From Balnearium lithotrophicum (GTDB lineage Bacteria > Aquificota > Aquificia > Desulfurobacteriales > Desulfurobacteriaceae): a stretch of DNA of 60,001 nt. The stretch spans positions 1 through 60,001 of the forward strand of contig NZ_FXTM01000010.1 of assembly GCF_900182585.1 (NCBI RefSeq). Direction: 5' to 3'. The notes under the pieces are model-generated. The model saw only the letters and a list, made by a program, of their open reading frames with translations, was not told where the DNA came from and did no database searches. Below are positions 1 to 60,001 of the stretch, piece after piece; position 1 is the first letter of the stretch; every line of letters starts with the position of its first letter. A program made the position numbers and the translations under genes.

Positions 1-302
1 ATCTGAGGTTGTCTTACTCTGTGAGGTCTTTTGTTTCTGTCTTTGAGGCCTTCTAAACCGTACTTTTTGTATCTATTTTTCCATTTGTAGAAGGTGGTTG
101 GACTTATTCCGAAGTATCTGCAGGTTAGTCTTGCATTTTGGTGTTTTTCGTAGTGTTGAATCCATTTAAGTCTTTTTCTCACGTTTGGGTCTTTTGTTAG
201 GTCGAGTTTGGTTTTGATTTTCGTTCCTCTTTTGATTGTTTTTTTGAAGGGTGTATTTGATATGTGCAGGGATGCACCTTTGAATTTCTTTAATTGTTTC
301 AT
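1..302 (-). CDS. IS481-family transposase, N-terminal part (runs off window)
   Basis: The frame encodes the N-terminal helix-turn-helix region of the same transposase found complete at 18080-19135. The ATG at 302 (MKQLKKFKG...) is chosen because an AAGGAGGTG ribosome binding site lies a few bases upstream. An upstream in-frame start would place the ribosome binding site inside the coding region. The catalytic DDE core lies beyond the window edge, so activity cannot be judged. A 10-base arm (304-313) overlapping the ribosome binding site is complementary to 345-354 in the terminal repeat, as in copy 2. Confidence 0.85.
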   Translation of the reverse strand, partial: MKQLKKFKGASLHISNTPFKKTIKRGTKIKTKLDLTKDPNVRKRLKWIQHYEKHQNARLTCRYFGISPTTFYKWKNRYKKYGLEGLKDRNKRPHRVRQPQ

Positions 303-373
303 TGGTGGACACCTCCTTTTGTTGGAGTTCAAATCTTATTTTAGGGTGTCCACCTTCTTTCTGAACTTCAACA
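1..373 (-). mobile_element. Right end of IS481-type element, copy 1
   Basis: This stretch matches 18834-19206 of the complete copy with no indels and only a few base differences. It carries the 5' part of the transposase gene and the right terminal repeat. The element ends at 373: copies 1 and 2 agree up to ...CTTCAACA and then diverge. The remainder lies left of the window. The DNA just right of it is the interior of flhB, so the element interrupts that gene. A target duplication cannot be tested because the left flank is not visible. Confidence 0.9.
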
Positions 374-1052
374 TCCTATTTCTGGTTTAAGAAGAATTTT
401 TTCGATAAAAACTTTTTTTGAAACAGTGAAAAATACATTGAAACTTTCTATTGCTATACTGGTAGGTTATTTTGTTTCCAAGTACATACTTAAAGATTTT
501 TATTCCTTTTCCTTCATGTCTTTAAATAACCAGATAGAATTCCTAGTAAAAGGATTAATTCTTTTATTTTTTTCGTTTGGTTTATTATCAATTCCAATAG
601 CAGGAGCTGATTTTCTATTTAGAAAGTGGGAATATGAAGAGAACCTAAAAATGTCTAAGGAAGAGATAAAGGAGGAGAGAAAACAGTATGAAGGACATCC
701 CATAGTGAAATCTGCTATCAGGAAAAGGCAGAGAGAAATTGCCATGAAAAGAATGATGGCTGAAGTTCCCAAGGCAGACGTTGTTATTACAAACCCAACC
801 CACTATGCTGTAGCCTTAAAGTATAAAAGGGGAAGGGATAGAGCTCCAAAAGTTATAGCAAAGGGGGTTGATTCTATAGCTCTAAAAATAAAGGAAATTG
901 CAGTAGAAAACGGAATATTTATCGAGGAGAACCCTGAACTTGCCAGAACTCTCTACTACTCTTGTGATATTGGAGACTATATCCCTGAAGAACTATACAG
1001 AGTTGTAGCTAAAATCCTCGCTAAGGTTTATCGTTCAAAGAAAATTTTCTAA
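374..1052 (+). pseudogene. flhB: flhB, 3' part, interrupted by an IS element
   Basis: FlhB is the flagellar type III export switch protein of the inner membrane. Directly after the IS end the frame reads PISGLRRIFS, which matches the conserved loop before the third membrane helix of FlhB. A GTG at 426 opens a 208-residue frame. It contains two hydrophobic helices (about residues 4-24 and 38-64 from that GTG), a charged linker, and the cytoplasmic domain with the self-cleavage motif NPTH (N at about 123). Full-length FlhB is about 350 residues, so the N-terminal two helices are separated by the IS and lie outside the window. The 3' end overlaps the convergent motE-like gene by 32 bp. Whether the fragment is made from the GTG is unknown; I see no strong ribosome binding site. 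Confidence 0.88.
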
Positions 1053-1482
1053 TATTTGTAAGTATTTGAACAATTTTATCTACAACTTTTGGGTCTACAT
1101 AGTTTAAAATTTCCCCTGCTTTTCTCGTTTTCATGTTGTACAAAATGTAAGCTGCCTCTGTTGGGTCAGTAAAGGCAGAGAGTTTTTGCCCTGCCAATTC
1201 AGGGTCCATTTTAGAAAATATCTCCGCTAGTTTTTTAAATCTTTCACTCTTAATCCTTCTTTCCTCTTCCCTAAGAGATTCTCTCTCCTTTCTTAAAAGC
1301 TTTCTCTCCTTTTCTATTTTTTTGAGTAACTCTTTATTTTTCCTTATTTCTTCCTCTACTTTAGACTTTAGTTGAGTTAGTTTTTTAATCTCTTTGTTAA
1401 GTTCCTTACATGTGACTTTCTCCTGGGAAAAAGAGTTGGAGTATAATAAACTAACTACGGTTATAATTATTATAAACCTCAT
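1021..1482 (-). CDS. MotE-like periplasmic flagellar protein (MgtE_N fold)
   Basis: A 153-residue protein with an N-terminal signal or anchor (residues 1-20, hydrophobic, ending NSFSQ). A long charged coiled coil follows (about 25-80), then a C-terminal MgtE-N-like helical domain containing MDPELAGQ and YILYNM. This architecture matches MotE, a flagellar chaperone that acts with stator proteins in the periplasm. It lies directly downstream of fliJ, overlapping it by 32 bp, so the two are probably cotranslated. It converges on flhB and overlaps its end. Assignment rests on domain order and flagellar neighbours; the coiled coil is not family-specific. Confidence 0.75.
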   Translation of the reverse strand: MRFIIIITVVSLLYSNSFSQEKVTCKELNKEIKKLTQLKSKVEEEIRKNKELLKKIEKERKLLRKERESLREEERRIKSERFKKLAEIFSKMDPELAGQKLSAFTDPTEAAYILYNMKTRKAGEILNYVDPKVVDKIVQILTNIRKFSLNDKP

Positions 1483-1858
1483 TTAGAAACCTCTCTAATT
1501 GAATTTCCTCGTACCTTTCCTTCTCTTTTATCCTCTTTTCTTTAAGTTTTTCTATTATCTCCAATTCTGCTTTCTTTTTTAGAAACTTTTCCTTTTCAAT
1601 TTCTAACTTCTTCGAAAGCTTTTTAACATTTTCCTTAAGATTGTTTACTTCTTCTAGTAGGAAGTTGGCAAATAGGAACTTTTGCTTATATTCTGAAACA
1701 TTCTTTGAGGTTAAGAAATTGATTTCCCTTAGTTTGCTTTGCACTATTTCTATTCGCTTTTCTAGATTACTAATCTCAAGTTTAATATCTTTAATTCTCT
1801 TTTGAATCTCGTAAAGTTCGTATGTTTTTACCTTTAACACTAATTGAAATTTTCTCAA
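1451..1858 (-). CDS. fliJ: Flagellar export chaperone FliJ
   Basis: A 135-residue, almost entirely coiled-coil protein starting MRKFQLVLKVKTYEL. That opening is typical of FliJ, which escorts chaperone-substrate complexes at the flagellar ATPase FliI. There is no signal peptide or membrane segment, consistent with a cytosolic role. The length fits the family (about 140-150). It is followed by the overlapping motE-like gene and preceded by a PilZ-domain gene only 4 bp away. FliJ proteins diverge strongly in sequence, so neighbours carry much of the assignment. Confidence 0.8.
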   Translation of the reverse strand: MRKFQLVLKVKTYELYEIQKRIKDIKLEISNLEKRIEIVQSKLREINFLTSKNVSEYKQKFLFANFLLEEVNNLKENVKKLSKKLEIEKEKFLKKKAELEIIEKLKEKRIKEKERYEEIQLERFLNEVYNNYNRS

Positions 1859-1862
1859 AAGC

Positions 1863-2885
1863 TTAACCTCTTAGCTTTGTCGATAGTTCAGCCAACTTTT
1901 GTTGTTCCCTTTTAACAAAATCTTGAATAAACTTTTGTTCCTCTGGAGTTAAATTCTCAAACTTTACTCCGTAGCATGTAGAATATCTATACGAATAGAT
2001 ATTGACAACCTCTGAAACAACATGAAAATTCCTATTTTCCAGTTTAAATTTAAGTTCCAACTTTGTTAATGGCTTAATCTCATTTGGGTAATCCTCCAGA
2101 GAAATACATACCTTAGCTCCACCAGCTGAGATGTCAACAATCTCGCCTTTAATCCATGTTAAACCATCTTTTATAGGAATTCCTACTTCAACAGGAAGTT
2201 CAACATCCACCCTTGCATATTCCCTTCTCTGATATCTGGTAAATTCAAAAGTGTGTGGTATTTTTAAAATTTGTTTTCCATTTTCAAAGTAAGAATCCAC
2301 AACTTCTCCCTCTATTTTATAAATGCCATCTCCTTTCCTTATAAAAGAAATAGTAATCTTTTCCCCTTTAACGTTAGGAATTCTTTTATCATCTATTACT
2401 GCCCAATACATGAAGTATTCGTCCTTATCAAATAGGGAAACTTCATAAGGTTTATTCTCTTCAGTATAAAGTTTACCTGTTTGAAATAAATCAATATCCT
2501 TTGTAGAGACAATAGGTACGAAAGAAGGAACAAAATCGAATCCCAGCTTTGTCCTCATGTCCTTTACAAGATTTTCATCCGCTTGAGGGTCACTTTTTAA
2601 ATATAAGTCAACTACCTTTTCAAAAGGAGCTTTAAACTCAATGCTGAGAAAAGGGTCTCTTCCCATTTCCAAAGAGTACTTCCAGAGAATCTCCACTTCT
2701 TCTTCGGTCAATCCCCTTTCAATGGCCTCTCTAAAGAAATATTCTTTAAGTCTTTTCTTCTTAATATATTCCCTTAAAAATCCAAGTAGTATAAAGAATA
2801 TAATGAAGGATAGAACTACTATTATGAAAGTTATAACAGTTGTTATATTAGCCGATGGGAATTTTAAAAAACCTAATCTATTCAT
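1863..2885 (-). CDS. Membrane-anchored PilZ-domain protein (c-di-GMP effector)
   Basis: A 340-residue protein with one N-terminal membrane helix (about 15-38), a cytoplasmic middle region resembling YcgR-type N domains, and a C-terminal PilZ domain. The PilZ signature is visible: RYQRREYARV supplies the RxxxR arginines and DISAGGAKV supplies the (D/N)xSxxG turn. Both normally contact cyclic di-GMP. It sits upstream of fliJ and motE, so a link between c-di-GMP and flagellar function is likely. The membrane anchor differs from soluble YcgR. The exact partner cannot be told from sequence. Confidence 0.82.
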   Translation of the reverse strand: MNRLGFLKFPSANITTVITFIIVVLSFIIFFILLGFLREYIKKKRLKEYFFREAIERGLTEEEVEILWKYSLEMGRDPFLSIEFKAPFEKVVDLYLKSDPQADENLVKDMRTKLGFDFVPSFVPIVSTKDIDLFQTGKLYTEENKPYEVSLFDKDEYFMYWAVIDDKRIPNVKGEKITISFIRKGDGIYKIEGEVVDSYFENGKQILKIPHTFEFTRYQRREYARVDVELPVEVGIPIKDGLTWIKGEIVDISAGGAKVCISLEDYPNEIKPLTKLELKFKLENRNFHVVSEVVNIYSYRYSTCYGVKFENLTPEEQKFIQDFVKREQQKLAELSTKLRG

Positions 2886-2895
2886 TTAAAACCTC

Positions 2896-3555
2896 TTAAG
2901 AATTTTGCTTATTGTAACAAACTTGTGAAAAAGTACATTCTTCACAGAGTGGCTTCTTTTTACATTTCAATTTACAGTGAATTACTATTAAAGCGTGAAA
3001 CTCCTTGTAGATTTTAATATTTTCCTTTATCGGTTTAATCTCTTTTTCAACTATATCTTGAAGATTTTCATAAGATATTTTGCTGTTTTTAATCAATCCT
3101 AATCTTAAAAGTAGTCTTTTAGTGTAATTATCTACAACAAAAATGGGTTTGTTAAGAGCATAGAGGAGTATTGAATCTGATGTTTCTTTCCCTATTCCTT
3201 TAATCTCAAGGAGCTCGTTCCTTAATTCTTGAGTTTCTAAAGATTGTAAGCGACTTAAACCTCCTTTCCTTAGTAGAAATTCTGAAAAATTCTTAAGGTA
3301 TAGAGCTTTTTTTCTGTAAAATCCCACAGGTTTAATTGCGGCCTGAAGTGTTTTAATGTTTACAGAAACCATTTTCTCTGGAGAGAGTAGATTCAGTAGT
3401 TTAAGATTTTCAATTGCCCTCTCAACATTCTTCCAGTTTGTGTTTTGGGTTAATATGGCTCCTACACAGACCTCAAAGGGAGTTTGGGCAGGCCACCAGC
3501 TTTGTTCTCCGTAGAAATTGAACAAAGTTTGGTATATTTCGAATATATTTACCAT
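2896..3555 (-). CDS. Endonuclease III-family DNA glycosylase, MagIII-like
   Basis: A 219-residue HhH-GPD base-excision repair enzyme. The helix-hairpin-helix reads LLEIKGIGKETSD and the catalytic aspartate lies in VVDNYTK. Four cysteines near the C-terminus (C-x6-C-x2-C-x5-C, in HCKLKCKKKPLCEECTFSQVC) form the iron-sulfur cluster loop. Endonuclease III has a catalytic lysine at the position after GxGR (GRK); here the motif is GKE, with Glu in that place. The same change occurs in MagIII 3-methyladenine glycosylases, which remove the base without lyase activity. I therefore expect a monofunctional glycosylase, possibly for alkylated bases. Confidence 0.8.
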   Translation of the reverse strand: MVNIFEIYQTLFNFYGEQSWWPAQTPFEVCVGAILTQNTNWKNVERAIENLKLLNLLSPEKMVSVNIKTLQAAIKPVGFYRKKALYLKNFSEFLLRKGGLSRLQSLETQELRNELLEIKGIGKETSDSILLYALNKPIFVVDNYTKRLLLRLGLIKNSKISYENLQDIVEKEIKPIKENIKIYKEFHALIVIHCKLKCKKKPLCEECTFSQVCYNKQNS

Positions 3556-3585
3556 AGTTTAAATTTTACATAAGGGAGACTTCAA

Positions 3586-4248
3586 ATGATAGACCTTCAT
3601 ACTCATACGATTTTTAGCGATGGAGAGCTCATTCCCAGTGAGCTTGTGAGGAGAGCTGAATCGATAGGTTACAGAGCTTTGGCTATAACTGACCACGTTG
3701 ACTATTCCAACTACTCTTTCGTTTTGGAAAGGCTTTACGAAACTTTAGAGGTTTTAAATGAAAATACCTCTTTAGTTGTAATTCCAGGAGTAGAGATAAC
3801 CCACGTTCCTCCCGTTAAAATTCCAGAACTTATAGAGAAATGCAGAGAGGCTGGTGCAAAAGTTGTTGTTGTTCACGGTGAAACCGTTGTTGAGCCAGTT
3901 TCTCCCGGAACAAACAGAGCTGCAATTGAGGGAAAGGCTGATATACTTGCCCATCCTGGGTTAATCACAAAGGATGAAGTTGAACTTGCAAAGGAAAATG
4001 GAGTGTACTTAGAAATAACAACGAGAAGAGGTCACAGTATTACCAATGGATACGTTGCTAAATTGGCATCCGAAGTTGGAGCTCCCCTGGTAATAAACAC
4101 GGACTCCCACTCCCCCTCAGATTTGGTACCAAGGAGCTTTGCAATAACTGTAGGTATCGGGGCAGGTTTGAGCATTCAACAGGTGGAGGAGTGTTTCTCC
4201 AACAGTGAAACGTTAGTCAGAAAGTTGACAGGAAGGAAACTAAGATAA
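3586..4248 (+). CDS. PHP-domain phosphatase (histidinol-phosphatase type)
   Basis: A 220-residue PHP metallo-phosphoesterase. Metal-binding motifs are visible in the expected order: HTHTIFSDG near the start, ITDH at about 36-39, GVEIT around 69, VVHGE near 96, the AHPG histidine near 124 and NTDSH near 173. The family includes histidinol phosphatases and other small phosphatases; the specific substrate is not evident. An AAGGGAG ribosome binding site precedes the ATG. It diverges from the MagIII-like gene with only 30 bp between starts, so promoters must be very compact. Confidence 0.82.
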   Translation: MIDLHTHTIFSDGELIPSELVRRAESIGYRALAITDHVDYSNYSFVLERLYETLEVLNENTSLVVIPGVEITHVPPVKIPELIEKCREAGAKVVVVHGETVVEPVSPGTNRAAIEGKADILAHPGLITKDEVELAKENGVYLEITTRRGHSITNGYVAKLASEVGAPLVINTDSHSPSDLVPRSFAITVGIGAGLSIQQVEECFSNSETLVRKLTGRKLR

Positions 4249-4251
4249 AAT
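4225..4251 (+). promoter_or_regulatory. Candidate promoter for tRNA-Sec
   Basis: A perfect -35 hexamer TTGACA (4225-4230) and a -10-like TAAAAT (4246-4251) lie just before the tRNA, with a slightly short 15-base spacer. The predicted start falls within a few bases of the mature tRNA 5' end. The -35 lies inside the 3' end of the PHP gene. Confidence 0.45.
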
Positions 4252-4260
4252 TTCCTCATT

Positions 4261-4355
4261 GGAGGCGGACGGGGGCTGGTGTCCCCCCCGGACTTCAAAT
4301 CCGGTGGCCTCGCTTGGAGCGGGGTGGTGGGTTCGATTCCCATCCGCCTCCGCCA
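4261..4355 (+). tRNA. selC: tRNA-Sec (anticodon TCA)
   Basis: A 95-nt tRNA with the hallmarks of bacterial selenocysteine tRNA. It has an 8-bp acceptor stem (GGAGGCGG with CCGCCTCC), an extended D stem (GGGGG with CCCCC), an anticodon loop CTTCAAA giving TCA, a long variable arm, a TTCGATT T-loop, and an encoded CCA end. The anticodon reads UGA. Its presence means that some UGA codons in this genome should encode selenocysteine, although I saw no obvious selenoprotein in the window. The 3' CCA lies 1 bp from the stop codon of the convergent radA gene. Confidence 0.96.
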
Positions 4356-4356
4356 A

Positions 4357-5670
4357 TCAAATCAGAACTTTCTCAGGAATCTGAGAGAGGTGTTTAATGT
4401 CCCTCAGAACTTTGAATCCGTTTTTCTGAGCTTCCCTTTCTCGGAGCTCCTCTAATTTAACCCTTCTAATTTCACCGGTAAGTCCCAACTCTCCAAATAG
4501 AACTAAGTTCTCCCTTACAGGCCTATCGAAGTAGCTTGAGACAATGGCCGTAGCGATTGGGAGGTCTATTGCAGGTTCATCAACTTTTACACCGCCAACT
4601 ACGTTCACAAACACATCAAAGTTTCTAAGAGGGATTCCCAATTCCTTTTCTATCGTTGCAACGATTATAGAGAGCCTATTTACATTTATTCCTTTTGCCC
4701 TTCTTTGAGGAGTTGAAAAAACTGCTCTTGTAACAAGGGCTTGAACCTCTAAAAGGATAGGTCTGCTTCCCTCCATTCCTGCAAATATGGCTGAACCGGC
4801 CTTTCCAACAGGTCTTTCCGAGAGAAAAAATTCAGAGGGGTTAGGAACTTCCTTTAAACCTGCTTCTGTCATCTCAAATACGGCCAACTCTCCAGTTGAA
4901 CCGAACCTGTTCTTTAAACTGCGAAATACACGAAAGTTGTAACCCTTATCCCCCTCAAAATGGAAAACGGCATCAACTATGTGTTCAAGAACCTTTGGTC
5001 CTGCAATTGTTCCTTCCTTTGTAACGTGACCAACTATGAAACTTGTTATTCCCCTACTCTTAGACATGTTTGTTATAAATGCTGCACACTCCCTTACCTG
5101 TGAAACCGAACCGGCTGCCGATTCAATGTAGGGAAGGAAGAACGTCTGAATTGAGTCGTAAATGGCCACTTCTGGTTTTATTTTTTCTAAATGTTGGGAG
5201 ACCTTCTCTAAATCGTTCTGAGATAAAATCAGGAGGTTCCCCTTTAAAGCATTTAACCTTTTAGCTCTAAGGGCTATCTGCTCAGGTGATTCCTCCGCAG
5301 TAACGTAGAGAACTTTTCCTTTGTCTGCAAAGATACTTGCTATCTGGAGTAAAAGTGTTGACTTTCCAATTCCAGGTTCTCCGGAAATCAGGGAAACGGA
5401 GCCTTTAACAACCCCTCCTCCCAAAACCCTGTCAAACTCCCTGAGTCCGGTTTTCCTCCTCTCCTCCTGTTGACTTCCTATCTCCGTAATCGGAATTGGC
5501 GTTTCCCTTTCGTGTTTTACCCATGAGGAGCGGGGATTAGAGGATTTACTTGTCCTTTCCACCTCCTCAACAAAACTTCCCCATGAGCCACACTCAGGAC
5601 ACTTACCCACCCACTTAGGCGACCTGTAGCCACAGGATTGACAGACGTAAAAGGTCCTCTTTTTAGCCAA
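4357..5670 (-). CDS. radA: DNA repair protein RadA (Sms)
   Basis: A 437-residue RecA-like ATPase that drives branch migration in homologous recombination. It has an N-terminal C4 zinc finger (CQSC...CPEC, residues 10-27), a Walker A motif GEPGIGKS at about 97-104, the RadA-specific KNRFG motif near 250, and a C-terminal Lon-like domain. Length is near the usual 450. It converges on tRNA-Sec and is separated from feoB by 25 bp on the same strand, so it may be transcribed with feoAB. Confidence 0.96.
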   Translation of the reverse strand: MAKKRTFYVCQSCGYRSPKWVGKCPECGSWGSFVEEVERTSKSSNPRSSWVKHERETPIPITEIGSQQEERRKTGLREFDRVLGGGVVKGSVSLISGEPGIGKSTLLLQIASIFADKGKVLYVTAEESPEQIALRAKRLNALKGNLLILSQNDLEKVSQHLEKIKPEVAIYDSIQTFFLPYIESAAGSVSQVRECAAFITNMSKSRGITSFIVGHVTKEGTIAGPKVLEHIVDAVFHFEGDKGYNFRVFRSLKNRFGSTGELAVFEMTEAGLKEVPNPSEFFLSERPVGKAGSAIFAGMEGSRPILLEVQALVTRAVFSTPQRRAKGINVNRLSIIVATIEKELGIPLRNFDVFVNVVGGVKVDEPAIDLPIATAIVSSYFDRPVRENLVLFGELGLTGEIRRVKLEELREREAQKNGFKVLRDIKHLSQIPEKVLI

Positions 5671-5695
5671 GAAATTCTCCTAAATTTGATTCAAC

Positions 5696-7720
5696 CTAAA
5701 AGATAAGACTTCCTAAGTGGTAGGCCATAAATGCCATAATCCAAGCCGTTGTAAGCTCTATCAGGATTACTAAGGAGACGAACTTCCAGCTTCCACTCTC
5801 CTGCTTTATTGCGGCCATCGTGGCAACACAGGGAATGTAGAGAAGGGTAAATACCACGTAGGCTAATGCACTCTCAGGGGTAAATGTGCTTTGGAGGGAG
5901 CTAATTAGTCCAGATTCTCCTGAAGCGTAAAGAGTTCCAAGTGTTCCTATTACAACTTCCTTGGCAAGAGCCCCAAACATCAGTGCAACTACAGGCTTCC
6001 AGTCTTGAATTCCAAGGGGGGAAAACACAGGAACTAAAATGTTTCCTATCCTTCCAATAACCGTGTTTTCTCCTGCGTATTCTGTTCCAGAGGGAAGAGA
6101 GGCTAAGAGCCAGATAAAGACAGATACGGAGAAAATAACGGTTCCTGCCTTAGATATAAATTCCCTTACCTCAATCCAAGTTTGATTGAGGACAACGTTC
6201 CAGGCAGGTAGTTTGTACGGGGGGAGCTCTATGAAAAACTCCTCCTCCTCCCCTTTAGTTAGAAACCTTGAGAGAACTTTTGCAAGTAGAAGTGCAAGGA
6301 AAACTCCCAACATGTACAGACCTAAAATTACAAGGGATTGATTCTTTTTGAAGAAGGCAGCAGCAAAGAGTGTAAAAACAGGAAGCCTTGCACTACAGGA
6401 CATCCAGGGAATAATTGCCATCGTAATCAACCTTTGAGTGGATGAGCGCATTGCCCTTGTAGCGTAAACTGCAGGAACGTTACACCCGAACCCGAGTATT
6501 AGGGGAATTACCGATGCTCCACTGAGTCCAAAGATCTTCATAAAGTTATCCCAGAGTGCAGCAGCCCTTGCCATGTAACCTGTATCCTCAAGGATTGACA
6601 TTAGAAAGTAGAGAATTCCTAAAAGGGGAAGAAAGACCACGACTGCACCAATTCCCGATAGAACTCCATCGTTAATCAGTGAAAGGACAGAGTGTGGCAG
6701 AAATCCCAACTTACTCTTTATCAAATTGGGTAGAAAATCACTGAAAATTCCATCAATCCAGTCAGAAATTGGAGAACTTAGGTCGAAGGTTAGTTTAAAA
6801 ACGAGCCACATTATGAAGAAGAAAATGGGAATACCGGTTATTGGATTTGTGATAAATTTGTCTATCCTATCGCTTAACGTCTCTTGAGGGAGCTCTACAA
6901 TTCCGCTCTTAATTACGCTCTTAGCAATATTTGAAGCAAAGAGAAACCTCTCCCTTGCAACCAAACAGGGGAGTTCCGTTTTAAATTTATCCTTTGCTTC
7001 ACCCTCTATTTTCTCCACTTCGGTAAGAATTTTCTGATAGTTTGGGAAATTTTCCTTTAAAATTTCAACTATTTCAGGGTCTTTTTCAAGAAGTTTTATT
7101 GAAAACCACCTGAGATTGTAGGGGAATCTTTCCGGAAGTTCCTTCTTCAGTTTTAACTCAATTAAATTAATAGCATTTTCAAGGAACTCCGAATAGCGGG
7201 GAACAATCCCCTCAAATTTTAAATCCCCAGAGGCTACTCTTAAAAATGTTTCTGACAGTTCCTCAAGTCCCTGCTTCTTTATAGCTGATACTTTAACAAC
7301 GGGAAGATTGAGCAGTTCCTGAAGTTTCTCCGTATCAATGGAGTAACCAAAATTTTCAAGCTCATCAATTTTATTAAGAGCAATTACCGGTTTTAGCCCC
7401 ATTTCTAAGAGTTCTATCGTTAAGTAGAGGTTCCTTCCAAGAAGCGTAGCATCTATAACGTTACAAACTACGTCGTAATCCCCCTCAAGTAGAAAGTCCC
7501 TTGCAACTCTCTCCTCCAACGTGTAAGAAGAGAGGCTGTAAATACCTGGTAGGTCAATAAGCTCTATCTCAAATCCCCTAAAGTTGTACGTTCCCGTTTT
7601 CTTCTGAACGGTAACTCCGGGCCAGTTTCCTATCTTTTCACTTGTACCTGCCAGAGCATTCAGTATTGCAGTCTTTCCAACGTTCGGATTTCCAGCGAGG
7701 GCAACTTTTACCTTTTTCAT
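5696..7720 (-). CDS. feoB: Ferrous iron transporter FeoB
   Basis: A 674-residue inner-membrane Fe(II) importer. The N-terminal G domain shows G1 GNPNVGKT (10-17), G3 DLPGIYS, and G4 NKID. A helical spacer follows, then about eight or more membrane helices, including gate motifs with CNVPAVYATR and WMSCSARLPV. It is translationally coupled to feoA by a 4-bp ATGA overlap. In an anaerobe with many iron-sulfur enzymes this is probably the main iron supply. Confidence 0.96.
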   Translation of the reverse strand: MKKVKVALAGNPNVGKTAILNALAGTSEKIGNWPGVTVQKKTGTYNFRGFEIELIDLPGIYSLSSYTLEERVARDFLLEGDYDVVCNVIDATLLGRNLYLTIELLEMGLKPVIALNKIDELENFGYSIDTEKLQELLNLPVVKVSAIKKQGLEELSETFLRVASGDLKFEGIVPRYSEFLENAINLIELKLKKELPERFPYNLRWFSIKLLEKDPEIVEILKENFPNYQKILTEVEKIEGEAKDKFKTELPCLVARERFLFASNIAKSVIKSGIVELPQETLSDRIDKFITNPITGIPIFFFIMWLVFKLTFDLSSPISDWIDGIFSDFLPNLIKSKLGFLPHSVLSLINDGVLSGIGAVVVFLPLLGILYFLMSILEDTGYMARAAALWDNFMKIFGLSGASVIPLILGFGCNVPAVYATRAMRSSTQRLITMAIIPWMSCSARLPVFTLFAAAFFKKNQSLVILGLYMLGVFLALLLAKVLSRFLTKGEEEEFFIELPPYKLPAWNVVLNQTWIEVREFISKAGTVIFSVSVFIWLLASLPSGTEYAGENTVIGRIGNILVPVFSPLGIQDWKPVVALMFGALAKEVVIGTLGTLYASGESGLISSLQSTFTPESALAYVVFTLLYIPCVATMAAIKQESGSWKFVSLVILIELTTAWIMAFMAYHLGSLIF

Positions 7721-7935
7721 ACTTCCTCCACTTCTATTTTGGCAGCCATTCCCTTTCCTATAGCAATTCTGCTCCCAGCAACCTCCAATATCATTGGCCC
7801 AGGTGGACGCTTAACAACTTTAACAATCCCTCCAGGGTATATCCCGATAGAAACAAGTCTATTTTTAAGCCCTACTCCGCCTTCAACGTGGGTTACTCTT
7901 ACAGTTTTACCCTCTTCAACGTCAATAAGTCTCAT
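7717..7935 (-). CDS. feoA: FeoA, SH3-like partner of FeoB
   Basis: A 72-residue SH3-like protein (ending AAKIEVEEV) with the typical FeoA pattern of an N-terminal loading motif, a central NRLVSIGIYPG turn and a GSRIAIGKGMA segment. It supports FeoB function at the cytoplasmic membrane face. A GGGAGGTC ribosome binding site precedes the ATG. It is the first gene of the feoAB unit, read from a promoter at 7956-7984. Confidence 0.93.
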   Translation of the reverse strand: MRLIDVEEGKTVRVTHVEGGVGLKNRLVSIGIYPGGIVKVVKRPPGPMILEVAGSRIAIGKGMAAKIEVEEV

Positions 7936-7955
7936 CCTGACCTCCCTGAAGTTAG

Positions 7956-7984
7956 ATAATATTAACTTTCTTTGTATGTGTCAA
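7956..7984 (-). promoter_or_regulatory. Promoter of feoAB
   Basis: On the minus strand, TTGACA (7979-7984), a 17-base spacer and TATTAT (7956-7961) form a near-consensus sigma-70 promoter about 20 bp before feoA. The -10 sits in a partly symmetric AT-rich segment (GTTAGATAATATTAAC) that could bind an iron regulator, but the symmetry is imperfect. Its -35 overlaps that of the divergent ppa promoter. Confidence 0.6.
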
Positions 7985-8006
7985 GTTAGACCCTTTTGAT
8001 TATAAT
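7978..8006 (+). promoter_or_regulatory. Promoter of ppa
   Basis: A perfect TATAAT (8001-8006) with a 17-base spacer to GTGTCA (7978-7983, 4 of 6 matches to TTGACA) lies 30 bp before the ppa start. It is divergent from the feoAB promoter and shares five bases of the -35 region, so only one polymerase could bind at a time. Confidence 0.55.
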
Positions 8007-8035
8007 TCCCAAAAATAAACTTTGGGAGGTCAAAT

Positions 8036-8554
8036 ATGGATATAAAGAAAATCCCACCGGGTAAGAACCCACCTGACGACATCTTTGCAGTTATTGAAAT
8101 ACCTCAGGGGTCAAACGTTAAGTACGAGGTTGACAAGGAAAGCGGAGCTATTTTTGTAGATAGGTTTCTCTTTACACCAATGTTCTACCCGGCAAACTAC
8201 GGCTTTGTCCCCAACACACTTGCCGACGATGGAGACCCTATCGACGTTTTGGTAATTTCAAGACAGCCTGTTGTTCCGGGAAGCGTTATAAGGTGCAGGC
8301 CCATAGGTGTATTAGTTATGGAGGATGAGAGCGGTAAGGACGAGAAAATTCTTGCCGTTCCGGTGGACAAGTTGGACTTAACATTTAAGAACGTTAAGGA
8401 GATAACGGACCTTCCTGAGGCAACCCTCAACGAAATTAAGCACTTCTTTGAACACTACAAGGATTTAGAGCCCGGTAAGTGGGTTAAGGTTAAGGAGTTT
8501 AGGGGAAGTGAAGAGGCTAAGGAGATGATAAAGAAAGCTATTGAAAATTTCTAA
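8036..8554 (+). CDS. ppa: Inorganic pyrophosphatase (soluble, family I)
   Basis: A 172-residue cytosolic family I pyrophosphatase hydrolysing PPi to phosphate. The signature DGDPIDVLV is at about 64-72, and the active-site ENPKYDVDKE-type region corresponds to [10 protein letters not shown] near residue 28. Length matches the hexameric bacterial enzymes. It is preceded by GGGAGGTC as ribosome binding site and by its own promoter, and is followed closely by tRNA-Met. It may support the pyrophosphate-releasing ATP sulfurylase encoded at 40-42 kb, as well as polymer synthesis. Confidence 0.95.
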
Positions 8555-8568
8555 GTTAGGGCTATATT
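8541..8568 (+). promoter_or_regulatory. Candidate promoter for tRNA-Met
   Basis: TTGAAA (8541-8546) and TATATT (8563-8568) with a 16-base spacer lie across the end of ppa, 13 bp before the tRNA. This would allow tRNA synthesis independent of ppa. Confidence 0.4.
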
Positions 8569-8581
8569 TTTCACTGCAAGT

Positions 8582-8658
8582 GGCGACGTGGCTCAGGTGG
8601 TTAGAGCGGGCGGCTCATACCCGCCAGGTCGGTGGTTCGACTCCACCCGTCGCCACCA
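8582..8658 (+). tRNA. tRNA-Met (anticodon CAT)
   Basis: A 77-nt cloverleaf: acceptor GGCGACG with CGTCGCC, D stem GCTC/GAGC, anticodon stem GGCGG/CCGCC with loop CTCATAC (anticodon CAT), T-loop TTCGACT, and encoded CCA. A G1-C72 pair excludes initiator tRNA, which has a mismatch there. The acceptor resembles elongator tRNA-Met. A lysidine-modified tRNA-Ile2 shares this anticodon and is not fully excluded. Confidence 0.93.
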
Positions 8659-8674
8659 ATTTTTATTTCTTTAG

Positions 8675-10024
8675 ATGGAAAACCTTAGAGATAAAGTTTT
8701 AAAAACGATAGATAAGTTTTCCCTCATTCACAAAGGTTCAAAGGTTCTTGTTGCCCTTTCCGGTGGTCCTGACTCTGTAACCCTCCTTCACTTGTTAAAT
8801 CAATTGAAAGATAGATTATCCGTTGAAGTTGCAGCTGTTCACGTTAACCACATGTTAAGGGGGGAGGAGTCTGAAAGGGACGAGCAGTTTGTGAGAGAGC
8901 TCTGCAGAAGCTGGAAAGTTCCACTGTTTGTTGAAAGGGTAAACGTACCTGGAATATCCAAAGGAAAGAACGTCGAAGCTGTTGCAAGGAGGGAAAGGTA
9001 CAGGAAGTTTAAAGAAGTTCTTGAAAGTTGGAAAGGGGATTTAGTTGCTTTAGGACATACTGCTTCAGACTTAACAGAAACTGTCCTCTTAAATTTAACA
9101 AGGGGAACGGGTCTTAAGGGATTGAGGGGTTTCCTTCCTAAGAGGGACGTTTTTATCAGGCCTTTATTTGAAGTTAAGAGAGAAGAAGTCGAGAACTATA
9201 TTAGAGAGAACAAAATTCCCTTTGTTGTTGATAGCTCAAACTTAGAAACGAAGTACGAAAGAAACCTTTTGAGAATTGAGATTGTTCCCATTTTGAAGAA
9301 AATTAATCCATCTCTTGAAGATGCCATTTTGAGAGAAACTGAAATACTAAGGGAGATAGAGGACTTTGTCTCTTCCGAAGTAAAAAATTTGGTTTCAGCC
9401 TATTTAAAGAAAGAGAAGTTTTGCATTCCTATAAGTACTGTTAAGCAAATTCATCCATTCCTTTTTTCTGAGGTACTTAGAGAGGCTTACAGAAGAATTT
9501 CTACAAAGGAGCTCTCCTTTGAAAAGGTTCAACTTGTAAGAAAAATCCTTGAAAAGGAGGGCTACAGGGAAATTTTTCCCCACAGGGGATTTAAAATTTA
9601 CAAGGAACAGGAATTCTTTTGTATAGAAAAAGAAGGAAAGTTTGAAAAGTTTTCCTTTAAAGTCGATAATCTGCCAACCACTGTTGAAACTCCCCTTTAC
9701 AGGCTTTCATTCTACAAAAATAGAGGAATTCCTATCCTTACCGTCCGAGAGTTTGAAAAGAACGGTTTAATTGTTCGAAGCAGATTGCCAGGGGACAGAC
9801 TAATGTTTAAGGACTTTTCCAAAAAGTTAAAGAAGTTTCTCATAGAAAAGAGAGTTCCATTTTCAATTCGGGATAAAATACCTATTGTTGAAACCTCAGG
9901 AAGAATTATCTTTATTCCTAACCTTTACGCACGAAGAGTCAATTCGCCAGAGTTTATAGGAGTTGAGTTTGAGGAGAAGGCTGAGAGTTCTAATTCCAGA
10001 GGAGAGGATTCGAAAGAGAGTTGA
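8675..10024 (+). CDS. tilS: tRNA(Ile)-lysidine synthase TilS
   Basis: A 449-residue N-type ATP pyrophosphatase that converts C34 of tRNA-Ile(CAU) to lysidine. The PP-loop motif SGGPDS is at about 29-34, followed by HVNHMLRG and GHTASDLTETVLLNL motifs. A C-terminal substrate-binding region ends with KLKKFLIEKRVP. The ATG at 8675 sits 16 bp after the tRNA, with a weak ribosome binding site. The next gene, hpt, starts inside its 3' end, an arrangement typical of the tilS-hpt-ftsH run. Confidence 0.95.
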   Translation: MENLRDKVLKTIDKFSLIHKGSKVLVALSGGPDSVTLLHLLNQLKDRLSVEVAAVHVNHMLRGEESERDEQFVRELCRSWKVPLFVERVNVPGISKGKNVEAVARRERYRKFKEVLESWKGDLVALGHTASDLTETVLLNLTRGTGLKGLRGFLPKRDVFIRPLFEVKREEVENYIRENKIPFVVDSSNLETKYERNLLRIEIVPILKKINPSLEDAILRETEILREIEDFVSSEVKNLVSAYLKKEKFCIPISTVKQIHPFLFSEVLREAYRRISTKELSFEKVQLVRKILEKEGYREIFPHRGFKIYKEQEFFCIEKEGKFEKFSFKVDNLPTTVETPLYRLSFYKNRGIPILTVREFEKNGLIVRSRLPGDRLMFKDFSKKLKKFLIEKRVPFSIRDKIPIVETSGRIIFIPNLYARRVNSPEFIGVEFEEKAESSNSRGEDSKES

Positions 10025-10496
10025 GGAGCTCGGAAGGGAAATTCCAAAATCTATGGATTCTCCAGTTATTACTGTTGTTTCCCTATTAAAGGGAGCTCTC
10101 ATGTTCACCTCAGACCTAATAAGACACTTAAGGGCTGAAACTGAGGTTGATTTTTTTAGGGTAACGAGCTATTCAGGTAAAAGGAAAGGTAAACTTCAAA
10201 TCACTTATAGACCTGAAATTCCATTAAAGGGGAAGCACGTTTTAATAGTTGATGATATATTTGATACGGGAGAAACTCTCCATGCAGTTTACAGTGAAAT
10301 CCTGAAGGAAAAACCACTTACTGTTAAAACCTGCGTTCTACTCGACAAGGAAGTCAAAAAGAGAGTAAATTTAAAACCTGACTTTGTAGGTTTTAAAATA
10401 CCAAACTACTTTGTTTTTGGTTATGGACTGGATTTAAACGAAATGTACAGAGACTTACCCTACATAGGATACTTTGAAGGAGATGGAAATGAATAA
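9963..10496 (+). CDS. hpt: Hypoxanthine phosphoribosyltransferase
   Basis: A 177-residue type I phosphoribosyltransferase for purine salvage (hypoxanthine or guanine plus PRPP). The PRPP-binding motif VLIVDDIFDTGET lies near 92-104, and SLLKGA and DFFRVTSY motifs precede it. It overlaps the tilS 3' end by 62 bp in another frame. Start is uncertain: TTG at 9963 is the longest, but AGGAG at 9958-9962 is better spaced for the TTG at 9969. It overlaps the start of the ftsH reading frame. Confidence 0.92.
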   Translation: MSLRRRLRVLIPEERIRKRVEELGREIPKSMDSPVITVVSLLKGALMFTSDLIRHLRAETEVDFFRVTSYSGKRKGKLQITYRPEIPLKGKHVLIVDDIFDTGETLHAVYSEILKEKPLTVKTCVLLDKEVKKRVNLKPDFVGFKIPNYFVFGYGLDLNEMYRDLPYIGYFEGDGNE

Positions 10497-12375
10497 GTTC
10501 AAGGAAATAGGAAAGAACGTAGCCCTTTGGCTGGCAATTGCCCTTATGATTATCTTAGCCTTTAACTTCTTCAACTCAAACAGTTTTAAGAGACCTGTAG
10601 AGCCATTCTCAACATTTGTAACTCAAGTAGAAAAGGGAGAGGTTAAAAAGGTAGTTATTCAGGGACAAAAGATTGTAGGAGTTACAAAAAACGGAGAGAC
10701 CTTTGAAACGTACCTTCCTCCCGGCTACAACGAAATTGTAAAGAAGATGACCAACAAAGGCGTTGAGATTGTTGTAAAACCTGAGGAGGGAAGTCCTTGG
10801 TATATAACAGTTTTAGTTTCATGGCTTCCTATGATTTTCCTCATCCTCCTCTGGCTCAGTATGATGAGGCAGATGAGTGCAGGAAGCAGCAAGGCGCTAT
10901 CCTTTGCTAAGAGTAGGGCAAAAATCTTCATAGACAACAAGCCTAAAGTTACTTTTAAGGACGTTGCAGGAATTGAGGAGGTTAAGGAGGAAGTAGCCGA
11001 AATTGTCGATTTCCTGAGAAATCCGAAGAAGTACCAGCAGTTAGGGGGAAGGATTCCTAAAGGTGTTTTACTTGCTGGAGCTCCCGGAACCGGAAAGACG
11101 CTCCTTGCAAAAGCCATTGCAGGGGAGGCCAACGTTCCATTTCTATCTGTCAGCGGTTCTGAGTTCGTTGAAATGTTTGTAGGAGTTGGAGCTTCAAGGG
11201 TAAGGGACCTCTTCGAACAGGCGAAAAAACACGCTCCTTGCATCGTCTTTATAGACGAGATAGATGCAGTCGGAAGAAAAAGGGGAGCTGGAATAAGTGG
11301 CGGTCACGACGAGAGGGAGCAGACTTTAAATCAACTGTTGGTTGAAATGGACGGTTTTGAGAGCTCCGATGGAATAATTGTTATTGCAGCTACCAACAGA
11401 CCGGACATTCTTGACCCTGCCCTCTTAAGGCCAGGAAGGTTTGACAGGCAGATTTACGTTCCACTTCCTGACGTTAGGGGAAGGTACGAAATTCTGAAGA
11501 TACACACGAAAAACAAGCCCCTTGCTGAGGATGTTGACCTTGAAGTTATTGCCCGTTCAACTCCTGGATTCTCCGGGGCAGACCTTGCAAATATAGTTAA
11601 CGAGGCAGCTCTCATAGCAGCAAGGAAGAACCACGGAAAGATAACGATGGAGGACTTTGAGGAGGCAAAGGACAAGGTTACGATGGGGATAGAGAGAAGG
11701 AGTATGGTTCTCTCTGAGCAGGAAAAGATAACAACTGCTTACCACGAGGCAGGTCATGCCCTTGTTGCAAAACTTCTTCCAAATGCAGACAAAGTTCACA
11801 AGGTTACGATAATACCAAGGGGTAGAGCTCTTGGTGTAACCCAGCAGTTACCTGAGGAGGATAGATACACGTACACCAAGGAGTACCTACTTGACAGGCT
11901 TGCAGTCCTCTTTGGAGGAAGGGTTGCAGAGGAGTTAGCCCTTGGAACGATTTCAACTGGAGCTGGGAACGACATTGAGAGGGCAACAGAAATTGCAAGG
12001 AAGATGGTGGCTGAATGGGGAATGAGCGAAAAAATAGGACCACTATCTGTTAAGTTGAAGGAACAGTTTGGAGAGCCTGTTGAATTTGTAAGTGAGGAGA
12101 TGAGGAAGCTGATTGATAGAGAAGTTAAGAGAATAATAACTGAAACCTACAACAGAACAAAGGAAATACTCTCCCAGAATATGGATAAGTTGGAAAACCT
12201 TGCTAAGGCCCTTCTTGAGAGAGAAACTTTAACTGGTGATGAGATAGATAGGGCTATAAGGGGAGAGCTCTCAGAAACCCCAAAGGAACCTCCGAAGGGG
12301 GGAGGCTCTTTGAACACTGAAGGAAAGCAAAAGGACATAGGCAATTTAGGTCTTAATCCACAGCTGGAGGCTTAA
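10489..12375 (+). CDS. ftsH: ATP-dependent zinc metalloprotease FtsH
   Basis: A 628-residue membrane AAA protease for quality control. Two N-terminal helices flank a short periplasmic part. The AAA module has Walker A GAPGTGKT (about 198), Walker [13 protein letters not shown] and the second region of homology [20 protein letters not shown]. The peptidase has the zinc motif HEAGH near 422. I chose the ATG at 10489 because AAGGAG (10477-10482) is spaced for it; the in-frame TTG at 10474 lies before this site. It overlaps hpt by 8 bp. Confidence 0.96.
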
Positions 12376-12378
12376 CCT

Positions 12379-12939
12379 GTGATAGATAGAGAGAGAATAG
12401 AAAAGGCTGTTAAGGAAATCCTCATTGCAATAGGAGAAGACCCAGACAGAGAAGGCCTTAAGGAAACGCCTAAAAGAGTTGCAAAAATGTACGAAGAAGT
12501 TTTGTCAGGTTACAGCGATAACCCTGAGAATCACCTGGTTTTATTTACGGAGAAGTACGATGAGATGATAATCGTTAAGGACATTCCCATCTACTCAATG
12601 TGCGAACATCACATGCTCCCGTTCTTTGGAAGAGCTCACGTTGCATACATTCCAAACGACAACAAGGTTACAGGGCTTTCTAAAATTGCAAGAATTGTTG
12701 ATGTTTACGCTAAGAGGCTTCAGCTTCAGGAGAGGATGACGGAGCAGATAGCAAATGCAATTATGGAAAAACTCAGAGCAAAAGGGGTAATGGTTGTTAT
12801 TGAAGCACAGCACCTCTGTATGATAATGAGGGGAGTGAAAAAAACAGGCTCTTACACGGTAACGAGTGCAGTGAAGGGCGTTATGAGAAACGAACCTACA
12901 AGAATGGAAGCCCTATTCCTGATAAAGGGTAGGCAATGA
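12379..12939 (+). CDS. folE: GTP cyclohydrolase I
   Basis: A 186-residue enzyme converting GTP to dihydroneopterin triphosphate, first step of folate synthesis. Zinc ligands are visible in [10 protein letters not shown] (Cys75 and His78) and [10 protein letters not shown] (Cys near 146), and the family motif MTEQIANAI is present. The GTG start is supported by GGAGG (12366-12370) eight bases upstream. It follows ftsH by 3 bp and overlaps the next gene by ATGA, so it belongs to the same operon. Confidence 0.96.
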
Positions 12940-13754
12940 GAAAGTTTCTTCCCCTTTTTTTAATTGCTTCTTTTCTCCTATCTTCCTGCTCGTCAATCTT
13001 TGGAAGTTCAAAGGAAAGTGGGGTAAGAAAAGCTTCTCCCGTAATTCCTGAGGAAGTTAAGGAGAAGAAACCTACAAAGGAGGAGAAAGCGGAAGGGTAT
13101 TACCAGATTGGCGTTTCCTATCTAAAGTTAGGTGAAATTCCCCTATCCCTTAACTACCTATTTAAAGCAAGGGAACTAAAACCTGACGACCCCAAAATCT
13201 ACAATGCAATTGGCTTAGCCTTCATCGAGAGGGGGAACTTAGATAAGGCGGAAAAGTACATAAAGAAGGCCATTTCAATGAAGGAGGACTTCTCGGAGGC
13301 ATGGTTAAACTTAGGTATTCTATACGAGGAGAAAAAGAAGTTTCAGAAAGCTAAAGAGTGTTACGAAAAGGCACTTTCAAATCCCCTCTACCTAACTCCA
13401 GAGGCGGCTTACTACAGGTTAGCTCTCCTCTATGAGAAGGAGGGAAATCTTGAGATGGCAAAGAGGGAACTTTCTCTGGCAATTAGAAACAATACAGATT
13501 TCTTTCCAGCCTATGTTGAGCTTGCAAAAATCTTAGAGAGGGAAGGAAAGAATGAAAAAGCTAAGGAGATTTACTACAACTTGATAGAGCTCTTTCCAAA
13601 CAATCAGTATCCTTATTGTGCTCTTGGCGAACTTTACAAAAAGGAGGGTAAGTACAGGGAAGCAAAGAAGTATTTAGGTAAGTGTATTTCTATAGCTCCA
13701 AAATCTCCCCTATCTGCGAAGGCCAGAGCTGAGTTGGAGGAATTGGGTGAGTAG
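12936..13754 (+). CDS. TPR-repeat lipoprotein
   Basis: A 272-residue protein with a type II signal peptide: a hydrophobic stretch ending LLSSC, the lipobox cysteine at about 18. A Ser/Lys/Pro linker follows, then five or six tetratricopeptide repeats from about residue 50 to the end ([53 protein letters not shown] and others). Such proteins act as scaffolds at the envelope; PilF/PilW pilotins and cell-division scaffolds have this form. No partner can be named. It is coupled to folE by ATGA overlap. Confidence 0.82.
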
Positions 13755-14460
13755 ATTCTTTTTTTACATTCTAAGTTTCTTACTTCTATTAGTAATCTTT
13801 GTAAATTCAGTTATTTACATAAAGTTTTCCTCCATCGATAGGTCGTTTTCAAAAGACTTAACTTCGAAGGGAATTTTTGTTAGGCACTTAAGGAATAAAT
13901 CGGCCTCTTTAGAGTCTCTGGAGAATGGAACAGAAAAACTTCCAACTTATGTCCTTAGACAAGTTTCCAATTTGGAAAATGTAATTTCAAATTACTTCAT
14001 GAGGATAAAAAATGGAACAGATTACGTTTTAGCTCTTCCCTTTGATTTTGTACAATCAGAAGATTCCTATGCCTACTCCCTGTTAACCTTCTATCCTTTG
14101 GAATGGGAATTTGCAAAGCTTAACATTCAAGGGTTTAGTTTCTATCCTAAATATGTTCTTTACTGTAACGGATTTTTTCTGATAAGTTACAAATTAAAGG
14201 GGGTATTCCCCCGTCAAATTGAAAAAGGCAATTTAAACGAGTACGGGATAATTGCAGTACCGGTCTCACAGAATAAGGTTGAATTAAAACCGTTTGATTC
14301 GAATAAAGGTTGTTTAGAGGACGGGTTCGTATTTAACCTTGATGGTGACTTTTCAGGAATCTGTACAGGTGATAAATTTTTATCCACACAGGAAATTTAT
14401 GACTTACTCAATTCAACGTGTAAATTAATTTACGGGGAGGGTGACTATGGCGATTTATAG
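13747..14460 (+). CDS. Membrane-anchored protein of unknown function
   Basis: A 237-residue protein with one N-terminal membrane helix (about 4-26) and an extracytoplasmic remainder. I do not recognise the family. The C-terminal LEDGFVFNLDGDFSGICTG resembles the strand pattern near the end of trypsin-like folds (G-x-V-hydrophobic-N-x-DG-x-x-x-GI), but no catalytic Ser, His or Asp motif is convincing. The GTG start overlaps the TPR lipoprotein by 8 bp, suggesting cotranslation and perhaps a joint envelope role. It overlaps the following small membrane protein. Confidence 0.6.
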   Translation: MSRFFFYILSFLLLLVIFVNSVIYIKFSSIDRSFSKDLTSKGIFVRHLRNKSASLESLENGTEKLPTYVLRQVSNLENVISNYFMRIKNGTDYVLALPFDFVQSEDSYAYSLLTFYPLEWEFAKLNIQGFSFYPKYVLYCNGFFLISYKLKGVFPRQIEKGNLNEYGIIAVPVSQNKVELKPFDSNKGCLEDGFVFNLDGDFSGICTGDKFLSTQEIYDLLNSTCKLIYGEGDYGDL

Positions 14461-14698
14461 AGCCAAAACTGACAGCTGGTACGTAGAGAGAATAACGTCT
14501 TTTCTTGCAGGCTTTTTCGTATTCTTCAGCGTAATTTTGGGACTTATTACTGGAAACAAGTATTTCTTCTACTTTACAGCTTTTGTTGGCTTTATGCTTA
14601 TGTTTTATGCAGTCACAGGGATATGCCCATCATCCATCCTCATTCACAAGTTGGGAGTTCCTTCCCTTTTGGAAAGGTACTGTGGAAAAGAGAAGTAA
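14447..14698 (+). CDS. DUF2892-type small membrane protein
   Basis: An 83-residue protein with two membrane helices and the family hallmark TGICPSSIL near the C-terminus, as in the membrane part of YgaP-like proteins. The ATG at 14447 is favoured by GGAGG at 14436-14440, six bases upstream, over the GTG at 14441. Function is unknown; relatives sit next to rhodanese or thioredoxin-type genes. It is the last gene of the tilS run, ending just before the tRNA-Thr promoter. Confidence 0.72.
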   Translation: MAIYRAKTDSWYVERITSFLAGFFVFFSVILGLITGNKYFFYFTAFVGFMLMFYAVTGICPSSILIHKLGVPSLLERYCGKEK

Positions 14699-14699
14699 C

Positions 14700-14729
14700 T
14701 TGACAACGGATAATTCAAAAGTATTTAAT
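14700..14729 (+). promoter_or_regulatory. Promoter of tRNA-Thr
   Basis: Perfect TTGACA (14700-14705) and TTTAAT (14724-14729, 5 of 6 matches to TATAAT) with an 18-base spacer end 8 bp before the tRNA 5' end, so the start site would be almost at the mature end. Confidence 0.55.
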
Positions 14730-14737
14730 CTTATTAA

Positions 14738-14813
14738 GCTGGCGTAGCTCAGTTGGCAGAGCGGGGCACTCGTAATGCCCAGGTCGGGGGTTCAAGTCCC
14801 CCCGCCAGCACCA
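14738..14813 (+). tRNA. tRNA-Thr (anticodon CGT)
   Basis: A 76-nt cloverleaf: acceptor GCTGGCG with CGCCAGC, D stem GCTC/GAGC, anticodon stem GGGCA/TGCCC with loop CTCGTAA (anticodon CGT), T-loop TTCAAGT, encoded CCA. It borders an accessory islet, a common position for integrative elements. I searched by eye for a second copy of its 3' end as an attachment site within the islet and found none. Confidence 0.96.
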
Positions 14814-14957
14814 GCTGTAAACCAAGGAAAATCCCTCTCTCTCAAAGATTATCCCGCCAAAACTCCATTTGGAATTACTTGGAATCTTTTTGGAATTATT
14901 CGGAATTTTTGAGTGCAGTTTTGCACCCAATTTGCACCCAGTTTTATGCCTAAGAGC
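14814..14957 (-). other. Tract beside tRNA-Thr, possible remnant of an integrase 3' end
   Basis: The minus strand stays open here and reads KALRHKTGCKLGAKLH and onward into the tRNA. Lys/Gly-rich tails of this kind are seen where tyrosine-integrase genes end at a tRNA attachment site. No catalytic integrase motif is visible and the frame is cut by the IS256 insertion. The suggestion is weak. Confidence 0.25.
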
Positions 14958-14965
14958 TTTAGGAA
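14958..14965. repeat. Target-site duplication, left (TTTAGGAA)
   Basis: The 8-bp sequence TTTAGGAA directly precedes the left end of the IS256-family element and is repeated exactly at 16217-16224. This is the normal 8-bp duplication made by this family and shows a single, fairly recent insertion. Confidence 0.93.
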
Positions 14966-16216
14966 GGTAGTGTACGATATTTTGTGTAAGAAAGAGAAAT
15001 GGAGTAACCTCCTGGGGAATAACTCCGAAAAACCTAACCCCCCAGGAGGTAGAGATGAATCTTCCAGAGATTTTACCAGACCTTATTAAGGAAGTTGTAA
15101 AGCAAACGTTGGAAACCATCATGGTGGCAGAAAGAGAGGTGTTCATTAAAGAACACGGAGGAACGAAAAACGGGTTTTACGAGAGGAATCTGGATACGGC
15201 TCTTGGGAAGCTTGAAAACCTAAAAGTTCCAAGAGACAGAGAGGGAAGATTCAGAACGAAGCTGATAGAGCCGTACAAAAGAAGAGACATCAGCCTTGAG
15301 GACTTAATCCTCGGAATGTTTGCTTCAGGAATGAGTGCAAGGTCAGTAGCTCAAGCCCTTGAGAGCATATTTGAGCTTAAGTACTCCCCATCAACAATTA
15401 GTCAAATATCCCAAGTAACAGTAGAGGAGATAAACAAATGGAAGCAACGCAAACTTAAGAAGAGGTATGCAGTAATAATGCTTGACGGGATGTGGCTATC
15501 GGTCAGGAGGGACACAGTTGAGAAAGAAGTTGTTCTTTTCGTTCTCGGCATAGATAAGGAAGGATACAGAGAGATACTTGACTTTGATGTCAATCCGTCT
15601 GAGGGAGCCGAGAGCTGGTTGGAGATGATAAGAAGGCTTTATGAACGGGGAGTGAGAGAGGTTCTCCTTTTTGTAGCAGACGGAATTACCGGACTTGAGG
15701 AAAGGATAAAGGAGTACTTTCCGAAAGCTGACTTCCAGTCGTGCGTTGTTCACAAGGTCAGGAGCACTTTGAACAAAGTGAGAGCGAAGGACAGGAAGAA
15801 GATAGCAAAGGACTTGAAAAAGATATACCAGGTTTCTACAGAAGAAGAAGCTTTGAAAGGATTTGAGAAGTTTAAGAAGAAGTGGGAATCAAAGTATCCC
15901 AGAGTTGTGAAATCCTGGGAGCGGGAGATTTATAAACTCCTTACGTTTCTTAGGTATCCTGAGTCTGTGCAGAGAGTGATATATACAACGAACCTGATAG
16001 AGAGGACGATAAAGGAGATAAGAAAGAGGGTTAAGGTCATAGGAGCTTTACCGTCGGTCAGTTCTGTTGAAAAGTTTGTTTACTTAAGAGTAGCAATGCT
16101 TAACGATAGATGGTCTAACAGAGTGGTAAACGGCTTTCTGGAATCCAGAGAGGAGATTCAGGAGATGTTCCTCAGGAGATACTCCTAATGGCTTACACAA
16201 AATTATTGACACAACC
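14966..16216 (+). mobile_element. Complete IS256-family insertion sequence
   Basis: A 1251-bp element bounded by about 25-bp imperfect inverted repeats (left 14966-14990, right 16192-16216; both start GGT and contain ATTTTGTGTAAG at the inner end) and flanked by an 8-bp direct duplication. It holds one intact transposase gene. It appears complete and potentially active. Confidence 0.95.
15055..16188 (+). CDS. IS256 (Mutator)-family transposase
   Basis: A 377-residue DDE transposase. The catalytic Asp residues lie in VIMLDGMWLSV and LFVADGITGL, with the family C/H motif SCVVHKVR, and the Glu in the C-terminal TTNLIERTIKEIRKR. Length fits the family (about 380-420). A GGAGGT ribosome binding site lies just before the ATG. 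The gene is intact, and target duplications and terminal repeats are preserved, so the element may still move. Confidence 0.95.
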   Translation: MNLPEILPDLIKEVVKQTLETIMVAEREVFIKEHGGTKNGFYERNLDTALGKLENLKVPRDREGRFRTKLIEPYKRRDISLEDLILGMFASGMSARSVAQALESIFELKYSPSTISQISQVTVEEINKWKQRKLKKRYAVIMLDGMWLSVRRDTVEKEVVLFVLGIDKEGYREILDFDVNPSEGAESWLEMIRRLYERGVREVLLFVADGITGLEERIKEYFPKADFQSCVVHKVRSTLNKVRAKDRKKIAKDLKKIYQVSTEEEALKGFEKFKKKWESKYPRVVKSWEREIYKLLTFLRYPESVQRVIYTTNLIERTIKEIRKRVKVIGALPSVSSVEKFVYLRVAMLNDRWSNRVVNGFLESREEIQEMFLRRYS

Positions 16217-16224
16217 TTTAGGAA
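16217..16224. repeat. Target-site duplication, right (TTTAGGAA)
   Basis: Exact copy of 14958-14965 immediately after the right end of the IS256-family element. Confidence 0.93.
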
Positions 16225-16236
16225 TCTTTACGAAAG

Positions 16237-16250
16237 TTGATGGAGCTCTG
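16237..16250. repeat. 14-bp direct repeat, copy A
   Basis: TTGATGGAGCTCTG, identical to 16663-16676. Neighbouring bases are also loosely alike: on the minus strand TTTTGTC lies about 35 bp upstream of both. This suggests a longer diverged duplication of about 50 bp. Confidence 0.6.
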
Positions 16251-16380
16251 AGCTACGTTTAGTAGGCTCGGCGACGACACGACAAAACTTGGAGCAAAAT
16301 TCGCTTGTTTTTTGCGGTTCTCCCACCCGCAACTGGAGGCTTCAGGAAGGACCCGCTTTATGTCGCAAATTTGCCGCTAA

Positions 16381-16418
16381 AATGTCGTTAATCCCGTTTT
16401 TAGGGAATAGACGACATT
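16381..16418. other. 38-bp interrupted hairpin
   Basis: Outer arms AATGTCGT (16381-16388) and ACGACATT (16411-16418) are perfectly complementary, and TCCC (16392-16395) pairs with GGGA (16403-16406) inside. This may be an RNA element, a protein-binding site, or part of a terminator for rightward transcription from the IS256 side. Confidence 0.5.
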
Positions 16419-16602
16419 AATGTCCGTTTTTTGTCCGAGAAGTGTCCGAATCCTCAGTTGTTGTCATTTACAACGGAACTGTGGACCAGAAGCCCACAGT
16501 TGAAATACAACTTTCTCTCCTTTCGTTTCATAACCGTTGCATTAGCGTTGCAAATAGAATAAACGGTTAAGGATTTCCTCTATATTAGCCTTTCTCTTCT
16601 TA

Positions 16603-16743
16603 TTAGGTATAAGACCTAAGAGAACAGCCGATATTCGCCAAATTCTTAAACGATTTAAGGACTTGATGGAGCTCTGCCTTTGCTAAATACCTATCAGCTG
16701 AGGAATAGACAAAATTGCCCAAATTTTGCCCGAAAATTGCCAA
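16603..16743 (-). CDS. Possible 46-residue reading frame, unknown
   Basis: A TTG at 16743 preceded by AGAGGA opens a short frame containing YSSADRYLAKAELHQVL, an amphipathic helix-like stretch. It overlaps the end of the broken zinc-ribbon gene. Nothing identifies a function. It may be a fragment of a larger decayed gene, since similar wording occurs near copy A of the direct repeat. Confidence 0.2.
   Translation of the reverse strand: MAIFGQNLGNFVYSSADRYLAKAELHQVLKSFKNLANIGCSLRSYT
16663..16676. repeat. 14-bp direct repeat, copy B
   Basis: TTGATGGAGCTCTG, identical to 16237-16250 and 426 bp away. Copy B lies within a possible short reading frame (16603-16743, minus strand). Confidence 0.6.
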
Positions 16744-16747
16744 TCCT

Positions 16748-16914
16748 CTACTTTCCCTGTTTTCCTAAGCTAACCAAATAGTGAACTACCTTCTCAGTTC
16801 CACACTTTAAGCACTTGCAGACAATCAGGATTTCATTTTCTAAATCAAGAATGTCAGCTCTTTCACACTTCTTAACTTGCACTTAGGACAGGTGAAGTCT
16901 AAATCGGAAATCAC
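16748..16914 (-). pseudogene. Small zinc-ribbon protein gene, frameshifted
   Basis: A GTG start at 16914 (GGGA a few bases upstream) leads into ISDLDFTCPKCK. The frame then closes, but a neighbouring frame continues KKCERADILDLENE, IVCKCLKCGTEK, VVHYLVSLGKQGK and a stop at 16748. Loss of one base just after CPKC explains the switch. The repaired product would be about 55 residues with paired CxxC-type zinc ligands, a size typical of mobile-element and phage accessory proteins. Inferred from two frames that join well; function unknown. Confidence 0.6.
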
Positions 16915-17042
16915 TGGAATCCCTTTGCTATCTCAGAATTACTAAAGGAAATTTTATTATTGTTGATTAGCTTTATTTTAGTCAACTTTAGCTGATAGGA
17001 GAGAAAACTAAGTTAATTCTCAGAAAGATAGTATTGTTTTAT

Positions 17043-17210
17043 TCACTGTCTAATTATTTCCTCCCCTTCTTCAAGCTCCTGCATAGTTCTTTTAACTTCT
17101 TCCTCACTTATACTAATCCCTTCATTAGGGTTGTTAAGGGCTTCTAAGAGCTCCTCTATCTTCTCCTCATCCTTTAGAACGTGCCTTATGTAAAAGCTCA
17201 AGTTTGCCAT
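17043..17210 (-). CDS. Antitoxin-like small protein, second copy without toxin
   Basis: A 55-residue acidic frame (MANLSFYIRHVLKDEEK... to ...EEIIRQ). It resembles the 63-residue antitoxin candidate at 17833-18024: both begin MA, have an SF motif at about residue 5, a KDxEK motif, an LLEAL or VLEAL helix, and a Glu-rich tail. No toxin gene follows it. It lies directly downstream of the GNAT toxin remnant on the same strand, so it may be an orphan antitoxin or the relic of a tandem module. The ribosome binding site is weak. Confidence 0.55.
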   Translation of the reverse strand: MANLSFYIRHVLKDEEKIEELLEALNNPNEGISISEEEVKRTMQELEEGEEIIRQ

Positions 17211-17229
17211 AATAGAACCCTAAAGCTCA

Positions 17230-17836
17230 TTAGCTTAGTTTATAGTAAAACCTAATTAACTCTAATTCGTGAGAGCTGAATTCATATAGTTCTCTAAAAC
17301 CTATTTCTATATAGTGTTTTACCAGCTTTTTGTATTCACCTTTCTTAACCACGTCTAAGATTACTATTTTTCCACCTACTATCTTTGAAGCCTCCTGTAT
17401 TTTTTCTAAAGCCACTTTTACAAGATAACCACTCAGTTTTTCAACTTTAGGAGCTTTTCCTACCTGACCTATGAGATAAACTGGAACTTGCTTATTATGT
17501 TCTCCTAAAGGAAATCCTTTAAGAAGGTCATCTAAGACTTTATTATAAGATTCACCTGCAGTTTCTTCTATGGCTTTAAGAACTTCCTCATCAAGAGAGA
17601 GCTTTTAGAGCTATCGTAAAATAGGCTACCACTTGGAGAGGTTCTTCTAAATACCAAAGATAAGTCCTTGCTAATCCCGTTAACTCAAACTTTATTGCTC
17701 TATTGTGAAGAAAACTTTCTATATCGTCATTTTGAGGGCATTTAAAGGTCTTTAAAAACTTCCTAACCTGAGTTTTAGAATAACGGACAAGAAGAGAGGA
17801 CAGAGAAATAAACCGTACATCTTTTAGAGAAATCAT
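17230..17836 (-). pseudogene. GNAT-type acetyltransferase toxin, frameshifted in a CT tract
   Basis: Two overlapping frames join to a GNAT fold of about 200 residues. The first (start 17836) runs from MISLKDVRFISL to AYFTIALKALS and stops at 17591. The second continues LDEEVLKAIEETAGE, then VPVYLIGQVGK, ALEKIQEASKIVGGK and ELIRFYYKL to 17230. The break sits at GCTCTCTCTT (minus strand; 17594-17602): one more CT would restore the frame. Related proteins are toxins of type II modules that acetylate charged tRNA or similar targets. The start overlaps the antitoxin candidate by 4 bp. As it stands the acetyl-CoA-binding half is out of frame, so activity is unlikely. Confidence 0.8.
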
Positions 17837-18024
17837 AGTTTTTCAAGGAGCTCTCCAAGTTTATCAATAGAAGCCTTACCAGCTTTTTCCTGTTTTCTAA
17901 GTAATTCCCTTTCCTCTGGTGTTAAGCTAACAGGAGCTCCAGAATCTTTCAAAGCCTCTAAAACCCTTAGAGCTTTTTCCTTGTCTTTTATCTCAAATCC
18001 TGCAAAGAAACTTATTGTTGCCAT
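17833..18024 (-). CDS. Antitoxin of GNAT-type module
   Basis: A 63-residue charged protein (MATISFFAGFEIKDKEK..., ending LGELLEKL) immediately upstream of the GNAT toxin, with ATGA overlap. Size, order and coupling match antitoxins of such pairs. The N-terminal part looks like a short strand plus helix suited to DNA binding, but no standard motif is clear. GAGAGG serves as ribosome binding site. A short inverted repeat (CAATT/AATTG at 18044-18057) upstream could be an operator. The IS481-type element sits only 60 bp upstream. Confidence 0.65.
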   Translation of the reverse strand: MATISFFAGFEIKDKEKALRVLEALKDSGAPVSLTPEERELLRKQEKAGKASIDKLGELLEKL

Positions 18025-18079
18025 TTTTGCCTCTCTAAATAATCAATTGCTTAATTGTAAAATATATTTAAGCCTACAA

Positions 18080-19135
18080 TCAGGTGTTCTCGTTCAATAC
18101 ATGGTGGACACCCTGGAGTTTTTTAATATATTCCTCAAACTTCTCTACTGGAGTCTTATAACCAAGACTTTGATGAGGCCTAACGAAGTTGTAAAAGCTT
18201 AGATACCTAAATAGCTTTCTGTTCATCTCATCAACTTTCGGCTCAGTTCCTTCTATCATCCACAATTCCTTCTCCACCGTCTGTATGAACCTTTCAACGT
18301 GTGCATTGGTCTTGGGAGACCTCGGATAGCTGAAGTAGTGTTCTATTCCTCTCTCCTTAAGGTAGTCCTCTAACTCTCCTATAAACTCACTTCCGTTGTC
18401 AGTTTGAACCTTTTCTATTTTGAAGGGAAGAAACTTTTCAAGTTCTTGGAAAAATCGTTTCCCACTCCTGCTGCTTTTTGTAGAATAAACCTTAGCAAAG
18501 CCTATTCTGGTGAATTTATCTATTGCTGTGAATTGGTAGAAGGTTTTTCCGCACCAGTAGAGGTATTTGACATCTATGAGGATTGTTCCGGGTTTATCGG
18601 CTCTAAGTCCTCTTCTGGTGCGGTTCTTTTTCCCTATTTGTTTTCTTTTCTTAAAGTTCCATGTGAGTTTTCTGGTTCTTTCTATCAGATTGTTTCTCTT
18701 TAAAACTCTGTAGATGGTTGAAGGAGAGACTTTTATGTTGAGGTATTTTTCTATAAAGACTGATATTTTTTCTTTGCTCCAGGTAGGGAATTTTTCCCTT
18801 ACTGTGATTATGAGGAATTCAAGTTCAGGTTCTATCTGAGGTTGTCTTACTCTGTGGGGTCTTTTGTTTCTGTCTTTGAGGCCTTCTAAACCGTACTTTT
18901 TGTATCTATTTTTCCACTTGTAGAAGGTGGTTGGACTTATTCCGAAGTATCTGCAGGTTAGTCTTGCATTTTGGTGTTTTTCGTAGTGTTGAATCCATTT
19001 AAGTCTTTTTCTCACGTTTGGGTCTTTTGTTAGGTCGAGTTTGGTTTTGATTTTTGTTCCTCTTTTGATTGTTTTTTTGAAGGGTGTATTTGATATGTGC
19101 AGGGATGCACCTTTGAATTTCTTTAATTGTTTCAT
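18080..19135 (-). CDS. IS481-family transposase (complete)
   Basis: A 351-residue DDE transposase. N-terminal helix-turn-helix regions (about 35-90, including CRYFGISPTTFYKW) are followed by an integrase core with catalytic Asp in TILIDVKYL, Asp in VQTDNGSEF and Glu in HVERF. The ATG at 19135 is chosen because AAGGAGGTG lies eight bases upstream. The stop codon TGA (18080-18082) lies outside the element, in flanking DNA. In copy 3 the frame also reads out of the element before stopping. The gene is intact. Confidence 0.93.
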   Translation of the reverse strand: MKQLKKFKGASLHISNTPFKKTIKRGTKIKTKLDLTKDPNVRKRLKWIQHYEKHQNARLTCRYFGISPTTFYKWKNRYKKYGLEGLKDRNKRPHRVRQPQIEPELEFLIITVREKFPTWSKEKISVFIEKYLNIKVSPSTIYRVLKRNNLIERTRKLTWNFKKRKQIGKKNRTRRGLRADKPGTILIDVKYLYWCGKTFYQFTAIDKFTRIGFAKVYSTKSSRSGKRFFQELEKFLPFKIEKVQTDNGSEFIGELEDYLKERGIEHYFSYPRSPKTNAHVERFIQTVEKELWMIEGTEPKVDEMNRKLFRYLSFYNFVRPHQSLGYKTPVEKFEEYIKKLQGVHHVLNENT

Positions 19136-19136
19136 T

Positions 19137-19187
19137 GGTGGACACCTCCTTTTGTTGGAGTTCAAATCTTATTTTAGGGTGTCCACC
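19137..19187 (-). promoter_or_regulatory. RNA hairpin that can hide the transposase ribosome binding site
   Basis: In minus-strand RNA, GGTGGACACC (from 19178-19187, in the terminal repeat) is perfectly complementary to GGTGTCCACC (from 19137-19146), which forms the 3' part of the AAGGAGGTG ribosome binding site. A 10-bp stem would block translation only in transcripts entering from outside. Copy 1 keeps both arms (345-354 and 304-313). Confidence 0.6.
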
Positions 19188-19198
19188 TTCTTTCTGAA
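19171..19198 (-). promoter_or_regulatory. Candidate transposase promoter inside the IS terminal repeat
   Basis: On the minus strand, TTCAGA (19193-19198, 4 of 6 matches) and TAAAAT (19171-19176, 5 of 6) are separated by 16 bases. A transcript from here would start downstream of the GGTGGACACC arm at 19178-19187 and so would not carry it. Confidence 0.4.
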
Positions 19199-19232
19199 CT
19201 TCAACAACAACACAAACATAGTTAAAATGAAA

Positions 19233-19499
19233 CTACAGAACGTCCTTTATCCTCTTTAAATAAGAGTGAATTTCGTCTATGGAAAATACTCCAGCCCAGC
19301 GATTTATCTCCCTTTCTCCATCAAGAATTAGAACGGTAGGTACTGAAAAGACAAGGAATTTGGTGGATACTTCTGGATTCTTTTGAATGTCAATAACTTC
19401 AAGAGGAATACTAAACTCTTTTGATATCCTCTCAATTTTGGGCTTAATGGATTGGCAAATACCACAGCTTTCAGAGGAAAAAAGTATGAGTCTTAACAC
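19233..19499 (-). CDS. Thioredoxin-like protein (CGIC active site)
   Basis: An 88-residue thioredoxin-fold protein. The active site SCGICQ lies at about 11-16 and the conserved cis-proline in SVPTVLIL near 55. It is short for a classical thioredoxin (about 105), lacking part of the N-terminal strand, like some archaeal or glutaredoxin-like forms. No signal peptide is present, so it acts in the cytosol. It starts at the stop of panE (1-bp overlap) and its own end is 27 bp from the IS481-type element. The redox partner is unknown. Confidence 0.82.
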   Translation of the reverse strand: MLRLILFSSESCGICQSIKPKIERISKEFSIPLEVIDIQKNPEVSTKFLVFSVPTVLILDGEREINRWAGVFSIDEIHSYLKRIKDVL

Positions 19500-20443
19500 T
19501 ATTTTTCTCCTTTTGAGGATTTTCTCTTCTCATCGAGTAGTTTCACCGTTCCATAAACACACCTGTTGTAGGGAACGGGAATACCCTTCTTCTCTGCTTT
19601 TCTAATGAGAGCTCCGGTTATCCCCTCAATCTCTATAGGTTTACCCTTTTCAAAGTCTAGGAGCATACTTGTTTTGTAGTTCATAAGGTCTGGTGTTGAT
19701 TTCAGGTAGTTTTCCATAGTCCTCAGCTTCAACTTAACACCGTAGGCCTCTGCAACCCTGTAGCACTCTAACATCAGATTTTTCAATATTTTGTACGTTT
19801 CTGGAAAGGAGAGCATCTCTCCGACAGTAGCTCTGGTTATTACAGAGTAAGGATTGAAAGCCACATTCCAGACCAATTTTTTCCAGAGAGTATAGTTAAT
19901 ATCTTTTGAAGCCCTTGCCTCTATTCCACACTTTTTCATCTCTTCAACTAATGTTTCAACCCTTTGTGATGGTTCTCCAGAGAGCTCTCCAATCTCTAAA
20001 AGTCCAGCTGCTTCGTGGACAACTACTCCGGGCTCAGAAACGTAAGTTCCGACAAATGCAGTTGCCCCTAAAACGTGTTCTTTCCCAAGGTACTTTGCCA
20101 AAATCTCCTCGTTCTCAATCCCATTCTGGACAGAAACAACTACAGTATCCTCCCTCAGCATTGGCTTTATCAGAGGAGCCACTTTTTCTGTATCGTACGA
20201 TTTAACGCAGACCAAAACGACATCTGCCTTTCCTGCCTCTTTTGGATTATCTGTAAACTTGACCTTTTCATTTCCCTTTACGTTAAATTCACCGTGTTTA
20301 AAGCTCTTAACAGTTAATCCTTTATCCTTCATTGCCCTTAAGTGTTCACCACGGGCTATAAAAACAACCTCGTGACCGCACCTTGCAAGCATTCCGCCGT
20401 AAAAACCACCAACTCCACCAGCTCCAAATATTACAAACTTCAT
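19499..20443 (-). CDS. panE: 2-dehydropantoate 2-reductase
   Basis: A 314-residue NADPH-dependent ketopantoate reductase of pantothenate and CoA synthesis. The N-terminal Rossmann motif GAGGVGGFYG is at about 7-16, and the C-terminal domain has the conserved lysine region LWKKLVWNVAFNP. Length is normal. Paralogues reduce other keto acids, so the substrate is inferred from the family. It is on the strand of the polysaccharide cluster, just after its last gene, but probably unrelated in function. Confidence 0.88.
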   Translation of the reverse strand: MKFVIFGAGGVGGFYGGMLARCGHEVVFIARGEHLRAMKDKGLTVKSFKHGEFNVKGNEKVKFTDNPKEAGKADVVLVCVKSYDTEKVAPLIKPMLREDTVVVSVQNGIENEEILAKYLGKEHVLGATAFVGTYVSEPGVVVHEAAGLLEIGELSGEPSQRVETLVEEMKKCGIEARASKDINYTLWKKLVWNVAFNPYSVITRATVGEMLSFPETYKILKNLMLECYRVAEAYGVKLKLRTMENYLKSTPDLMNYKTSMLLDFEKGKPIEIEGITGALIRKAEKKGIPVPYNRCVYGTVKLLDEKRKSSKGEK

Positions 20444-20459
20444 TGTAGTCTCCTCGACA

Positions 20460-21527
20460 TTAAACTTTTAAAAATTTCGGTATTTTGAACTTTACTATTC
20501 TGAAGTATAACCAGACATAGATAACTATAAAAACAACTGTAAACAACATAAGTAAGTACTTATTGTTCCAAAAGAGCAAAGCAGGAATAGTTGCTACCAT
20601 CTGAAGTAACCATGGGTAGAATGATGTAAAGGAATTTCTGATTCTTTCGTCTATGTTTTTAAATTTTGGTTTTACTATTCTTTTATAGACAAGCATATGG
20701 AAGTGTATAGCATCAGGTTCAAACGGATTCAAGTTACGAGCAAATTTCTTTCTCCATATGGAAAAGAGGGTTTCCCAGATTGGATATATTAACAGTAAAA
20801 GGGGGAACCAGGCAGAAACTTGAGGATGTCTGTTGACAAGTAGAATACCGTTTAATCCTGCAAAAAATCCTAACGTATATGCTCCGCCGTCTCCTAAGAA
20901 TATTTTTCCTAATGGAAAATTCCAGAGGAAAAAGCCTACTACAGCGGCAAAAATTACCAAATTAAAGTAGAGTAAAAATTGGTCTCCTAGTAGAAATGAA
21001 AGGTAAGCGTAGGATAGGAAGATAATAACACTAATACCTGAAGCAAGTCCGTTAAAACCATCTATAATATTCATAGCATTGGAAATTCCTGCAAGGGCAA
21101 AGGCAGAAAGAAACATTGAAAGAATAAATGAATCCTTTAAAATACTATCTAAAACTGGTATATCTAACCTAATAATATTAGCTCCTAAGAGAAAACAGGA
21201 TAGAACTCCCGATAGAAACCCCAAAGATAGGCGAACCCTTGGGCTTACCTTTTTAGTTATATCCTCAAGAGTTCCTCCTAAAAAGACCGGTACGGCAGAA
21301 ATGATTAAAAGGACAACCTCTTTTGTGAAACTCTTCTTAGCTATGTAGAATGCAACAGAAACTACAACCAACGAGAAGAATATAGCAATTCCTCCAGTCC
21401 TTGGAACGTCCCATGTATGGAACTTCTGAACTCCTTGAGAAATATCCATAAATTTTTCCTGTTTCATTCTTATGAGAATCCAACACATAATGAAAGTTAC
21501 TGAAAATGCCAGTATCAGGTATAACAT
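20460..21527 (-). CDS. WecA/MraY-family phospho-sugar transferase
   Basis: A 355-residue integral membrane protein with about ten helices. It transfers a sugar-1-phosphate from a UDP-sugar to undecaprenyl phosphate, starting glycan assembly. Family motifs are present: NAMNIIDGFNGLASG with the catalytic Asp, FLGDGGAYTLGF, and a cytoplasmic HFHMLVYKRI loop. It belongs to the WecA/WbpL-like branch rather than MraY, given its place at the end of a polysaccharide cluster. The cluster also encodes a PglC-type enzyme, so two chain starters coexist. The exact sugar is not evident. Confidence 0.87.
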   Translation of the reverse strand: MLYLILAFSVTFIMCWILIRMKQEKFMDISQGVQKFHTWDVPRTGGIAIFFSLVVVSVAFYIAKKSFTKEVVLLIISAVPVFLGGTLEDITKKVSPRVRLSLGFLSGVLSCFLLGANIIRLDIPVLDSILKDSFILSMFLSAFALAGISNAMNIIDGFNGLASGISVIIFLSYAYLSFLLGDQFLLYFNLVIFAAVVGFFLWNFPLGKIFLGDGGAYTLGFFAGLNGILLVNRHPQVSAWFPLLLLIYPIWETLFSIWRKKFARNLNPFEPDAIHFHMLVYKRIVKPKFKNIDERIRNSFTSFYPWLLQMVATIPALLFWNNKYLLMLFTVVFIVIYVWLYFRIVKFKIPKFLKV

Positions 21528-21536
21528 TTCTACCTC

Positions 21537-22664
21537 TTACTGATGAAGAACTTCTTCTATCAACTCTACGTATTTCTTCAAAATTATCTGTTTACTAAAT
21601 TTTTCTAAAATTAACTTTCTTCCAGATTTTCCCATAAACGTTCTTTTTTCTGGCGGTAACTTCACCATTTTTTTCATGGCTAAATATAGTTCCTCAGTAT
21701 CCCTTGGTTTTACTACCAAACCGTTTAAACCGTCAAAGCATACGTCCTTACATCCTGGAACATCGGTCGTTATTATAGGTTTCTCCATAGACATAGCTTC
21801 TAAAAGTGTTCTTGAGAGACCTTCTCTGTACGAAGGTAATACGACACAATCGCTACCACAGATGTAGGGACGAACGTCCCTTGTAAATGGAAATATTTTT
21901 ACAAAGGGAAATTTACGCAATTCTTCTAAGTTACTTTCTTTCAAGGAAGCAGGATTCCCCCTATCTACTCCTCCTAAAAGCCATAGCTGAAAATTTTTGT
22001 TATCGTTGTACAGCTTTTTTGATGCCTCTATAAGCTCAACTATCCCTTTGTCCTTGAGAAACCTTCCGATAAATAGAAATATAAATTTTCTCTTCTCTTC
22101 CCTTTTGCAAATATCAGGAGAAAAAAAGGAAGGATTCACTCCTTCGCCCGGGATTACAATTCCTTTACTTCCTGTTATATTCTTCAATTCTTGTAGGTCG
22201 TGCTTGTTTAAGAAAACAACATATCTATTGCATCTAAAAGCAGCCAAGTATAAGGCTTTAACCAAATTTTTCATAAAGCTTTTTCTAAGGAAAACGTATC
22301 CTAATCCAGAAAGAACGCTTATACTTGGTATACCTAAAAGTTTTGCTGCTATGGAACTGTAAATGTTAGGTTTAATAGTAAAGTTGATAACTAAATCAGG
22401 TTCTATTTCTCCATAGAGTTTTACAAACTCCATAAATAACTTGAAATCTTTAAATAAATTTGCCCCTTTTCTGTCAAGGTTCCTTAGATTGTAATGTCTG
22501 AATTCTCTTTCAAGATACTGTGAATAGTCATCTTTAGGAGCGACTGTGACTACATCAAAACCTGATTCTCTCAATGTACGCATAAGCTCTAAACGGAAGT
22601 TCCACAGCGACCAAGAAGTATTGGAAACAAAAACCAATCTTCTTTTCTTAGTAGCTACATCCAT
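21537..22664 (-). CDS. Glycosyltransferase family 4 (PglA/WbpT-like)
   Basis: A 375-residue GT-B enzyme. It starts with KKRRLVFVSNTSWSLWNFRL, resembling the FLSHAG/FHFR opening of PglA-type GalNAc transferases. A donor-binding half follows, with LFIGRFLKDKGI near 207 and the E-x7-E motif in REGLSRTLLEAMSMEKP. I chose ATG at 22664 because GGAAGG lies just upstream; an in-frame GTG at 22676 would lie before it. The start overlaps the asnB end by 10 bp. PglA adds GalNAc to bacillosamine, which would suit the PglC/E/F-like genes here, but the linkage is inferred. Confidence 0.83.
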   Translation of the reverse strand: MDVATKKRRLVFVSNTSWSLWNFRLELMRTLRESGFDVVTVAPKDDYSQYLEREFRHYNLRNLDRKGANLFKDFKLFMEFVKLYGEIEPDLVINFTIKPNIYSSIAAKLLGIPSISVLSGLGYVFLRKSFMKNLVKALYLAAFRCNRYVVFLNKHDLQELKNITGSKGIVIPGEGVNPSFFSPDICKREEKRKFIFLFIGRFLKDKGIVELIEASKKLYNDNKNFQLWLLGGVDRGNPASLKESNLEELRKFPFVKIFPFTRDVRPYICGSDCVVLPSYREGLSRTLLEAMSMEKPIITTDVPGCKDVCFDGLNGLVVKPRDTEELYLAMKKMVKLPPEKRTFMGKSGRKLILEKFSKQIILKKYVELIEEVLHQ

Positions 22665-24586
22665 CTTTCCTTCCACATTTCAAATACAAACAAAAGCCAA
22701 AGTTTGTTATGGTTAACGCCTCTATCATTCAAGTAGTCATTTAGGAGTCTATTAACCTCCTGATGATTAAAAATACCTTCCCTTTTAATCCTTTCAAAAT
22801 TTAGGTATTCCCTGTACAGCTCTTTAAGCTCACTTTTGAACCACTCGTAAACTGGAACTCCAAACCCCTGCTTAGGCCTATCAACAAGTTCCTTAGGAAC
22901 GTATCTGTAGAGTAGCTTCCTTAAAAGATACTTACTTATACCGTTCCTCCACTTAAACTCCACGGGTAGACGTGAAGTCCATTCCAATATTTTATGGTCT
23001 AAGAAAGGTTCTCTTCCTTCAAGAGAAACAGACATTGTAGCTCTATCTACTTTTACCAGAATATCGTCAGGCAGGTACGTTTTAAGGTCGTAAAGCATCA
23101 TAAATTCCATTGGATTATCAGGGTATACTTCAAGAAAGTCCAAATTGGTTGGATATCTCCCTTCAAATTTAACACCTAAATCACCTAAATCTTCCTCAAG
23201 GAAAAGTTTATTTGATATATCGTACTGTAGTCTGAAGTCCTGATAGGCTTCAAGTACTTTCCTTAATTTTGAATATTTATCCTTAAAGTTGTTCCACTTT
23301 GGGAACATAAAACTAAACGTTCTGTAAATCTCTGCAGCAAGACTTGGACTGATTAATCTAAAAGCACCCTTTAGAAGTGAAATAAAAGGTAATCTTGAAA
23401 GTTTCTTTATTCGCTCTCCTACTATCCAGTACCTTGTATATCCACAGAACTGTTCATCTCCACCATCTGCAGAGAGAGAGACTTTTACCTGACTCTTGGC
23501 AAGTTTTGAAACGAGGTACGTGGGAATTGCTGAGGAATCTCCAAAGGGTTCATCGTAAATTTCTGGAAGTTTATGAATTATATCAAGGGCCTCTTTAGGG
23601 GTACAGTAGAACTCTGTATGGTCTGTACCTAAGAATTCAGCTATTTTTTTTGCGTAGGGAGCTTCGTTGTAAGTTTCTTCGTAAAATCCTATAGTGAACG
23701 TTTTCGGTTTTACACCTTCCTTTACAAGGAGAGCCGAAACAATTGTTGAATCTATTCCTCCGCTTAAAAACATACCAACAGGGACATCAGAAACGAGCCT
23801 CAATTTGAAGCTATCTGTAAGGATTTCTTCAAGTTCGTCTATCAACTCCTCTTCAGGCCTGCTAAGCCACTTTTCCCTTTCCTTTTCTCCTTTAATAAAA
23901 AGTGACTCTACATCCCAGTACTTTGTTGTTTTTATATTTCCTTTAGAATCAATAGTGAGAAAGTGGCCTGGTGGTAGTTTGTACGTATTTTTAAAAATAC
24001 TGTAGTTTCCCGATATGTACCCGTACTGCAGATATAGAGCAAGGGAGACTTCGTTTAGTTCCTTTCTAAATTTAGGATGCCTATGGAAGGACTTTATTTC
24101 GGATGCAAACATAAAAGTTCCGTCTCTATAGTAGAAATAGAGAGGTTTTACTCCTATTCTATCCCGGTATAGGTACAGTTTCCTTTCTCTCTTGTCCCAG
24201 ATGGCAAAGGCAAACATTCCCCTAAACATGTGAACGGCATCTGTGCCCCACCTGTGAAAAGCCTTGAGAACAACTTCCGTATCGGAGTTGGAGGAGAACG
24301 TGTATCCCTCAGCTTCTAAATTTCTTTTTATTTCTGTAAAGTTATAGACCTCACCGTTGTAAACGATAACGAGGTTGTCAAACTCCATAGGTTGATGCCC
24401 TGAGGGAGAAAGGTCAATTATGGAGAGTCTCCTATGGCCTAATGCAAGGCCTCTTTCCGGTTCTAAATAAACTCCAGCATCGTCTGGACCACCATGGGTT
24501 AAGCTGTCTCTCATAGAGACAGCTACCCTTTCAAGGTCATAGTTTCCCCTGTATGTTAAATCCCAAAACCCTGCTATACGGCACAT
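22655..24586 (-). CDS. asnB: AsnB-type glutamine-dependent amidotransferase
   Basis: A 643-residue two-domain enzyme. Cys2 after the initiator Met (MCRIAGFWD) is the glutaminase nucleophile; the class II glutaminase domain spans about 1-215. The synthetase domain carries the pyrophosphate loop FLSGGIDSTIVSALL near 268-282. In housekeeping form it makes asparagine. Inside polysaccharide clusters, homologues such as WbpS amidate uronic acids. Both readings are possible; the cluster makes a diacetamido-uronic acid, which favours sugar amidation. It lies 1 bp after the upstream glycosyltransferase. Confidence 0.88.
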   Translation of the reverse strand: MCRIAGFWDLTYRGNYDLERVAVSMRDSLTHGGPDDAGVYLEPERGLALGHRRLSIIDLSPSGHQPMEFDNLVIVYNGEVYNFTEIKRNLEAEGYTFSSNSDTEVVLKAFHRWGTDAVHMFRGMFAFAIWDKRERKLYLYRDRIGVKPLYFYYRDGTFMFASEIKSFHRHPKFRKELNEVSLALYLQYGYISGNYSIFKNTYKLPPGHFLTIDSKGNIKTTKYWDVESLFIKGEKEREKWLSRPEEELIDELEEILTDSFKLRLVSDVPVGMFLSGGIDSTIVSALLVKEGVKPKTFTIGFYEETYNEAPYAKKIAEFLGTDHTEFYCTPKEALDIIHKLPEIYDEPFGDSSAIPTYLVSKLAKSQVKVSLSADGGDEQFCGYTRYWIVGERIKKLSRLPFISLLKGAFRLISPSLAAEIYRTFSFMFPKWNNFKDKYSKLRKVLEAYQDFRLQYDISNKLFLEEDLGDLGVKFEGRYPTNLDFLEVYPDNPMEFMMLYDLKTYLPDDILVKVDRATMSVSLEGREPFLDHKILEWTSRLPVEFKWRNGISKYLLRKLLYRYVPKELVDRPKQGFGVPVYEWFKSELKELYREYLNFERIKREGIFNHQEVNRLLNDYLNDRGVNHNKLWLLFVFEMWKERWM

Positions 24587-24587
24587 T

Positions 24588-25787
24588 CTAAACTTCCCTT
24601 AGTAATTTTTCCCAGTCCTTAACAATATTTTCGACATCAAAATCCCTAGCTCTCTCTAAAGCCTTTTTTGAATACTTCTTTCTTAATTCTTCATCTTGTA
24701 GAAGTTTTCCTAAAACTTCAACCCAAATTCTTTCCCTTTTCTCCAAAGGTTTATTAGCCTTCTTGAACTCCACATCAAACGGAGGCATGAGTACCCCGTA
24801 CTCTGCAAACTCAGGCTCTTTAGTTTGATAGTTGAAGTCCGTATCTGGAGATAGAATCTCCCTTGGGCCACTTCTGCAGTCAGCTGAGACTACAGGAATT
24901 CCACAAGCCATAGCCTCAACTAAGGCATTAGGGAATCCCTCCCATAGGGATGGAAAAACAAACAGTTTTGAACGGGATATGTACTTAAATGGATTTTTTT
25001 TAAATCCCAAGAAGTAAACGTCAAAATCACCACTTAGCTTATCCCTATCCCATAGGTAGGTTCTAAGGCCTAAATTCTCTGATAGCTTTACCAAGTAATC
25101 CTTTAACTCACCATCTCCAAGTAGAAGGAGTTTTAGCTCTGGAAATTTCTTCTTCAGTTCTCTGAAAATTCTTAGTAAATACCATTGACCCTTTGGCTTT
25201 GTTAACCTGCCGACGGTAATAATAAAGGGAGCTCCCTCGAAAATTCCCTCTACAGGCTCTTCTGATAAATTCTGTATTAGATGAATGGGATACGGATTGT
25301 AAATTATCTTGATTTTCTCCTCTGGAACTCCAAGCTTTATAAGGCTGTTTTTTACTCCTTGGGAAACTGCTACAACAGTATCTGCTTTTGGATATAAAAT
25401 TCTAACTAAAAATTTATTAACAACTCCAAATCCCCTGTGACCTTCTAATTGATTCATTCTCACCGATATTACAGTTTTGTGCTTTTTAAATAAATTTGAA
25501 ACTATGTTAACAAAGTTTGCCCTTTCTAAGAAGGAAATGACGGTATCCTTATTTTTTAATTGGGAAGCCAGCCTCCATGAGTAAACAGGAATAAACAGCG
25601 TTTTATACAGCGAATTAGTTTTTATTGTATGTTCAGATAAAATAAAAATTTCTTCTTTGGAAACTTCAAACTTAACACCTTTTTCTAACAAAAATACCTT
25701 TTCTACATTTAAAAAAGGAAGAAGTCTTACTAAAGCTGCCTCTGCTCCACCACCTTCAAGAGAGTTAATCAGAAATTTTAAGGACAT
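24588..25787 (-). CDS. Glycosyltransferase family 4, tandem copy B
   Basis: A 399-residue GT-B glycosyltransferase. The N-terminal acceptor half has a SLEGGGAEAALVRLL loop. The C-terminal half has GRLTKPKGQWYLL, LLLGDGEL and the E-x7-E element in LWEGFPNALVEAMACG. The start ATG overlaps the stop of the preceding gene as TAATG, and GGGAG lies eight bases upstream. From about residue 190 to the end it is nearly identical to the adjacent gene at 25787-27043, while the N-terminal halves differ strongly. Donor specificity is probably shared and acceptor specificity different. Confidence 0.85.
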   Translation of the reverse strand: MSLKFLINSLEGGGAEAALVRLLPFLNVEKVFLLEKGVKFEVSKEEIFILSEHTIKTNSLYKTLFIPVYSWRLASQLKNKDTVISFLERANFVNIVSNLFKKHKTVISVRMNQLEGHRGFGVVNKFLVRILYPKADTVVAVSQGVKNSLIKLGVPEEKIKIIYNPYPIHLIQNLSEEPVEGIFEGAPFIITVGRLTKPKGQWYLLRIFRELKKKFPELKLLLLGDGELKDYLVKLSENLGLRTYLWDRDKLSGDFDVYFLGFKKNPFKYISRSKLFVFPSLWEGFPNALVEAMACGIPVVSADCRSGPREILSPDTDFNYQTKEPEFAEYGVLMPPFDVEFKKANKPLEKRERIWVEVLGKLLQDEELRKKYSKKALERARDFDVENIVKDWEKLLREV

Positions 25788-27043
25788 TAACGATTCTCCC
25801 GGCACATTAAAATCCCTTCCCAGTCCTTAACAATATTTTTAACATCAAAATCCCTAGCTCTCTCTAAAGCTTTTCTTGAATACTTCCTTCTTAGTTCTTC
25901 ATCTTGTAGAAGTTCTCCTAAAACTTCAACCCAAACCTTTTCCCTTTCCCCTAAAGGTTCATTAGCCTTTTTGAATTCCACATCAAAAGGTGGCATAAGT
26001 ACTCCGTACTCCGCAAACTCAGGCTCTTTAGTTTGATAGTTGAAATCCGTATCTGGAGATAGAATCTCCCTTGGGCCACTTCTGCAGTCAGCTGAGACTA
26101 CAGGAATTCCACAAGCCATAGCCTCAACTAAGGCATTAGGGAATCCCTCCCAGAGAGATGGGAAAACAAAGACCTTCGAACGAGATATGTACTTGAATGG
26201 GTTCTTTCTGAACCCTAAAAAGTAAACGTCAAAATCTCCACTTAAGTCATCTCTATCCCATACGTAGGTTTTAAGGTTCAGGTCCTCAGATAGTTTTACC
26301 AAGTACTCCTTTAACTCTCCATCTCCAAGCAGGAGGAGTTTCAACTCTGGAAACTTTCTCTTAAGTTCCCTGTAAATCCTGAGTAAGTACCATTGTCCCT
26401 TTTGTTTTGTTAATCTACCAACTGTCGCTATTGTATCTCTGTTTTCGAAAACAATTTCATCGTTGTTAAGTCTTTCTTTGCTTAACTTTTGAATATTCTC
26501 AAAATAAAAGGGATTGTATATGGTAACAGTTTTTCTCTCATCAAGTCCAAAATTTTCTATCAAGTCACCTCTTGCGTTGTTTGATATTGTTACCATGAAA
26601 TTGGCTCTGTTGTAAATGTGTTTAAACATAATCTTGTACAGGAAGACTGTGATTTTTCTCAGTAAACCTTTACCAAGAAAGGGGTCATTCTTCAGCGTTT
26701 CTGTATAGTTAACGCGAAATGAGGTTATACATAATTCTTTTCCCTTAGATAGAACGTTTATCAGGTTTGCTGGTTCAAGAAAACTTATGCAAACATCTAT
26801 GTTCTTTTCCTTTTTTATTTTTTTAGTTAGATACACTCGTCTAATTAAATTTAGAAACTTTGTTCTTAGACCTTTAGACGGTGGAGCTCCCAAACATATT
26901 ATTTTTTCCCTCGGGACATCGTAAGCTATGTCACTATCATCAAAAACTATTAAGTAATCGAAGTTTAGAGCTCTAAAGAGGTTTACAGCTACCCTCTCAG
27001 CTCCTCCCTTAGCCAAACTGTTAATCAAAATTGCCTTAGACAT
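25787..27043 (-). CDS. Glycosyltransferase family 4, tandem copy A
   Basis: A 418-residue GT-B glycosyltransferase. It starts MSKAILINSLAKGGAERVAVNL, a typical acceptor-side glycine loop of family 4. The C-terminal half is almost the same as that of copy B (GRLTKQKGQWYLL, LWEGFPNALVEAMACG, ADCRSGPREIL). Long stretches are also identical at DNA level, for example around 26040-26150 versus 24838-24948. It overlaps the methyltransferase start region by 8 bp. Probably the older or parental copy, but direction cannot be judged. Confidence 0.85.
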   Translation of the reverse strand: MSKAILINSLAKGGAERVAVNLFRALNFDYLIVFDDSDIAYDVPREKIICLGAPPSKGLRTKFLNLIRRVYLTKKIKKEKNIDVCISFLEPANLINVLSKGKELCITSFRVNYTETLKNDPFLGKGLLRKITVFLYKIMFKHIYNRANFMVTISNNARGDLIENFGLDERKTVTIYNPFYFENIQKLSKERLNNDEIVFENRDTIATVGRLTKQKGQWYLLRIYRELKRKFPELKLLLLGDGELKEYLVKLSEDLNLKTYVWDRDDLSGDFDVYFLGFRKNPFKYISRSKVFVFPSLWEGFPNALVEAMACGIPVVSADCRSGPREILSPDTDFNYQTKEPEFAEYGVLMPPFDVEFKKANEPLGEREKVWVEVLGELLQDEELRRKYSRKALERARDFDVKNIVKDWEGILMCRENR

Positions 27044-28052
27044 TCCTCAACCTTGCCTGAAAGTAAAGGTATATCCCTCTTCCCTTCAATTTGTAAGAGT
27101 ATGCTAATGTCATAGGAAAAAGTAGTTTATTTCTGAAGCCTTTTAGTAGTTTTAAAATCCTATAGTAGGGTGATGGATTAATTTTATCCATATCCTCAAC
27201 TTTTACTGCATTTGCAAGTTTTTGATTTTGCAGAGCTTTTCCCTTCAGGATTACTTTTAATCTATCAATACCACTTCCAAAAACTTTTTTTTCTATGTAG
27301 GCAGGGAGTTCTTCCTTTGGAAAGTCCAATTTATAAACCTCTACATTTGAGAAGCCTACTAATTTGAGGGTATTTTCGAGAGCTCCCTTTGAAAAACGAA
27401 GAAAGTGGTGGGGAGGATAATCACCATTGAAATACTTCCAGTCAACTTCACTAAACAGTCTTTCCCTATTTGGAACAGAACCGGCAATATATCCTCCCTC
27501 CTTGAGTAAACTTTTAACCATTTCTAAAAAATTCCTCAGTTTGTCCTGGTGTTCAAGAACCTCAAAGAACGTTACTACGTCAAACTTTACGTTTTTTTCT
27601 TTTGCAAACTCACAAAACTCCTCAAGACTCATAGGATAAACTGTCTCAACCCCTAACGATTTCTTTACTACCTCAACACTTTTTTTATCAAAGTCGATTC
27701 CCCAAACTTCAAAGCCATGTTTCTGGGCTTCTCTAAGAAAGATTCCATCACCACACCCAATGTCTAATAGTTTTCCTTTTATTTTCCCTGGAAAATACTT
27801 TAAAAAAGCTTTGTGATTTTGACCTATCTTTGTCCTGACTCCCTCATGAAAGGAGGTATACAAATTGAAGACGTCATTTTCGTAGAATTCTGGAACCATT
27901 CTAAGAGGTTCCCACCACTGAAGTTCACACTCAGGACACTCGTAAAGTTCGTACTTTTGATTATTAAAGGGTGATTCGTATGCCTCAATGAAACCATCCT
28001 TTTTAACTTCTGTTCTGCATATCGGACACTCAACGTAACTATTACTTTTCAT
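27036..28052 (-). CDS. SAM-dependent methyltransferase with N-terminal zinc ribbon
   Basis: A 338-residue class I methyltransferase. Residues 9-40 hold two CxxC pairs (CPIC and CPEC) as a zinc ribbon. The SAM motif LLDIGCGDGIFL is near 94-105, followed by motif II DVVTFFEVLEH. Enzymes of this build occur in polysaccharide clusters and modify sugars or the growing chain. The substrate is unknown. It overlaps the flippase gene by 11 bp and the next glycosyltransferase by 8 bp, so it is tightly coupled. Confidence 0.82.
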   Translation of the reverse strand: MKSNSYVECPICRTEVKKDGFIEAYESPFNNQKYELYECPECELQWWEPLRMVPEFYENDVFNLYTSFHEGVRTKIGQNHKAFLKYFPGKIKGKLLDIGCGDGIFLREAQKHGFEVWGIDFDKKSVEVVKKSLGVETVYPMSLEEFCEFAKEKNVKFDVVTFFEVLEHQDKLRNFLEMVKSLLKEGGYIAGSVPNRERLFSEVDWKYFNGDYPPHHFLRFSKGALENTLKLVGFSNVEVYKLDFPKEELPAYIEKKVFGSGIDRLKVILKGKALQNQKLANAVKVEDMDKINPSPYYRILKLLKGFRNKLLFPMTLAYSYKLKGRGIYLYFQARLRNV

Positions 28053-29349
28053 AAGATTTATCTCCTAAATAGAGAATTAAATAACTAAATCCGCAAATTA
28101 AAAGATATGCTCCAAAGGTACCAAGGCATATTCCCATTATGCCAAGCTCATATACAACTACTAAAAAGTAATTTAAGAGGGCATTCACAACTACCCCAGC
28201 TACAGCAACAAAGAAAACAGGTTTAAGGTTCTCCTTTATCTGAAAAACCCTGTAGAATAGCGGCCACAAAAACATAAGAGGAATACTTAGAGAGTAGTAC
28301 TTTGTAGCCTCGGCTGTGAGAGTTACATCTGTTTTAGAAAAAGCTCCATAGCCAAACAGGAGTTTAACAATAATCTTGGATAAAAAGAAGAAAATAAAAA
28401 TTATTGGTATAGAAAAAATCAAAACTTTTTTTACATAAAAGTTTAATTTACTTAAACTTCCCCTTGTTTCCGAAAGGGATGTTATAGCCATATGCTCTAA
28501 TCTCAGTATTACTCTTGGTATAGAAGCTATGGTAAGTCCATAGTAAAGGGAAGAAATTGATTTTTCACCAAGCAGTGAGGCAAAAGCTCTATCGACTACA
28601 ACAAAGAGGTGAAAAACTCCGTAGAGTGCTGAAAGGAAGAAGAAGTGTTTTAGTAGTTTTTTTGTTGTTTGATTGAAAAAGAGAGATAAATGGATAAACT
28701 CTCTTCCGACGTAGAGCATATAGATAGTAGCAACAACTTGTGCAAGTGATAGAGAAATTGGTAGAACAATCCAGCTTTTAAAGAGTGCTAATCCAGTTAC
28801 AGTGAATAGAAAAGTAACAAAGGAGAATATGAATTCCCCTATAAAGTAGGGAGTAAATCTCCTAACACTCCTTAAAATAGCTCCAAAGTGGTGAAACAAA
28901 AAGCTCAAAAGCAGATAGGGCATTAAAAGAAAGTAGGATAGTTTTGTATAGGTAACAGCTTTGGCCTTAAAACCCACTGGAATTTTTAGAATGAAGGGAA
29001 GGGAAACTACAGATAGAAATCCCACTGTAAAGATGAGAAAAAGGGTAAAACTGAAGAGTAGTCCTGTGAGTCTTTCAAACTCTTCCTGATTTTCTAACCT
29101 TGCTTTGACGAGGTTGGGGACCCCTATAGAGTCAAATACATCTGCAAATATAAGAAAGATTCCTATGAGGGAGAGAGCCATAAAAAAGGCATCTGTCTGG
29201 ATACTAAAACCTAAAAGTACGGCAATGGCTATGTGTTTAAGATACCCAAATCCCCTTGCAACAATGCTAATAATCGAACTTCTTACTAATGCATCTAATA
29301 TGTTTTCTTTGTCTGCTACATTAAAAATTGCACTAAAGAATTTAGTCAC
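28042..29349 (-). CDS. Polysaccharide flippase (Wzx/MurJ-like), first
   Basis: A 435-residue MOP-superfamily membrane protein with about twelve helices, starting FVARGFGYLKHIAIA-like and with long hydrophobic runs throughout. Such proteins flip undecaprenyl-linked oligosaccharides across the inner membrane. A second one lies at 39346-40734, so the cluster may export two glycans or the two may act at different stages. Function as flippase is inferred from family and context. Confidence 0.8.
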   Translation of the reverse strand: MTKFFSAIFNVADKENILDALVRSSIISIVARGFGYLKHIAIAVLLGFSIQTDAFFMALSLIGIFLIFADVFDSIGVPNLVKARLENQEEFERLTGLLFSFTLFLIFTVGFLSVVSLPFILKIPVGFKAKAVTYTKLSYFLLMPYLLLSFLFHHFGAILRSVRRFTPYFIGEFIFSFVTFLFTVTGLALFKSWIVLPISLSLAQVVATIYMLYVGREFIHLSLFFNQTTKKLLKHFFFLSALYGVFHLFVVVDRAFASLLGEKSISSLYYGLTIASIPRVILRLEHMAITSLSETRGSLSKLNFYVKKVLIFSIPIIFIFFFLSKIIVKLLFGYGAFSKTDVTLTAEATKYYSLSIPLMFLWPLFYRVFQIKENLKPVFFVAVAGVVVNALLNYFLVVVYELGIMGICLGTFGAYLLICGFSYLILYLGDKSYEK

Positions 29350-29371
29350 TTTAATCCCTAAGCCTTGGAAT

Positions 29372-31249
29372 TTAAATCTTGGTTATGTTATAAAACGGAA
29401 CTACTTTTGATAAGATTCTTTTTATGACTGTCAAATCAGGTTTTTCTTCAACAATCTTCTCCAAGTTATCTAAATATTGTTTTAACTCTTCAAAAGTTAA
29501 TACTGTAGGATTTCTTGCTATGTATATTTTACTGTGGTAAGTTTTTTCTGTACCTTCCTCTGCGGTTAATAATTCTTCAAAGAGTTTTTCTCCGGGTCTT
29601 AAACCAGTAAATACAATATCTATATCTTTATAGGGTTCAAGTCCTTGCATTTTAATTAGCTCTTCTGCAAGGGTAACTATCTTAACAGGTTCTCCCATAT
29701 CCAAAACGAAAACCTCTCCTCCATTTCCCATAGCTGCTGCTTGGAAGACAAGTAAAACTGCTTCGGGTATTGTCATGAAATACCTTTTCATCTCGGGATG
29801 GGTTACTGTCACAGGGCCACCTTTTTTTATCTGTTCGAGAAAAATAGGAATAACACTTCCTCTGCTTCCAAGAACATTGCCGAATCTAACAGATATAAAC
29901 TTGGTTTTACCTAACTGATTAAAACTGTTGCAAATTATTTCTGCAAATCTCTTAGTAGCTCCCATAATACTCGTAGGGTTTACTGCTTTGTCTGTAGATA
30001 TATTTACAAATTTCTTTACTCCGTACTTAACCGATAGTTCTGCAAGATTGTACGTTCCAAAAATGTTAGTTTTTACAGCTTCTTCTGGAAAATATTCCAT
30101 CAGAGGAACGTGTTTATATGCTGCTGCATGGAAAATTATATCTGGTTTGTAATTCTGAAAGATTCTTTCAAGTTTCTTCTTGTCTCTAACATCGGCAACT
30201 ATAGGAATAAAATTTGCTCCCTTTCTTCTTAATTTATCACTTAATTCTAAAGTTAAGTTATGGAGCTCCGTTTCATCAATTTCTAATGCTATCAGCGTGT
30301 CGGGATTAAATTCAATTAATTGTCTTACTATTTCGCTTCCTATGGAGCCTCCAGCTCCCGTAACTAATATTTTCTTTTTGGAGATTAAATCCGATATTCT
30401 TTCTCTTTCTATTTTTACCTCTTCTCTAAAGAGCAGGTCTTCTATTGATATATCTTTTAAGTCTTTAATAGGTAACTCTGCTCTATCTGGGAGGTGTTTT
30501 AAAGCCGGAATAATCTTTGTCTCTTTTACTCCTGAGTTCCTTAAGATATTGTAAATTTTTCTTATAGCTTTATGATTAAGACTGGGGATAGCTATTACTC
30601 CAACTTCTATCTTGTTTTCACTAACTATTTCTGGAATGTCATTTATTTTTCCTAATACCGGGATCCCATGAATTTCTGTTCCTATTTTATTTGGATCATC
30701 ATCAACAAATGCTATTGGTTTGTAACCTTTTTCTTGAAGTAATCCTCTTGCAATTCTTTCTCCTGTTGTTCCTGCTCCAACAATTAAAGTATTTTTTCCT
30801 TGTTTATCTAATTTGAAACTTTCCAGATAAATTCTCTTGGATATTCTTAAAAATCCTGCAAGTACTAGTGAGATTAAGAAATCTATAATTACAACAGACT
30901 GAGGAATAGATATTTTGTTAAACTCCATCTGTAGTAAGGAATTGATAATAAAAACTATTAGCGAAAATGAACTTAACCCACCTAAAATTCTTAAAAGTTC
31001 TTTTATACTTACAAATCTCCAGTTTATGCTGTAGATTCTAAATAAATAAAAAAAGAAAACCTTAAATATAACAAAAATAGATAGCCATAAAATTATAATG
31101 TCTTTGTAATTCTGAGGAATTACAAACTCAAATCTGAGTAAAAAAGAAGCTATAAAACTAAGTATAAATATAAGAGTATCACTTAACAGAAAAAAAACTA
31201 AGCGCTTCTTTTTGGTAGGCTTCAGCCAAGTTTTAAGTTTGTTTTTCAT
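29372..31249 (-). CDS. UDP-GlcNAc 4,6-dehydratase, membrane form (WbpM/PglF-like)
   Basis: A 625-residue protein with four N-terminal membrane helices, a first Rossmann segment (LIVGAGTTGERIARGLL near 153), and a C-terminal extended SDR domain with VTGAGGSIGSE near 293. The catalytic region reads STDKAVNPTSIMGATKR, with Met in place of the usual Tyr, as in WbpM and PglF. It makes the UDP-4-keto-6-deoxy sugar used for bacillosamine, QuiNAc or FucNAc. The next gene downstream, overlapping by 4 bp, is the PglC-type transferase. Confidence 0.9.
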   Translation of the reverse strand: MKNKLKTWLKPTKKKRLVFFLLSDTLIFILSFIASFLLRFEFVIPQNYKDIIILWLSIFVIFKVFFFYLFRIYSINWRFVSIKELLRILGGLSSFSLIVFIINSLLQMEFNKISIPQSVVIIDFLISLVLAGFLRISKRIYLESFKLDKQGKNTLIVGAGTTGERIARGLLQEKGYKPIAFVDDDPNKIGTEIHGIPVLGKINDIPEIVSENKIEVGVIAIPSLNHKAIRKIYNILRNSGVKETKIIPALKHLPDRAELPIKDLKDISIEDLLFREEVKIERERISDLISKKKILVTGAGGSIGSEIVRQLIEFNPDTLIALEIDETELHNLTLELSDKLRRKGANFIPIVADVRDKKKLERIFQNYKPDIIFHAAAYKHVPLMEYFPEEAVKTNIFGTYNLAELSVKYGVKKFVNISTDKAVNPTSIMGATKRFAEIICNSFNQLGKTKFISVRFGNVLGSRGSVIPIFLEQIKKGGPVTVTHPEMKRYFMTIPEAVLLVFQAAAMGNGGEVFVLDMGEPVKIVTLAEELIKMQGLEPYKDIDIVFTGLRPGEKLFEELLTAEEGTEKTYHSKIYIARNPTVLTFEELKQYLDNLEKIVEEKPDLTVIKRILSKVVPFYNITKI

Positions 31250-31851
31250 CTTATAATCCTTAAGAGAGTCCTTAAAATTAGCTTCAAATCGGTAAAAAAG
31301 CCGATGTTTTTTAAATATTTTTTATAATATTCAATTTTTTCAGGTAAAACTCTCTCAATATATACTTTTTCTGTATTATCAGCATTCTCTAAAATTTTCT
31401 CTTCATCAATATACTCCAAAGCAGCGTAGTCGGTAATTCCTGGTTTTACTTTAAGGATTTGGTCATAATCATCCTTATACTTTTCAGCATACTTATAAAC
31501 TTCGGGTCTCGGACCAACTAAACTCATATCACCTTTCAAAACATTTATGAGCTGGGGAAATTCATCTAACTTGTATTTTCTTAAGAATTTGCCTATTCTT
31601 GTAACCCTTGGGTCGTTTCCCTTTGTAACCAGAGCTCCCAATTTTTCCGCATTTTCAACCATGGTTCTGAACTTGAATATTTTAAAAGGTTTCCAGTTTT
31701 GTCCTACCCTTTCTTGCCTAAAAAAGATACTTCCACCATCTTCCAATTTTATAAGTAAGGCTATTACAGTGAAAAATGGAAACAGAAAAATTAAACCTAT
31801 CAGAGATAAAGTAAAATCCATTAATCTTTTCATGTACTTTTGATACAGCAT
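31246..31851 (-). CDS. PglC-type phosphoglycosyltransferase
   Basis: A 201-residue monotopic enzyme. An N-terminal re-entrant helix (about 10-34) is followed by FRQERVGQNWKPFKIFKFRTM and the catalytic DEFPQLINVLKGDMSLVGPRP, where the Asp-Glu pair forms the phospho-sugar intermediate. It loads a sugar-1-phosphate onto undecaprenyl phosphate. Small members like this usually accept diacetyl-bacillosamine or a related deoxy amino sugar, in line with the adjacent dehydratase and aminotransferase. No PglD-type acetyltransferase lies next to it. Confidence 0.9.
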   Translation of the reverse strand: MLYQKYMKRLMDFTLSLIGLIFLFPFFTVIALLIKLEDGGSIFFRQERVGQNWKPFKIFKFRTMVENAEKLGALVTKGNDPRVTRIGKFLRKYKLDEFPQLINVLKGDMSLVGPRPEVYKYAEKYKDDYDQILKVKPGITDYAALEYIDEEKILENADNTEKVYIERVLPEKIEYYKKYLKNIGFFTDLKLILRTLLRIIR

Positions 31852-31854
31852 AAC

Positions 31855-33006
31855 TTACCTTTTATTTCTCTTTGCTATATCTATTACATTTTCAATTACG
31901 TAATTAACTTCTTCTTTTGTCATTCCAGGAAATATAGGAAGTGACAAAACTCTTTCAAATATCCATTCACTGTTTGGGAATTCTTTCGTACTGTAATTAA
32001 ATCTGCGCTTGTAGTAAGTAAACCGATAGAGAGGAATAAAATGAACACTTGTTCCTATACCCCTTCTCTTTAGTTTCTCTATAAATTGGTTTCTATCTAT
32101 TTTTAAAGCCTTAAGGTTTAATTTGAGTGGATACAGGTGCCATGAAGAAACTCTATCTTTTTTAACTTTATAAGGAATTAATTCCTCACACTCTCCAAAA
32201 GCTTCATTATACTTATTTGCTATCTTTTCCCTTTCCTTCCACATCCACTCTAATTTTTTTAACTGAGCAAGTCCTAAAGCTGAGTTTATGTCGGTAGTAT
32301 TGTACTTATAACCGTTATCTAAAACGTCGTACTCCCAGCTTCCCTCTTTTGTGTATCTCTTCCATGCATCCTTGCTTATTCCATGAAGTCTCAATACCTT
32401 CATCATCTCAGCCCATTCATCGTTATCCGTTGTAACCATTCCACCTTCACCTGTTGCAAGAGTTTTTGTGGCATAAAAACTAAAAGCAATTAAATCCCCT
32501 ATAGTTCCAACTTTTCTACCTTTATACCATGCAGGAAGGGAATGTGCAGCATCCTCTACAACGTAGAGATTGTACTTTTCAGCTATTTCCAAAATTTCGT
32601 CCATATCTGCAGGTTGTCCTGAGTAGTGAACAGGAATTATTGCCTTTGTTTTTGGAGTAATCTCCTCCTCTATCTTTGATACATCTATAAGGTGTGTTTC
32701 CTTTTCTACATCCACCAAAATAGGCTTTGCCTTAAAATAATTTACTACTTCGGCAGTAGCAACAAATGTAATTGCAGGAACTATAACCTCTTCTCCTTCC
32801 TTTAGCCCTATAGCTCTTAGCGCTAGGTGGAGAGCTGCCGTACACGAATTAACAGCAACAGCATTTCTACAACCTATATAATCTTTAAACTGACTTTCAA
32901 ACTCAATTGTTTTCTTTCCCATGGTAATCCAGCCTTTTTTCAGGCTGTCAACAACCTCATTAATTTCATCTTCTGTTATACATGGTTTATGGAAAGGGAT
33001 TTGCAT
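31855..33006 (-). CDS. DegT/DnrJ-family sugar aminotransferase (PglE-like)
   Basis: A 383-residue PLP enzyme. The active-site lysine is in SFYATKTLATGEGG near 185, with the family motifs FHKPCITEDEI at the start, GLKEGEEVIVPAITF, and EDAAHSLPAWYKG. It aminates a keto sugar, most likely the C4 ketone made by the WbpM/PglF-type dehydratase two genes away, giving a UDP-4-amino sugar. A second family member (45073-46626) probably acts at C3. Specificity is inferred from neighbours. Confidence 0.87.
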   Translation of the reverse strand: MQIPFHKPCITEDEINEVVDSLKKGWITMGKKTIEFESQFKDYIGCRNAVAVNSCTAALHLALRAIGLKEGEEVIVPAITFVATAEVVNYFKAKPILVDVEKETHLIDVSKIEEEITPKTKAIIPVHYSGQPADMDEILEIAEKYNLYVVEDAAHSLPAWYKGRKVGTIGDLIAFSFYATKTLATGEGGMVTTDNDEWAEMMKVLRLHGISKDAWKRYTKEGSWEYDVLDNGYKYNTTDINSALGLAQLKKLEWMWKEREKIANKYNEAFGECEELIPYKVKKDRVSSWHLYPLKLNLKALKIDRNQFIEKLKRRGIGTSVHFIPLYRFTYYKRRFNYSTKEFPNSEWIFERVLSLPIFPGMTKEEVNYVIENVIDIAKRNKR

Positions 33007-33026
33007 AACTTCACCTCTTTTACGAC

Positions 33027-34241
33027 TTATAAATTTTCTAGAAGATTTGCATATTTCCTTGCTAATTTAGTGTAAGAATGATTTTCTATAACATATTTTC
33101 TACCATTTTCACCTAACCTTTTTCTTTCCTCAGGATTCATCTTATATAACTTCAAAATAGCATCTGCTATTGCTTCAGGATTCTCTGCTTCAACTGATAA
33201 TCCACAATTCGCCATCGTTACAATATCATTTTTTGTATTTATTGCATGAATTATTGGTTTAGCTGCATACATATAGTCAAAAATTTTATTTGGAGAAACA
33301 CCATATTTGAATAGATTTTTTTTCCTCAATCCTATGTAACACACATCTACTAGGCTTAGTAAACTTTGAATTTGATTTTTAGGAATAGCTGGTAAAAACT
33401 TAATATTACTGTAGCCTTGAGCTAATTTTTCTAATTTTCCTTTTTCTCCCCCTTTCCCTACTATCAGAATCAATATATCTTTATAATTTCTTAAAATTTT
33501 CCCCGCTTTAATTAAATATTCTAATGCATTGGCAATTCCAATGGTTCCAGTATAAGCAACTATAAACTTGTTTTGCGGAATTTTGTTTCTTATATCTTCA
33601 GATAAAGGTTCAATTCTTGACATTTCCTCCAAATCTATACCATTTGGTAAATATATAAAATTTCTATTAAATCCATTTTCCTTTAAATACTCTCCATAAT
33701 TTGGCAAAACAGATACAACCAAATCAGCTTTTTTTATTGCTAAAGTTTCACAGTATTTAAGCAGTCTAATAAAAGGATGTTTTGGAGAATAGTTACCAAG
33801 TTCAACAATAGATAAAGGCCATATATCCTTAACTTCAAAAATAAACTTTGAAGAGAAATTTTTTACGAGTTTAATAGTCGGAATAACAGGTAAAGTTTCC
33901 ATCGGAGAAAGAATAATATAGTCAGGTCTTGATAATTCGTTTAGGGGTAATTTAATTAGAGAATAAGTAAAATTAATCCACTTTAAAACTCTTCTTTTGT
34001 CCGTTGAATTTGAATATTTAGGAACTTTTATCCACAGGTAATTTATACCATCAATATTTTCTGATCTGAATTTATTATCTACCTTAGGAGGATTTCTAAA
34101 AAGATGAGAGAAAGATGCAGTTATTATAGTTACGTTATAGTTAAGTTTGGTTAATTCCTTTCCTAAATAGTAATGTCTGAATTCCATACCATGATATGGA
34201 GAACCAGCATACTCATTAATTATCCAAATATTCTTCTTCAC
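33027..34241 (-). CDS. Glycosyltransferase family 4 (WbuB-like)
   Basis: A 404-residue GT-B enzyme starting KNIWIINEYAGSPYHGMEFRHYYL, a pattern typical of WbuB-type transferases. A GTIGIANALEYLIKA loop lies near 230, and the donor site with GVSPNKIFDYMYAAKP lies near 320. In other bacteria such enzymes add FucNAc or ManNAc-type sugars. It sits next to the WbpI-type epimerase, overlapping by 4 bp, so it is a good candidate to transfer ManNAc3NAcA. The region becomes very AT-rich from here to about 40.7 kb. Confidence 0.82.
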   Translation of the reverse strand: MKKNIWIINEYAGSPYHGMEFRHYYLGKELTKLNYNVTIITASFSHLFRNPPKVDNKFRSENIDGINYLWIKVPKYSNSTDKRRVLKWINFTYSLIKLPLNELSRPDYIILSPMETLPVIPTIKLVKNFSSKFIFEVKDIWPLSIVELGNYSPKHPFIRLLKYCETLAIKKADLVVSVLPNYGEYLKENGFNRNFIYLPNGIDLEEMSRIEPLSEDIRNKIPQNKFIVAYTGTIGIANALEYLIKAGKILRNYKDILILIVGKGGEKGKLEKLAQGYSNIKFLPAIPKNQIQSLLSLVDVCYIGLRKKNLFKYGVSPNKIFDYMYAAKPIIHAINTKNDIVTMANCGLSVEAENPEAIADAILKLYKMNPEERKRLGENGRKYVIENHSYTKLARKYANLLENL

Positions 34242-35323
34242 GACTTTACTAAAACCTCCACTATTCTATCTGAAGCATTTCCCCTACCGTATAGAGAGCC
34301 AATATTTAATTTTTCCTCCATTTTAGTTACCATCTCTGTAACACATTTAACGATATCCTCCTTCTTGGTTCCAGTGAGTTTATTAAAACCTATTTCTATT
34401 AATTCGACCCATTCTGTTTCATTTCTTGGAATTACACAAGGAGTTCCCCAGAAATAACCCTCTTTTTGAACACCACCAGAGTCTGTTATTATAAGTCTTG
34501 CATTCTTTTCTAAAGCCAACATTTCAAAATAAGATACAGGAGGGATTAACAACAAATTTTTACTTTTAGAATGAACATCTATGCCAAAATTCCGCAATGC
34601 TTTCTCAGTTCTTGGATGAATAGGAAATAATATTTCCCATCCTATCAAAGCAATTTCATTTAATGCCTGCCAAATATTTTCTAAATTCTCTTTTACGTCT
34701 GTATTTTCAGCTCTGTGTATTGTAGCTAATATAAATCTCTTTGGTCTTACATTATGTTTTTCTAAAATTTCCTTCTCATTAACTCTCTGAATACTCTCCA
34801 AAGCAACATCGAACATAACATCACCAACATTATATATACCATTAAATATCCCTTCTTTATGAAGGTTTTTAACAGCTGTTTCTGTAGGTGCAAAAAGCCA
34901 TTTAGAAACATGGTCCGTAAGAACTCTATTTATTTCCTCAGGCATTTCCTTATTAAAACTTCTTAATCCTGCTTCCACATGAGCTACAGATATATGAAGT
35001 TTAATCGCTGCTAAAGCACCAGCTAAAGTAGAATTTGTATCGCCGTAAACTATTACAACATCAGGTTTTTCTTTCAACAAAACTTTTTCTATTTCTATAA
35101 GCATTTTGCCAGTTTGTTCTCCGTGATTTCCAGAACCAATTCCAAGATAATATTCAGGCTTTGGTAGTTCCAATTCTGAAAAGAACACATCAGACATATT
35201 AAAATCGTAATGCTGTCCAGTATGAACAAGAATTTCCTTAATCCCTTTAGTTCTTAGCTTCTTGGAAACCAACGCAGCCTTTATAAATTGCGGCCGCGCT
35301 CCTACAATGGAAATAATTTTCAT
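34238..35323 (-). CDS. UDP-GlcNAc(3NAc)A 2-epimerase (WbpI/WecB family)
   Basis: A 361-residue non-hydrolysing 2-epimerase. Motifs GARPQFIKA (7-15), HTGQHYDFNMS, VYGDTNSTLAGALAA, HVEAGLRSFN and LTDHVS match the family. The segment FFSELELPKP and the C-terminal LYGRGNASDRI look closer to WbpI, which acts on UDP-GlcNAc3NAcA, than to WecB, which acts on UDP-GlcNAc. WbpA, B, D and E homologues at 45-50 kb support this reading. The split from them by about 10 kb is unusual. Confidence 0.88.
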   Translation of the reverse strand: MKIISIVGARPQFIKAALVSKKLRTKGIKEILVHTGQHYDFNMSDVFFSELELPKPEYYLGIGSGNHGEQTGKMLIEIEKVLLKEKPDVVIVYGDTNSTLAGALAAIKLHISVAHVEAGLRSFNKEMPEEINRVLTDHVSKWLFAPTETAVKNLHKEGIFNGIYNVGDVMFDVALESIQRVNEKEILEKHNVRPKRFILATIHRAENTDVKENLENIWQALNEIALIGWEILFPIHPRTEKALRNFGIDVHSKSKNLLLIPPVSYFEMLALEKNARLIITDSGGVQKEGYFWGTPCVIPRNETEWVELIEIGFNKLTGTKKEDIVKCVTEMVTKMEEKLNIGSLYGRGNASDRIVEVLVKS

Positions 35324-36126
35324 TCTTCAAGCTCCTTTATAGCTTCTTTGTAAGACACAAATTCAAATCTATTTTTTATAAGATATCTTATTAGCCAAAT
35401 ATACCAATTTTTCCAACTTAAAAACGAATCTGAAAAATATCTGTCGTGAAATAATATTGAAATATATTTGATATTTTTATTAAATAAAGCTTCTATTAAT
35501 TTTTTTGTTTCATCTTTAATTTCACCAAAAGTTTTACTTTGCCATCTTTTTCCTCTTCCTTGAATCACATAACCATCCATAATGTGCAAAGGGAATTCCC
35601 ACATATCTCCAATTTTAAACGGGTTTATCTCCTTAAAAACAGAAGAATCAAATAAATAACCGGCTTTGGAAAGATAATTTAATGTATCCTTTCCTACTCT
35701 TAAGTAATGCATGCGAATACCAAATCTATTTTTACCAGATATTTTTTTAAAGGTTTCAAATTCTCTTTTTATATCTAAAAAATCATTAAACGCTATACCA
35801 TGAACACCAACATCAAAGCCAGAAAACTTGACAAGATTTATATAATCTCTAGCATCTTTTAAGTTGTAAGACAACCCTAATCCATTTGATACCCCAAAGA
35901 AAAAAGTAGCAGGAATATTGTACTGCTTATTAAACTCTATCAGTTCAGAAATATTGTTCCATTTATTTTTTATAAAATTTTTAAATCTATCAACATATTC
36001 ATTTACTGAAATAGAACCAATTAACAACTCTATTGAAGACCTTACAATAAACTTTGGTATTATCAAATCCCTTTTATGTTCCCAAACAGTTAAGTGATCA
36101 ACATCATGTGAGATTATGACTTTCAT
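35320..36126 (-). CDS. NodB-like polysaccharide deacetylase homologue
   Basis: A 268-residue protein with the opening ISHDVDHLTV, giving the Asp-Asp of the deacetylase metal site, and a second motif VGVHGIAFND with a histidine near 110. RMHYLRV and ILFHDRYFSD follow. Such proteins remove acetyl groups from amino sugars, or in some clusters have lost activity. The metal ligand set appears plausible but incomplete to my eye. It is coupled to the epimerase by a 4-bp overlap. Confidence 0.7.
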   Translation of the reverse strand: MKVIISHDVDHLTVWEHKRDLIIPKFIVRSSIELLIGSISVNEYVDRFKNFIKNKWNNISELIEFNKQYNIPATFFFGVSNGLGLSYNLKDARDYINLVKFSGFDVGVHGIAFNDFLDIKREFETFKKISGKNRFGIRMHYLRVGKDTLNYLSKAGYLFDSSVFKEINPFKIGDMWEFPLHIMDGYVIQGRGKRWQSKTFGEIKDETKKLIEALFNKNIKYISILFHDRYFSDSFLSWKNWYIWLIRYLIKNRFEFVSYKEAIKELEE

Positions 36127-36145
36127 CTATCAATGTTCCTTCACA

Positions 36146-37360
36146 CTAATTTTTGCATTTATGGTAGTATTTTAAATTAGCCTCTAAAATTATAAAAAAC
36201 AATAGCAATATTGTAAATCTGTAAGGATCATAGGTTATAAATAATCCACGCAATATTACATAAATTATAATAAAATTAGATATAAATTTTAAATATTCGA
36301 ATTTTTTGAGCGAGTAAAATAGGAAAAGAACTAAAGTCATAAAGTAGAAAAAAAATCCTAATAGTCCGTATTGGATTGTAAAGAAAAAAAACATATTATG
36401 ATAATCTCTTCCACCTGTGAGTATTTTATTGGCTTGGTCACCTAAACCAGTTAAAATGCATTTATCTAAATTGGAAAAGTAGGTTTGAAAGATATAAGCT
36501 CTAGTTCTATCTCCAACTTTTGCAATGAAACTTAGCCAGTCTTGGAAATTCGAACTGAATATTAGATGATTAGCTAATAGAAGTTTTTTAATTTGCTCAT
36601 TAGAGATAAGTAAATTATATTCTACATAGTGATTATTAAGGTATTTAAGTAGTATGACAAATATCAAGGTGAATAAAACTGCTAATCTATTTCTTTGTAA
36701 GATTAGAGTTATTAGTAAAGATAATAAATAAGCTACTAAGTGTGATTTAGAAAAATGGAGCAAGGGAAGAAAGTAGACAAAAGTTAGAAGTAATTTGTTA
36801 GGTTTGTAATATTTGTAGTATATCCAACCTGTTGTGAAAGTTATAAATATGATATATAAAGATAATTCATTAGATGAGAAATTAAAAATGGTGCTATTTT
36901 TCATTAAAATTTTCCCATGTTCTTTATCATAATGTCCAATGATAAATGAGAAGATGAATTGAAATAACAAAGATAAAATAAATAAAATTTTAATTATTAA
37001 GGATAAATTATATTTATATAGTACACTATAATTTAAAAAAAATAAAATTGGGGTTAGTACGAAGAGTATAGCTTTTATGGGAAGAAATAAAGAGGAGGAT
37101 TGACCTGTAAATATAGTTATTATCATGGTTATTCCTACTAAGAAAATCAGTAAAAATAGTAGTTTAATATTTATTATTTGTTTATATATGTCAGAAATAA
37201 AAAAAGGTTTATGAATAAAAAGAAGTAAACTTAATGAATAAAAAAAGACTGTTAAAGTTAAATAGTTTATTGGAAAAATAATCATCGTATTAAAGAACCA
37301 AGATAAAATTAAAAAGGAAACTAACATATAAAGAACAACCTTAACTTTAATCCTGATCAT
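36146..37360 (-). CDS. Wzy-like polysaccharide polymerase candidate
   Basis: A protein of about 404 residues, nearly all hydrophobic helices (roughly ten to twelve) with one larger outer loop containing LTGLGDQANKILTGGRDYHN. The GG-x-DYHN segment resembles the H-N-x-x loop of O-antigen ligases and polymerases. It is the only polymerase candidate in the cluster. Coding sequence is extremely AT-rich. The start is uncertain: ATG at 37360 overlaps the upstream gene slightly, and 37417 is a longer alternative; neither has a clear ribosome binding site. Confidence 0.68.
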   Translation of the reverse strand: MIRIKVKVVLYMLVSFLILSWFFNTMIIFPINYLTLTVFFYSLSLLLFIHKPFFISDIYKQIINIKLLFLLIFLVGITMIITIFTGQSSSLFLPIKAILFVLTPILFFLNYSVLYKYNLSLIIKILFILSLLFQFIFSFIIGHYDKEHGKILMKNSTIFNFSSNELSLYIIFITFTTGWIYYKYYKPNKLLLTFVYFLPLLHFSKSHLVAYLLSLLITLILQRNRLAVLFTLIFVILLKYLNNHYVEYNLLISNEQIKKLLLANHLIFSSNFQDWLSFIAKVGDRTRAYIFQTYFSNLDKCILTGLGDQANKILTGGRDYHNMFFFFTIQYGLLGFFFYFMTLVLFLFYSLKKFEYLKFISNFIIIYVILRGLFITYDPYRFTILLLFFIILEANLKYYHKCKN

Positions 37361-38387
37361 TTTTAAATATACTAAGTAATTTTTTTTCAAATATGTAATT
37401 CGAATAATATTTCTCATAAATTTCTAAAGCCTTTTCCTTTAGTTTTCTTTTCAAGGATTTATTAAACAAAATTTGTGGTGAAAGATCCGTATATAACAAT
37501 CCTCCTCCTAATTTTATCTTCTCATAAGTAGGAGGTCTTTCATTTCCTATTATGGGAATTCCTAGCGATAAATAATCAATATCTTTATTAGCTTCTTGGT
37601 AGAAGAAGCTTTTATTTTTTCCAGTAATTAAGCTTAAGCCATATAAAAAATGTTTTTGAGAAAAGTCAAAAAGCAAGTTAAATAAGTTCTTTGTAGAGGT
37701 TCGCGGATAAAATCTTACATTCTGAGGCAAAGAATCTTTATTTAATTTATAACAATAATCTCCTATTACAAAAATCGGAAAGTTATTAAATTCCAGTGCT
37801 AGTTTGATAATTTGTTCTGCACCTTTTTCTAACGAGAATTGACCTATGTAAATAAAGGCAGGAGGAAGATTTGGATTGTTGTTGAATTCTTTCTTTTCAA
37901 AAGGAGAAGTATAGGGAATATAAGAAACTTCCTTTTTAATTTTTTTAAATCTTTTATATAAAAACCAGGAATTTACAATTGCTTTAGAAACATACCTCCT
38001 TACTATTAAATCTTCTATTTTAACCAGAAGTTGTTTTACAGGATAAGAAATAATGGAATTCTTGGTAATTTTGTAAGAATAATAATAAGGAAAAATATCT
38101 ATTATTTCATATATAATTTTTTTCTTTGTAGCAGTTTTAATATCATTAATTAAAAAAAGTAAGGTTAACATGTCATATATAACAAAATAATCATACATAA
38201 CAATAAATTTCTCCATTTCCCTCTTAAGGTAAAGATTTCTACTTAATATTCCCTTTCCTTTAGGAGGATGCAATATGTCTACCTTAAAGCCATTTTTTTC
38301 TAATATCTCCCTTTCCTTCAAAATACGAGGATGAGGTGGGTTCATATGATATGGTGTTATCACAAGAATAGAGAGTTTGTTATACAT
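37347..38387 (-). CDS. Glycosyltransferase, GT4-like
   Basis: A protein of about 346 residues. It opens with ILVITPYHMNPPHPRILKE, the start of many GT-B enzymes. The middle contains IYIGQFSLEKGAEQIIKLA, equivalent to the donor-loop strand, and IDYLSLGIPIIGNERPP, equivalent to the E-x7-E region but with the glutamates poorly kept. It may use an unusual donor. The preceding base triplet GTG at 38390 is an alternative start. It lies between the polymerase candidate and the sulfotransferase in the AT-rich block. Confidence 0.68.
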   Translation of the reverse strand: MYNKLSILVITPYHMNPPHPRILKEREILEKNGFKVDILHPPKGKGILSRNLYLKREMEKFIVMYDYFVIYDMLTLLFLINDIKTATKKKIIYEIIDIFPYYYSYKITKNSIISYPVKQLLVKIEDLIVRRYVSKAIVNSWFLYKRFKKIKKEVSYIPYTSPFEKKEFNNNPNLPPAFIYIGQFSLEKGAEQIIKLALEFNNFPIFVIGDYCYKLNKDSLPQNVRFYPRTSTKNLFNLLFDFSQKHFLYGLSLITGKNKSFFYQEANKDIDYLSLGIPIIGNERPPTYEKIKLGGGLLYTDLSPQILFNKSLKRKLKEKALEIYEKYYSNYIFEKKLLSIFKNDQD

Positions 38388-39339
38388 CACATTTGCTTCC
38401 CTTTTTAATTGGACTTATATACCTATAATTTATTAACCAAGGTAAAGAGGAAAAAGCGATTAAATTTTTTTCTAGAAAAGAAAGTTTTTCTTGCCATTCC
38501 TTATCTAAATTTAAGTTTACTTTTCCTGTTTTAAACCTAAAAGGATTTCCAGCAAGAGTGTGATTAGCATGTAGTATAATACAATTTTCTTTACATATAA
38601 TTTTTCTAACAACTGAATCCGATCTTAAATTTAGGAACTTAAAGATATTAATTAACATTTTTCCTGGATTTGATACTAAATCTTCATATTTAAGCCTTAA
38701 ATACCTAACATTTTCTTTGGTAACTAATTTGTTAGCTATATAATTTGTAACGTTCCAATGAACTGTAGTCTTGAGAGAAGGATACTGTGGCATATAATCA
38801 TACTTATTAGGGGCTATAGGTTTGAGTTTCTTCTTTTTCCAAGAATAAGCTACTCCTCTCGGATCTCTTATTAGATGGATAAAATATAGTTCCAAATTAT
38901 CATTTAAAGACAATATATGAGCAAGAACAGGATGCTTTGACGAATCTATTAAATACTTCTTTTGAGAAACTTCTAAAATAGACTTATAAAATTCTGTATA
39001 TATTTTATTTATAATAGTTGCATTAGTTTTATACCTATTGAAGAAATAATTCCTTATTCGTACAGTATTCTTAAGGAGATAAACAAATTTTTCAAAGTTA
39101 ATATTCATTTTTTTTAAAGTTTTATTAAAATGACTATCTATTTTTTTCCAAATTTCGCATTCATAAAATGGGACCCCACAGCTACATAGTTGATTCTTAA
39201 GAAAAGCTCTTTCCCATCCATGAAAAGATTCTCCAATAGCAAAGACATCTTCATGTTGTCCAAGCATTCTTTCCAGAAGGGTACTTCCACTTCTTCCACT
39301 ACCAACTATGTAAATTATTTTAAGTTTATTACTTAACAT
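38380..39339 (-). CDS. PAPS-dependent carbohydrate sulfotransferase
   Basis: A 319-residue P-loop-like sulfotransferase. The 5'-phosphosulfate loop is VGSGRSGSTLLERML (about 12-26), and the 3'-phosphate-binding motif is HLIRDPRGVAYSW (about 176-188); both are diagnostic of PAPS enzymes. A conserved SSKHP lies near 155. It would move sulfate from PAPS to a hydroxyl on the glycan. PAPS-making and PAP-removing genes lie just upstream in the same operon. No signal peptide is seen, so the reaction is cytosolic, before export. Confidence 0.88.
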   Translation of the reverse strand: MLSNKLKIIYIVGSGRSGSTLLERMLGQHEDVFAIGESFHGWERAFLKNQLCSCGVPFYECEIWKKIDSHFNKTLKKMNINFEKFVYLLKNTVRIRNYFFNRYKTNATIINKIYTEFYKSILEVSQKKYLIDSSKHPVLAHILSLNDNLELYFIHLIRDPRGVAYSWKKKKLKPIAPNKYDYMPQYPSLKTTVHWNVTNYIANKLVTKENVRYLRLKYEDLVSNPGKMLINIFKFLNLRSDSVVRKIICKENCIILHANHTLAGNPFRFKTGKVNLNLDKEWQEKLSFLEKNLIAFSSLPWLINYRYISPIKKGSKCDV

Positions 39340-39345
39340 TATACC

Positions 39346-40734
39346 TCACCTCTTAAAAGGAACATAAAGAATCCAATTACCTAAGATATTTTTAATTTTT
39401 ATAGAAAAGATGAAATTCCAAAAAACGACACTTATCGAACTTGCAATAGCAGCTCCTATAATACTATACATAGGAATTAGCAAATAATTTAAAATTATAT
39501 TCAATATAGCCCCAATTAATATTACATTCTGATGGAATTTTTGATATCCTGTCATTCGTAAAATATAACCAACGCTTCCAGTAACAGCATTTACAAACTG
39601 TCCAAGGGTTAGAATAATTAGAGCCGTTGTTCCTGCTTTAAAGTCTTCTCCAAATATCCTAAGAATTAGCTTAGGAAAGACTAAAAATATTGATAATATT
39701 GGAAAAGAAGTCCAAAATATCAACTTGGTTGACTGCTGAGCAACTTTTGCTAATCCCTTTACATCTCCTTTCCCCCAGAACTCTGCAAATTTCGGAGCTG
39801 CTATTGTATTGATTGCCATTAATGTAATACTCGTTATCATAGACACCCTTAAAACTACATTATATATCCCAACTTCTCTTTCCGTTTTAAATATCCCTAA
39901 CATTATAGTATCTGTCCAACCCATTATCAAGGCCAAAGAACTTGAAAAAAGCATCGGGATTGAAACGGAAAGAATAGTGGCGTAAGATAATGTTTCGTTA
40001 ATTGGTCGCTTTATTTGCTCTTTAGTGTATTGGCTAATCGATGGATATGAATTAGTTAATTGTTTCTTCCATAAGAAAAATGCCATTAACGAAATTACAA
40101 ACTCTGATAAAATATATATAAAAATTGGTATTTGGTTTATCTGTCTAATTGTTAACTGCTTTACTAATAATGTTATACATGCGAGTAAACTTGAAGCTAA
40201 TATAAATATTCCTGCTTGTTGAAGGAGCATATATTCTTTTATCTTCTTTAATCCTCTTAAAGACTCTGTATGTATAAAAAGTAAAACAAAAGGAACTATT
40301 CCTATTGAAGCTATTTTAAAGTAACGTTCAAGATGAGGTTTTTTAAATACAATTTCTGCTATGTATCCAGAGAAAAAGAAAACAGTTACAGATAAAATTA
40401 GAGAAAAAGGAAAAACAAGCTTTATAGCTTTTTTATATACGTCTTTTACCACTTCCCATTTCCCCTGTGAAGAATACTCAGCCACAAATCTTAAAAGTGC
40501 CGTATCCATTCCAAGCCTTCCAATCACAGAGGAGATTTGAAGAAGAGTAAAAGAAAGAGCAAAAGCTCCCATTGCCTCTGCACCGTATCCACGGGTAATT
40601 AAAAGTGTGAAAATGTAACCTGCAACTATTCCAACTATTCTCAAAATAAAGGCAATAGAGGAGCCTTTTAAAATTTCCTTAAAATGTTCATCACTATTTA
40701 TTTTGTCCCTTAACAATCCTATCTTATTAAACAT
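39346..40734 (-). CDS. Polysaccharide flippase (Wzx-like), second
   Basis: A protein of about 462 residues with twelve to fourteen membrane helices, opening FKEILKGSSIAFILRIVGIVAGYIF, the normal start of Wzx-type proteins. GMDTALLRFVAEYSSQGKW is a typical family loop. It is AT-rich and sits directly between the sulfotransferase and ATP sulfurylase genes, so it may export the sulfated glycan. ATG at 40734 fits the family start. ATG at 40761 would add nine residues and lengthen the overlap with sat; neither has a strong ribosome binding site. Confidence 0.83.
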   Translation of the reverse strand: MFNKIGLLRDKINSDEHFKEILKGSSIAFILRIVGIVAGYIFTLLITRGYGAEAMGAFALSFTLLQISSVIGRLGMDTALLRFVAEYSSQGKWEVVKDVYKKAIKLVFPFSLILSVTVFFFSGYIAEIVFKKPHLERYFKIASIGIVPFVLLFIHTESLRGLKKIKEYMLLQQAGIFILASSLLACITLLVKQLTIRQINQIPIFIYILSEFVISLMAFFLWKKQLTNSYPSISQYTKEQIKRPINETLSYATILSVSIPMLFSSSLALIMGWTDTIMLGIFKTEREVGIYNVVLRVSMITSITLMAINTIAAPKFAEFWGKGDVKGLAKVAQQSTKLIFWTSFPILSIFLVFPKLILRIFGEDFKAGTTALIILTLGQFVNAVTGSVGYILRMTGYQKFHQNVILIGAILNIILNYLLIPMYSIIGAAIASSISVVFWNFIFSIKIKNILGNWILYVPFKR

Positions 40735-40742
40735 CTTAATTT

Positions 40743-41897
40743 TTATCTTCCTGTCGCCCATTTTATTAATATTTCTGCAACTTCAGGTCTTGAAAACTCT
40801 CTAGGTAGTTTCTTCCCTTCCTTCAGCATTGCTCTTACTTTTGTTCCACTTAAGTGAACGTGAAATTCCTTTGAATGGGGACAGGTTTTAGCCGTTGCCA
40901 TACTTTCGCACTTCTTACAGTAAAAGGCATGTTCAAACTTTAAAGGCTGTATTTCTAATTCATCTACAAATTGCTCTACAAACTCTTGGGCTTCGTAAGT
41001 TCCGTAGTAATCTCCAACTCCTGCATGGTCCCTTCCAATTATCATATGGGTAGCACCGTAATTTTTCCTCATAAGCATGTGATGAACAGCCTCCCTCGGT
41101 CCTGCATAGTGCATTGACGCAGGTAGAACAGATAAGTGAACTTTATCCTTATTAAAGTAATTGTCTATCAGAACTTCATAACACTTCATTCTTACATCTG
41201 CAGGAATGTCATCGGGTTTAGTTTCTCCTACAAGAGGATGTATCATTACTCCATCCATAGGTTCCAATGCTGTTTTTATTATGTACTCATGGGCTCTGTG
41301 AATGGGATTTCTTGTTTGGAATGCAACTATTTTTTTCCATCTCTTCCTTTTTATGTTTTCTCTAACTTGAGCAGGGTCTAAGTAGTACTTTTCGTCTATT
41401 CCCTGTCTAAGAGGTCTATTTAAGAGCCTAACTATTTCGCCACCAATGAAATTATTTCCTGCTTGTTTTACAACTCTCACTCCAGGATGCTCAATATCTG
41501 TAGTCTTAAAAACATTTTTACAGTAATTTTCAAGGTCAAGGTTAAACTTATCTTCAATTACCATTATTGCTATTGGCCTATTATTTTTATCATAAAGAGC
41601 CACTTCATCACCAATTTTAAGCTCTTTAAAAATTTCTTCTGAAACGGGTAAAACTATAGGTATTGACCACAAAAGTCCGTTCTTTAGGTGAATGTTATTT
41701 ATTACTTCCTCTGCATCCTCCTTTGTCATAAAGCCCGTTAAAGGGGAAAATCCTCCGTTCGCAATCATTTCGCAGTCGCTAACGTATCTGTTGGCAATTA
41801 CTATTTTTCTTAATGTTTCAGCCTTTTCTAACAGTTCTCTTCTTTCTTCCTCTTTAGCCATTTTGTTTATTAGTTTTCCACCGTGTGGATTTAACAT
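40743..41897 (-). CDS. sat: Sulfate adenylyltransferase (ATP sulfurylase)
   Basis: A 384-residue enzyme making APS from sulfate and ATP. It opens LNPHGGKLIN, typical of the family. The nucleotide site is QTRNPIHRAHEY near 190-201, and GRDHAGVGDYYG is near 285. It lacks a C-terminal kinase domain, which is supplied by the separate cysC next to it. Cysteines near the C-terminus (CKKC and an HSKEFHVHLSG segment) may bind zinc, as in thermophile homologues. In this operon the APS feeds PAPS synthesis for sulfation. Confidence 0.95.
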   Translation of the reverse strand: MLNPHGGKLINKMAKEEERRELLEKAETLRKIVIANRYVSDCEMIANGGFSPLTGFMTKEDAEEVINNIHLKNGLLWSIPIVLPVSEEIFKELKIGDEVALYDKNNRPIAIMVIEDKFNLDLENYCKNVFKTTDIEHPGVRVVKQAGNNFIGGEIVRLLNRPLRQGIDEKYYLDPAQVRENIKRKRWKKIVAFQTRNPIHRAHEYIIKTALEPMDGVMIHPLVGETKPDDIPADVRMKCYEVLIDNYFNKDKVHLSVLPASMHYAGPREAVHHMLMRKNYGATHMIIGRDHAGVGDYYGTYEAQEFVEQFVDELEIQPLKFEHAFYCKKCESMATAKTCPHSKEFHVHLSGTKVRAMLKEGKKLPREFSRPEVAEILIKWATGR

Positions 41898-42505
41898 TAT
41901 TCAGCCTCCAAGTACTTGTTTTCTTTTAAATAGTTAATGATTTTCGTAACACACTCTTCTAAACTCTCTTTGTGAGTTTCTACAACTATTTCTGGATTTT
42001 CAGGCTCCTCGTACGGGTCATCTATCCCTGTGAAATTTTTGATAATTCCTTTCCTTGCCTTTTTATAAAGTCCTTTTACGTCTCTTCTTTCACAGACTTC
42101 AAGAGGACATTTTACATAAACCTCAATAAACTCTCCTTCTTTTACTAAACTCCTTACGAACTGTCTATCCTGTCTATATGGAGAAATAAATGCTGTTAAT
42201 GTCATGATTCCAGCATCTACAAATAGTTTTGCTACCTCTCCTATTCTTCTAATATTTTCCTTTCTATCCTCTGCAGAAAAACCTAAATCCTTATTCAGTC
42301 CAGTTCTAATGTTATCTCCATCTAAAACATAAGTGTGTACTCCCATTTCAAAGAGTTTCTCCTCTACCGCATGGGCAAGGGTCGATTTTCCACTACCAGA
42401 CAGTCCCGTAAACCATAAAATGGCTGACTTGTGTCCCTTTTGCCTTTGTCTGTCCTCTTTTTTTATTCTTCCCTCGTGAGGAATAATAATTTTATTTTCT
42501 TCCAT
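41897..42505 (-). CDS. cysC: Adenylylsulfate kinase
   Basis: A 202-residue P-loop kinase converting APS to PAPS. Walker A GLSGSGKS is at about 34-41, and [16 protein letters not shown] and FISPYRQDR are the substrate motifs. Length is normal for a stand-alone CysC. Its stop overlaps the sat start, TAATG-like, so the two are cotranslated. APS kinase makes sense here only if PAPS is used, and the sulfotransferase four genes on provides that use. Confidence 0.95.
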
Positions 42506-42514
42506 CTTTCCTCC

Positions 42515-44275
42515 TTAAAAGTATAAAAAGTAAAGGCCAATTATACACACCAGTCCATATACTATAGAGATAGGAATACCGATTTTGAGAAAATCACCAA
42601 ATTTGTAATTACCTACACTGTAAACCATCAAATTCGTTTGATATCCTATAGGAGTAATAAAACTTGCAGAAGCTCCAAAGGCTACAGCAAGGATAAAAGG
42701 TTTTGGGTTAACAGATAATAGGCTTGCAGAAGAAACGGCAATCGGAAAGGTTATTGAAGCTGCTGCAACGTTTGTTACAAACTCTGTTAAAAGGTTTGTA
42801 ATTACGTAAACTGCTGCTAAACTACCTATTATTCCGATTGGAGAAAATACTTCCTGAATACCTTTTGCAATAGTATCTGAAAAACCAGAATTTATAATAC
42901 CTTTCCCAATTCCTACTGCCAATGCAGCAATTATTGCAAGGTTTAAATCAAGTCCCTTTTTTATTTCTGAATAGGTGGCTACTTTTGTAAGAATGAATAG
43001 GGTTATTATGAGTAACAATCCGGTAAATAACGGAATTATATTAAAAGCTGAAAAAAAAATAAGAATTAGGAAACTGAGAAATACAAAGTTCCCCTTTTTC
43101 CTATCAATATTGAAGATTTCCTTAACTTTAGAAATTACATAAAAATCGGTTGTATCCTCTGCTCTTTTCCAGAAATCTTTACCTGCTAACAAGAGAAGTA
43201 AATCTCCAGGTTTCAGAATTATTTCTCCAATTTTTCCCTTGAGTTTCTCACCATTCCTGTGGATTGCTAAAATAGCAGCATCGTATTTTGCTCTAAAATC
43301 GGTTTCTTTAATTTTTTTATTTATTAACGAAGAATTATTCGAAATTACAATCTCAACAATATTCATTCTCTCATCATTTATATTACAATAATTGGGAAGT
43401 GATATTCCTATATTTGACGATATTAAATCTGTAATTGCTTCTGTTTGACCAACAAATATTAAGATATCTCCACTTTCTATAATCTCTTCAGGAGAAACTG
43501 GAGATATAACTTTTCCTCTTTTAATAATCTCAGCTAAAAATAATCCTTTCAAATTTCTTAGTTTAGCCTCTTTAATGCTCTTACCAATCAACCTTGAATT
43601 ATCTCTAACAATTGTTTCTACGATATACTCTTTTTTCCTCTCTAAAAAAGTTTTTATCGGGTCTTCTCTATCGGGGAGAAGCTTGTAACCAAAAAGGTAT
43701 ATGTATAAAAATCCCACAAGAGTTGCTGGAATACCTATATAGGCAAAGTCAAAGATACTTAGAGGGTTTAATCCTTTCTCTATTGCAAGTCCATTAACTA
43801 CGAGGTTTGTCGAAGTTCCAATTAAAGTTATTGTTCCTCCTAAAATTGAAGCGTACGATAAAGGAATTAGAAGTTTTGATGGAGATATGCTCTTTTTTTT
43901 ACTCCACTGATACACATACGGAAGGAGCATTGCAACTATAGGAGTATTATTAAAAAATGCAGATATTGTAGATGTAGATAAAAACATCCTTCCTAAAAAG
44001 GATTTGTAGGACAGATTTTCTCCAAGAATTTTGGAGAAGTAAAAATTTATTACTCCTGTTTTTTGTATGACATTACTCACTATTAGAAGAAGAAGAATGG
44101 AGGCAATAGAAGGATTTGAAAAGCCAGATAATGTTTCCTGGGGTGTTATGATATTGAATACATTCAATAAAGAAACTGCAATGAGAAAGGTTGCAGCAGG
44201 GTGAAACTTTTCTGAATATAACCCCCATAAGAGAAAGAATAACGTAAAGATTATAATCAGATGATTAAAACACAT
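42515..44275 (-). CDS. SLC13/DASS-family permease with RCK-C domains, probable sulfate importer
   Basis: A 586-residue membrane protein with about eleven helices in two halves. Two cytoplasmic TrkA-C (RCK_C) domains sit between them (about 200-285 and 290-370, with the GDILIFVGQ and GDLLLLLAG turns). The C-terminal half carries the SLC13 motif NLLTEFVTNVAAAS and PIGYQTNLMVYS. Members with this layout import sulfate or di-acids. Placement between cysC and cysQ makes sulfate the most likely substrate. The start overlaps cysQ by 11 bp. Confidence 0.85.
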   Translation of the reverse strand: MCFNHLIIIFTLFFLLWGLYSEKFHPAATFLIAVSLLNVFNIITPQETLSGFSNPSIASILLLLIVSNVIQKTGVINFYFSKILGENLSYKSFLGRMFLSTSTISAFFNNTPIVAMLLPYVYQWSKKKSISPSKLLIPLSYASILGGTITLIGTSTNLVVNGLAIEKGLNPLSIFDFAYIGIPATLVGFLYIYLFGYKLLPDREDPIKTFLERKKEYIVETIVRDNSRLIGKSIKEAKLRNLKGLFLAEIIKRGKVISPVSPEEIIESGDILIFVGQTEAITDLISSNIGISLPNYCNINDERMNIVEIVISNNSSLINKKIKETDFRAKYDAAILAIHRNGEKLKGKIGEIILKPGDLLLLLAGKDFWKRAEDTTDFYVISKVKEIFNIDRKKGNFVFLSFLILIFFSAFNIIPLFTGLLLIITLFILTKVATYSEIKKGLDLNLAIIAALAVGIGKGIINSGFSDTIAKGIQEVFSPIGIIGSLAAVYVITNLLTEFVTNVAAASITFPIAVSSASLLSVNPKPFILAVAFGASASFITPIGYQTNLMVYSVGNYKFGDFLKIGIPISIVYGLVCIIGLYFLYF

Positions 44276-45071
44276 TTGGTCTCAAAGCTATAAAGTAAGG
44301 GTTTATTAAGTTAGGTTTATTGTATTCAAGTTCAGGCAGTTTGTTTAAGTCCTTTAAATCCTTAGTTTTAGAATATTTCACAATTCTTCCACCAGCAGCT
44401 TTTAGAACTGCATGAGCTGCCGCTGTGTCCCACTCCATAGTTGGTGCCAACCTGGGATAAATATCTGCTTTTCCTTCTGCCACAAGGCATATTTTAAGGG
44501 AAGAACCGATTGATACTGTTCTAATCTTGTCATAATAATTCTCAAGAAATCTTATAAAATCTTTGGTTTCTTCATTTAAGTGAGATTTACTTGATACTAC
44601 TGCTAAATGGTCTTTTACTGGGTTATTTTTTAAATTCAGTTTAATGTTTTTTTCATTTTCTATCTTAAATGCTCCTGATTCTTTACTGCCATAATATATT
44701 ATACTTTTAGCAGGAGCATAAACTATTCCTAAAATAGGCTGATCTTTGTAAATTAGTGCAATATTTACAGTAAATTCATCATTCCTCTTTATAAATTCTT
44801 TTGTTCCGTCTAAAGGATCAACCAACCAAAAGTATTTCCAGTTTTTTCTTTTCTTAAAAGAAATATTCTTTCCCTCCTCGCTTAGAATAGGATAATCTGA
44901 AAAACTTCTTAAACCTTCTTCAATTATTTTGTGAGCTCTTCTATCTGCGTCTGTTAGAGGAGATTTGTCCTCTTTGTATTTTATGTCCAGGTTTGAGTTG
45001 TATATATCTAAAATGGCATTTCCAGCAAATTTTATAATCGAAATTAGTTTCTCAAAAAGGTTGCTGTTCAT
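44265..45071 (-). CDS. cysQ: 3'(2'),5'-bisphosphate nucleotidase (CysQ-like)
   Basis: A 268-residue IMPase-fold phosphatase. Metal motifs are SEEGKN near 65, WLVDPLDGTKEFI near 82-94, and WDTAAAHAVLKAAGG near 216-230. CysQ enzymes hydrolyse PAP, the product left by sulfotransferases, which otherwise inhibits them. Its place in the sulfation block fits this role better than inositol phosphatase. A separate SuhB-like gene lies at 55829. It is followed by the permease with an 11-bp overlap. Confidence 0.88.
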   Translation of the reverse strand: MNSNLFEKLISIIKFAGNAILDIYNSNLDIKYKEDKSPLTDADRRAHKIIEEGLRSFSDYPILSEEGKNISFKKRKNWKYFWLVDPLDGTKEFIKRNDEFTVNIALIYKDQPILGIVYAPAKSIIYYGSKESGAFKIENEKNIKLNLKNNPVKDHLAVVSSKSHLNEETKDFIRFLENYYDKIRTVSIGSSLKICLVAEGKADIYPRLAPTMEWDTAAAHAVLKAAGGRIVKYSKTKDLKDLNKLPELEYNKPNLINPYFIALRPNVF

Positions 45072-45072
45072 A

Positions 45073-46626
45073 TTAAATTTCTCTTAAAGTTTCTAAAATT
45101 TTGGAAATTTGAAATTCTCTTATTAAAGGTTCTATTGGTAAACTTAAAACGCTCTGTGAAGCTAATTCACTATTTTTTAAACTTTCAGAAATTTCCATAC
45201 TGCTGTTTATAAATACTTTCATTTTATGCAATGGTATAGGATAGTAAACCATTGAGGATATGCCATTCTCCTTTAATTTTTTCTGTACATCATCTCTATT
45301 TCTATTTAATACTCTCACAGTATACTGGTGATAAACATGATGAGCTTTGGAATGTTCAAAGGGTATTTCAATCCAGTTTAAATCCTTTAATTTCTCACTG
45401 TAATTATTTGCTATTTTTCTTCGTCTTTTATTAAACTCATCTATATATTTAAACTTAGCAAGCAATATTGCAGCTTGAATTGTGTCAAGCCTTGCGTTAT
45501 AGCCTATATAATCAACATTGTATTTGTCTTTACCTCCGTGTTTCCTAAGCATTAAAAGGAGTTCGTAAAGTTCATCATCATTGGTGGTTACCATCCCTCC
45601 ATCGCCAAATCCACCTAAGTTCTTAGAAGGGAAAAAACTAAAACACCCCGTATCCCCAAAAGAGCCTGTCTGTTTACCGTCCCACCGAGCTCCAAAACTC
45701 TGAGCACAGTCTTCAACTACAAATAAATCGTTTTCTCTGGCAATTTTCATTATTTCGTCCATATTTGCAGGATGACCATACAAGTGAACAGGAATTATAC
45801 CCTTTACTTTCCTTCCGTATTTTTTAACCGCTTTTTCTATCAATTCTGGATCTATAGTGTAAGTTTCTAAGTCAATATCAACAAAAAGAGGGGTAGCTCC
45901 AGCTCTTAAAATAGCTTCTCCTGTTGCAGTAAACGTGAATGGAGTGGTTATTATAAGGTCTTCCTTATCCCAGAATTCTTTACCGGTATTTTTTATGGCG
46001 AGAGCTCTCAAAGATAAAACAAGGGCATCTGTTCCAGAAGATACTCCAACTGCATACTTTGTCCCTATATATTGAGCCACTTTTGTCTCAAGCTCTTTAA
46101 CTTCATCACCAAGAATATATTTTGCTTTAGACATGCACTTTAAAACGGCTTCATCAATTTTTTCCATCATAGACCTATATTCCATAGGTAAATCAAGCAT
46201 AGGCACAGTACCTGAAAATGAAGAAGATTCGAACAATTCCTTCTTTTTTAGAGCCTCATCTGGAGTTAAAACTGGCAACCCCATTGATGGAAAATCTTTG
46301 TCGTTTGAGATTATAATTCCATCGTTAGCAATTCTCTTAAAGCTCAGCACTATTAAAGCATCTTCACCGTCTTCAAAATCTAACGCCTTTGAAGCATCCA
46401 TACCTGAGGTTGTGACTATCTTGAATTTTGTTAGTAGCTCTTTTTTAAACTTTTTTTTATCAACTTTATACTTATTAAGAAAATAGTCCAACGTCGCTAC
46501 CATAGAAGAGGTTATAAACAGTTCATTATAGGAATTTACTAACCTATCAACTAATTCCTTACTAATTTTATTCCTGTTAAGTACTGCATCTAAAATTACA
46601 TTGATATCTACTAAAATTTTACTCAC
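45073..46626 (-). CDS. PIN nuclease domain fused to DegT-family aminotransferase (WbpE-like)
   Basis: A 517-residue single frame with two unrelated parts. Residues 1-125 form a PIN domain of VapC/PIN_3 type: Asp7 in LVDINV, acidic DFEDGEDA near 83-89, and SNDKD near 108-111. After a linker (126-140), a complete sugar aminotransferase starts at about 141 with VPMLDLPMEY and carries SSGTDALVLSL, EDCAQSFGA and the PLP lysine Lys335 in FFPSKNLGGFGDGG. The second part resembles WbpE, which makes UDP-GlcNAc3NA. A GTG at the join could start it alone, but no good ribosome binding site is near. The start overlaps the upstream antitoxin-like gene by 8 bp. Confidence 0.88.
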   Translation of the reverse strand: MSKILVDINVILDAVLNRNKISKELVDRLVNSYNELFITSSMVATLDYFLNKYKVDKKKFKKELLTKFKIVTTSGMDASKALDFEDGEDALIVLSFKRIANDGIIISNDKDFPSMGLPVLTPDEALKKKELFESSSFSGTVPMLDLPMEYRSMMEKIDEAVLKCMSKAKYILGDEVKELETKVAQYIGTKYAVGVSSGTDALVLSLRALAIKNTGKEFWDKEDLIITTPFTFTATGEAILRAGATPLFVDIDLETYTIDPELIEKAVKKYGRKVKGIIPVHLYGHPANMDEIMKIARENDLFVVEDCAQSFGARWDGKQTGSFGDTGCFSFFPSKNLGGFGDGGMVTTNDDELYELLLMLRKHGGKDKYNVDYIGYNARLDTIQAAILLAKFKYIDEFNKRRRKIANNYSEKLKDLNWIEIPFEHSKAHHVYHQYTVRVLNRNRDDVQKKLKENGISSMVYYPIPLHKMKVFINSSMEISESLKNSELASQSVLSLPIEPLIREFQISKILETLREI

Positions 46627-46843
46627 CGTATTTCTCCTCCAAATGTTTATACCACTCTTCCTTAAAGTTAACTTTAGAAAGTGGAAATTCTCCTACAGTT
46701 TCTCTTAGTTTCTCAACAAATGATTCCATATTTGTAGTGGGAATTACTTCTTTTACTATTATCCCTTCATCGCGGAATAATGATAAAATACGCAAAATTT
46801 TCTTTCCGATGTCTCTATCTTTAACTTCTATCACTATTTGCAT
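46619..46843 (-). CDS. Antitoxin-like protein upstream of the PIN fusion
   Basis: A 74-residue protein opening MQIVIEVKDRDIGKKIL and ending NFKEEWYKHLEEKYGE. The short N-terminal strand-helix followed by an acidic, aromatic tail is the usual form of antitoxins paired with PIN toxins. A strong ribosome binding site AGGAGGTGA lies seven bases before the ATG. It overlaps the PIN fusion start by 8 bp, as in type II modules. I recognise the arrangement rather than a named family. Confidence 0.62.
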   Translation of the reverse strand: MQIVIEVKDRDIGKKILRILSLFRDEGIIVKEVIPTTNMESFVEKLRETVGEFPLSKVNFKEEWYKHLEEKYGE

Positions 46844-46921
46844 AACTAATCACCTCCTGTCTAAGTAATATTTTTTACTTTTAACTCCCTTCTTTTCATT
46901 TACCTTTAAAAAATTATGTTG

Positions 46922-47107
46922 TTATCTTTGTTCATATTTACTTCTGAGCACATATTCCAATGCCTCCTCATCGGTCAAATTAGATATATTTTCCCTTCCT
47001 CCGTAAATTTCACTTAAATACTGCAAAAACTCGGTTAGCGGTTCCTTTTCAGTCTTATCCTTGATCTCAACTTCCATTTCTTGTTTGTTTTCTAAACCTT
47101 TTAACAT
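46922..47107 (-). CDS. Small acidic protein, unknown
   Basis: A 61-residue frame with EFLQYLSEIYGG and LTDEEALEYVLRSKYEQR, mostly helical and acidic. It could be another antitoxin-like remnant, being next to the PIN module, but there is no clear ribosome binding site and I do not recognise a family. Gaps of 78 bp (to 46843) and 67 bp (to the acetyltransferase) surround it and show no further gene. Confidence 0.35.
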   Translation of the reverse strand: MLKGLENKQEMEVEIKDKTEKEPLTEFLQYLSEIYGGRENISNLTDEEALEYVLRSKYEQR

Positions 47108-47174
47108 CGGAATTAGAAATCCATTCTCTACTCTTTTAGCCTTAATTCTCCTACTTTTCCTCTATAACACTTTT

Positions 47175-50069
<2,895 letters not shown>

Positions 50070-50086
50070 GTTATTCCTCCAGAAGA

Positions 50087-50542
50087 TTAACAGTAATTCA
50101 TTTTTTCTGTGTATTCATTAATTTTTTTGATAGTGTCAATTAATATCGGCACTTTTTCAAGAACTTCCTTAAATTCTTCGATTAAATTTTCTTGGATGTA
50201 TTCATGAGCTAATTCGTTTCTTAAATCTTTCAATTCTATCAGCAGTTTGTAGTCATCTACGAAGCCTCTTTTTTCTGCTCTTATTACAACATCCGGTTTT
50301 CTACCTACATCTTCTAATTCCAGTAAATCCAAACTCCTTAAAACCCTGTTAATAAACATATCTATAGTTCTACCAAACCCATTTGATAGCGTTTCCAAAA
50401 TTTCTAATTCACTTTCTGTTAACCCCTTTTTTGAAAAATCTATGTTCTGAGCTTTTCTATAAGACTTCAACAACCAATCCAGATTTTTATTTAGAAGTTT
50501 TAAATTTTCACAGAAAATTGCCTTTCTCTCCTCAAAAGTCAT
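50087..50542 (-). CDS. HepT-like HEPN ribonuclease toxin
   Basis: A 151-residue helical HEPN (DUF86-type) protein. The active-site motif R-x4-H-x-Y is present as RNELAHEY near 122-129. HepT proteins cleave RNA, and their tyrosine is AMPylated by the partner MntA. It overlaps the upstream nucleotidyltransferase by 4 bp, giving a complete MntA-HepT pair. A second, related pair lies immediately upstream. Confidence 0.83.
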   Translation of the reverse strand: MTFEERKAIFCENLKLLNKNLDWLLKSYRKAQNIDFSKKGLTESELEILETLSNGFGRTIDMFINRVLRSLDLLELEDVGRKPDVVIRAEKRGFVDDYKLLIELKDLRNELAHEYIQENLIEEFKEVLEKVPILIDTIKKINEYTEKMNYC

Positions 50543-50841
50543 ATCTTAACTCCATATTTATAAGCTACTTTTGTAAACTCTGTCTTTTCTGGATTATCAG
50601 TCACTATCAAATCTATCTTTCTATTGCCCAATGAAAGCTGTAAATCAACTCTTATTTTTCTCCTGATTCTGTAGTCTATATCTTTTGATATTATCAAGAT
50701 ATCAATATCCCCACCTTTTTTTGTTAAATCTGTCCTACTTCCAAATATTAGTATTTCAGCCTGTGGATCATACTTTGTTATTATATCCTTTATTGTCCTT
50801 ATTTCTTCCTGAGATAGCCTGATTTTTTCCTTGTTTTCCAT
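50539..50841 (-). CDS. MntA-like nucleotidyltransferase antitoxin, first
   Basis: A 100-residue minimal nucleotidyltransferase. The motif GS-x9-DxD is seen as GSRTDLTKKGGDID near 37-50, and a later DLIV supplies the third acidic residue. MntA neutralises HepT by adding AMP to its tyrosine. It overlaps HepT by 4 bp, and its start touches the end of the upstream HI0074-like gene, so all four genes form one unit. Confidence 0.83.
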   Translation of the reverse strand: MENKEKIRLSQEEIRTIKDIITKYDPQAEILIFGSRTDLTKKGGDIDILIISKDIDYRIRRKIRVDLQLSLGNRKIDLIVTDNPEKTEFTKVAYKYGVKI

Positions 50842-51239
50842 TATTTCCTTAATCTTTCAAGGACTTTTTTAAGCTGAATTATATACGTATTCAACTTAGA
50901 AAACAACTGTTCGGCAACTTCTTCTCTGTAGGTGTGGGAGGTTAAGTTTCTATCGTCTATCATTTTAAGGAACGTAATGGCTTCTCCTTCCGTTAGATAA
51001 CCTAAGGAGAAGAATTCTCTTACGCAGGATTTGGGACTTCTGCATTCAATCCCCTCTTTTTCTCTTAAATAGGTTTTAATACATTTCCAAAATATCTCAA
51101 CGGTAAATTCAAATCTTTGGATGGCACTATCCCTGAAAAAAGGATAGTCGCTTTCGTTTGAATTCCTTGCTCTTAAATAAGCTTCTTCTAATCTTTCTAA
51201 CGCTTTTTCAAAGTCTTTTACTAATTTTTCTAAAGCCAT
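50841..51239 (-). CDS. HI0074-type HEPN protein (nucleotidyltransferase partner)
   Basis: A 132-residue all-helical protein. QRFEFTVEIFWKCIKTYL is the hallmark of the HI0074 family, which pairs with small nucleotidyltransferases. A HEPN-type R-x4-H-x-Y motif RNLTSHTY lies near 97-104, so RNase activity is possible. It overlaps the upstream nucleotidyltransferase by 10 bp. Confidence 0.83.
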   Translation of the reverse strand: MALEKLVKDFEKALERLEEAYLRARNSNESDYPFFRDSAIQRFEFTVEIFWKCIKTYLREKEGIECRSPKSCVREFFSLGYLTEGEAITFLKMIDDRNLTSHTYREEVAEQLFSKLNTYIIQLKKVLERLRK

Positions 51240-51547
51240 CTCTTCCCTTCTTTTAGGGCAATTTTTAGGAGCTCCCCGTTTGACGAAAGGTCCACCAAGT
51301 CAACCTTGTATGGAAAGTTACTCTCCTCAAGAACTTCTCTTAAGAGAACCAATTTATCCGAAATATCGTGGTCTGCCAAGAAACCAATATCCACATCAGA
51401 AAATGGCGTATTGTCTTCTCTTGCCCTTGAACCGAACAGATAGATGTTCACCTGTTCATTTTTGAAAAATTCCTTTAGAAACCTCTTTAAATCTTCAATG
51501 GTCTCCAATCTTAAATTTTTAAGATTCTCCTTAATTTCAAATTTCAC
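51230..51547 (-). CDS. MntA-like nucleotidyltransferase, second
   Basis: A 105-residue minimal nucleotidyltransferase with GS-x10-DxD (GSRAREDNTPFSDVD near 39-53) and a later VDLVDL strand with the third acidic residue. It is partner to the HI0074-like gene. It is the first gene of the four-gene unit; an 80-bp gap upstream separates it from the divergent permease. Confidence 0.83.
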   Translation of the reverse strand: MKFEIKENLKNLRLETIEDLKRFLKEFFKNEQVNIYLFGSRAREDNTPFSDVDIGFLADHDISDKLVLLREVLEESNFPYKVDLVDLSSNGELLKIALKEGKRWL

Positions 51548-51626
51548 GGCTCTTTCCTAAAAGCTATAGAATTAGCTATTCCCTAAATTATTTATAGATA
51601 GCATTTTACAAAATGGAAGAAAGTAA

Positions 51627-52934
51627 ATGGGGATACTGAAAACTTCCAAGGAAAAGTTGGGTTTAAGAGAGCTCCTGGCTCTCGGCATAGGAGGAATGAT
51701 TGGAGGGGGTATATTCTCCGTTTTGGGAATCTCTGTAAGCTTTGCCGGAAACGGAGCTCCCTTCTCGTTTCTGATAGACCTTCTGATAGCCCTTGCTGCA
51801 GGATACCACTACGTTAAACTGGCACTTACGTTTAGGGACGATGGGGCAAGTTACACGTACCTAAGAAGGGCATTTCCGGAAAAGCCATGGATATCGGGAT
51901 TGGAGGGGTGGACCGTTATTATCGGATATATAGGGACACTTTCCCTCTACTCATTCACATTTGGCGCTTACGGTGCAGACCTTTTGGGGTTTCCAGATTC
52001 AAACTTTCTAAGGGTGTTTCTCTCTGTATTTGTTCTCCTCTTCTTCTACTACATCAACGTTAGGGGAGTTGTTACGTCGGGAATAACTGAGGACATAATT
52101 GTTTACGGGAAAATACTGATTCTCAGCTTATTTGCTGCCATTGGACTTTCTCAGATAGAGTGGAGCAGATTCTATCCACCTTTCAATAAGGGTGTCCCTT
52201 CTGTCTTCTTAGGTGCAGCGGTTATATTTGTTGCTTACGAGGGATTTCAGCTTATTACAAATGCAGTTCTTGAAACAGAAAATCCAGATAAGAATATTCC
52301 AAGGGGAATTTACGGTTCGATAGTTATAACTGGAACAATTTACTTCTTACTATCTTTAATTGCAGTTGGCGTTCTGACCTACGACCAAATAGTTTCTGCG
52401 AAGGAGTACGCACTTGCCGTTGTAGCCCAGCCGATTTTGGGGGATTGGGGAAGACTCCTTATAGGATTTGCAGCACTACTTGCAACGAGCTCTGCGATTA
52501 ACTCAACCCTCTTTGGGGCCTCAAGGATGGCAGCTGAGATGGCAGAGGAAGGCATGATGCCGGGATTTCTAGCAAAGAGAAACAAAAAGTTTATTCCAGT
52601 TAACTCCCTTGCTCTATTAACGGTCTCAGCTCTCCTCTTTACATCCCTTTCGGGACTTACAGTAATAGCTGAATTTTCGAGCGTAACGTTTCTCCTGGTA
52701 TCAATAGGAGTTTCAATAGCAAACATTAAGTTAAGGGACTTAACAAAGGCAAACGTTAAAACGGCTCTAACTGGCCTTGTATTAATGGTAGTTACAACGT
52801 TAACAATTCTTGTTTATTTGGCACTGGAAAACAGGAAGGAGCTCCTCTCCATCCTCCTCATCTACTTAATAACGGCAGTTCTCTTCTTTGTCTACTACAG
52901 GACTAAGAAATCAGGAGTTCTCCGCTCTCCATAA
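51627..52934 (+). CDS. APC-family amino acid permease
   Basis: A 435-residue transporter with about twelve membrane helices. The first helix contains LGIGGMIGGGIFSVLG, the glycine-rich substrate loop of the APC superfamily, and VIFVAYEGFQLITNA near helix 6 is another family motif. The substrate is unknown; the branch is broad (amino acids or polyamines). It converges with the M29 peptidase and overlaps its end by 32 bp, leaving no room for a terminator outside coding DNA. Confidence 0.87.
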   Translation: MGILKTSKEKLGLRELLALGIGGMIGGGIFSVLGISVSFAGNGAPFSFLIDLLIALAAGYHYVKLALTFRDDGASYTYLRRAFPEKPWISGLEGWTVIIGYIGTLSLYSFTFGAYGADLLGFPDSNFLRVFLSVFVLLFFYYINVRGVVTSGITEDIIVYGKILILSLFAAIGLSQIEWSRFYPPFNKGVPSVFLGAAVIFVAYEGFQLITNAVLETENPDKNIPRGIYGSIVITGTIYFLLSLIAVGVLTYDQIVSAKEYALAVVAQPILGDWGRLLIGFAALLATSSAINSTLFGASRMAAEMAEEGMMPGFLAKRNKKFIPVNSLALLTVSALLFTSLSGLTVIAEFSSVTFLLVSIGVSIANIKLRDLTKANVKTALTGLVLMVVTTLTILVYLALENRKELLSILLIYLITAVLFFVYYRTKKSGVLRSP

Positions 52935-54009
52935 TTTTTAACTCTCTATCCTTGAATTTCAAAACGACTGTTGGTTTATCTATCAGTAAATCTATGTGGA
53001 CGTTGGCCTTGACTCTTCCCCCAAAGGAGCTGTTGTCACCTATTGCAATATGGCACGTTCCAAGTATCTTTTCAGCCTCTAAGATGTTGTCAAATCTCTC
53101 TGCCCTTTCGTTCGTACCTATTCCAAATTCAGCTATGTTATCGGCGTTCTTCTCGTGGTAGAGGAGGTTGGTTAAGAAGTCTGAAAACTCCTCTTCACCT
53201 TCAACGTTTTTAACCTTTCCATCCTCAACTGTGAGCCTTACAGGTTCTCTGAGCTTCCTGTCTGGAGCATACTTTGTTACAAAAATCCCCTCTGCACTTC
53301 CCTCGACTGGTGCTATGAAGGCCTCTCCTGCAGGAAGGTTTCCAAAATCGCCGGGAGAACAGATTTTTCCGGTATCCGCAAGTCCCTCCCTTCCCTCAAC
53401 GGAAAACCTGATATCCGTTCCTAATGGACAGGTTACGTGAACCTCTCTGGCATCTGTGAGGAGGGAGGCAATCTCCCTTGAAAGCCTTGAAACTCTGCTC
53501 CAGTTGGCCTGAAGGGATGTGTAGAACATAAAGGGCTCAAAGAGGGGCATACTTGCAAAGCGAATTGAGAGAAACTCCGTGCAGAGTTTCCTGTAGAGTG
53601 TATGGCTTATTGAAAACTGGTTTACAGCAACAACGGCCGTTGGGAGCTCCGACGGAGAGGTCGTTTCGAGTAAGAGCTCCTTTACTTCCAATTCGTCTCC
53701 CTCACTAATCTCCTTCTTTAGTATTTTTTCAAGGAGCTCCCTCTCCTTAATCTCTGAAACAAACTCCTCTCCGAACGTTGCCCTCCAGACCTCTTCAGGG
53801 GGTTCTATTCCGTGCCTTCCCGTCGGAGAGTAGGTTAGGTGGGAGATTTGGGGAACAAGGTTGGAGCCGAAGTAGAAGAGGAGCTCCCCTACTTTCTCCT
53901 TGTACTTATCTGTCAGTATTAAAACCTTATCCTCCCTCCTGACGCACAGGTTGTTCAAAAAGAGGTTTCTTATTCCCCTCTTCAGTTCCTCATCCCTCCA
54001 GTCAAACAT
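52903..54009 (-). CDS. M29-family aminopeptidase
   Basis: A protein of about 368 residues. Metal-ligand motifs of the M29 (thermophilic aminopeptidase) family are recognisable: NLPAGEAFIAPVEGSAEG near 235, AEFGIGTN near 300, GTCHIAIGDNSSFGG near 330 and VHIDLLI near 347. I chose ATG at 54009 because GGAGGAAGG lies directly upstream; the longer frame to 54072 runs into the kinase gene. It overlaps the histidine kinase stop by 8 bp and so may be cotranslated with the two-component system. Confidence 0.82.
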   Translation of the reverse strand: MFDWRDEELKRGIRNLFLNNLCVRREDKVLILTDKYKEKVGELLFYFGSNLVPQISHLTYSPTGRHGIEPPEEVWRATFGEEFVSEIKERELLEKILKKEISEGDELEVKELLLETTSPSELPTAVVAVNQFSISHTLYRKLCTEFLSIRFASMPLFEPFMFYTSLQANWSRVSRLSREIASLLTDAREVHVTCPLGTDIRFSVEGREGLADTGKICSPGDFGNLPAGEAFIAPVEGSAEGIFVTKYAPDRKLREPVRLTVEDGKVKNVEGEEEFSDFLTNLLYHEKNADNIAEFGIGTNERAERFDNILEAEKILGTCHIAIGDNSSFGGRVKANVHIDLLIDKPTVVLKFKDRELKIMESGELLIS

Positions 54010-54925
54010 TCCTTCCTCCCTTTTTAAAGTGGACTGTAAACGTTGTTCCTTTTCCCTCTTTACTCTCCACATCTATCTTCCAGTTGTGAAATTTAACTAT
54101 CTCCCTGACGATTGAAAGACCAACTCCCTGGCCGGAGCTCTCCTCTCCCTTTACAAACCTATCAAAGATTTTAGGAAGTAGCTCTTTGCTGATTCCCCTT
54201 CCCGTGTCCAAAACCCTCAGGTAGTTTTCTGTAAGTTCAACTTCAACCCTACCTCTATTTGTAAAATTTATTGCATTGCTCAGGAGGTTTCTCACCATTT
54301 GACTGTAGAGAACCTTGTCGGCTGGTAAGCTGACGTCTACCAACTTGTAGATTAGCTTGATTCCTTTATTCTCTGCCTCTTTCCTCAGTTCGTTGATAAC
54401 TTCCTCTGTTATAGGTCTAAGATTAATCCAGCTAAAGTTTAAGTGGGAGTACTTAAAGAGGTTCTCTATACCTCCAACGATTGAGTTAAGTTCCCTCAAT
54501 TTTTCAAGAACCTCCTCCAAGATTTCTCTCTCCTCGCAGTTTCCGTAAAGAAGAAGGTACTCAAGATTTCCTACTGCGCTTGATAGGGGAGTCTTTATCT
54601 CGTGAGAAAGGGTTGAAACTACGCTTTTCTTAATGTTTTCAAACTCCTCGTTGAGTGAAACATCGCTCTTAAGAATAAGGATAAAGTCCCTGACCCTCTT
54701 AAACTTTAACAGGTAAGTTTTCTCCTCCTTAACTTTACAGGAACTCCTTCCCCCCTTTAAGACTTCCTCAAAAGAGGATATAACCTCCGGAAATGGAAAG
54801 ATGTCCCAGAGTTTCTTGTAGTTACTTCCTAAGATGTATCCCTTTTCATCAACAACCGTTATCTCCTCAAACTCATTCTGAATCTCAGCCAGTAAACTTG
54901 TATCCAACTCCCCAGACCGTTTCAA
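54002..54925 (-). CDS. Histidine kinase, apparently soluble
   Basis: A 307-residue kinase. An N-terminal PAS-like region (about 15-90, including [10 protein letters not shown]) is followed by the H-box [13 protein letters not shown] near 107-119. The ATPase domain has [13 protein letters not shown] (N box), DTGRGIS (G1), and [12 protein letters not shown] (G2). No membrane helix is evident, so it senses an internal signal. The start is uncertain: TTG at 54925 or a TTG at 54907, which follows GGGGAG closely. It overlaps the response regulator by 41 bp. Confidence 0.9.
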
Positions 54926-55532
54926 TTCTATCTCCGATTTTGTCCCTTAGGTGTTTAATGTGAACGTCAACAACCCTCTTAGAGACCGACTCTCCCTTCC
55001 AAACCTTCCTTAGGAGCTCCTCCTTTGAGACAGTCCTCCCTCTGTTTTCAAGTAAAATCTTAAGGAGTTCCCTCTCCCTGCTTGTCAACTTAACTTCCCT
55101 TCCATCCACTATGACACCAGAGTCTGTGATTCTAAGTGAGTTTTTCGGTACTTCAAAATTTAAAGCTTTTCCTCTTCTTAGGAGAGCTCTAACCCTTGCT
55201 ACAAACTCCCTGATTCCAAACGGCTTTGTCAGATAGTCGTCGGCTCCACTCTCAAGGCCGTAAACTTTGTCATCCTCGGTAGATAGGGCAGTCAGGATTA
55301 AAATTGGGGTGTTAACTCCCCGTTCCCTCAAAAACGTGCAGGCTTCAAATCCGTTGACTCCCGGAAGCATTAAGTCTAAAACTATTAAGTCAAACTCCTC
55401 TCCGTAGTCAAAGAGTGAGCTAAATAAAGATTCGGCAGTTGAAAACTCCCTGACGGAGAATCCCTCCTTTAACAAAACCCTCTTAATTAGGCTGGAGATT
55501 GAGACATCGTCCTCAACAACTGCTATTTTCAA
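54885..55532 (-). CDS. OmpR/PhoB-type response regulator
   Basis: A 215-residue regulator. The receiver has acidic VEDD near the start, phospho-acceptor Asp in [10 protein letters not shown] near 53, and the conserved Lys in LTKPFG. The C-terminal winged helix shows [25 protein letters not shown] and [14 protein letters not shown]. It is the first gene of the unit with the kinase and M29 peptidase. The target genes are not evident. Confidence 0.94.
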
Positions 55533-55590
55533 ACTTACCTCTTACTGTGTTTTGGAATAAAATAATTCCAAAATTTAGGGATTCGTTAAA

Positions 55591-55845
55591 ATGCTTTCTG
55601 ACGAGTTTATTGTAGCCGTTGAGAGGACATTTTCACTGAAGGGGTTTGACCTTAACGTTGAGTTTCCTGACGTTGAAACGTGGGATGAGGCAATTTTCCT
55701 CACCAAAAGTTTAATCTCTGAAAAGAGTGTTAATTACGTCTCCTACCACCATACGTTTAAGGTTGAGTTTCTCCTTGAAAACGGAAATTTAATTTCACTT
55801 TCGTTTAAACCACAGATGGGAGATTTCTATGGACAGGGTTATTGA
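55591..55845 (+). CDS. Small conserved-looking protein, unknown
   Basis: An 84-residue protein with alternating strands and helices (MLSDEFIVAVERTF..., FKVEFLLENGNLISLSFKP...). I do not recognise the family. It overlaps the start of the IMPase gene by 17 bp, so the two are probably cotranslated. It diverges from the response regulator with 58 bp between starts. No good ribosome binding site is seen. Confidence 0.6.
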   Translation: MLSDEFIVAVERTFSLKGFDLNVEFPDVETWDEAIFLTKSLISEKSVNYVSYHHTFKVEFLLENGNLISLSFKPQMGDFYGQGY

Positions 55846-56611
55846 TACGGCCTTAAGGGCATCGGAGAGGGCAAGTGAAGTCCTACTTGGCTACTTTGAA
55901 AAGTTAAGTTCCCTTGAAGTTGAGGAGAAGGCAAGGAACGACTTTGTTACAGAGGCTGACAAAAAATCAGAAATGATTATTATTAAGACTATACAGGAAG
56001 TTTTCCCTCAACACTCTATAGTTGCTGAGGAAACGGGAAGATACGAGGGAAACGACTGGAAGTGGTACATAGACCCCCTTGACGGGACAAAGAACTTTAT
56101 CCACGGACTTCCTGTTTTTTGCATATCCATTGGAGTTGAGTTTAGAGGAGAGTTGGTTGCGGCCGTTGTTAGAGCTCCACTCCTTGACCAAACTTTTGTA
56201 GCCGAAAAGGGGGAAGGAGCCTACTGTAACGGAAAGAGGATGAAGGTAAGTGAGAGACCCTTTGAAAATGGATTGATTGCAACGGGATTTCCCTTCAGGG
56301 GAAAGGACCTACTCAACGACTATTTGAAGTGTTTTAAGGAGGTTTTTCTCAAGGTTTCCGGAATAAGGAGGTGTGGTTCTGCTGCCATCGACCTTGCATA
56401 CACTGCAAAGGGAGTTTTTGACGGTTTTTGGGAAATGTCTCTCCATCCTTGGGACATAGCTGCCGGTGTTCTACTGATTGAGGAAGCAGGTGGAGTAGTT
56501 TCAGATTTTGAGGGGAAAAAGGGCTACCTAAAGACTGGAAACATTATAGGAGCTTCTCCAAAAACTTACGAGAAATTACTTGAGATAGTTCAAAGACACC
56601 AAAGGAGGTAA
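55829..56611 (+). CDS. suhB: Inositol monophosphatase-family phosphatase (SuhB-like)
   Basis: A 260-residue IMPase-fold enzyme. The motifs AEETG near 69, [17 protein letters not shown] near 79-95, and [17 protein letters not shown] near 207-223 supply the metal site. It could act on inositol phosphates, fructose bisphosphate or as the ribosome-biogenesis factor SuhB. GGGAG lies six bases before the ATG. It is separated from mrp by 4 bp, in the same operon. Confidence 0.87.
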
Positions 56612-56615
56612 GAGA

Positions 56616-57500
56616 ATGGCTTACGATGAGAAAAAGTGTGAGGGATGTGCCCACAAGGACAAGTGCTCAACAGCTCAGGACCCTATGGACGTTAAACTTA
56701 CGTGCAATTTGTCTAAGATAAAACACAGAATAGGAGTTCTTAGCGGTAAAGGAGGTGTTGGAAAGACAACGGTAGCTACAAACCTTGCAGCGGAGCTTGC
56801 GAAGAAGGGTTACAAGGTAGGACTGTTGGATGCAGACATTCACGGACCCAACGTTGCAAAGATGTTGGGGGCAGAAGGACAGAGGCTCTTTGCAGACCCT
56901 AACAGTCAAACGATAAAGCCGTTTATTCCCCTTGGCATTCCAAACCTAAAAATTGTTTCAATGGCTTTTCTACTTGAAAATCCAGACCAGCCTGTTGTTT
57001 GGAGAGGACCACTAAAACACCAGGTAATAAAGCAGTTCTTAGCAGACATAGACTGGGGAGAACTTGACTTCCTCATCATTGACCTTCCTCCAGGAACAGG
57101 AGATGAAGCCTTGAGTATTGCCCAGCTGATTAAACCTATGGATGGATTTGTAATTGTAACCACACCTCAGGAAGTTTCCCTCCTTGATACGAGAAAGTCT
57201 ATAAGCTTTGCAAAGATGGTTAACGTTCCAGTTTTGGGTATTATTGAAAACATGAGCGGTCTCATATGCCCTCACTGTGGTAAGGAGATAGACCTCTTTA
57301 AAAAGGGTGGTGGAGAGAAGGCAGCAGAGGAGTTGGGAATTCCGTTCTTGGGAAGAGTTCCGATAGAGCCGGCTGTTGTTGAGGCGGGAGACAGGGGAGT
57401 TCCCATTGTAATTTCAAACCCTGAAAGTGCCTCTGCGAAAGCCTTTGATTCCATTGTTGAAAAACTCCTTGAGGAAGTTGGAGAAAAGGTTGAAAACTAA
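56616..57500 (+). CDS. Mrp/ApbC-type iron-sulfur cluster carrier
   Basis: A 294-residue ParA-like ATPase. The N-terminal tail holds cysteines ([10 protein letters not shown] near 8-17), then the deviant Walker [10 protein letters not shown] near 43-51, and C-terminal CPHC near 207-210, the cluster-binding CxxC. Such proteins deliver [4Fe-4S] clusters to apo-enzymes in the cytosol. The membrane ferredoxin protein next in the operon is a plausible client. Confidence 0.93.
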
Positions 57501-57627
57501 GTTAGTTGCGGCGGGAGTCTTTCTCCTGTCGCTCCTACTTATCGGTTGGGGAATTTTTAGGGATGAACTCTGGGTTATCTGGAACAATGGAAAAATCCTC
57601 TGTCTAACGTGTATTGGGATTAAGTAG
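57490..57627 (+). CDS. CD1871A-type small CXXC membrane protein
   Basis: A 45-residue protein with one membrane helix (about 3-22) and a C-terminal [10 protein letters not shown], matching the short C-x-x-C-I-G ending of CD1871A-type proteins. These occur next to NapH-like ferredoxin genes, as here. The TTG start at 57490 is supported by GGAG (57480-57483) six bases upstream; a longer in-frame open stretch begins inside mrp. It overlaps the mrp end by 11 bp. Confidence 0.7.
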
Positions 57628-57635
57628 GAGCTCCA

Positions 57636-58481
57636 ATGTTAAAAATTCCGTTCTTCAAAAACAGAAGGCTCTACCAAGTTTTAACAGGAATAACGGCAAA
57701 CCTTCCGTTTTGGAACTTTTTAACTTCAAGGCTCTACACGGGGAAACTCAAATCAATTCCATTTCCGATAATGAACTGCTACGCATGTCCTGCATCCCTT
57801 TACTCCTGCCCCATAGGAACCCTTTCACACTTTTTCGTTATCTCAAAGATACCCCTCCTTACACTTGGAATCATCTCTGCCGTTTCTGCATCCTTTGGAA
57901 GGTGGATTTGTGGATGGGTCTGCCCATTTGGTCTGATTCAGGACTTACTGAACAAAATTCCATCGGTTAAGTTTGACCTTCCAAAGCCCTTTGTTTACCT
58001 AAAGTACCTGATGCTCATCTTTGGAGTAATTCTCCTTCCCTATTTTTTCAAGGAACACTACTTCTGCATGGTCTGTCCAACGGGAACAATTGAGGCAGGG
58101 ATATACTGGGTTGCAGTGAGTTCTATGATTGCAAACATGGCCGGAGCCTTCTTTCTCTTTAAACTGGCCTTTGGAAGTATGTTCCTATACGGTTCAATCT
58201 TTATAAAGAGGCCCTTCTGCAGGTATGTTTGCCCGTTAGGAGCTCTCTTTTCCCTCTTTAACAAGCTCAGCATTGTTGATTTTAAGGTTGATAGGGAAAA
58301 CTGTATAGAGTGCAACCTGTGTAAAAAGTCCTGTCCCGTTAACTATCCGATTTACGAGGACCCCAATTCACCTGCCTGTTTAAGGTGTTTAAACTGTGTT
58401 AGGGTCTGCCCCGTCGTTGAGGTCAACAATCCAATTGGTAATATCTTGAACAGAAAGAGGAAGGAGACTTCCGTTAGTTAG
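57636..58481 (+). CDS. NapH/NosR-like membrane ferredoxin protein
   Basis: A 281-residue inner-membrane protein with about four to five helices, several Cys pairs next to helices (CYACPASLYSCPIG, CGWVCPFG, CMVCPTG, CRYVCPLG), and a C-terminal 2[4Fe-4S] ferredoxin domain (CIECNLCKKSCP and CLRCLNCVRVCP). NapH-like proteins move electrons between quinol and periplasmic or cytoplasmic partners. The exact pathway is unknown. GGAG precedes the ATG. It follows the small CXXC protein by 8 bp and converges with the flavodiiron gene. Confidence 0.85.
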   Translation: MLKIPFFKNRRLYQVLTGITANLPFWNFLTSRLYTGKLKSIPFPIMNCYACPASLYSCPIGTLSHFFVISKIPLLTLGIISAVSASFGRWICGWVCPFGLIQDLLNKIPSVKFDLPKPFVYLKYLMLIFGVILLPYFFKEHYFCMVCPTGTIEAGIYWVAVSSMIANMAGAFFLFKLAFGSMFLYGSIFIKRPFCRYVCPLGALFSLFNKLSIVDFKVDRENCIECNLCKKSCPVNYPIYEDPNSPACLRCLNCVRVCPVVEVNNPIGNILNRKRKETSVS

Positions 58482-59664
58482 AAATCTCCTTGATTTTATC
58501 CGATAGCTCCTTTGCAAACTCCCTTAGTTTCTGATAGTCACTTTCCTTTGGAAGTCCTTTAATTAGAACAGGTTCAATCCATTCGGCCTTTACGTTTTTT
58601 AATGTCTCCTGAACGTGCTTGACCATAACTTTTCCGTTCCAGCCGTATGAACCGATGACGGAGATAAACTTGGTTTTTGGCCTTAGTCCGTTCATGAGGT
58701 AGGAAAAGTAGATGATTGATGGATGAGCTCCTGCAAGGACCGTTGGGGATGCAATGACGACCGCTGCAGCATCAACCAAGTCCATTGCAACGTTTCCGAT
58801 GTCCGACTTTATCAGGTTGTAGGGCCTGACTATTATCCCGTTTTCTGAGAGTTCAGACGTTAAAAAGTCAACCATGTGGCGGGTGCTTTCGTGCATTGAG
58901 ACGAAGGGAATTATTACCATAGGCTTAACTTCATCTGAAACCCACCTCTTGTAGGCTCCCGTCATAAACTCAACATCCTTTATTACAACGCCGTGGCTCG
59001 GGGCGATTATTTCAGGTTTTAATTCATCAATGAGTTTTAGGTGTTTCTTTATAAAATTCCTAAAGGGCATCATAATCTCTGCGTAGTACCTCTTTGTTTC
59101 CAAGTAGACCTTTGCCCTGTTTTCATCTGTTGTATCAAATAGCTCACTTGTCGCTATGTGGGAGCCTAAGAAGTCACACGTAAAAAGGACTCTATCCTCC
59201 TTTACCCATGTGAACATCGTTTCCGGCCAGTGAACCCAAGGAGCCAAGAAGAACTTTAGAGTCTTATCTCCCAGAGGGAGCTCCTCTCCTTCCTCTATTA
59301 ACTGAAAGGCATCCTCTGGAAGGTCCAAGAGGTCTATCAGCATATCCCTACACTTTTTGTTCGTTACCACTTTGGCCTCTGGAAACTTCTCTAAAACATC
59401 CGGAATTGTTCCAGAGTGGTCCTGCTCTGCGTGGTTTGAGACTATGTAATCTATTTTTTTTATTTCTAACTCCTCTAAGTTTCTAAAGAGCTCTCCCTTT
59501 TTGTGAGGCTCAACTGTATCTATCAGGGCCGTCTTTTCACTTCCAAGGACAACGTAGGCGTTGTAGCTCGTTCCTTCAGGTAGTGTTACAAGCTCATCAA
59601 ACAGAACCCTGTCCCAGTCTATTGCACCGACCCAGTAAATTCCATCCTTAATTTTCTTTGCCAT
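58474..59664 (-). CDS. Flavodiiron protein (rubredoxin:oxygen oxidoreductase)
   Basis: A 396-residue A-type flavodiiron protein. The metallo-beta-lactamase domain has the di-iron motif HAEQDHSG near 79-86 and APWVHWPETM near 146. The C-terminal flavodoxin domain has ASPTVLAGAHPS and IGSYGWNGKV. Such enzymes reduce O2 to water (or NO to N2O), using rubredoxin as donor. The rubredoxin gene is directly upstream and the stop and start overlap as TAATG. In an anaerobe this is an oxygen defence. Confidence 0.95.
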   Translation of the reverse strand: MAKKIKDGIYWVGAIDWDRVLFDELVTLPEGTSYNAYVVLGSEKTALIDTVEPHKKGELFRNLEELEIKKIDYIVSNHAEQDHSGTIPDVLEKFPEAKVVTNKKCRDMLIDLLDLPEDAFQLIEEGEELPLGDKTLKFFLAPWVHWPETMFTWVKEDRVLFTCDFLGSHIATSELFDTTDENRAKVYLETKRYYAEIMMPFRNFIKKHLKLIDELKPEIIAPSHGVVIKDVEFMTGAYKRWVSDEVKPMVIIPFVSMHESTRHMVDFLTSELSENGIIVRPYNLIKSDIGNVAMDLVDAAAVVIASPTVLAGAHPSIIYFSYLMNGLRPKTKFISVIGSYGWNGKVMVKHVQETLKNVKAEWIEPVLIKGLPKESDYQKLREFAKELSDKIKEISN

Positions 59665-59828
59665 TACTCCTCCACAGGTTCAAAGTCTTCTTTCGGAGCT
59701 CCACACCAAGGACATGCCCAGTCTTCTGGAAGCTCCTCGAAGGGAGTTCCCGGTGGTATTCCGTTATCGGAGTCTCCAATCTCGGGGTCGTAGATGTAAC
59801 CACAAGGTATACAAATGTACTTTTTCAT
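59664..59828 (-). CDS. Rubredoxin
   Basis: A 54-residue rubredoxin with [11 protein letters not shown] (Cys at 6 and 9) and [11 protein letters not shown] (C-terminal pair), which bind one iron. It carries electrons to the flavodiiron protein that follows with a TAATG overlap. The length and motifs are standard; Trp replaces the more usual Val in the second CxxC. AAAGGA serves as ribosome binding site. It is first in the operon, just behind a palindromic operator. Confidence 0.96.
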
Positions 59829-59850
59829 AATCAGTCCTTTATTCTGTCTT

Positions 59851-59869
59851 ATTGAGAATAATTCTCAAT
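59851..59869. promoter_or_regulatory. Perfect 19-bp palindrome, Fur/PerR-like operator
   Basis: ATTGAGAATAATTCTCAAT is a perfect 9-1-9 inverted repeat, the form and base content of Fur-family operators. It lies 22 bp before the rubredoxin start and just downstream of the predicted -10, so a bound repressor would block transcription. PerR is favoured over Fur by the oxygen-defence genes, but cannot be told from sequence. Confidence 0.75.
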
Positions 59870-59873
59870 ACTC

Positions 59874-59902
59874 AACTTAGTTCCCCATCTTTTTTCTGTC
59901 AA
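59874..59902 (-). promoter_or_regulatory. Promoter of rubredoxin-flavodiiron operon
   Basis: On the minus strand, perfect TTGACA (59897-59902), a 17-base spacer and TAAGTT (59874-59879; weak, 3 of 6 matches) lie between IS481-type copy 3 and the operator. The -35 is only 4 bp from the IS end, so the insertion left the promoter just intact. Confidence 0.55.
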
Positions 59903-60001
59903 CGCTTGTTCTCGTTCAATACATGGTGGACACCCTGGAGTTTTTTAATATATTCCTCAAACTTCTCTACTGGAGTCTTATAACCAAGACCTTGATGAGG
60001 C
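59899..60001 (-). CDS. IS481-family transposase, C-terminal part (runs off window)
   Basis: The frame encodes the last residues of the same transposase as at 18080-19135. It reads past the element end (59907) into flanking DNA and stops at TGA (59899-59901), giving a C-terminal ...LNENKR instead of ...LNENT in copy 2. The remainder lies beyond the window. Confidence 0.85.
   Translation of the reverse strand, partial: PHQGLGYKTPVEKFEEYIKKLQGVHHVLNENKR
59907..60001 (-). mobile_element. Left end of IS481-type element, copy 3
   Basis: It matches 18085-18179 of copy 2, with a difference near 59991 (ACC for ACT). The boundary is set by divergence of the two left flanks (AATCAGG versus CAACGCT). 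All three copies have the same orientation. Confidence 0.9.

Follow-up and report, generated by a model that had tools for sequence, protein, structure and literature searches.

IS481 is a very widespread family of insertion sequences (IS). In IS10 and IS50, which belong to another transposase family, transcripts entering from outside the element are reportedly subject to fold-back inhibition, a mechanism associated with the work of Davis, Simons and Kleckner in 1985, Krebs and Reznikoff in 1986, and Schulz and Reznikoff in 1991. In IS200 a 5' stem-loop of the transposase (tnpA) mRNA buries the ribosome binding site (PMC12594629), and in ISPpu9 of Pseudomonas putida transposase expression depends on secondary structure in the mRNA 5'-UTR (PMC8450116). 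For IS481 of Bordetella pertussis, the transposase is proposed to be held down by an antisense RNA that is transcribed from Pout and has 19 nt of complementarity (PMC11774165).

The IS481-family element considered here lies in a 60,001-nucleotide stretch of the genome of Balnearium lithotrophicum, a heat-loving bacterium (the window). Like IS10 and IS50, it has an inverted repeat between its end region and the transposase start, an inner arm that covers the start signals, a candidate promoter of its own starting between the arms, and a start site that is predicted to be buried only in longer transcripts. It differs from them in using the terminal-repeat core itself as its 5' arm, and its function is predicted. 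As described, the IS200 stem-loop forms part of the tnpA transcript made by the element itself, and of the 5' product of that transcript, whereas the candidate promoter here would exclude the first arm; ISPpu9 depends on two element-encoded small RNAs. The B. pertussis element shares the family and the proposal that RNA pairing holds the transposase down, but the RNA there is antisense and the available part of that account describes no start-site hairpin. The literature covered yielded no account of a hairpin of this kind in IS481; the main IS reviews lie outside that coverage, so its absence is not established. On the best reading, the IS481 element has its own form of the fold-back inhibition known from IS10 and IS50.

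The element and its transposase

The features of the locus are collected in Table 1. The transposase scores 231.2 bits against NCBIfam NF033577 (transpos_IS481; cut-off 224) and contains helix-turn-helix and integrase core (rve_3, rve) domains. The terminal inverted repeats, 28-29 bp, start with TGT and read TGTTGAAGTTCA...GGTGGACACC and TGTTCTCGTTCA...GGTGGACACC. Target duplications of 5 bp (e.g. gggaa, ctctt, gcttc, tttat) are present at several copies in a related genome, G008; none is visible flanking the window copy. An open reading frame start at a TTG (19165) was set aside as mechanical, the real start being the ATG.

Table 1. Coordinates of the element, its leader and its surroundings in the window
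Feature	Position	Strand	Remarks
IS481-family insertion sequence	18085-19206	minus	1122 bp; ends TGTTGAAG...CGAGAACA, from copy comparison
Transposase gene	18080-19135	minus	ATG start, 351 aa, single intact frame
Promoter-side terminal inverted repeat	19178-19206	minus	TGTTGAAGTTCAGAAAGAAGGTGGACACC
Other terminal inverted repeat	18085-18112	plus	TGTTCTCGTTCAATACATGGTGGACACC
Candidate -35, TTCAGA	19193-19198	minus	within terminal repeat, 5' of first arm; consensus match only
First hairpin arm, GGTGGACACC	19178-19187	minus	core of terminal repeat
Hairpin loop	19147-19177	minus	31 nt; diverged in relatives
Candidate -10, TAAAAT	19171-19176	minus	in hairpin loop; TA(A/C)AAT kept in 7 of 8 clade leaders
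Shine-Dalgarno (SD), GGAGG	19145-19149	minus	read from sequence; kept in relatives
Second hairpin arm, GGTGTCCACC	19137-19146	minus	overlaps SD end; ends 1 nt before ATG
Transposase start codon, ATG	19133-19135	minus	MKQLKKFKG/MKG start kept in relatives
Thioredoxin-like gene	19233-19499	minus	last of co-directional host gene row; row ends 26 bp before element
Copy 1, 5' part	1-373	minus	contig begins within copy; arms at 304-313 and 345-354
Copy 3, transposase 3' end only	59907-60001	minus	runs off contig; left-end core match at 59925

About 40 copies of the element are present in the source genome, many cut by contig ends. The stop codon of the window transposase (18080-18082) is host DNA, outside the element. 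All 16 full copies examined in the window's clade likewise have no stop of their own and read through the terminal repeat into host DNA, giving transposases of 351-410 aa with a different tail in each; in the G119 and G126 elements the stop lies within the element. Near copy 3, a palindrome, ATTGAGAATAATTCTCAAT (59850-59880), with the look of a Fur/PerR-type operator lies upstream of the minus-strand gene at the window end.

A predicted hairpin over the transposase start site

The transposase leader, read in the mRNA sense, is TGTTGAAGTTCAGAAAGAAGGTGGACACCCTAAAATAAGATTTGAACTCCAACAAAAGGAGGTGTCCACCAATG. The earlier note had claimed that a stretch of the terminal repeat is exactly complementary to one overlapping the ribosome binding site and that both arms are conserved in copy 1; both claims are borne out, with a 10-nt perfect stem that includes just the last two G residues of GGAGG, and with intact arms in copy 1. 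Both arms are also kept in nearly all genome copies for which the leader was read. On both strands of the window GGTGTCCACC occurs 6 times exactly and 7 times with at most one mismatch, versus 1.1 expected, and no shuffle reached 7. All six exact matches (304-313, 345-354, 18103, 19137, 19178 and 59925) are IS ends or this leader. A search of Rfam across 17500-19700 gave no match up to E = 0.1.

Two other structural readings were rejected: the stem as a terminator or attenuator, since no T run follows it, and a longer stem, TTGAAGTTCAGA/TTTGAACTCCAACA, as the main structure, which is best in one 37 C fold with host flank but is not conserved in relatives. In that longer stem, the outer half of the terminal repeat (19193-19204) can be taken up by part of the loop (19156-19169), a pairing that rivals the main hairpin at 37 C. 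The leader sequence AACTCCAACAAAAGGAGGTGTCCACCAATG (19133-19162) also resembles the 3' end of the transposase gene, AACTCCAGGGTGTCCACCATG (18100-18120), as if the inner arm derived from a copy of the other end.

In the proposed mechanism, a host-gene transcript entering from upstream would contain the first arm, which would pair with the second and mask the last part of the SD together with the bases between it and the start codon, keeping transposase production low. A transcript initiated at the candidate promoter of the element, a weak one, would have its 5' end in the loop; without the first arm, its start site would stay accessible.

The predicted cost of opening the SD is consistent with this scheme at high temperature. 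The temperature used, 70 C, is the growth optimum of Desulfurobacterium thermolithotrophum (PMC3368423). For the window copy preceded by 100 nt of host sequence, the 70 C cost of freeing the SD is 5.0 kcal/mol in the read-through RNA, against 2.5 in the predicted native RNA and 2.0 once the first arm is scrambled; the corresponding values for the stretch from the SD into the gene are 6.5, 3.3 and 3.0 kcal/mol. The first arm thereby adds about 3 kcal/mol to SD opening in the read-through RNA, a value that is approximate, as the folding parameters are extrapolated to 70 C. For relatives at 70 C, SD opening costs 4.4-7.6 kcal/mol in read-through RNA and 0.2-1.6 in native RNA. Folding with and without the terminal arm, which the earlier note had proposed as a check, thus separates the transcripts at growth temperature but not everywhere: when the window copy is folded from tip to gene at 37 C, there is no gain over the native RNA because of competing pairings, and a gain emerges once the temperature is raised or host flank is included.

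Conservation and covariation in relatives

In G008 the transposase is 78-79% identical to that of the window (33 protein matches, full and partial). The arms are letter-identical there and in single copies from other genera of the same family (G009, G010, G015 and G007), while the loop varies in length (28-31 nt) and in sequence; in a decayed G004 copy one stem pair is G-U. Such identity is weak evidence alone, because the first arm belongs to the element end and is under constraint there too. More distantly related elements, which come from two further families of the phylum and have transposases about 55% identical, show changes in both arms, and the inner arm is always at the SD. The stems are ACACTTACC/GGTAAGTGT in G054, ACTTACCTT/AAGGTAAGT in G055, ACCTACC/GGTAGGT in G119 and G124, ACCTGCC/GGCAGGT in G126, and GACACCTACC/GGTAGGTGTC in a sub-clade with short loops (G097, G108, G087, G089, G104 and G094); the changed arm pairs of these families include ACTTACC/GGTAAGT. 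The useful relatives came from whole-genome searches of the family and phylum, a scan of genome contigs having given five distant relatives only.

Across the 11 leaders of these other families, which are not independent samples, 91.8% of cells are paired, versus 28-56% in slid controls (at most 55.5%). Three pairs, in 5 cells, have changed on both sides, and none of 500 shuffles reached the covariation score. The window's clade was left out of these counts because MAFFT placed it four columns out of structural register; relative to the other families its arms are offset by an apparent 4-nt step (TACC/GGTA), with the pairing staying at the SD. The question raised in the earlier note, whether related elements conserve the pairing, can therefore be answered: it is kept, and it covaries.

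These patterns bear on the possibility that the arms are short complementary strings that persist through chance or common descent, with no function. Several elements lack such a hairpin, namely the IS481 members L130 (ISEc18-like), L131 (ISRme14), L136 and L141 and the distant G121, G123 and G125 elements, as functionless strings would allow. However, invariant arms around a diverging loop, double changes that keep the pairing, and different arms in distant branches make this explanation, already disfavoured, very hard to credit. That an RNA hairpin buries the transposase start site is well supported, and we regard it as highly probable.

RNA arm or DNA site

The inner arm could instead be a second binding site for the transposase, serving promoter autorepression or as an accessory end site, with the RNA pairing as a by-product. 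Within the window's clade the inner arm has exactly the sequence of the 10-bp core common to both terminal repeats, and it flanks the candidate promoter, as a second site might; since both ends are identical over the core there, comparing the arm with each end is silent in that clade. Elsewhere the comparison can be made, and in all seven informative elements the inner arm is closer to the promoter-side end than to the other end. The matches are 9/9 versus 8/9 in G054, 9/9 versus 6/9 in G055, 7/7 versus 5/7 in G119 and G126, and 7/7 versus 4/7 in G124, and in G097 and G087 the promoter-side end fits better by one base. In the first five, which span the two other families, the bases that the inner arm tracks are found just at the promoter-side end or beyond the shared repeat. 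In other phyla the arms are largely or wholly on the inner side of the terminal repeat. The position of the inner arm is, moreover, always at the SD. Judged from sequence, an inner arm that tracks promoter-side bases rather than the shared repeat speaks for pairing within the RNA and against a duplicated transposase site, which appears improbable.

The suggestion that the transposase-binding repeat core was reused as the RNA arm would accordingly fit the window's clade and possibly an Agrobacterium element, but it does not describe a general design; in elements elsewhere the arm lies at the repeat's inner edge or deeper inside the element.

The candidate promoter and the native transcript

Whether the hairpin acts as a switch specific to read-through (the IS10/IS50 logic) or as a constitutive brake (the IS200 logic) is decided by the start of the native transcript. 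A promoter scan finds TTCAGA-16-TAAAAT (19198-19171), with a predicted start at about 19160-19165. The earlier proposal of a promoter in the terminal repeat that starts after the first arm is thus matched by a candidate, though one of a quality expected about once by chance in a region of that size. In 7/8 leaders of the window's clade, TTA(A/C)AATAA or CTA(A/C)AATAA is found at a fixed place directly after the first arm. All 13 long-loop leaders have a -10-like hexamer in the loop, but shuffling a long loop yields an equally good hexamer in 15-68% of cases (85% with the decayed copy from G004), single matches being no better than in shuffled A+T-rich loops.

Under the constitutive alternative, the native transcript contains both arms and translation is always low, as in IS200, or the stem is an RNA thermometer. 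It has a precedent in the IS200 stem-loop, and it suits the relatives whose loops are short: no -10 was found between the arms in the six short-loop leaders (loops of 11-19 nt), where none fits, so that the native transcript probably carries the hairpin as well, and in Rhodococcus and Arthrobacter the loops are just ~6-8 nt. The tip in the short-loop sub-clade, TGTATAAG, resembles an extended -10. Because the loops of this sub-clade and of some actinobacterial elements are too short for a -10, a switch confined to read-through cannot be general. Against a constitutive hairpin in the window's clade stand the motif fixed after the first arm and the hexamers of the long loops, including that of the window's own candidate, and we consider this alternative unlikely, though less so than a second binding site.

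The better reading, and a somewhat probable one, is that transposase translation is inhibited by fold-back, specifically in read-through transcripts in the window's clade, as in IS10 and IS50. In its favour are the conserved and covarying pairing, the predicted burial of the SD, the operon upstream and the best promoter candidate, which would start between the arms. We infer that the native transcript starts between the arms, that the hairpin lowers translation, and that protection from read-through is its selected purpose.

Host surroundings of the copies

The co-directional host gene row upstream of the window copy spans 19233-21527, and a scan of 18900-19400 found no terminator-like site on the minus strand. 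With only 26 bp between the stop codon of this row and the promoter-side tip of the element, read-through is likely at this copy. Among 16 full copies examined, 7 have a co-directional open frame that ends within ~130 bp upstream, one of them apparently another IS copy. Three copies (L027, L037 and L061) have head-to-tail neighbours: each sits 5 bp behind a further copy or remnant, counted from the 3' end of the latter.

The downstream flanks (42 copies in G000 and 26 in G008) indicate that the insertion site lies 5 bp upstream of a -35 box. At positions 6-11 past the 3' end of the element, TTGACA is matched at 5-6 of 6 positions in 26/42 G000 and 16/26 G008 flanks. A -10-like hexamer follows 16-18 bp beyond this box, with mean scores of 4.05 and 4.38 of 6, respectively, versus 2.97 and 2.90 in shuffled flanks (sd 0.15-0.18). 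In these flanks the transposase gene and the host promoter point the same way, and several targets resemble tRNA promoters.

Predicted start-site hairpins across IS481

For a wider survey, the SD opening cost of each leader was compared with that of 100 shuffles of the sequence upstream of the SD (p<=0.05). The cost is high in 31/44 IS481 leaders: 12/13 from the hairpin-bearing clades, 8/13 from plasmids and 11/18 from viral contigs, the last two sets comprising elements above the family cut-off and two close relatives that were not scored. By comparison, it is high in 1/15 relatives below or apart from the IS481 cut-off group, in 4/41 ordinary genes of the window, and in none of three distant elements of the phylum. 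Striking stems are GAAGACCTCCGG/CCGGAGGTCTTC (L153), GAGAGTTACC/GGTAACTCTC (L150) and AGGAAGTACC/GGTACTTCCT (L032), and the Agrobacterium element has ATCCTTGT/ACAAGGAT, with an arm within the terminal repeat. Since the starts were partly picked by SD strength, and the plasmid and viral-contig sample is opportunistic rather than random and uncorrected for kinship, these predicted folds are evidence that start-site fold-backs are common across IS481, and do not give a rate.

The chances seem evenly balanced that the start-site fold-back is family-wide in IS481, with the arm pair repeatedly re-created as ends and leaders diverge, and that in some lineages the terminal repeat doubles as an RNA arm, tying DNA recognition to translational control. 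The hairpin also accounts for a third copy of the terminal-repeat core that would be puzzling without it. If the reading is true, a hairpin conserved through double changes would make protection from outside transcription a general design rule of IS481, no longer something peculiar to IS10 and IS50. It would also give a simple reason why high-copy elements sitting right behind host genes stay quiet.

What the first reader, a model, noticed from the sequence alone, without database searches (positions are those of the whole stretch)
45073..46843. PIN toxin domain fused in frame to a sugar aminotransferase, behind an antitoxin-like gene
Seen: one 517-residue frame with PIN-type acidic residues (Asp7, the 83-89 cluster, 108-111) followed by a full WbpE-like PLP enzyme (Lys335). 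A 74-residue antitoxin-like gene with a strong AGGAGGTGA site overlaps its start. Known: PIN toxins normally stand alone, and WbpE stands alone at about 360-380 residues. Inference: a toxin-antitoxin module has captured an essential step of the glycan pathway, either as a maintenance device for the cluster or to place the enzyme under antitoxin autoregulation. It could also be a chance deletion fusion with a dead PIN domain.
Basis: partly seen in the sequence, partly recalled or inferred. Interest (0 to 1): 0.78.

Follow-up and report, generated by a model that had tools for sequence, protein, structure and literature searches.

The report
Swappable toxin fused to glycan enzyme
In some Aquificota bacteria a toxin-type RNA-cutting domain, with a small antidote-like gene just upstream, is joined in one protein to an enzyme that makes a surface sugar, and the toxin-antidote part has been exchanged for different types during evolution while the join was kept.

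Summary
The 517-residue frame (45073-46626, minus strand) is an in-frame PIN domain plus DegT/WbpE-type sugar aminotransferase. The same fusion occurs in 12 distinct genes; 10 of 136 genomes of the window's phylum carry it full length. None of 78 more distant aminotransferase relatives is fused.

The PIN half is not dead: motif residues are invariant in 17 sequences and dN/dS is 0.06-0.25 in five pairs. It comes in four very divergent types; in the three with several members the upstream antitoxin's tail follows the type, while the enzyme follows another tree. Between two sister loci, DNA mostly 74-92% identical outside drops to 33-50% over antitoxin, PIN and the first ~30 enzyme codons. The window and G055 keep an orphan antitoxin of another type.

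Best reading: a type II toxin-antitoxin cassette at the wbpD|wbpE junction, fused so that truncating the toxin costs the enzyme, and replaced in place by rival cassettes. Toxicity is inferred, not shown.

The parts
45073..46626 (-). PIN::WbpE-type fusion gene, 517 aa, GTG start
46210..46626 (-). PIN domain and linker (residues 1-139), cassette type A
   Evidence: PIN_3 28.5 bits; PIN-like order of strands and helices in the AF2 model, block-mean pLDDT 53-82 in this part; D7, N9, D13, D86, E88, D89 invariant in 17 PIN sequences
46369..46371 (-). codon of Asp86, first of the D-x-E-D acidic cluster
46606..46608 (-). codon of Asp7, first PIN acid
46123..46206 (-). First ~28 residues of the aminotransferase domain (141-168), which travel with the PIN type
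   Evidence: identity tables: A/B versus C/D groups
45076..46206 (-). DegT/WbpE-type aminotransferase domain (residues 141-517)
   Evidence: 389 bits to PF01041; 46% identity, Z 48.7 to 7b0d; about 40%, Z about 45 to WbpE
45622..45624 (-). codon of Lys335, aligned with the PLP lysine Lys185 of WbpE
   Evidence: position counted by hand
46619..46843 (-). 74-aa antitoxin-like gene, overlaps the fusion start by 8 nt; head like C-type antitoxins of G006/G125, tail only weakly DUF6364-like
46850..46858 (-). AGGAGGTGA, likely ribosome-binding site of the 74-aa gene
46922..47152 (-). Relic of a D-type antitoxin: 61-aa ORF 46922-47107 plus upstream in-frame codons RRIKAKRVENGFLIPM; AGG where G100 has ATG
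   Evidence: (E 1e-13)
47175..47843 (-). WbpD-type hexapeptide acetyltransferase ORF, conserved left flank of the cassette
47788..48750 (-). WbpB-type Gfo/Idh/MocA oxidoreductase
48750..50069 (-). WbpA/TviB-type nucleotide-sugar dehydrogenase

Best explanation
This is a type II toxin-antitoxin cassette (antitoxin + PIN-domain RNase) that sits at the wbpD|wbpE junction of a UDP-amino-sugar (WbpA/B/D/E-type) operon and whose toxin frame runs straight into the aminotransferase. SHOWN by sequence: the fusion is conserved; the PIN part is under purifying selection with its main acids kept; in types B, C and D the antitoxin tail follows the PIN type; antitoxin + PIN + first ~30 enzyme codons have a different history from the rest of the enzyme and its flanks; a D-type antitoxin without its PIN stands in the window (start codon lost) and in G055 (intact). 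INFERRED: whole cassettes were exchanged by recombination in the conserved flanks; the PIN part is an RNase that harms the cell unless the coupled upstream antitoxin is made; because the toxin is the N-terminal half, any frameshift, stop or promoter loss that would silence it also abolishes the enzyme, so the usual decay route of a toxin gene is closed and the glycan locus and the cassette protect each other; a kept old antitoxin would let a recombinant survive the exchange.
For: Full-length fusion in 10 of the 11 genomes, out of 136 in the phylum, that match at E<=1e-100; the 11th, G106, is cut by a contig end. 12 distinct fused genes (one of them, the second locus of G126, cut at its 3' end), 11 with wbpB-wbpD-[antitoxin]-PIN::wbpE, the 12th (S141) on a contig that begins inside wbpD. 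In 7 of 11 unfused relatives looked at, the preceding ORF ends within 4 nt of the wbpE start, i.e. an empty site. Antitoxin genes overlap the fusion start by 1-29 nt in 12 of 12. Island of divergence: G009 vs G006 mostly 74-92% outside, 33-50% inside, in 90-nt windows (edges). AU tests: enzyme data reject PIN type C as a clade (p 2e-4) and type B (p 9e-9); PIN data reject G009+G006 (p 5e-7), which are sisters at 100/99 in the enzyme tree. Antitoxin tails within types B, C, D: Z 13-55; across types: at most 5; heads are shuffled independently. PIN dN/dS 0.06-0.25 in five pairs. A D-type PIN model (pLDDT 89.6) matches PIN/VapC folds in the PDB.
Against: No activity data. The window's PIN is the only type A fusion, so its cassette has no fused sister and its antitoxin pairing cannot be tested by co-variation. 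Its antitoxin tail resembles the DUF6364 antitoxins of free type A relatives only weakly (E 0.03; Z 2.4-2.7, less than its Z of 5 to one D tail; BLASTP over 11 residues). G126 has Asn at the fourth acid, as have the five free relatives. The second-motif acid (motif position recalled) is missing in types B, D, G125/G126 and in the five free relatives. NCBIfam and PADLOC name no family for the antitoxins tried. Only 2 loci keep an orphan antitoxin; none is seen in G009 or G006. All five dS values behind the dN/dS range are above 1, a sixth pair (G006/S141) was saturated, and the near-identical pair G125/G126 gives 0.34. The AU p-values assume groups named beforehand; mine were named after seeing the identities.
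Confidence: 0.62

Rival explanations
1. The PIN domain has been recruited as a built-in regulator: it cuts or binds the operon's own mRNA, and the small upstream protein is a modulator, so the fusion tunes enzyme level rather than poisoning the cell.
For: The PIN is fused and co-translated in an operon of a biosynthetic pathway; one antitoxin head has a sub-threshold AF2212-like match (E 0.12).
Against: A fixed regulatory target would not be expected to tolerate replacement by PIN types only 22-38% identical, with partner tails that follow the type. Five free type A relatives whose loci were read have an ordinary antitoxin-toxin gene pair with a 4-nt overlap.
Confidence: 0.17
2. A purely selfish cassette: a PIN toxin-antitoxin pair inserted in frame at the start of wbpE and fixed because it cannot be removed; no benefit to the cell or to the glycan locus. 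This overlaps with the best explanation and differs only in who gains.
For: Cassette turnover, and orphan antitoxins that would act as immunity to the old toxin.
Against: Not separable from the best explanation by sequence; retention in three families (f1, f3, f4) at low dN/dS fits both.
Confidence: 0.15
3. Chance deletion fusion with a dead PIN domain, or the PIN part is not translated and the enzyme starts at the join.
For: GTG (residue 141) and ATG (residue 143) codons lie at the join in the window; a Met codon before LDL is kept in 11 of 12; 4-5-nt Shine-Dalgarno-like matches precede the join in the window, G100 and S141.
Against: 12 fused genes in frame; PIN dN/dS 0.06-0.25; invariant acids; no ribosome-binding site conserved at the join. 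The Met belongs to the PMLDL motif that several unfused enzymes also have downstream of their own start.
Confidence: 0.04
4. An anti-phage abortive-infection device: the enzyme half senses a phage-caused change of the surface-glycan pathway, and the PIN half kills.
For: Surface glycans are common phage receptors (general knowledge); diversification of the toxin part is typical of conflict systems (general knowledge).
Against: No relevant PADLOC match for the seven proteins tried; the 9 relatives in viral contigs match only outside the PIN part; the enzyme half is conserved like an ordinary enzyme.
Confidence: 0.08

Closest known systems
VapBC / PIN_3-type type II toxin-antitoxin modules (free pairs in the same phylum: L147, L148, L150, L027, L151)
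   Same: PIN acids, small gene upstream with a 4-nt overlap; the upstream protein of L148 is a DUF6364 member, and the other four align with it
   Different: Here the toxin is the N-terminal part of a 517-aa metabolic enzyme; the 74-aa partner has a different head and only a weak tail match
WbpE (Pseudomonas aeruginosa) and DegT/DnrJ/EryC1/StrS sugar aminotransferases
   Same: Whole PLP enzyme, about 40% identity over 358 residues to WbpE, lysine aligned, next to WbpA/B/D-type genes
   Different: The 78 unfused genome contigs relatives lack the extra domain; here ~140 N-terminal residues form a PIN domain. Closest solved relative is an Archaeoglobus transaminase, 7b0d
Polymorphic toxin / immunity loci with exchanged cassettes (recalled, not tested)
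   Same: Variable toxin + matching immunity part next to a conserved part
   Different: No secretion signal was looked for; the constant part is a metabolic enzyme

Membership tests
PIN-domain (VapC-like) toxin | PIN fold | tested here: met
   PF13470 just above cut-off for the window (28.5 vs 27). Foldseek of the D-type model: best rows are PIN-domain and VapC entries, E 3.5e-4 and up. The B, C and D parts tried are below the Pfam cut-off by sequence
PIN-domain (VapC-like) toxin | Acidic active-site residues | tested here: met
   D7, D86, E88, D89 invariant in 17 of 17 PIN sequences; fourth acid kept in 11 of 12 fused ones (Asn in G126 and in the 5 free ones); second-motif acid missing in types B, D, G125/G126 and the free ones (motif positions recalled)
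PIN-domain (VapC-like) toxin | Ribonuclease activity and toxicity | not testable with these tools
   no experiment
Type II toxin-antitoxin module | Small antitoxin gene directly upstream, overlapping or adjacent | tested here: met
   12 of 12 fused genes, overlap 1-29 nt
Type II toxin-antitoxin module | Antitoxin specific for its toxin | tested here: inconclusive
   Tails follow PIN types B, C and D; type A has one fused member and a weak link to free relatives; no binding data
DUF6364 antitoxin-like family (PF19891) | Match above the curated cut-off | tested here: not met
   window 74-aa protein 15.2 bits, cut-off 27.3; the upstream protein of the free G009 pair scores 82.4
WbpE (UDP-3-amino uronate aminotransferase) | DegT fold with PLP lysine | tested here: met
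WbpE (UDP-3-amino uronate aminotransferase) | Substrate UDP-3-keto-GlcNAcA | tested here: inconclusive
   WbpA-, WbpB- and WbpD-type neighbours, but no NCBIfam equivalog above its cut-off for the aminotransferase and no assay

The most novel reading that the evidence does not exclude
A toxin welded to a metabolic enzyme as a lock on a surface-glycan locus: the N-terminal fusion makes the toxin undeletable, the antitoxin makes the locus addictive and punishes replacement of the glycan cluster, and the lock itself is changed by exchange of antitoxin-PIN cassettes, with a kept old antitoxin as the transitional immunity. It would be a toxin-antitoxin arrangement in which the toxin's evolutionary stability is bought by covalent fusion to a needed enzyme.
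Probability: 0.38. Interest if true: 0.9.

Novelty: new variant of a known kind. Interest (0 to 1): 0.78.

Why it matters
Why toxin-antitoxin modules persist on chromosomes is a long-standing question, because toxin genes should decay by simple loss-of-function mutations. Here a natural series suggests one way out: the toxin is fused in front of an enzyme, so it cannot be truncated cheaply. It also shows cassette succession with leftover antitoxins, the pattern expected if the toxins bite. Both points can be tested with genes of these bacteria expressed in laboratory E. coli.

Tried and rejected
Dead-PIN or chance-fusion reading: rejected. Assembly error: rejected, same join in 12 genes. Internal start conserved at the join: not found. 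Mobile origin of the cassettes: no match for the C-type PIN in phages or plasmids, none for the 162-aa B antitoxin in plasmids (A, B and D PINs were not tried there); viral contigs gave 9 aminotransferase relatives, none matching the PIN part; plasmids gave 1048 records with a match to the fusion, none covering 80% of it. Free relatives of C and D PINs: in 136 phylum genomes at E<=1e-5 only fused genes and one 22-residue contig-end piece (G097). Free relatives exist for A (31-37% identity) and, more distantly, for B (19-27%). The 74-aa protein has no match in 60 relatives at E<=0.001. Named family for the antitoxins: none in NCBIfam or PADLOC among those tried; AF2212-like at E 0.12 for one. 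VIA-align on the full model tested only the enzyme half, as the tool itself warns. Promoter/terminator scan around the antitoxin: 5 promoter-like sites on both strands against 2.8 expected (sd 1.6), no terminator; uninformative. Single origin of the fusion: the enzyme tree places G127 weakly (88/77) with six unfused rows and does not reject one fused clade (p 0.386), so one or two origins stay open. The grouping of all fused PINs against five free ones (98/98) carries a long-branch warning. Left out of the 12 genes: G106 (5' end missing) and the G097 fragment.

Literature: eight searches of the held library listed 0, 1, 20, 1, 0, 3, 4 (3 shown) and 8 papers; I saw listings and abstract beginnings for these. 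Three were looked at by passages only: PMC2701414 (12 of 17 places), PMC5379612 and PMC10853773. None of what I saw describes such a fusion. PMC2701414 does list an aminotransferase family (pfam00155) among genes found next to toxin genes, marked there as part of larger conserved gene associations; that is adjacency, not fusion.

Full report
Observation. The 517-aa ORF at 45073-46626 (-) is real and uninterrupted. Pfam finds PIN_3 at residues 3-93 (28.5 bits, cut-off 27) and DegT at 154-514 (389 bits). The 74-aa ORF 46619-46843 overlaps the start by 8 nt and has AGGAGGTGA upstream. Upstream lie WbpD-, WbpB- and WbpA-type genes, so the enzyme is probably the 3-aminotransferase of a UDP-amino-uronate pathway; that substrate is inference, and no NCBIfam equivalog passes its cut-off for it.

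Conservation. In the phylum of the window 11 of 136 genomes have a match at E<=1e-100; 10 of them hold a full-length fusion and one (G106) is cut by a contig end. A second fused gene, cut at its 3' end, lies in G126. Of the 80 loci kept (from 578 relatives found) in genome contigs, 2 are fused and 78 are not, none of the 78 with more than 43 residues between first start codon and enzyme. The two are L044, titled Hydrogenothermus (Aquificota), whose contig has the same length as G100's and which I count as the same gene, and L045, from a bin titled 'archaeon'. That gives 12 distinct fused genes. That the window's phylum is Aquificota is inferred from the G100/L044 match. Enzyme identity to the window is at least 62% for all fused loci and at most 59.6% for all unfused ones measured. 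Within the window's own genus 5 of 5 other genomes held lack it, two of them 83-87% complete, so its distribution is patchy. The enzyme tree (45 rows) puts 11 fused rows in one clade (99/96); G127 falls weakly (88/77) with six unfused rows; one fused clade is not rejected (p 0.386).

Empty site. In 7 of 11 unfused relatives read, the preceding ORF ends within 4 nt of the wbpE start (L047-L052, L056). In three of these (L047, L048, L056) that ORF is visibly an acetyltransferase; in L049-L052 it is a long Gfo/Idh-type ORF of which I read only the beginning. In L046, L053, L009 and L010 the upstream arrangement differs. The cassette therefore sits at the wbpD|wbpE junction, and the toxin frame runs into the enzyme just before its PMLDL motif.

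Four cassettes. The PIN halves fall into four types: A (window), B (G009, G055), C (G006, G056, G027, G125, G126, S141) and D (G100, G127, G126 second locus). Identity is 57-96% within C and within D, 41% within B, and 22-38% between types. The antitoxin tail follows the type: Z against shuffled sequences is 13-55 within types B, C and D and at most 5 across types (type A has one member, so nothing can be said within it). Antitoxin heads are shuffled independently: the window's head matches those of C in G006 and G125 (Z 6-11), whereas C in G056, G027 and S141 has the D head (Z about 17-25). B has an unrelated 162-aa partner.

Different histories. G009 (B) and G006 (C) are sisters in the enzyme tree (100/99), with 86% enzyme identity but 30% PIN identity. 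In 90-nt windows their DNA is mostly 74-92% identical in wbpB, wbpD and the enzyme (64-70% at the two ends and at the right edge) and 33-50% over one ~1-kb stretch, which ends ~30 codons inside the enzyme domain. G126 against its second locus shows the same with softer edges (67-95% outside, 40-60% inside), and so does G055 against G100 (mostly 72-88% outside, apart from a gapped stretch between wbpB and wbpD; at most 53% inside). The first ~28 enzyme residues group with the PIN type (A/B versus C/D), not with the rest of the enzyme. AU tests: enzyme data reject type C as a clade (p 2e-4) and type B (p 9e-9); PIN data reject G009+G006 (p 5e-7); these p-values assume groups named beforehand, and mine were named after seeing the identities. 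On the enzyme tree the type label needs 6 changes among 12 rows, where 3 is the least possible. I read this as exchange of cassettes in place. Since the exchanged piece carries enzyme codons, donors were probably themselves fused (inference).

Fossils. G055 carries an intact 71-aa D-type antitoxin before its B cassette; DNA identity to G100 stays 80-93% up to the end of that antitoxin and then drops to 40%. The window carries the same antitoxin as a relic: the 61-aa ORF 46922-47107 matches the D antitoxin of G100 (E 1e-13) and the in-frame codons upstream continue its head, with AGG where G100 has ATG. So a D-type antitoxin once stood, or was recombined into, these places; that its PIN stood there too is inference.

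Is the PIN part alive? D7, N9, D13, D86, E88 and D89 are invariant in 17 PIN sequences, 12 fused and 5 free. dN/dS of the PIN part is 0.06 (G056/S141), 0.13 (G006/G125), 0.17 (G100/G127), 0.14 (G100/G126 second locus) and 0.25 (G009/G055), all with dS above 1; the enzyme part gives 0.11, 0.08, 0.16, 0.10 and no estimate. G006/S141 was saturated, and the near-identical pair G125/G126 gives 0.34 from 10 differences. Against: the fourth acid is Asn in G126 (and in the five free relatives), and the second-motif acid is missing in B, D, G125/G126 and the five free relatives (motif positions recalled). The D-type model (pLDDT 89.6) matches VapC and PIN structures. The full window model is fair (pLDDT 80.7, block means 53-82 in the PIN part) with PIN-like order of strands and helices in residues 1-110.

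Mechanism. The upstream protein and the PIN half have the layout of a type II pair, and overlapping frames in 12 of 12 suggest coupled translation. Five free type A relatives read in the phylum form ordinary pairs with a 4-nt overlap; the upstream protein of one was scanned and is a DUF6364 member, and the other four align with it. The window's antitoxin tail resembles these only weakly. Turnover of very divergent PIN types, with antitoxin tails that follow the type, while the fusion is kept, is what an addictive toxin predicts and what a fixed regulatory role does not. The N-terminal place of the toxin means that truncation of the toxin costs the enzyme; this is my inference for why the fusion persists. 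Toxicity, RNase activity and any effect on glycan-locus stability are untested.

Novelty. Eight searches of the held library showed me no description of a PIN toxin fused to a DegT enzyme or of such cassette exchange; I saw listings and abstract beginnings, and passages of three papers, so absence there is not proof. I rate it a new variant of a known kind: a PIN toxin-antitoxin module with its toxin built into a metabolic enzyme.

Noticed in passing
L044:1349-4039 (Hydrogenothermus MAG): The WbpA-type dehydrogenase of this relative carries a probable intein after its GGHC motif: Intein_splicing 58 bits and LAGLIDADG_3 60 bits inside an 896-aa ORF.
   Followed up: partly
window 50087-51547 (-): Two consecutive gene pairs directly upstream of wbpA: nucleotidyltransferase (51230-51547) + NTase_sub_bind protein (50841-51239), and nucleotidyltransferase (50539-50841) + a 151-aa protein without a Pfam match (50087-50542); more toxin-antitoxin-like pairs beside the glycan cluster.
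   Followed up: partly
window 15055-16188 (+) and 18080-19165 (-): A Mutator-family transposase and an IS481-like integrase before the first glycan genes of the window.
   Followed up: partly
G126:C17 (L136) and G126:C91 (L137): One genome holds two different wbp loci with C and D cassettes; mixed strains or true duplication cannot be told apart.
   Followed up: no
L045 (JALTZZ010000025.1): A contig binned as 'archaeon' whose 103-aa antitoxin ORF is identical to that of genome G097 (L199) of the window's phylum: most likely a misbinned contig.
   Followed up: partly
G125 versus G126: The enzyme part shows dN/dS 0.75 between these near-identical loci, higher than the PIN part (0.34); few differences, could be sequencing error or relaxed selection.
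   Followed up: no
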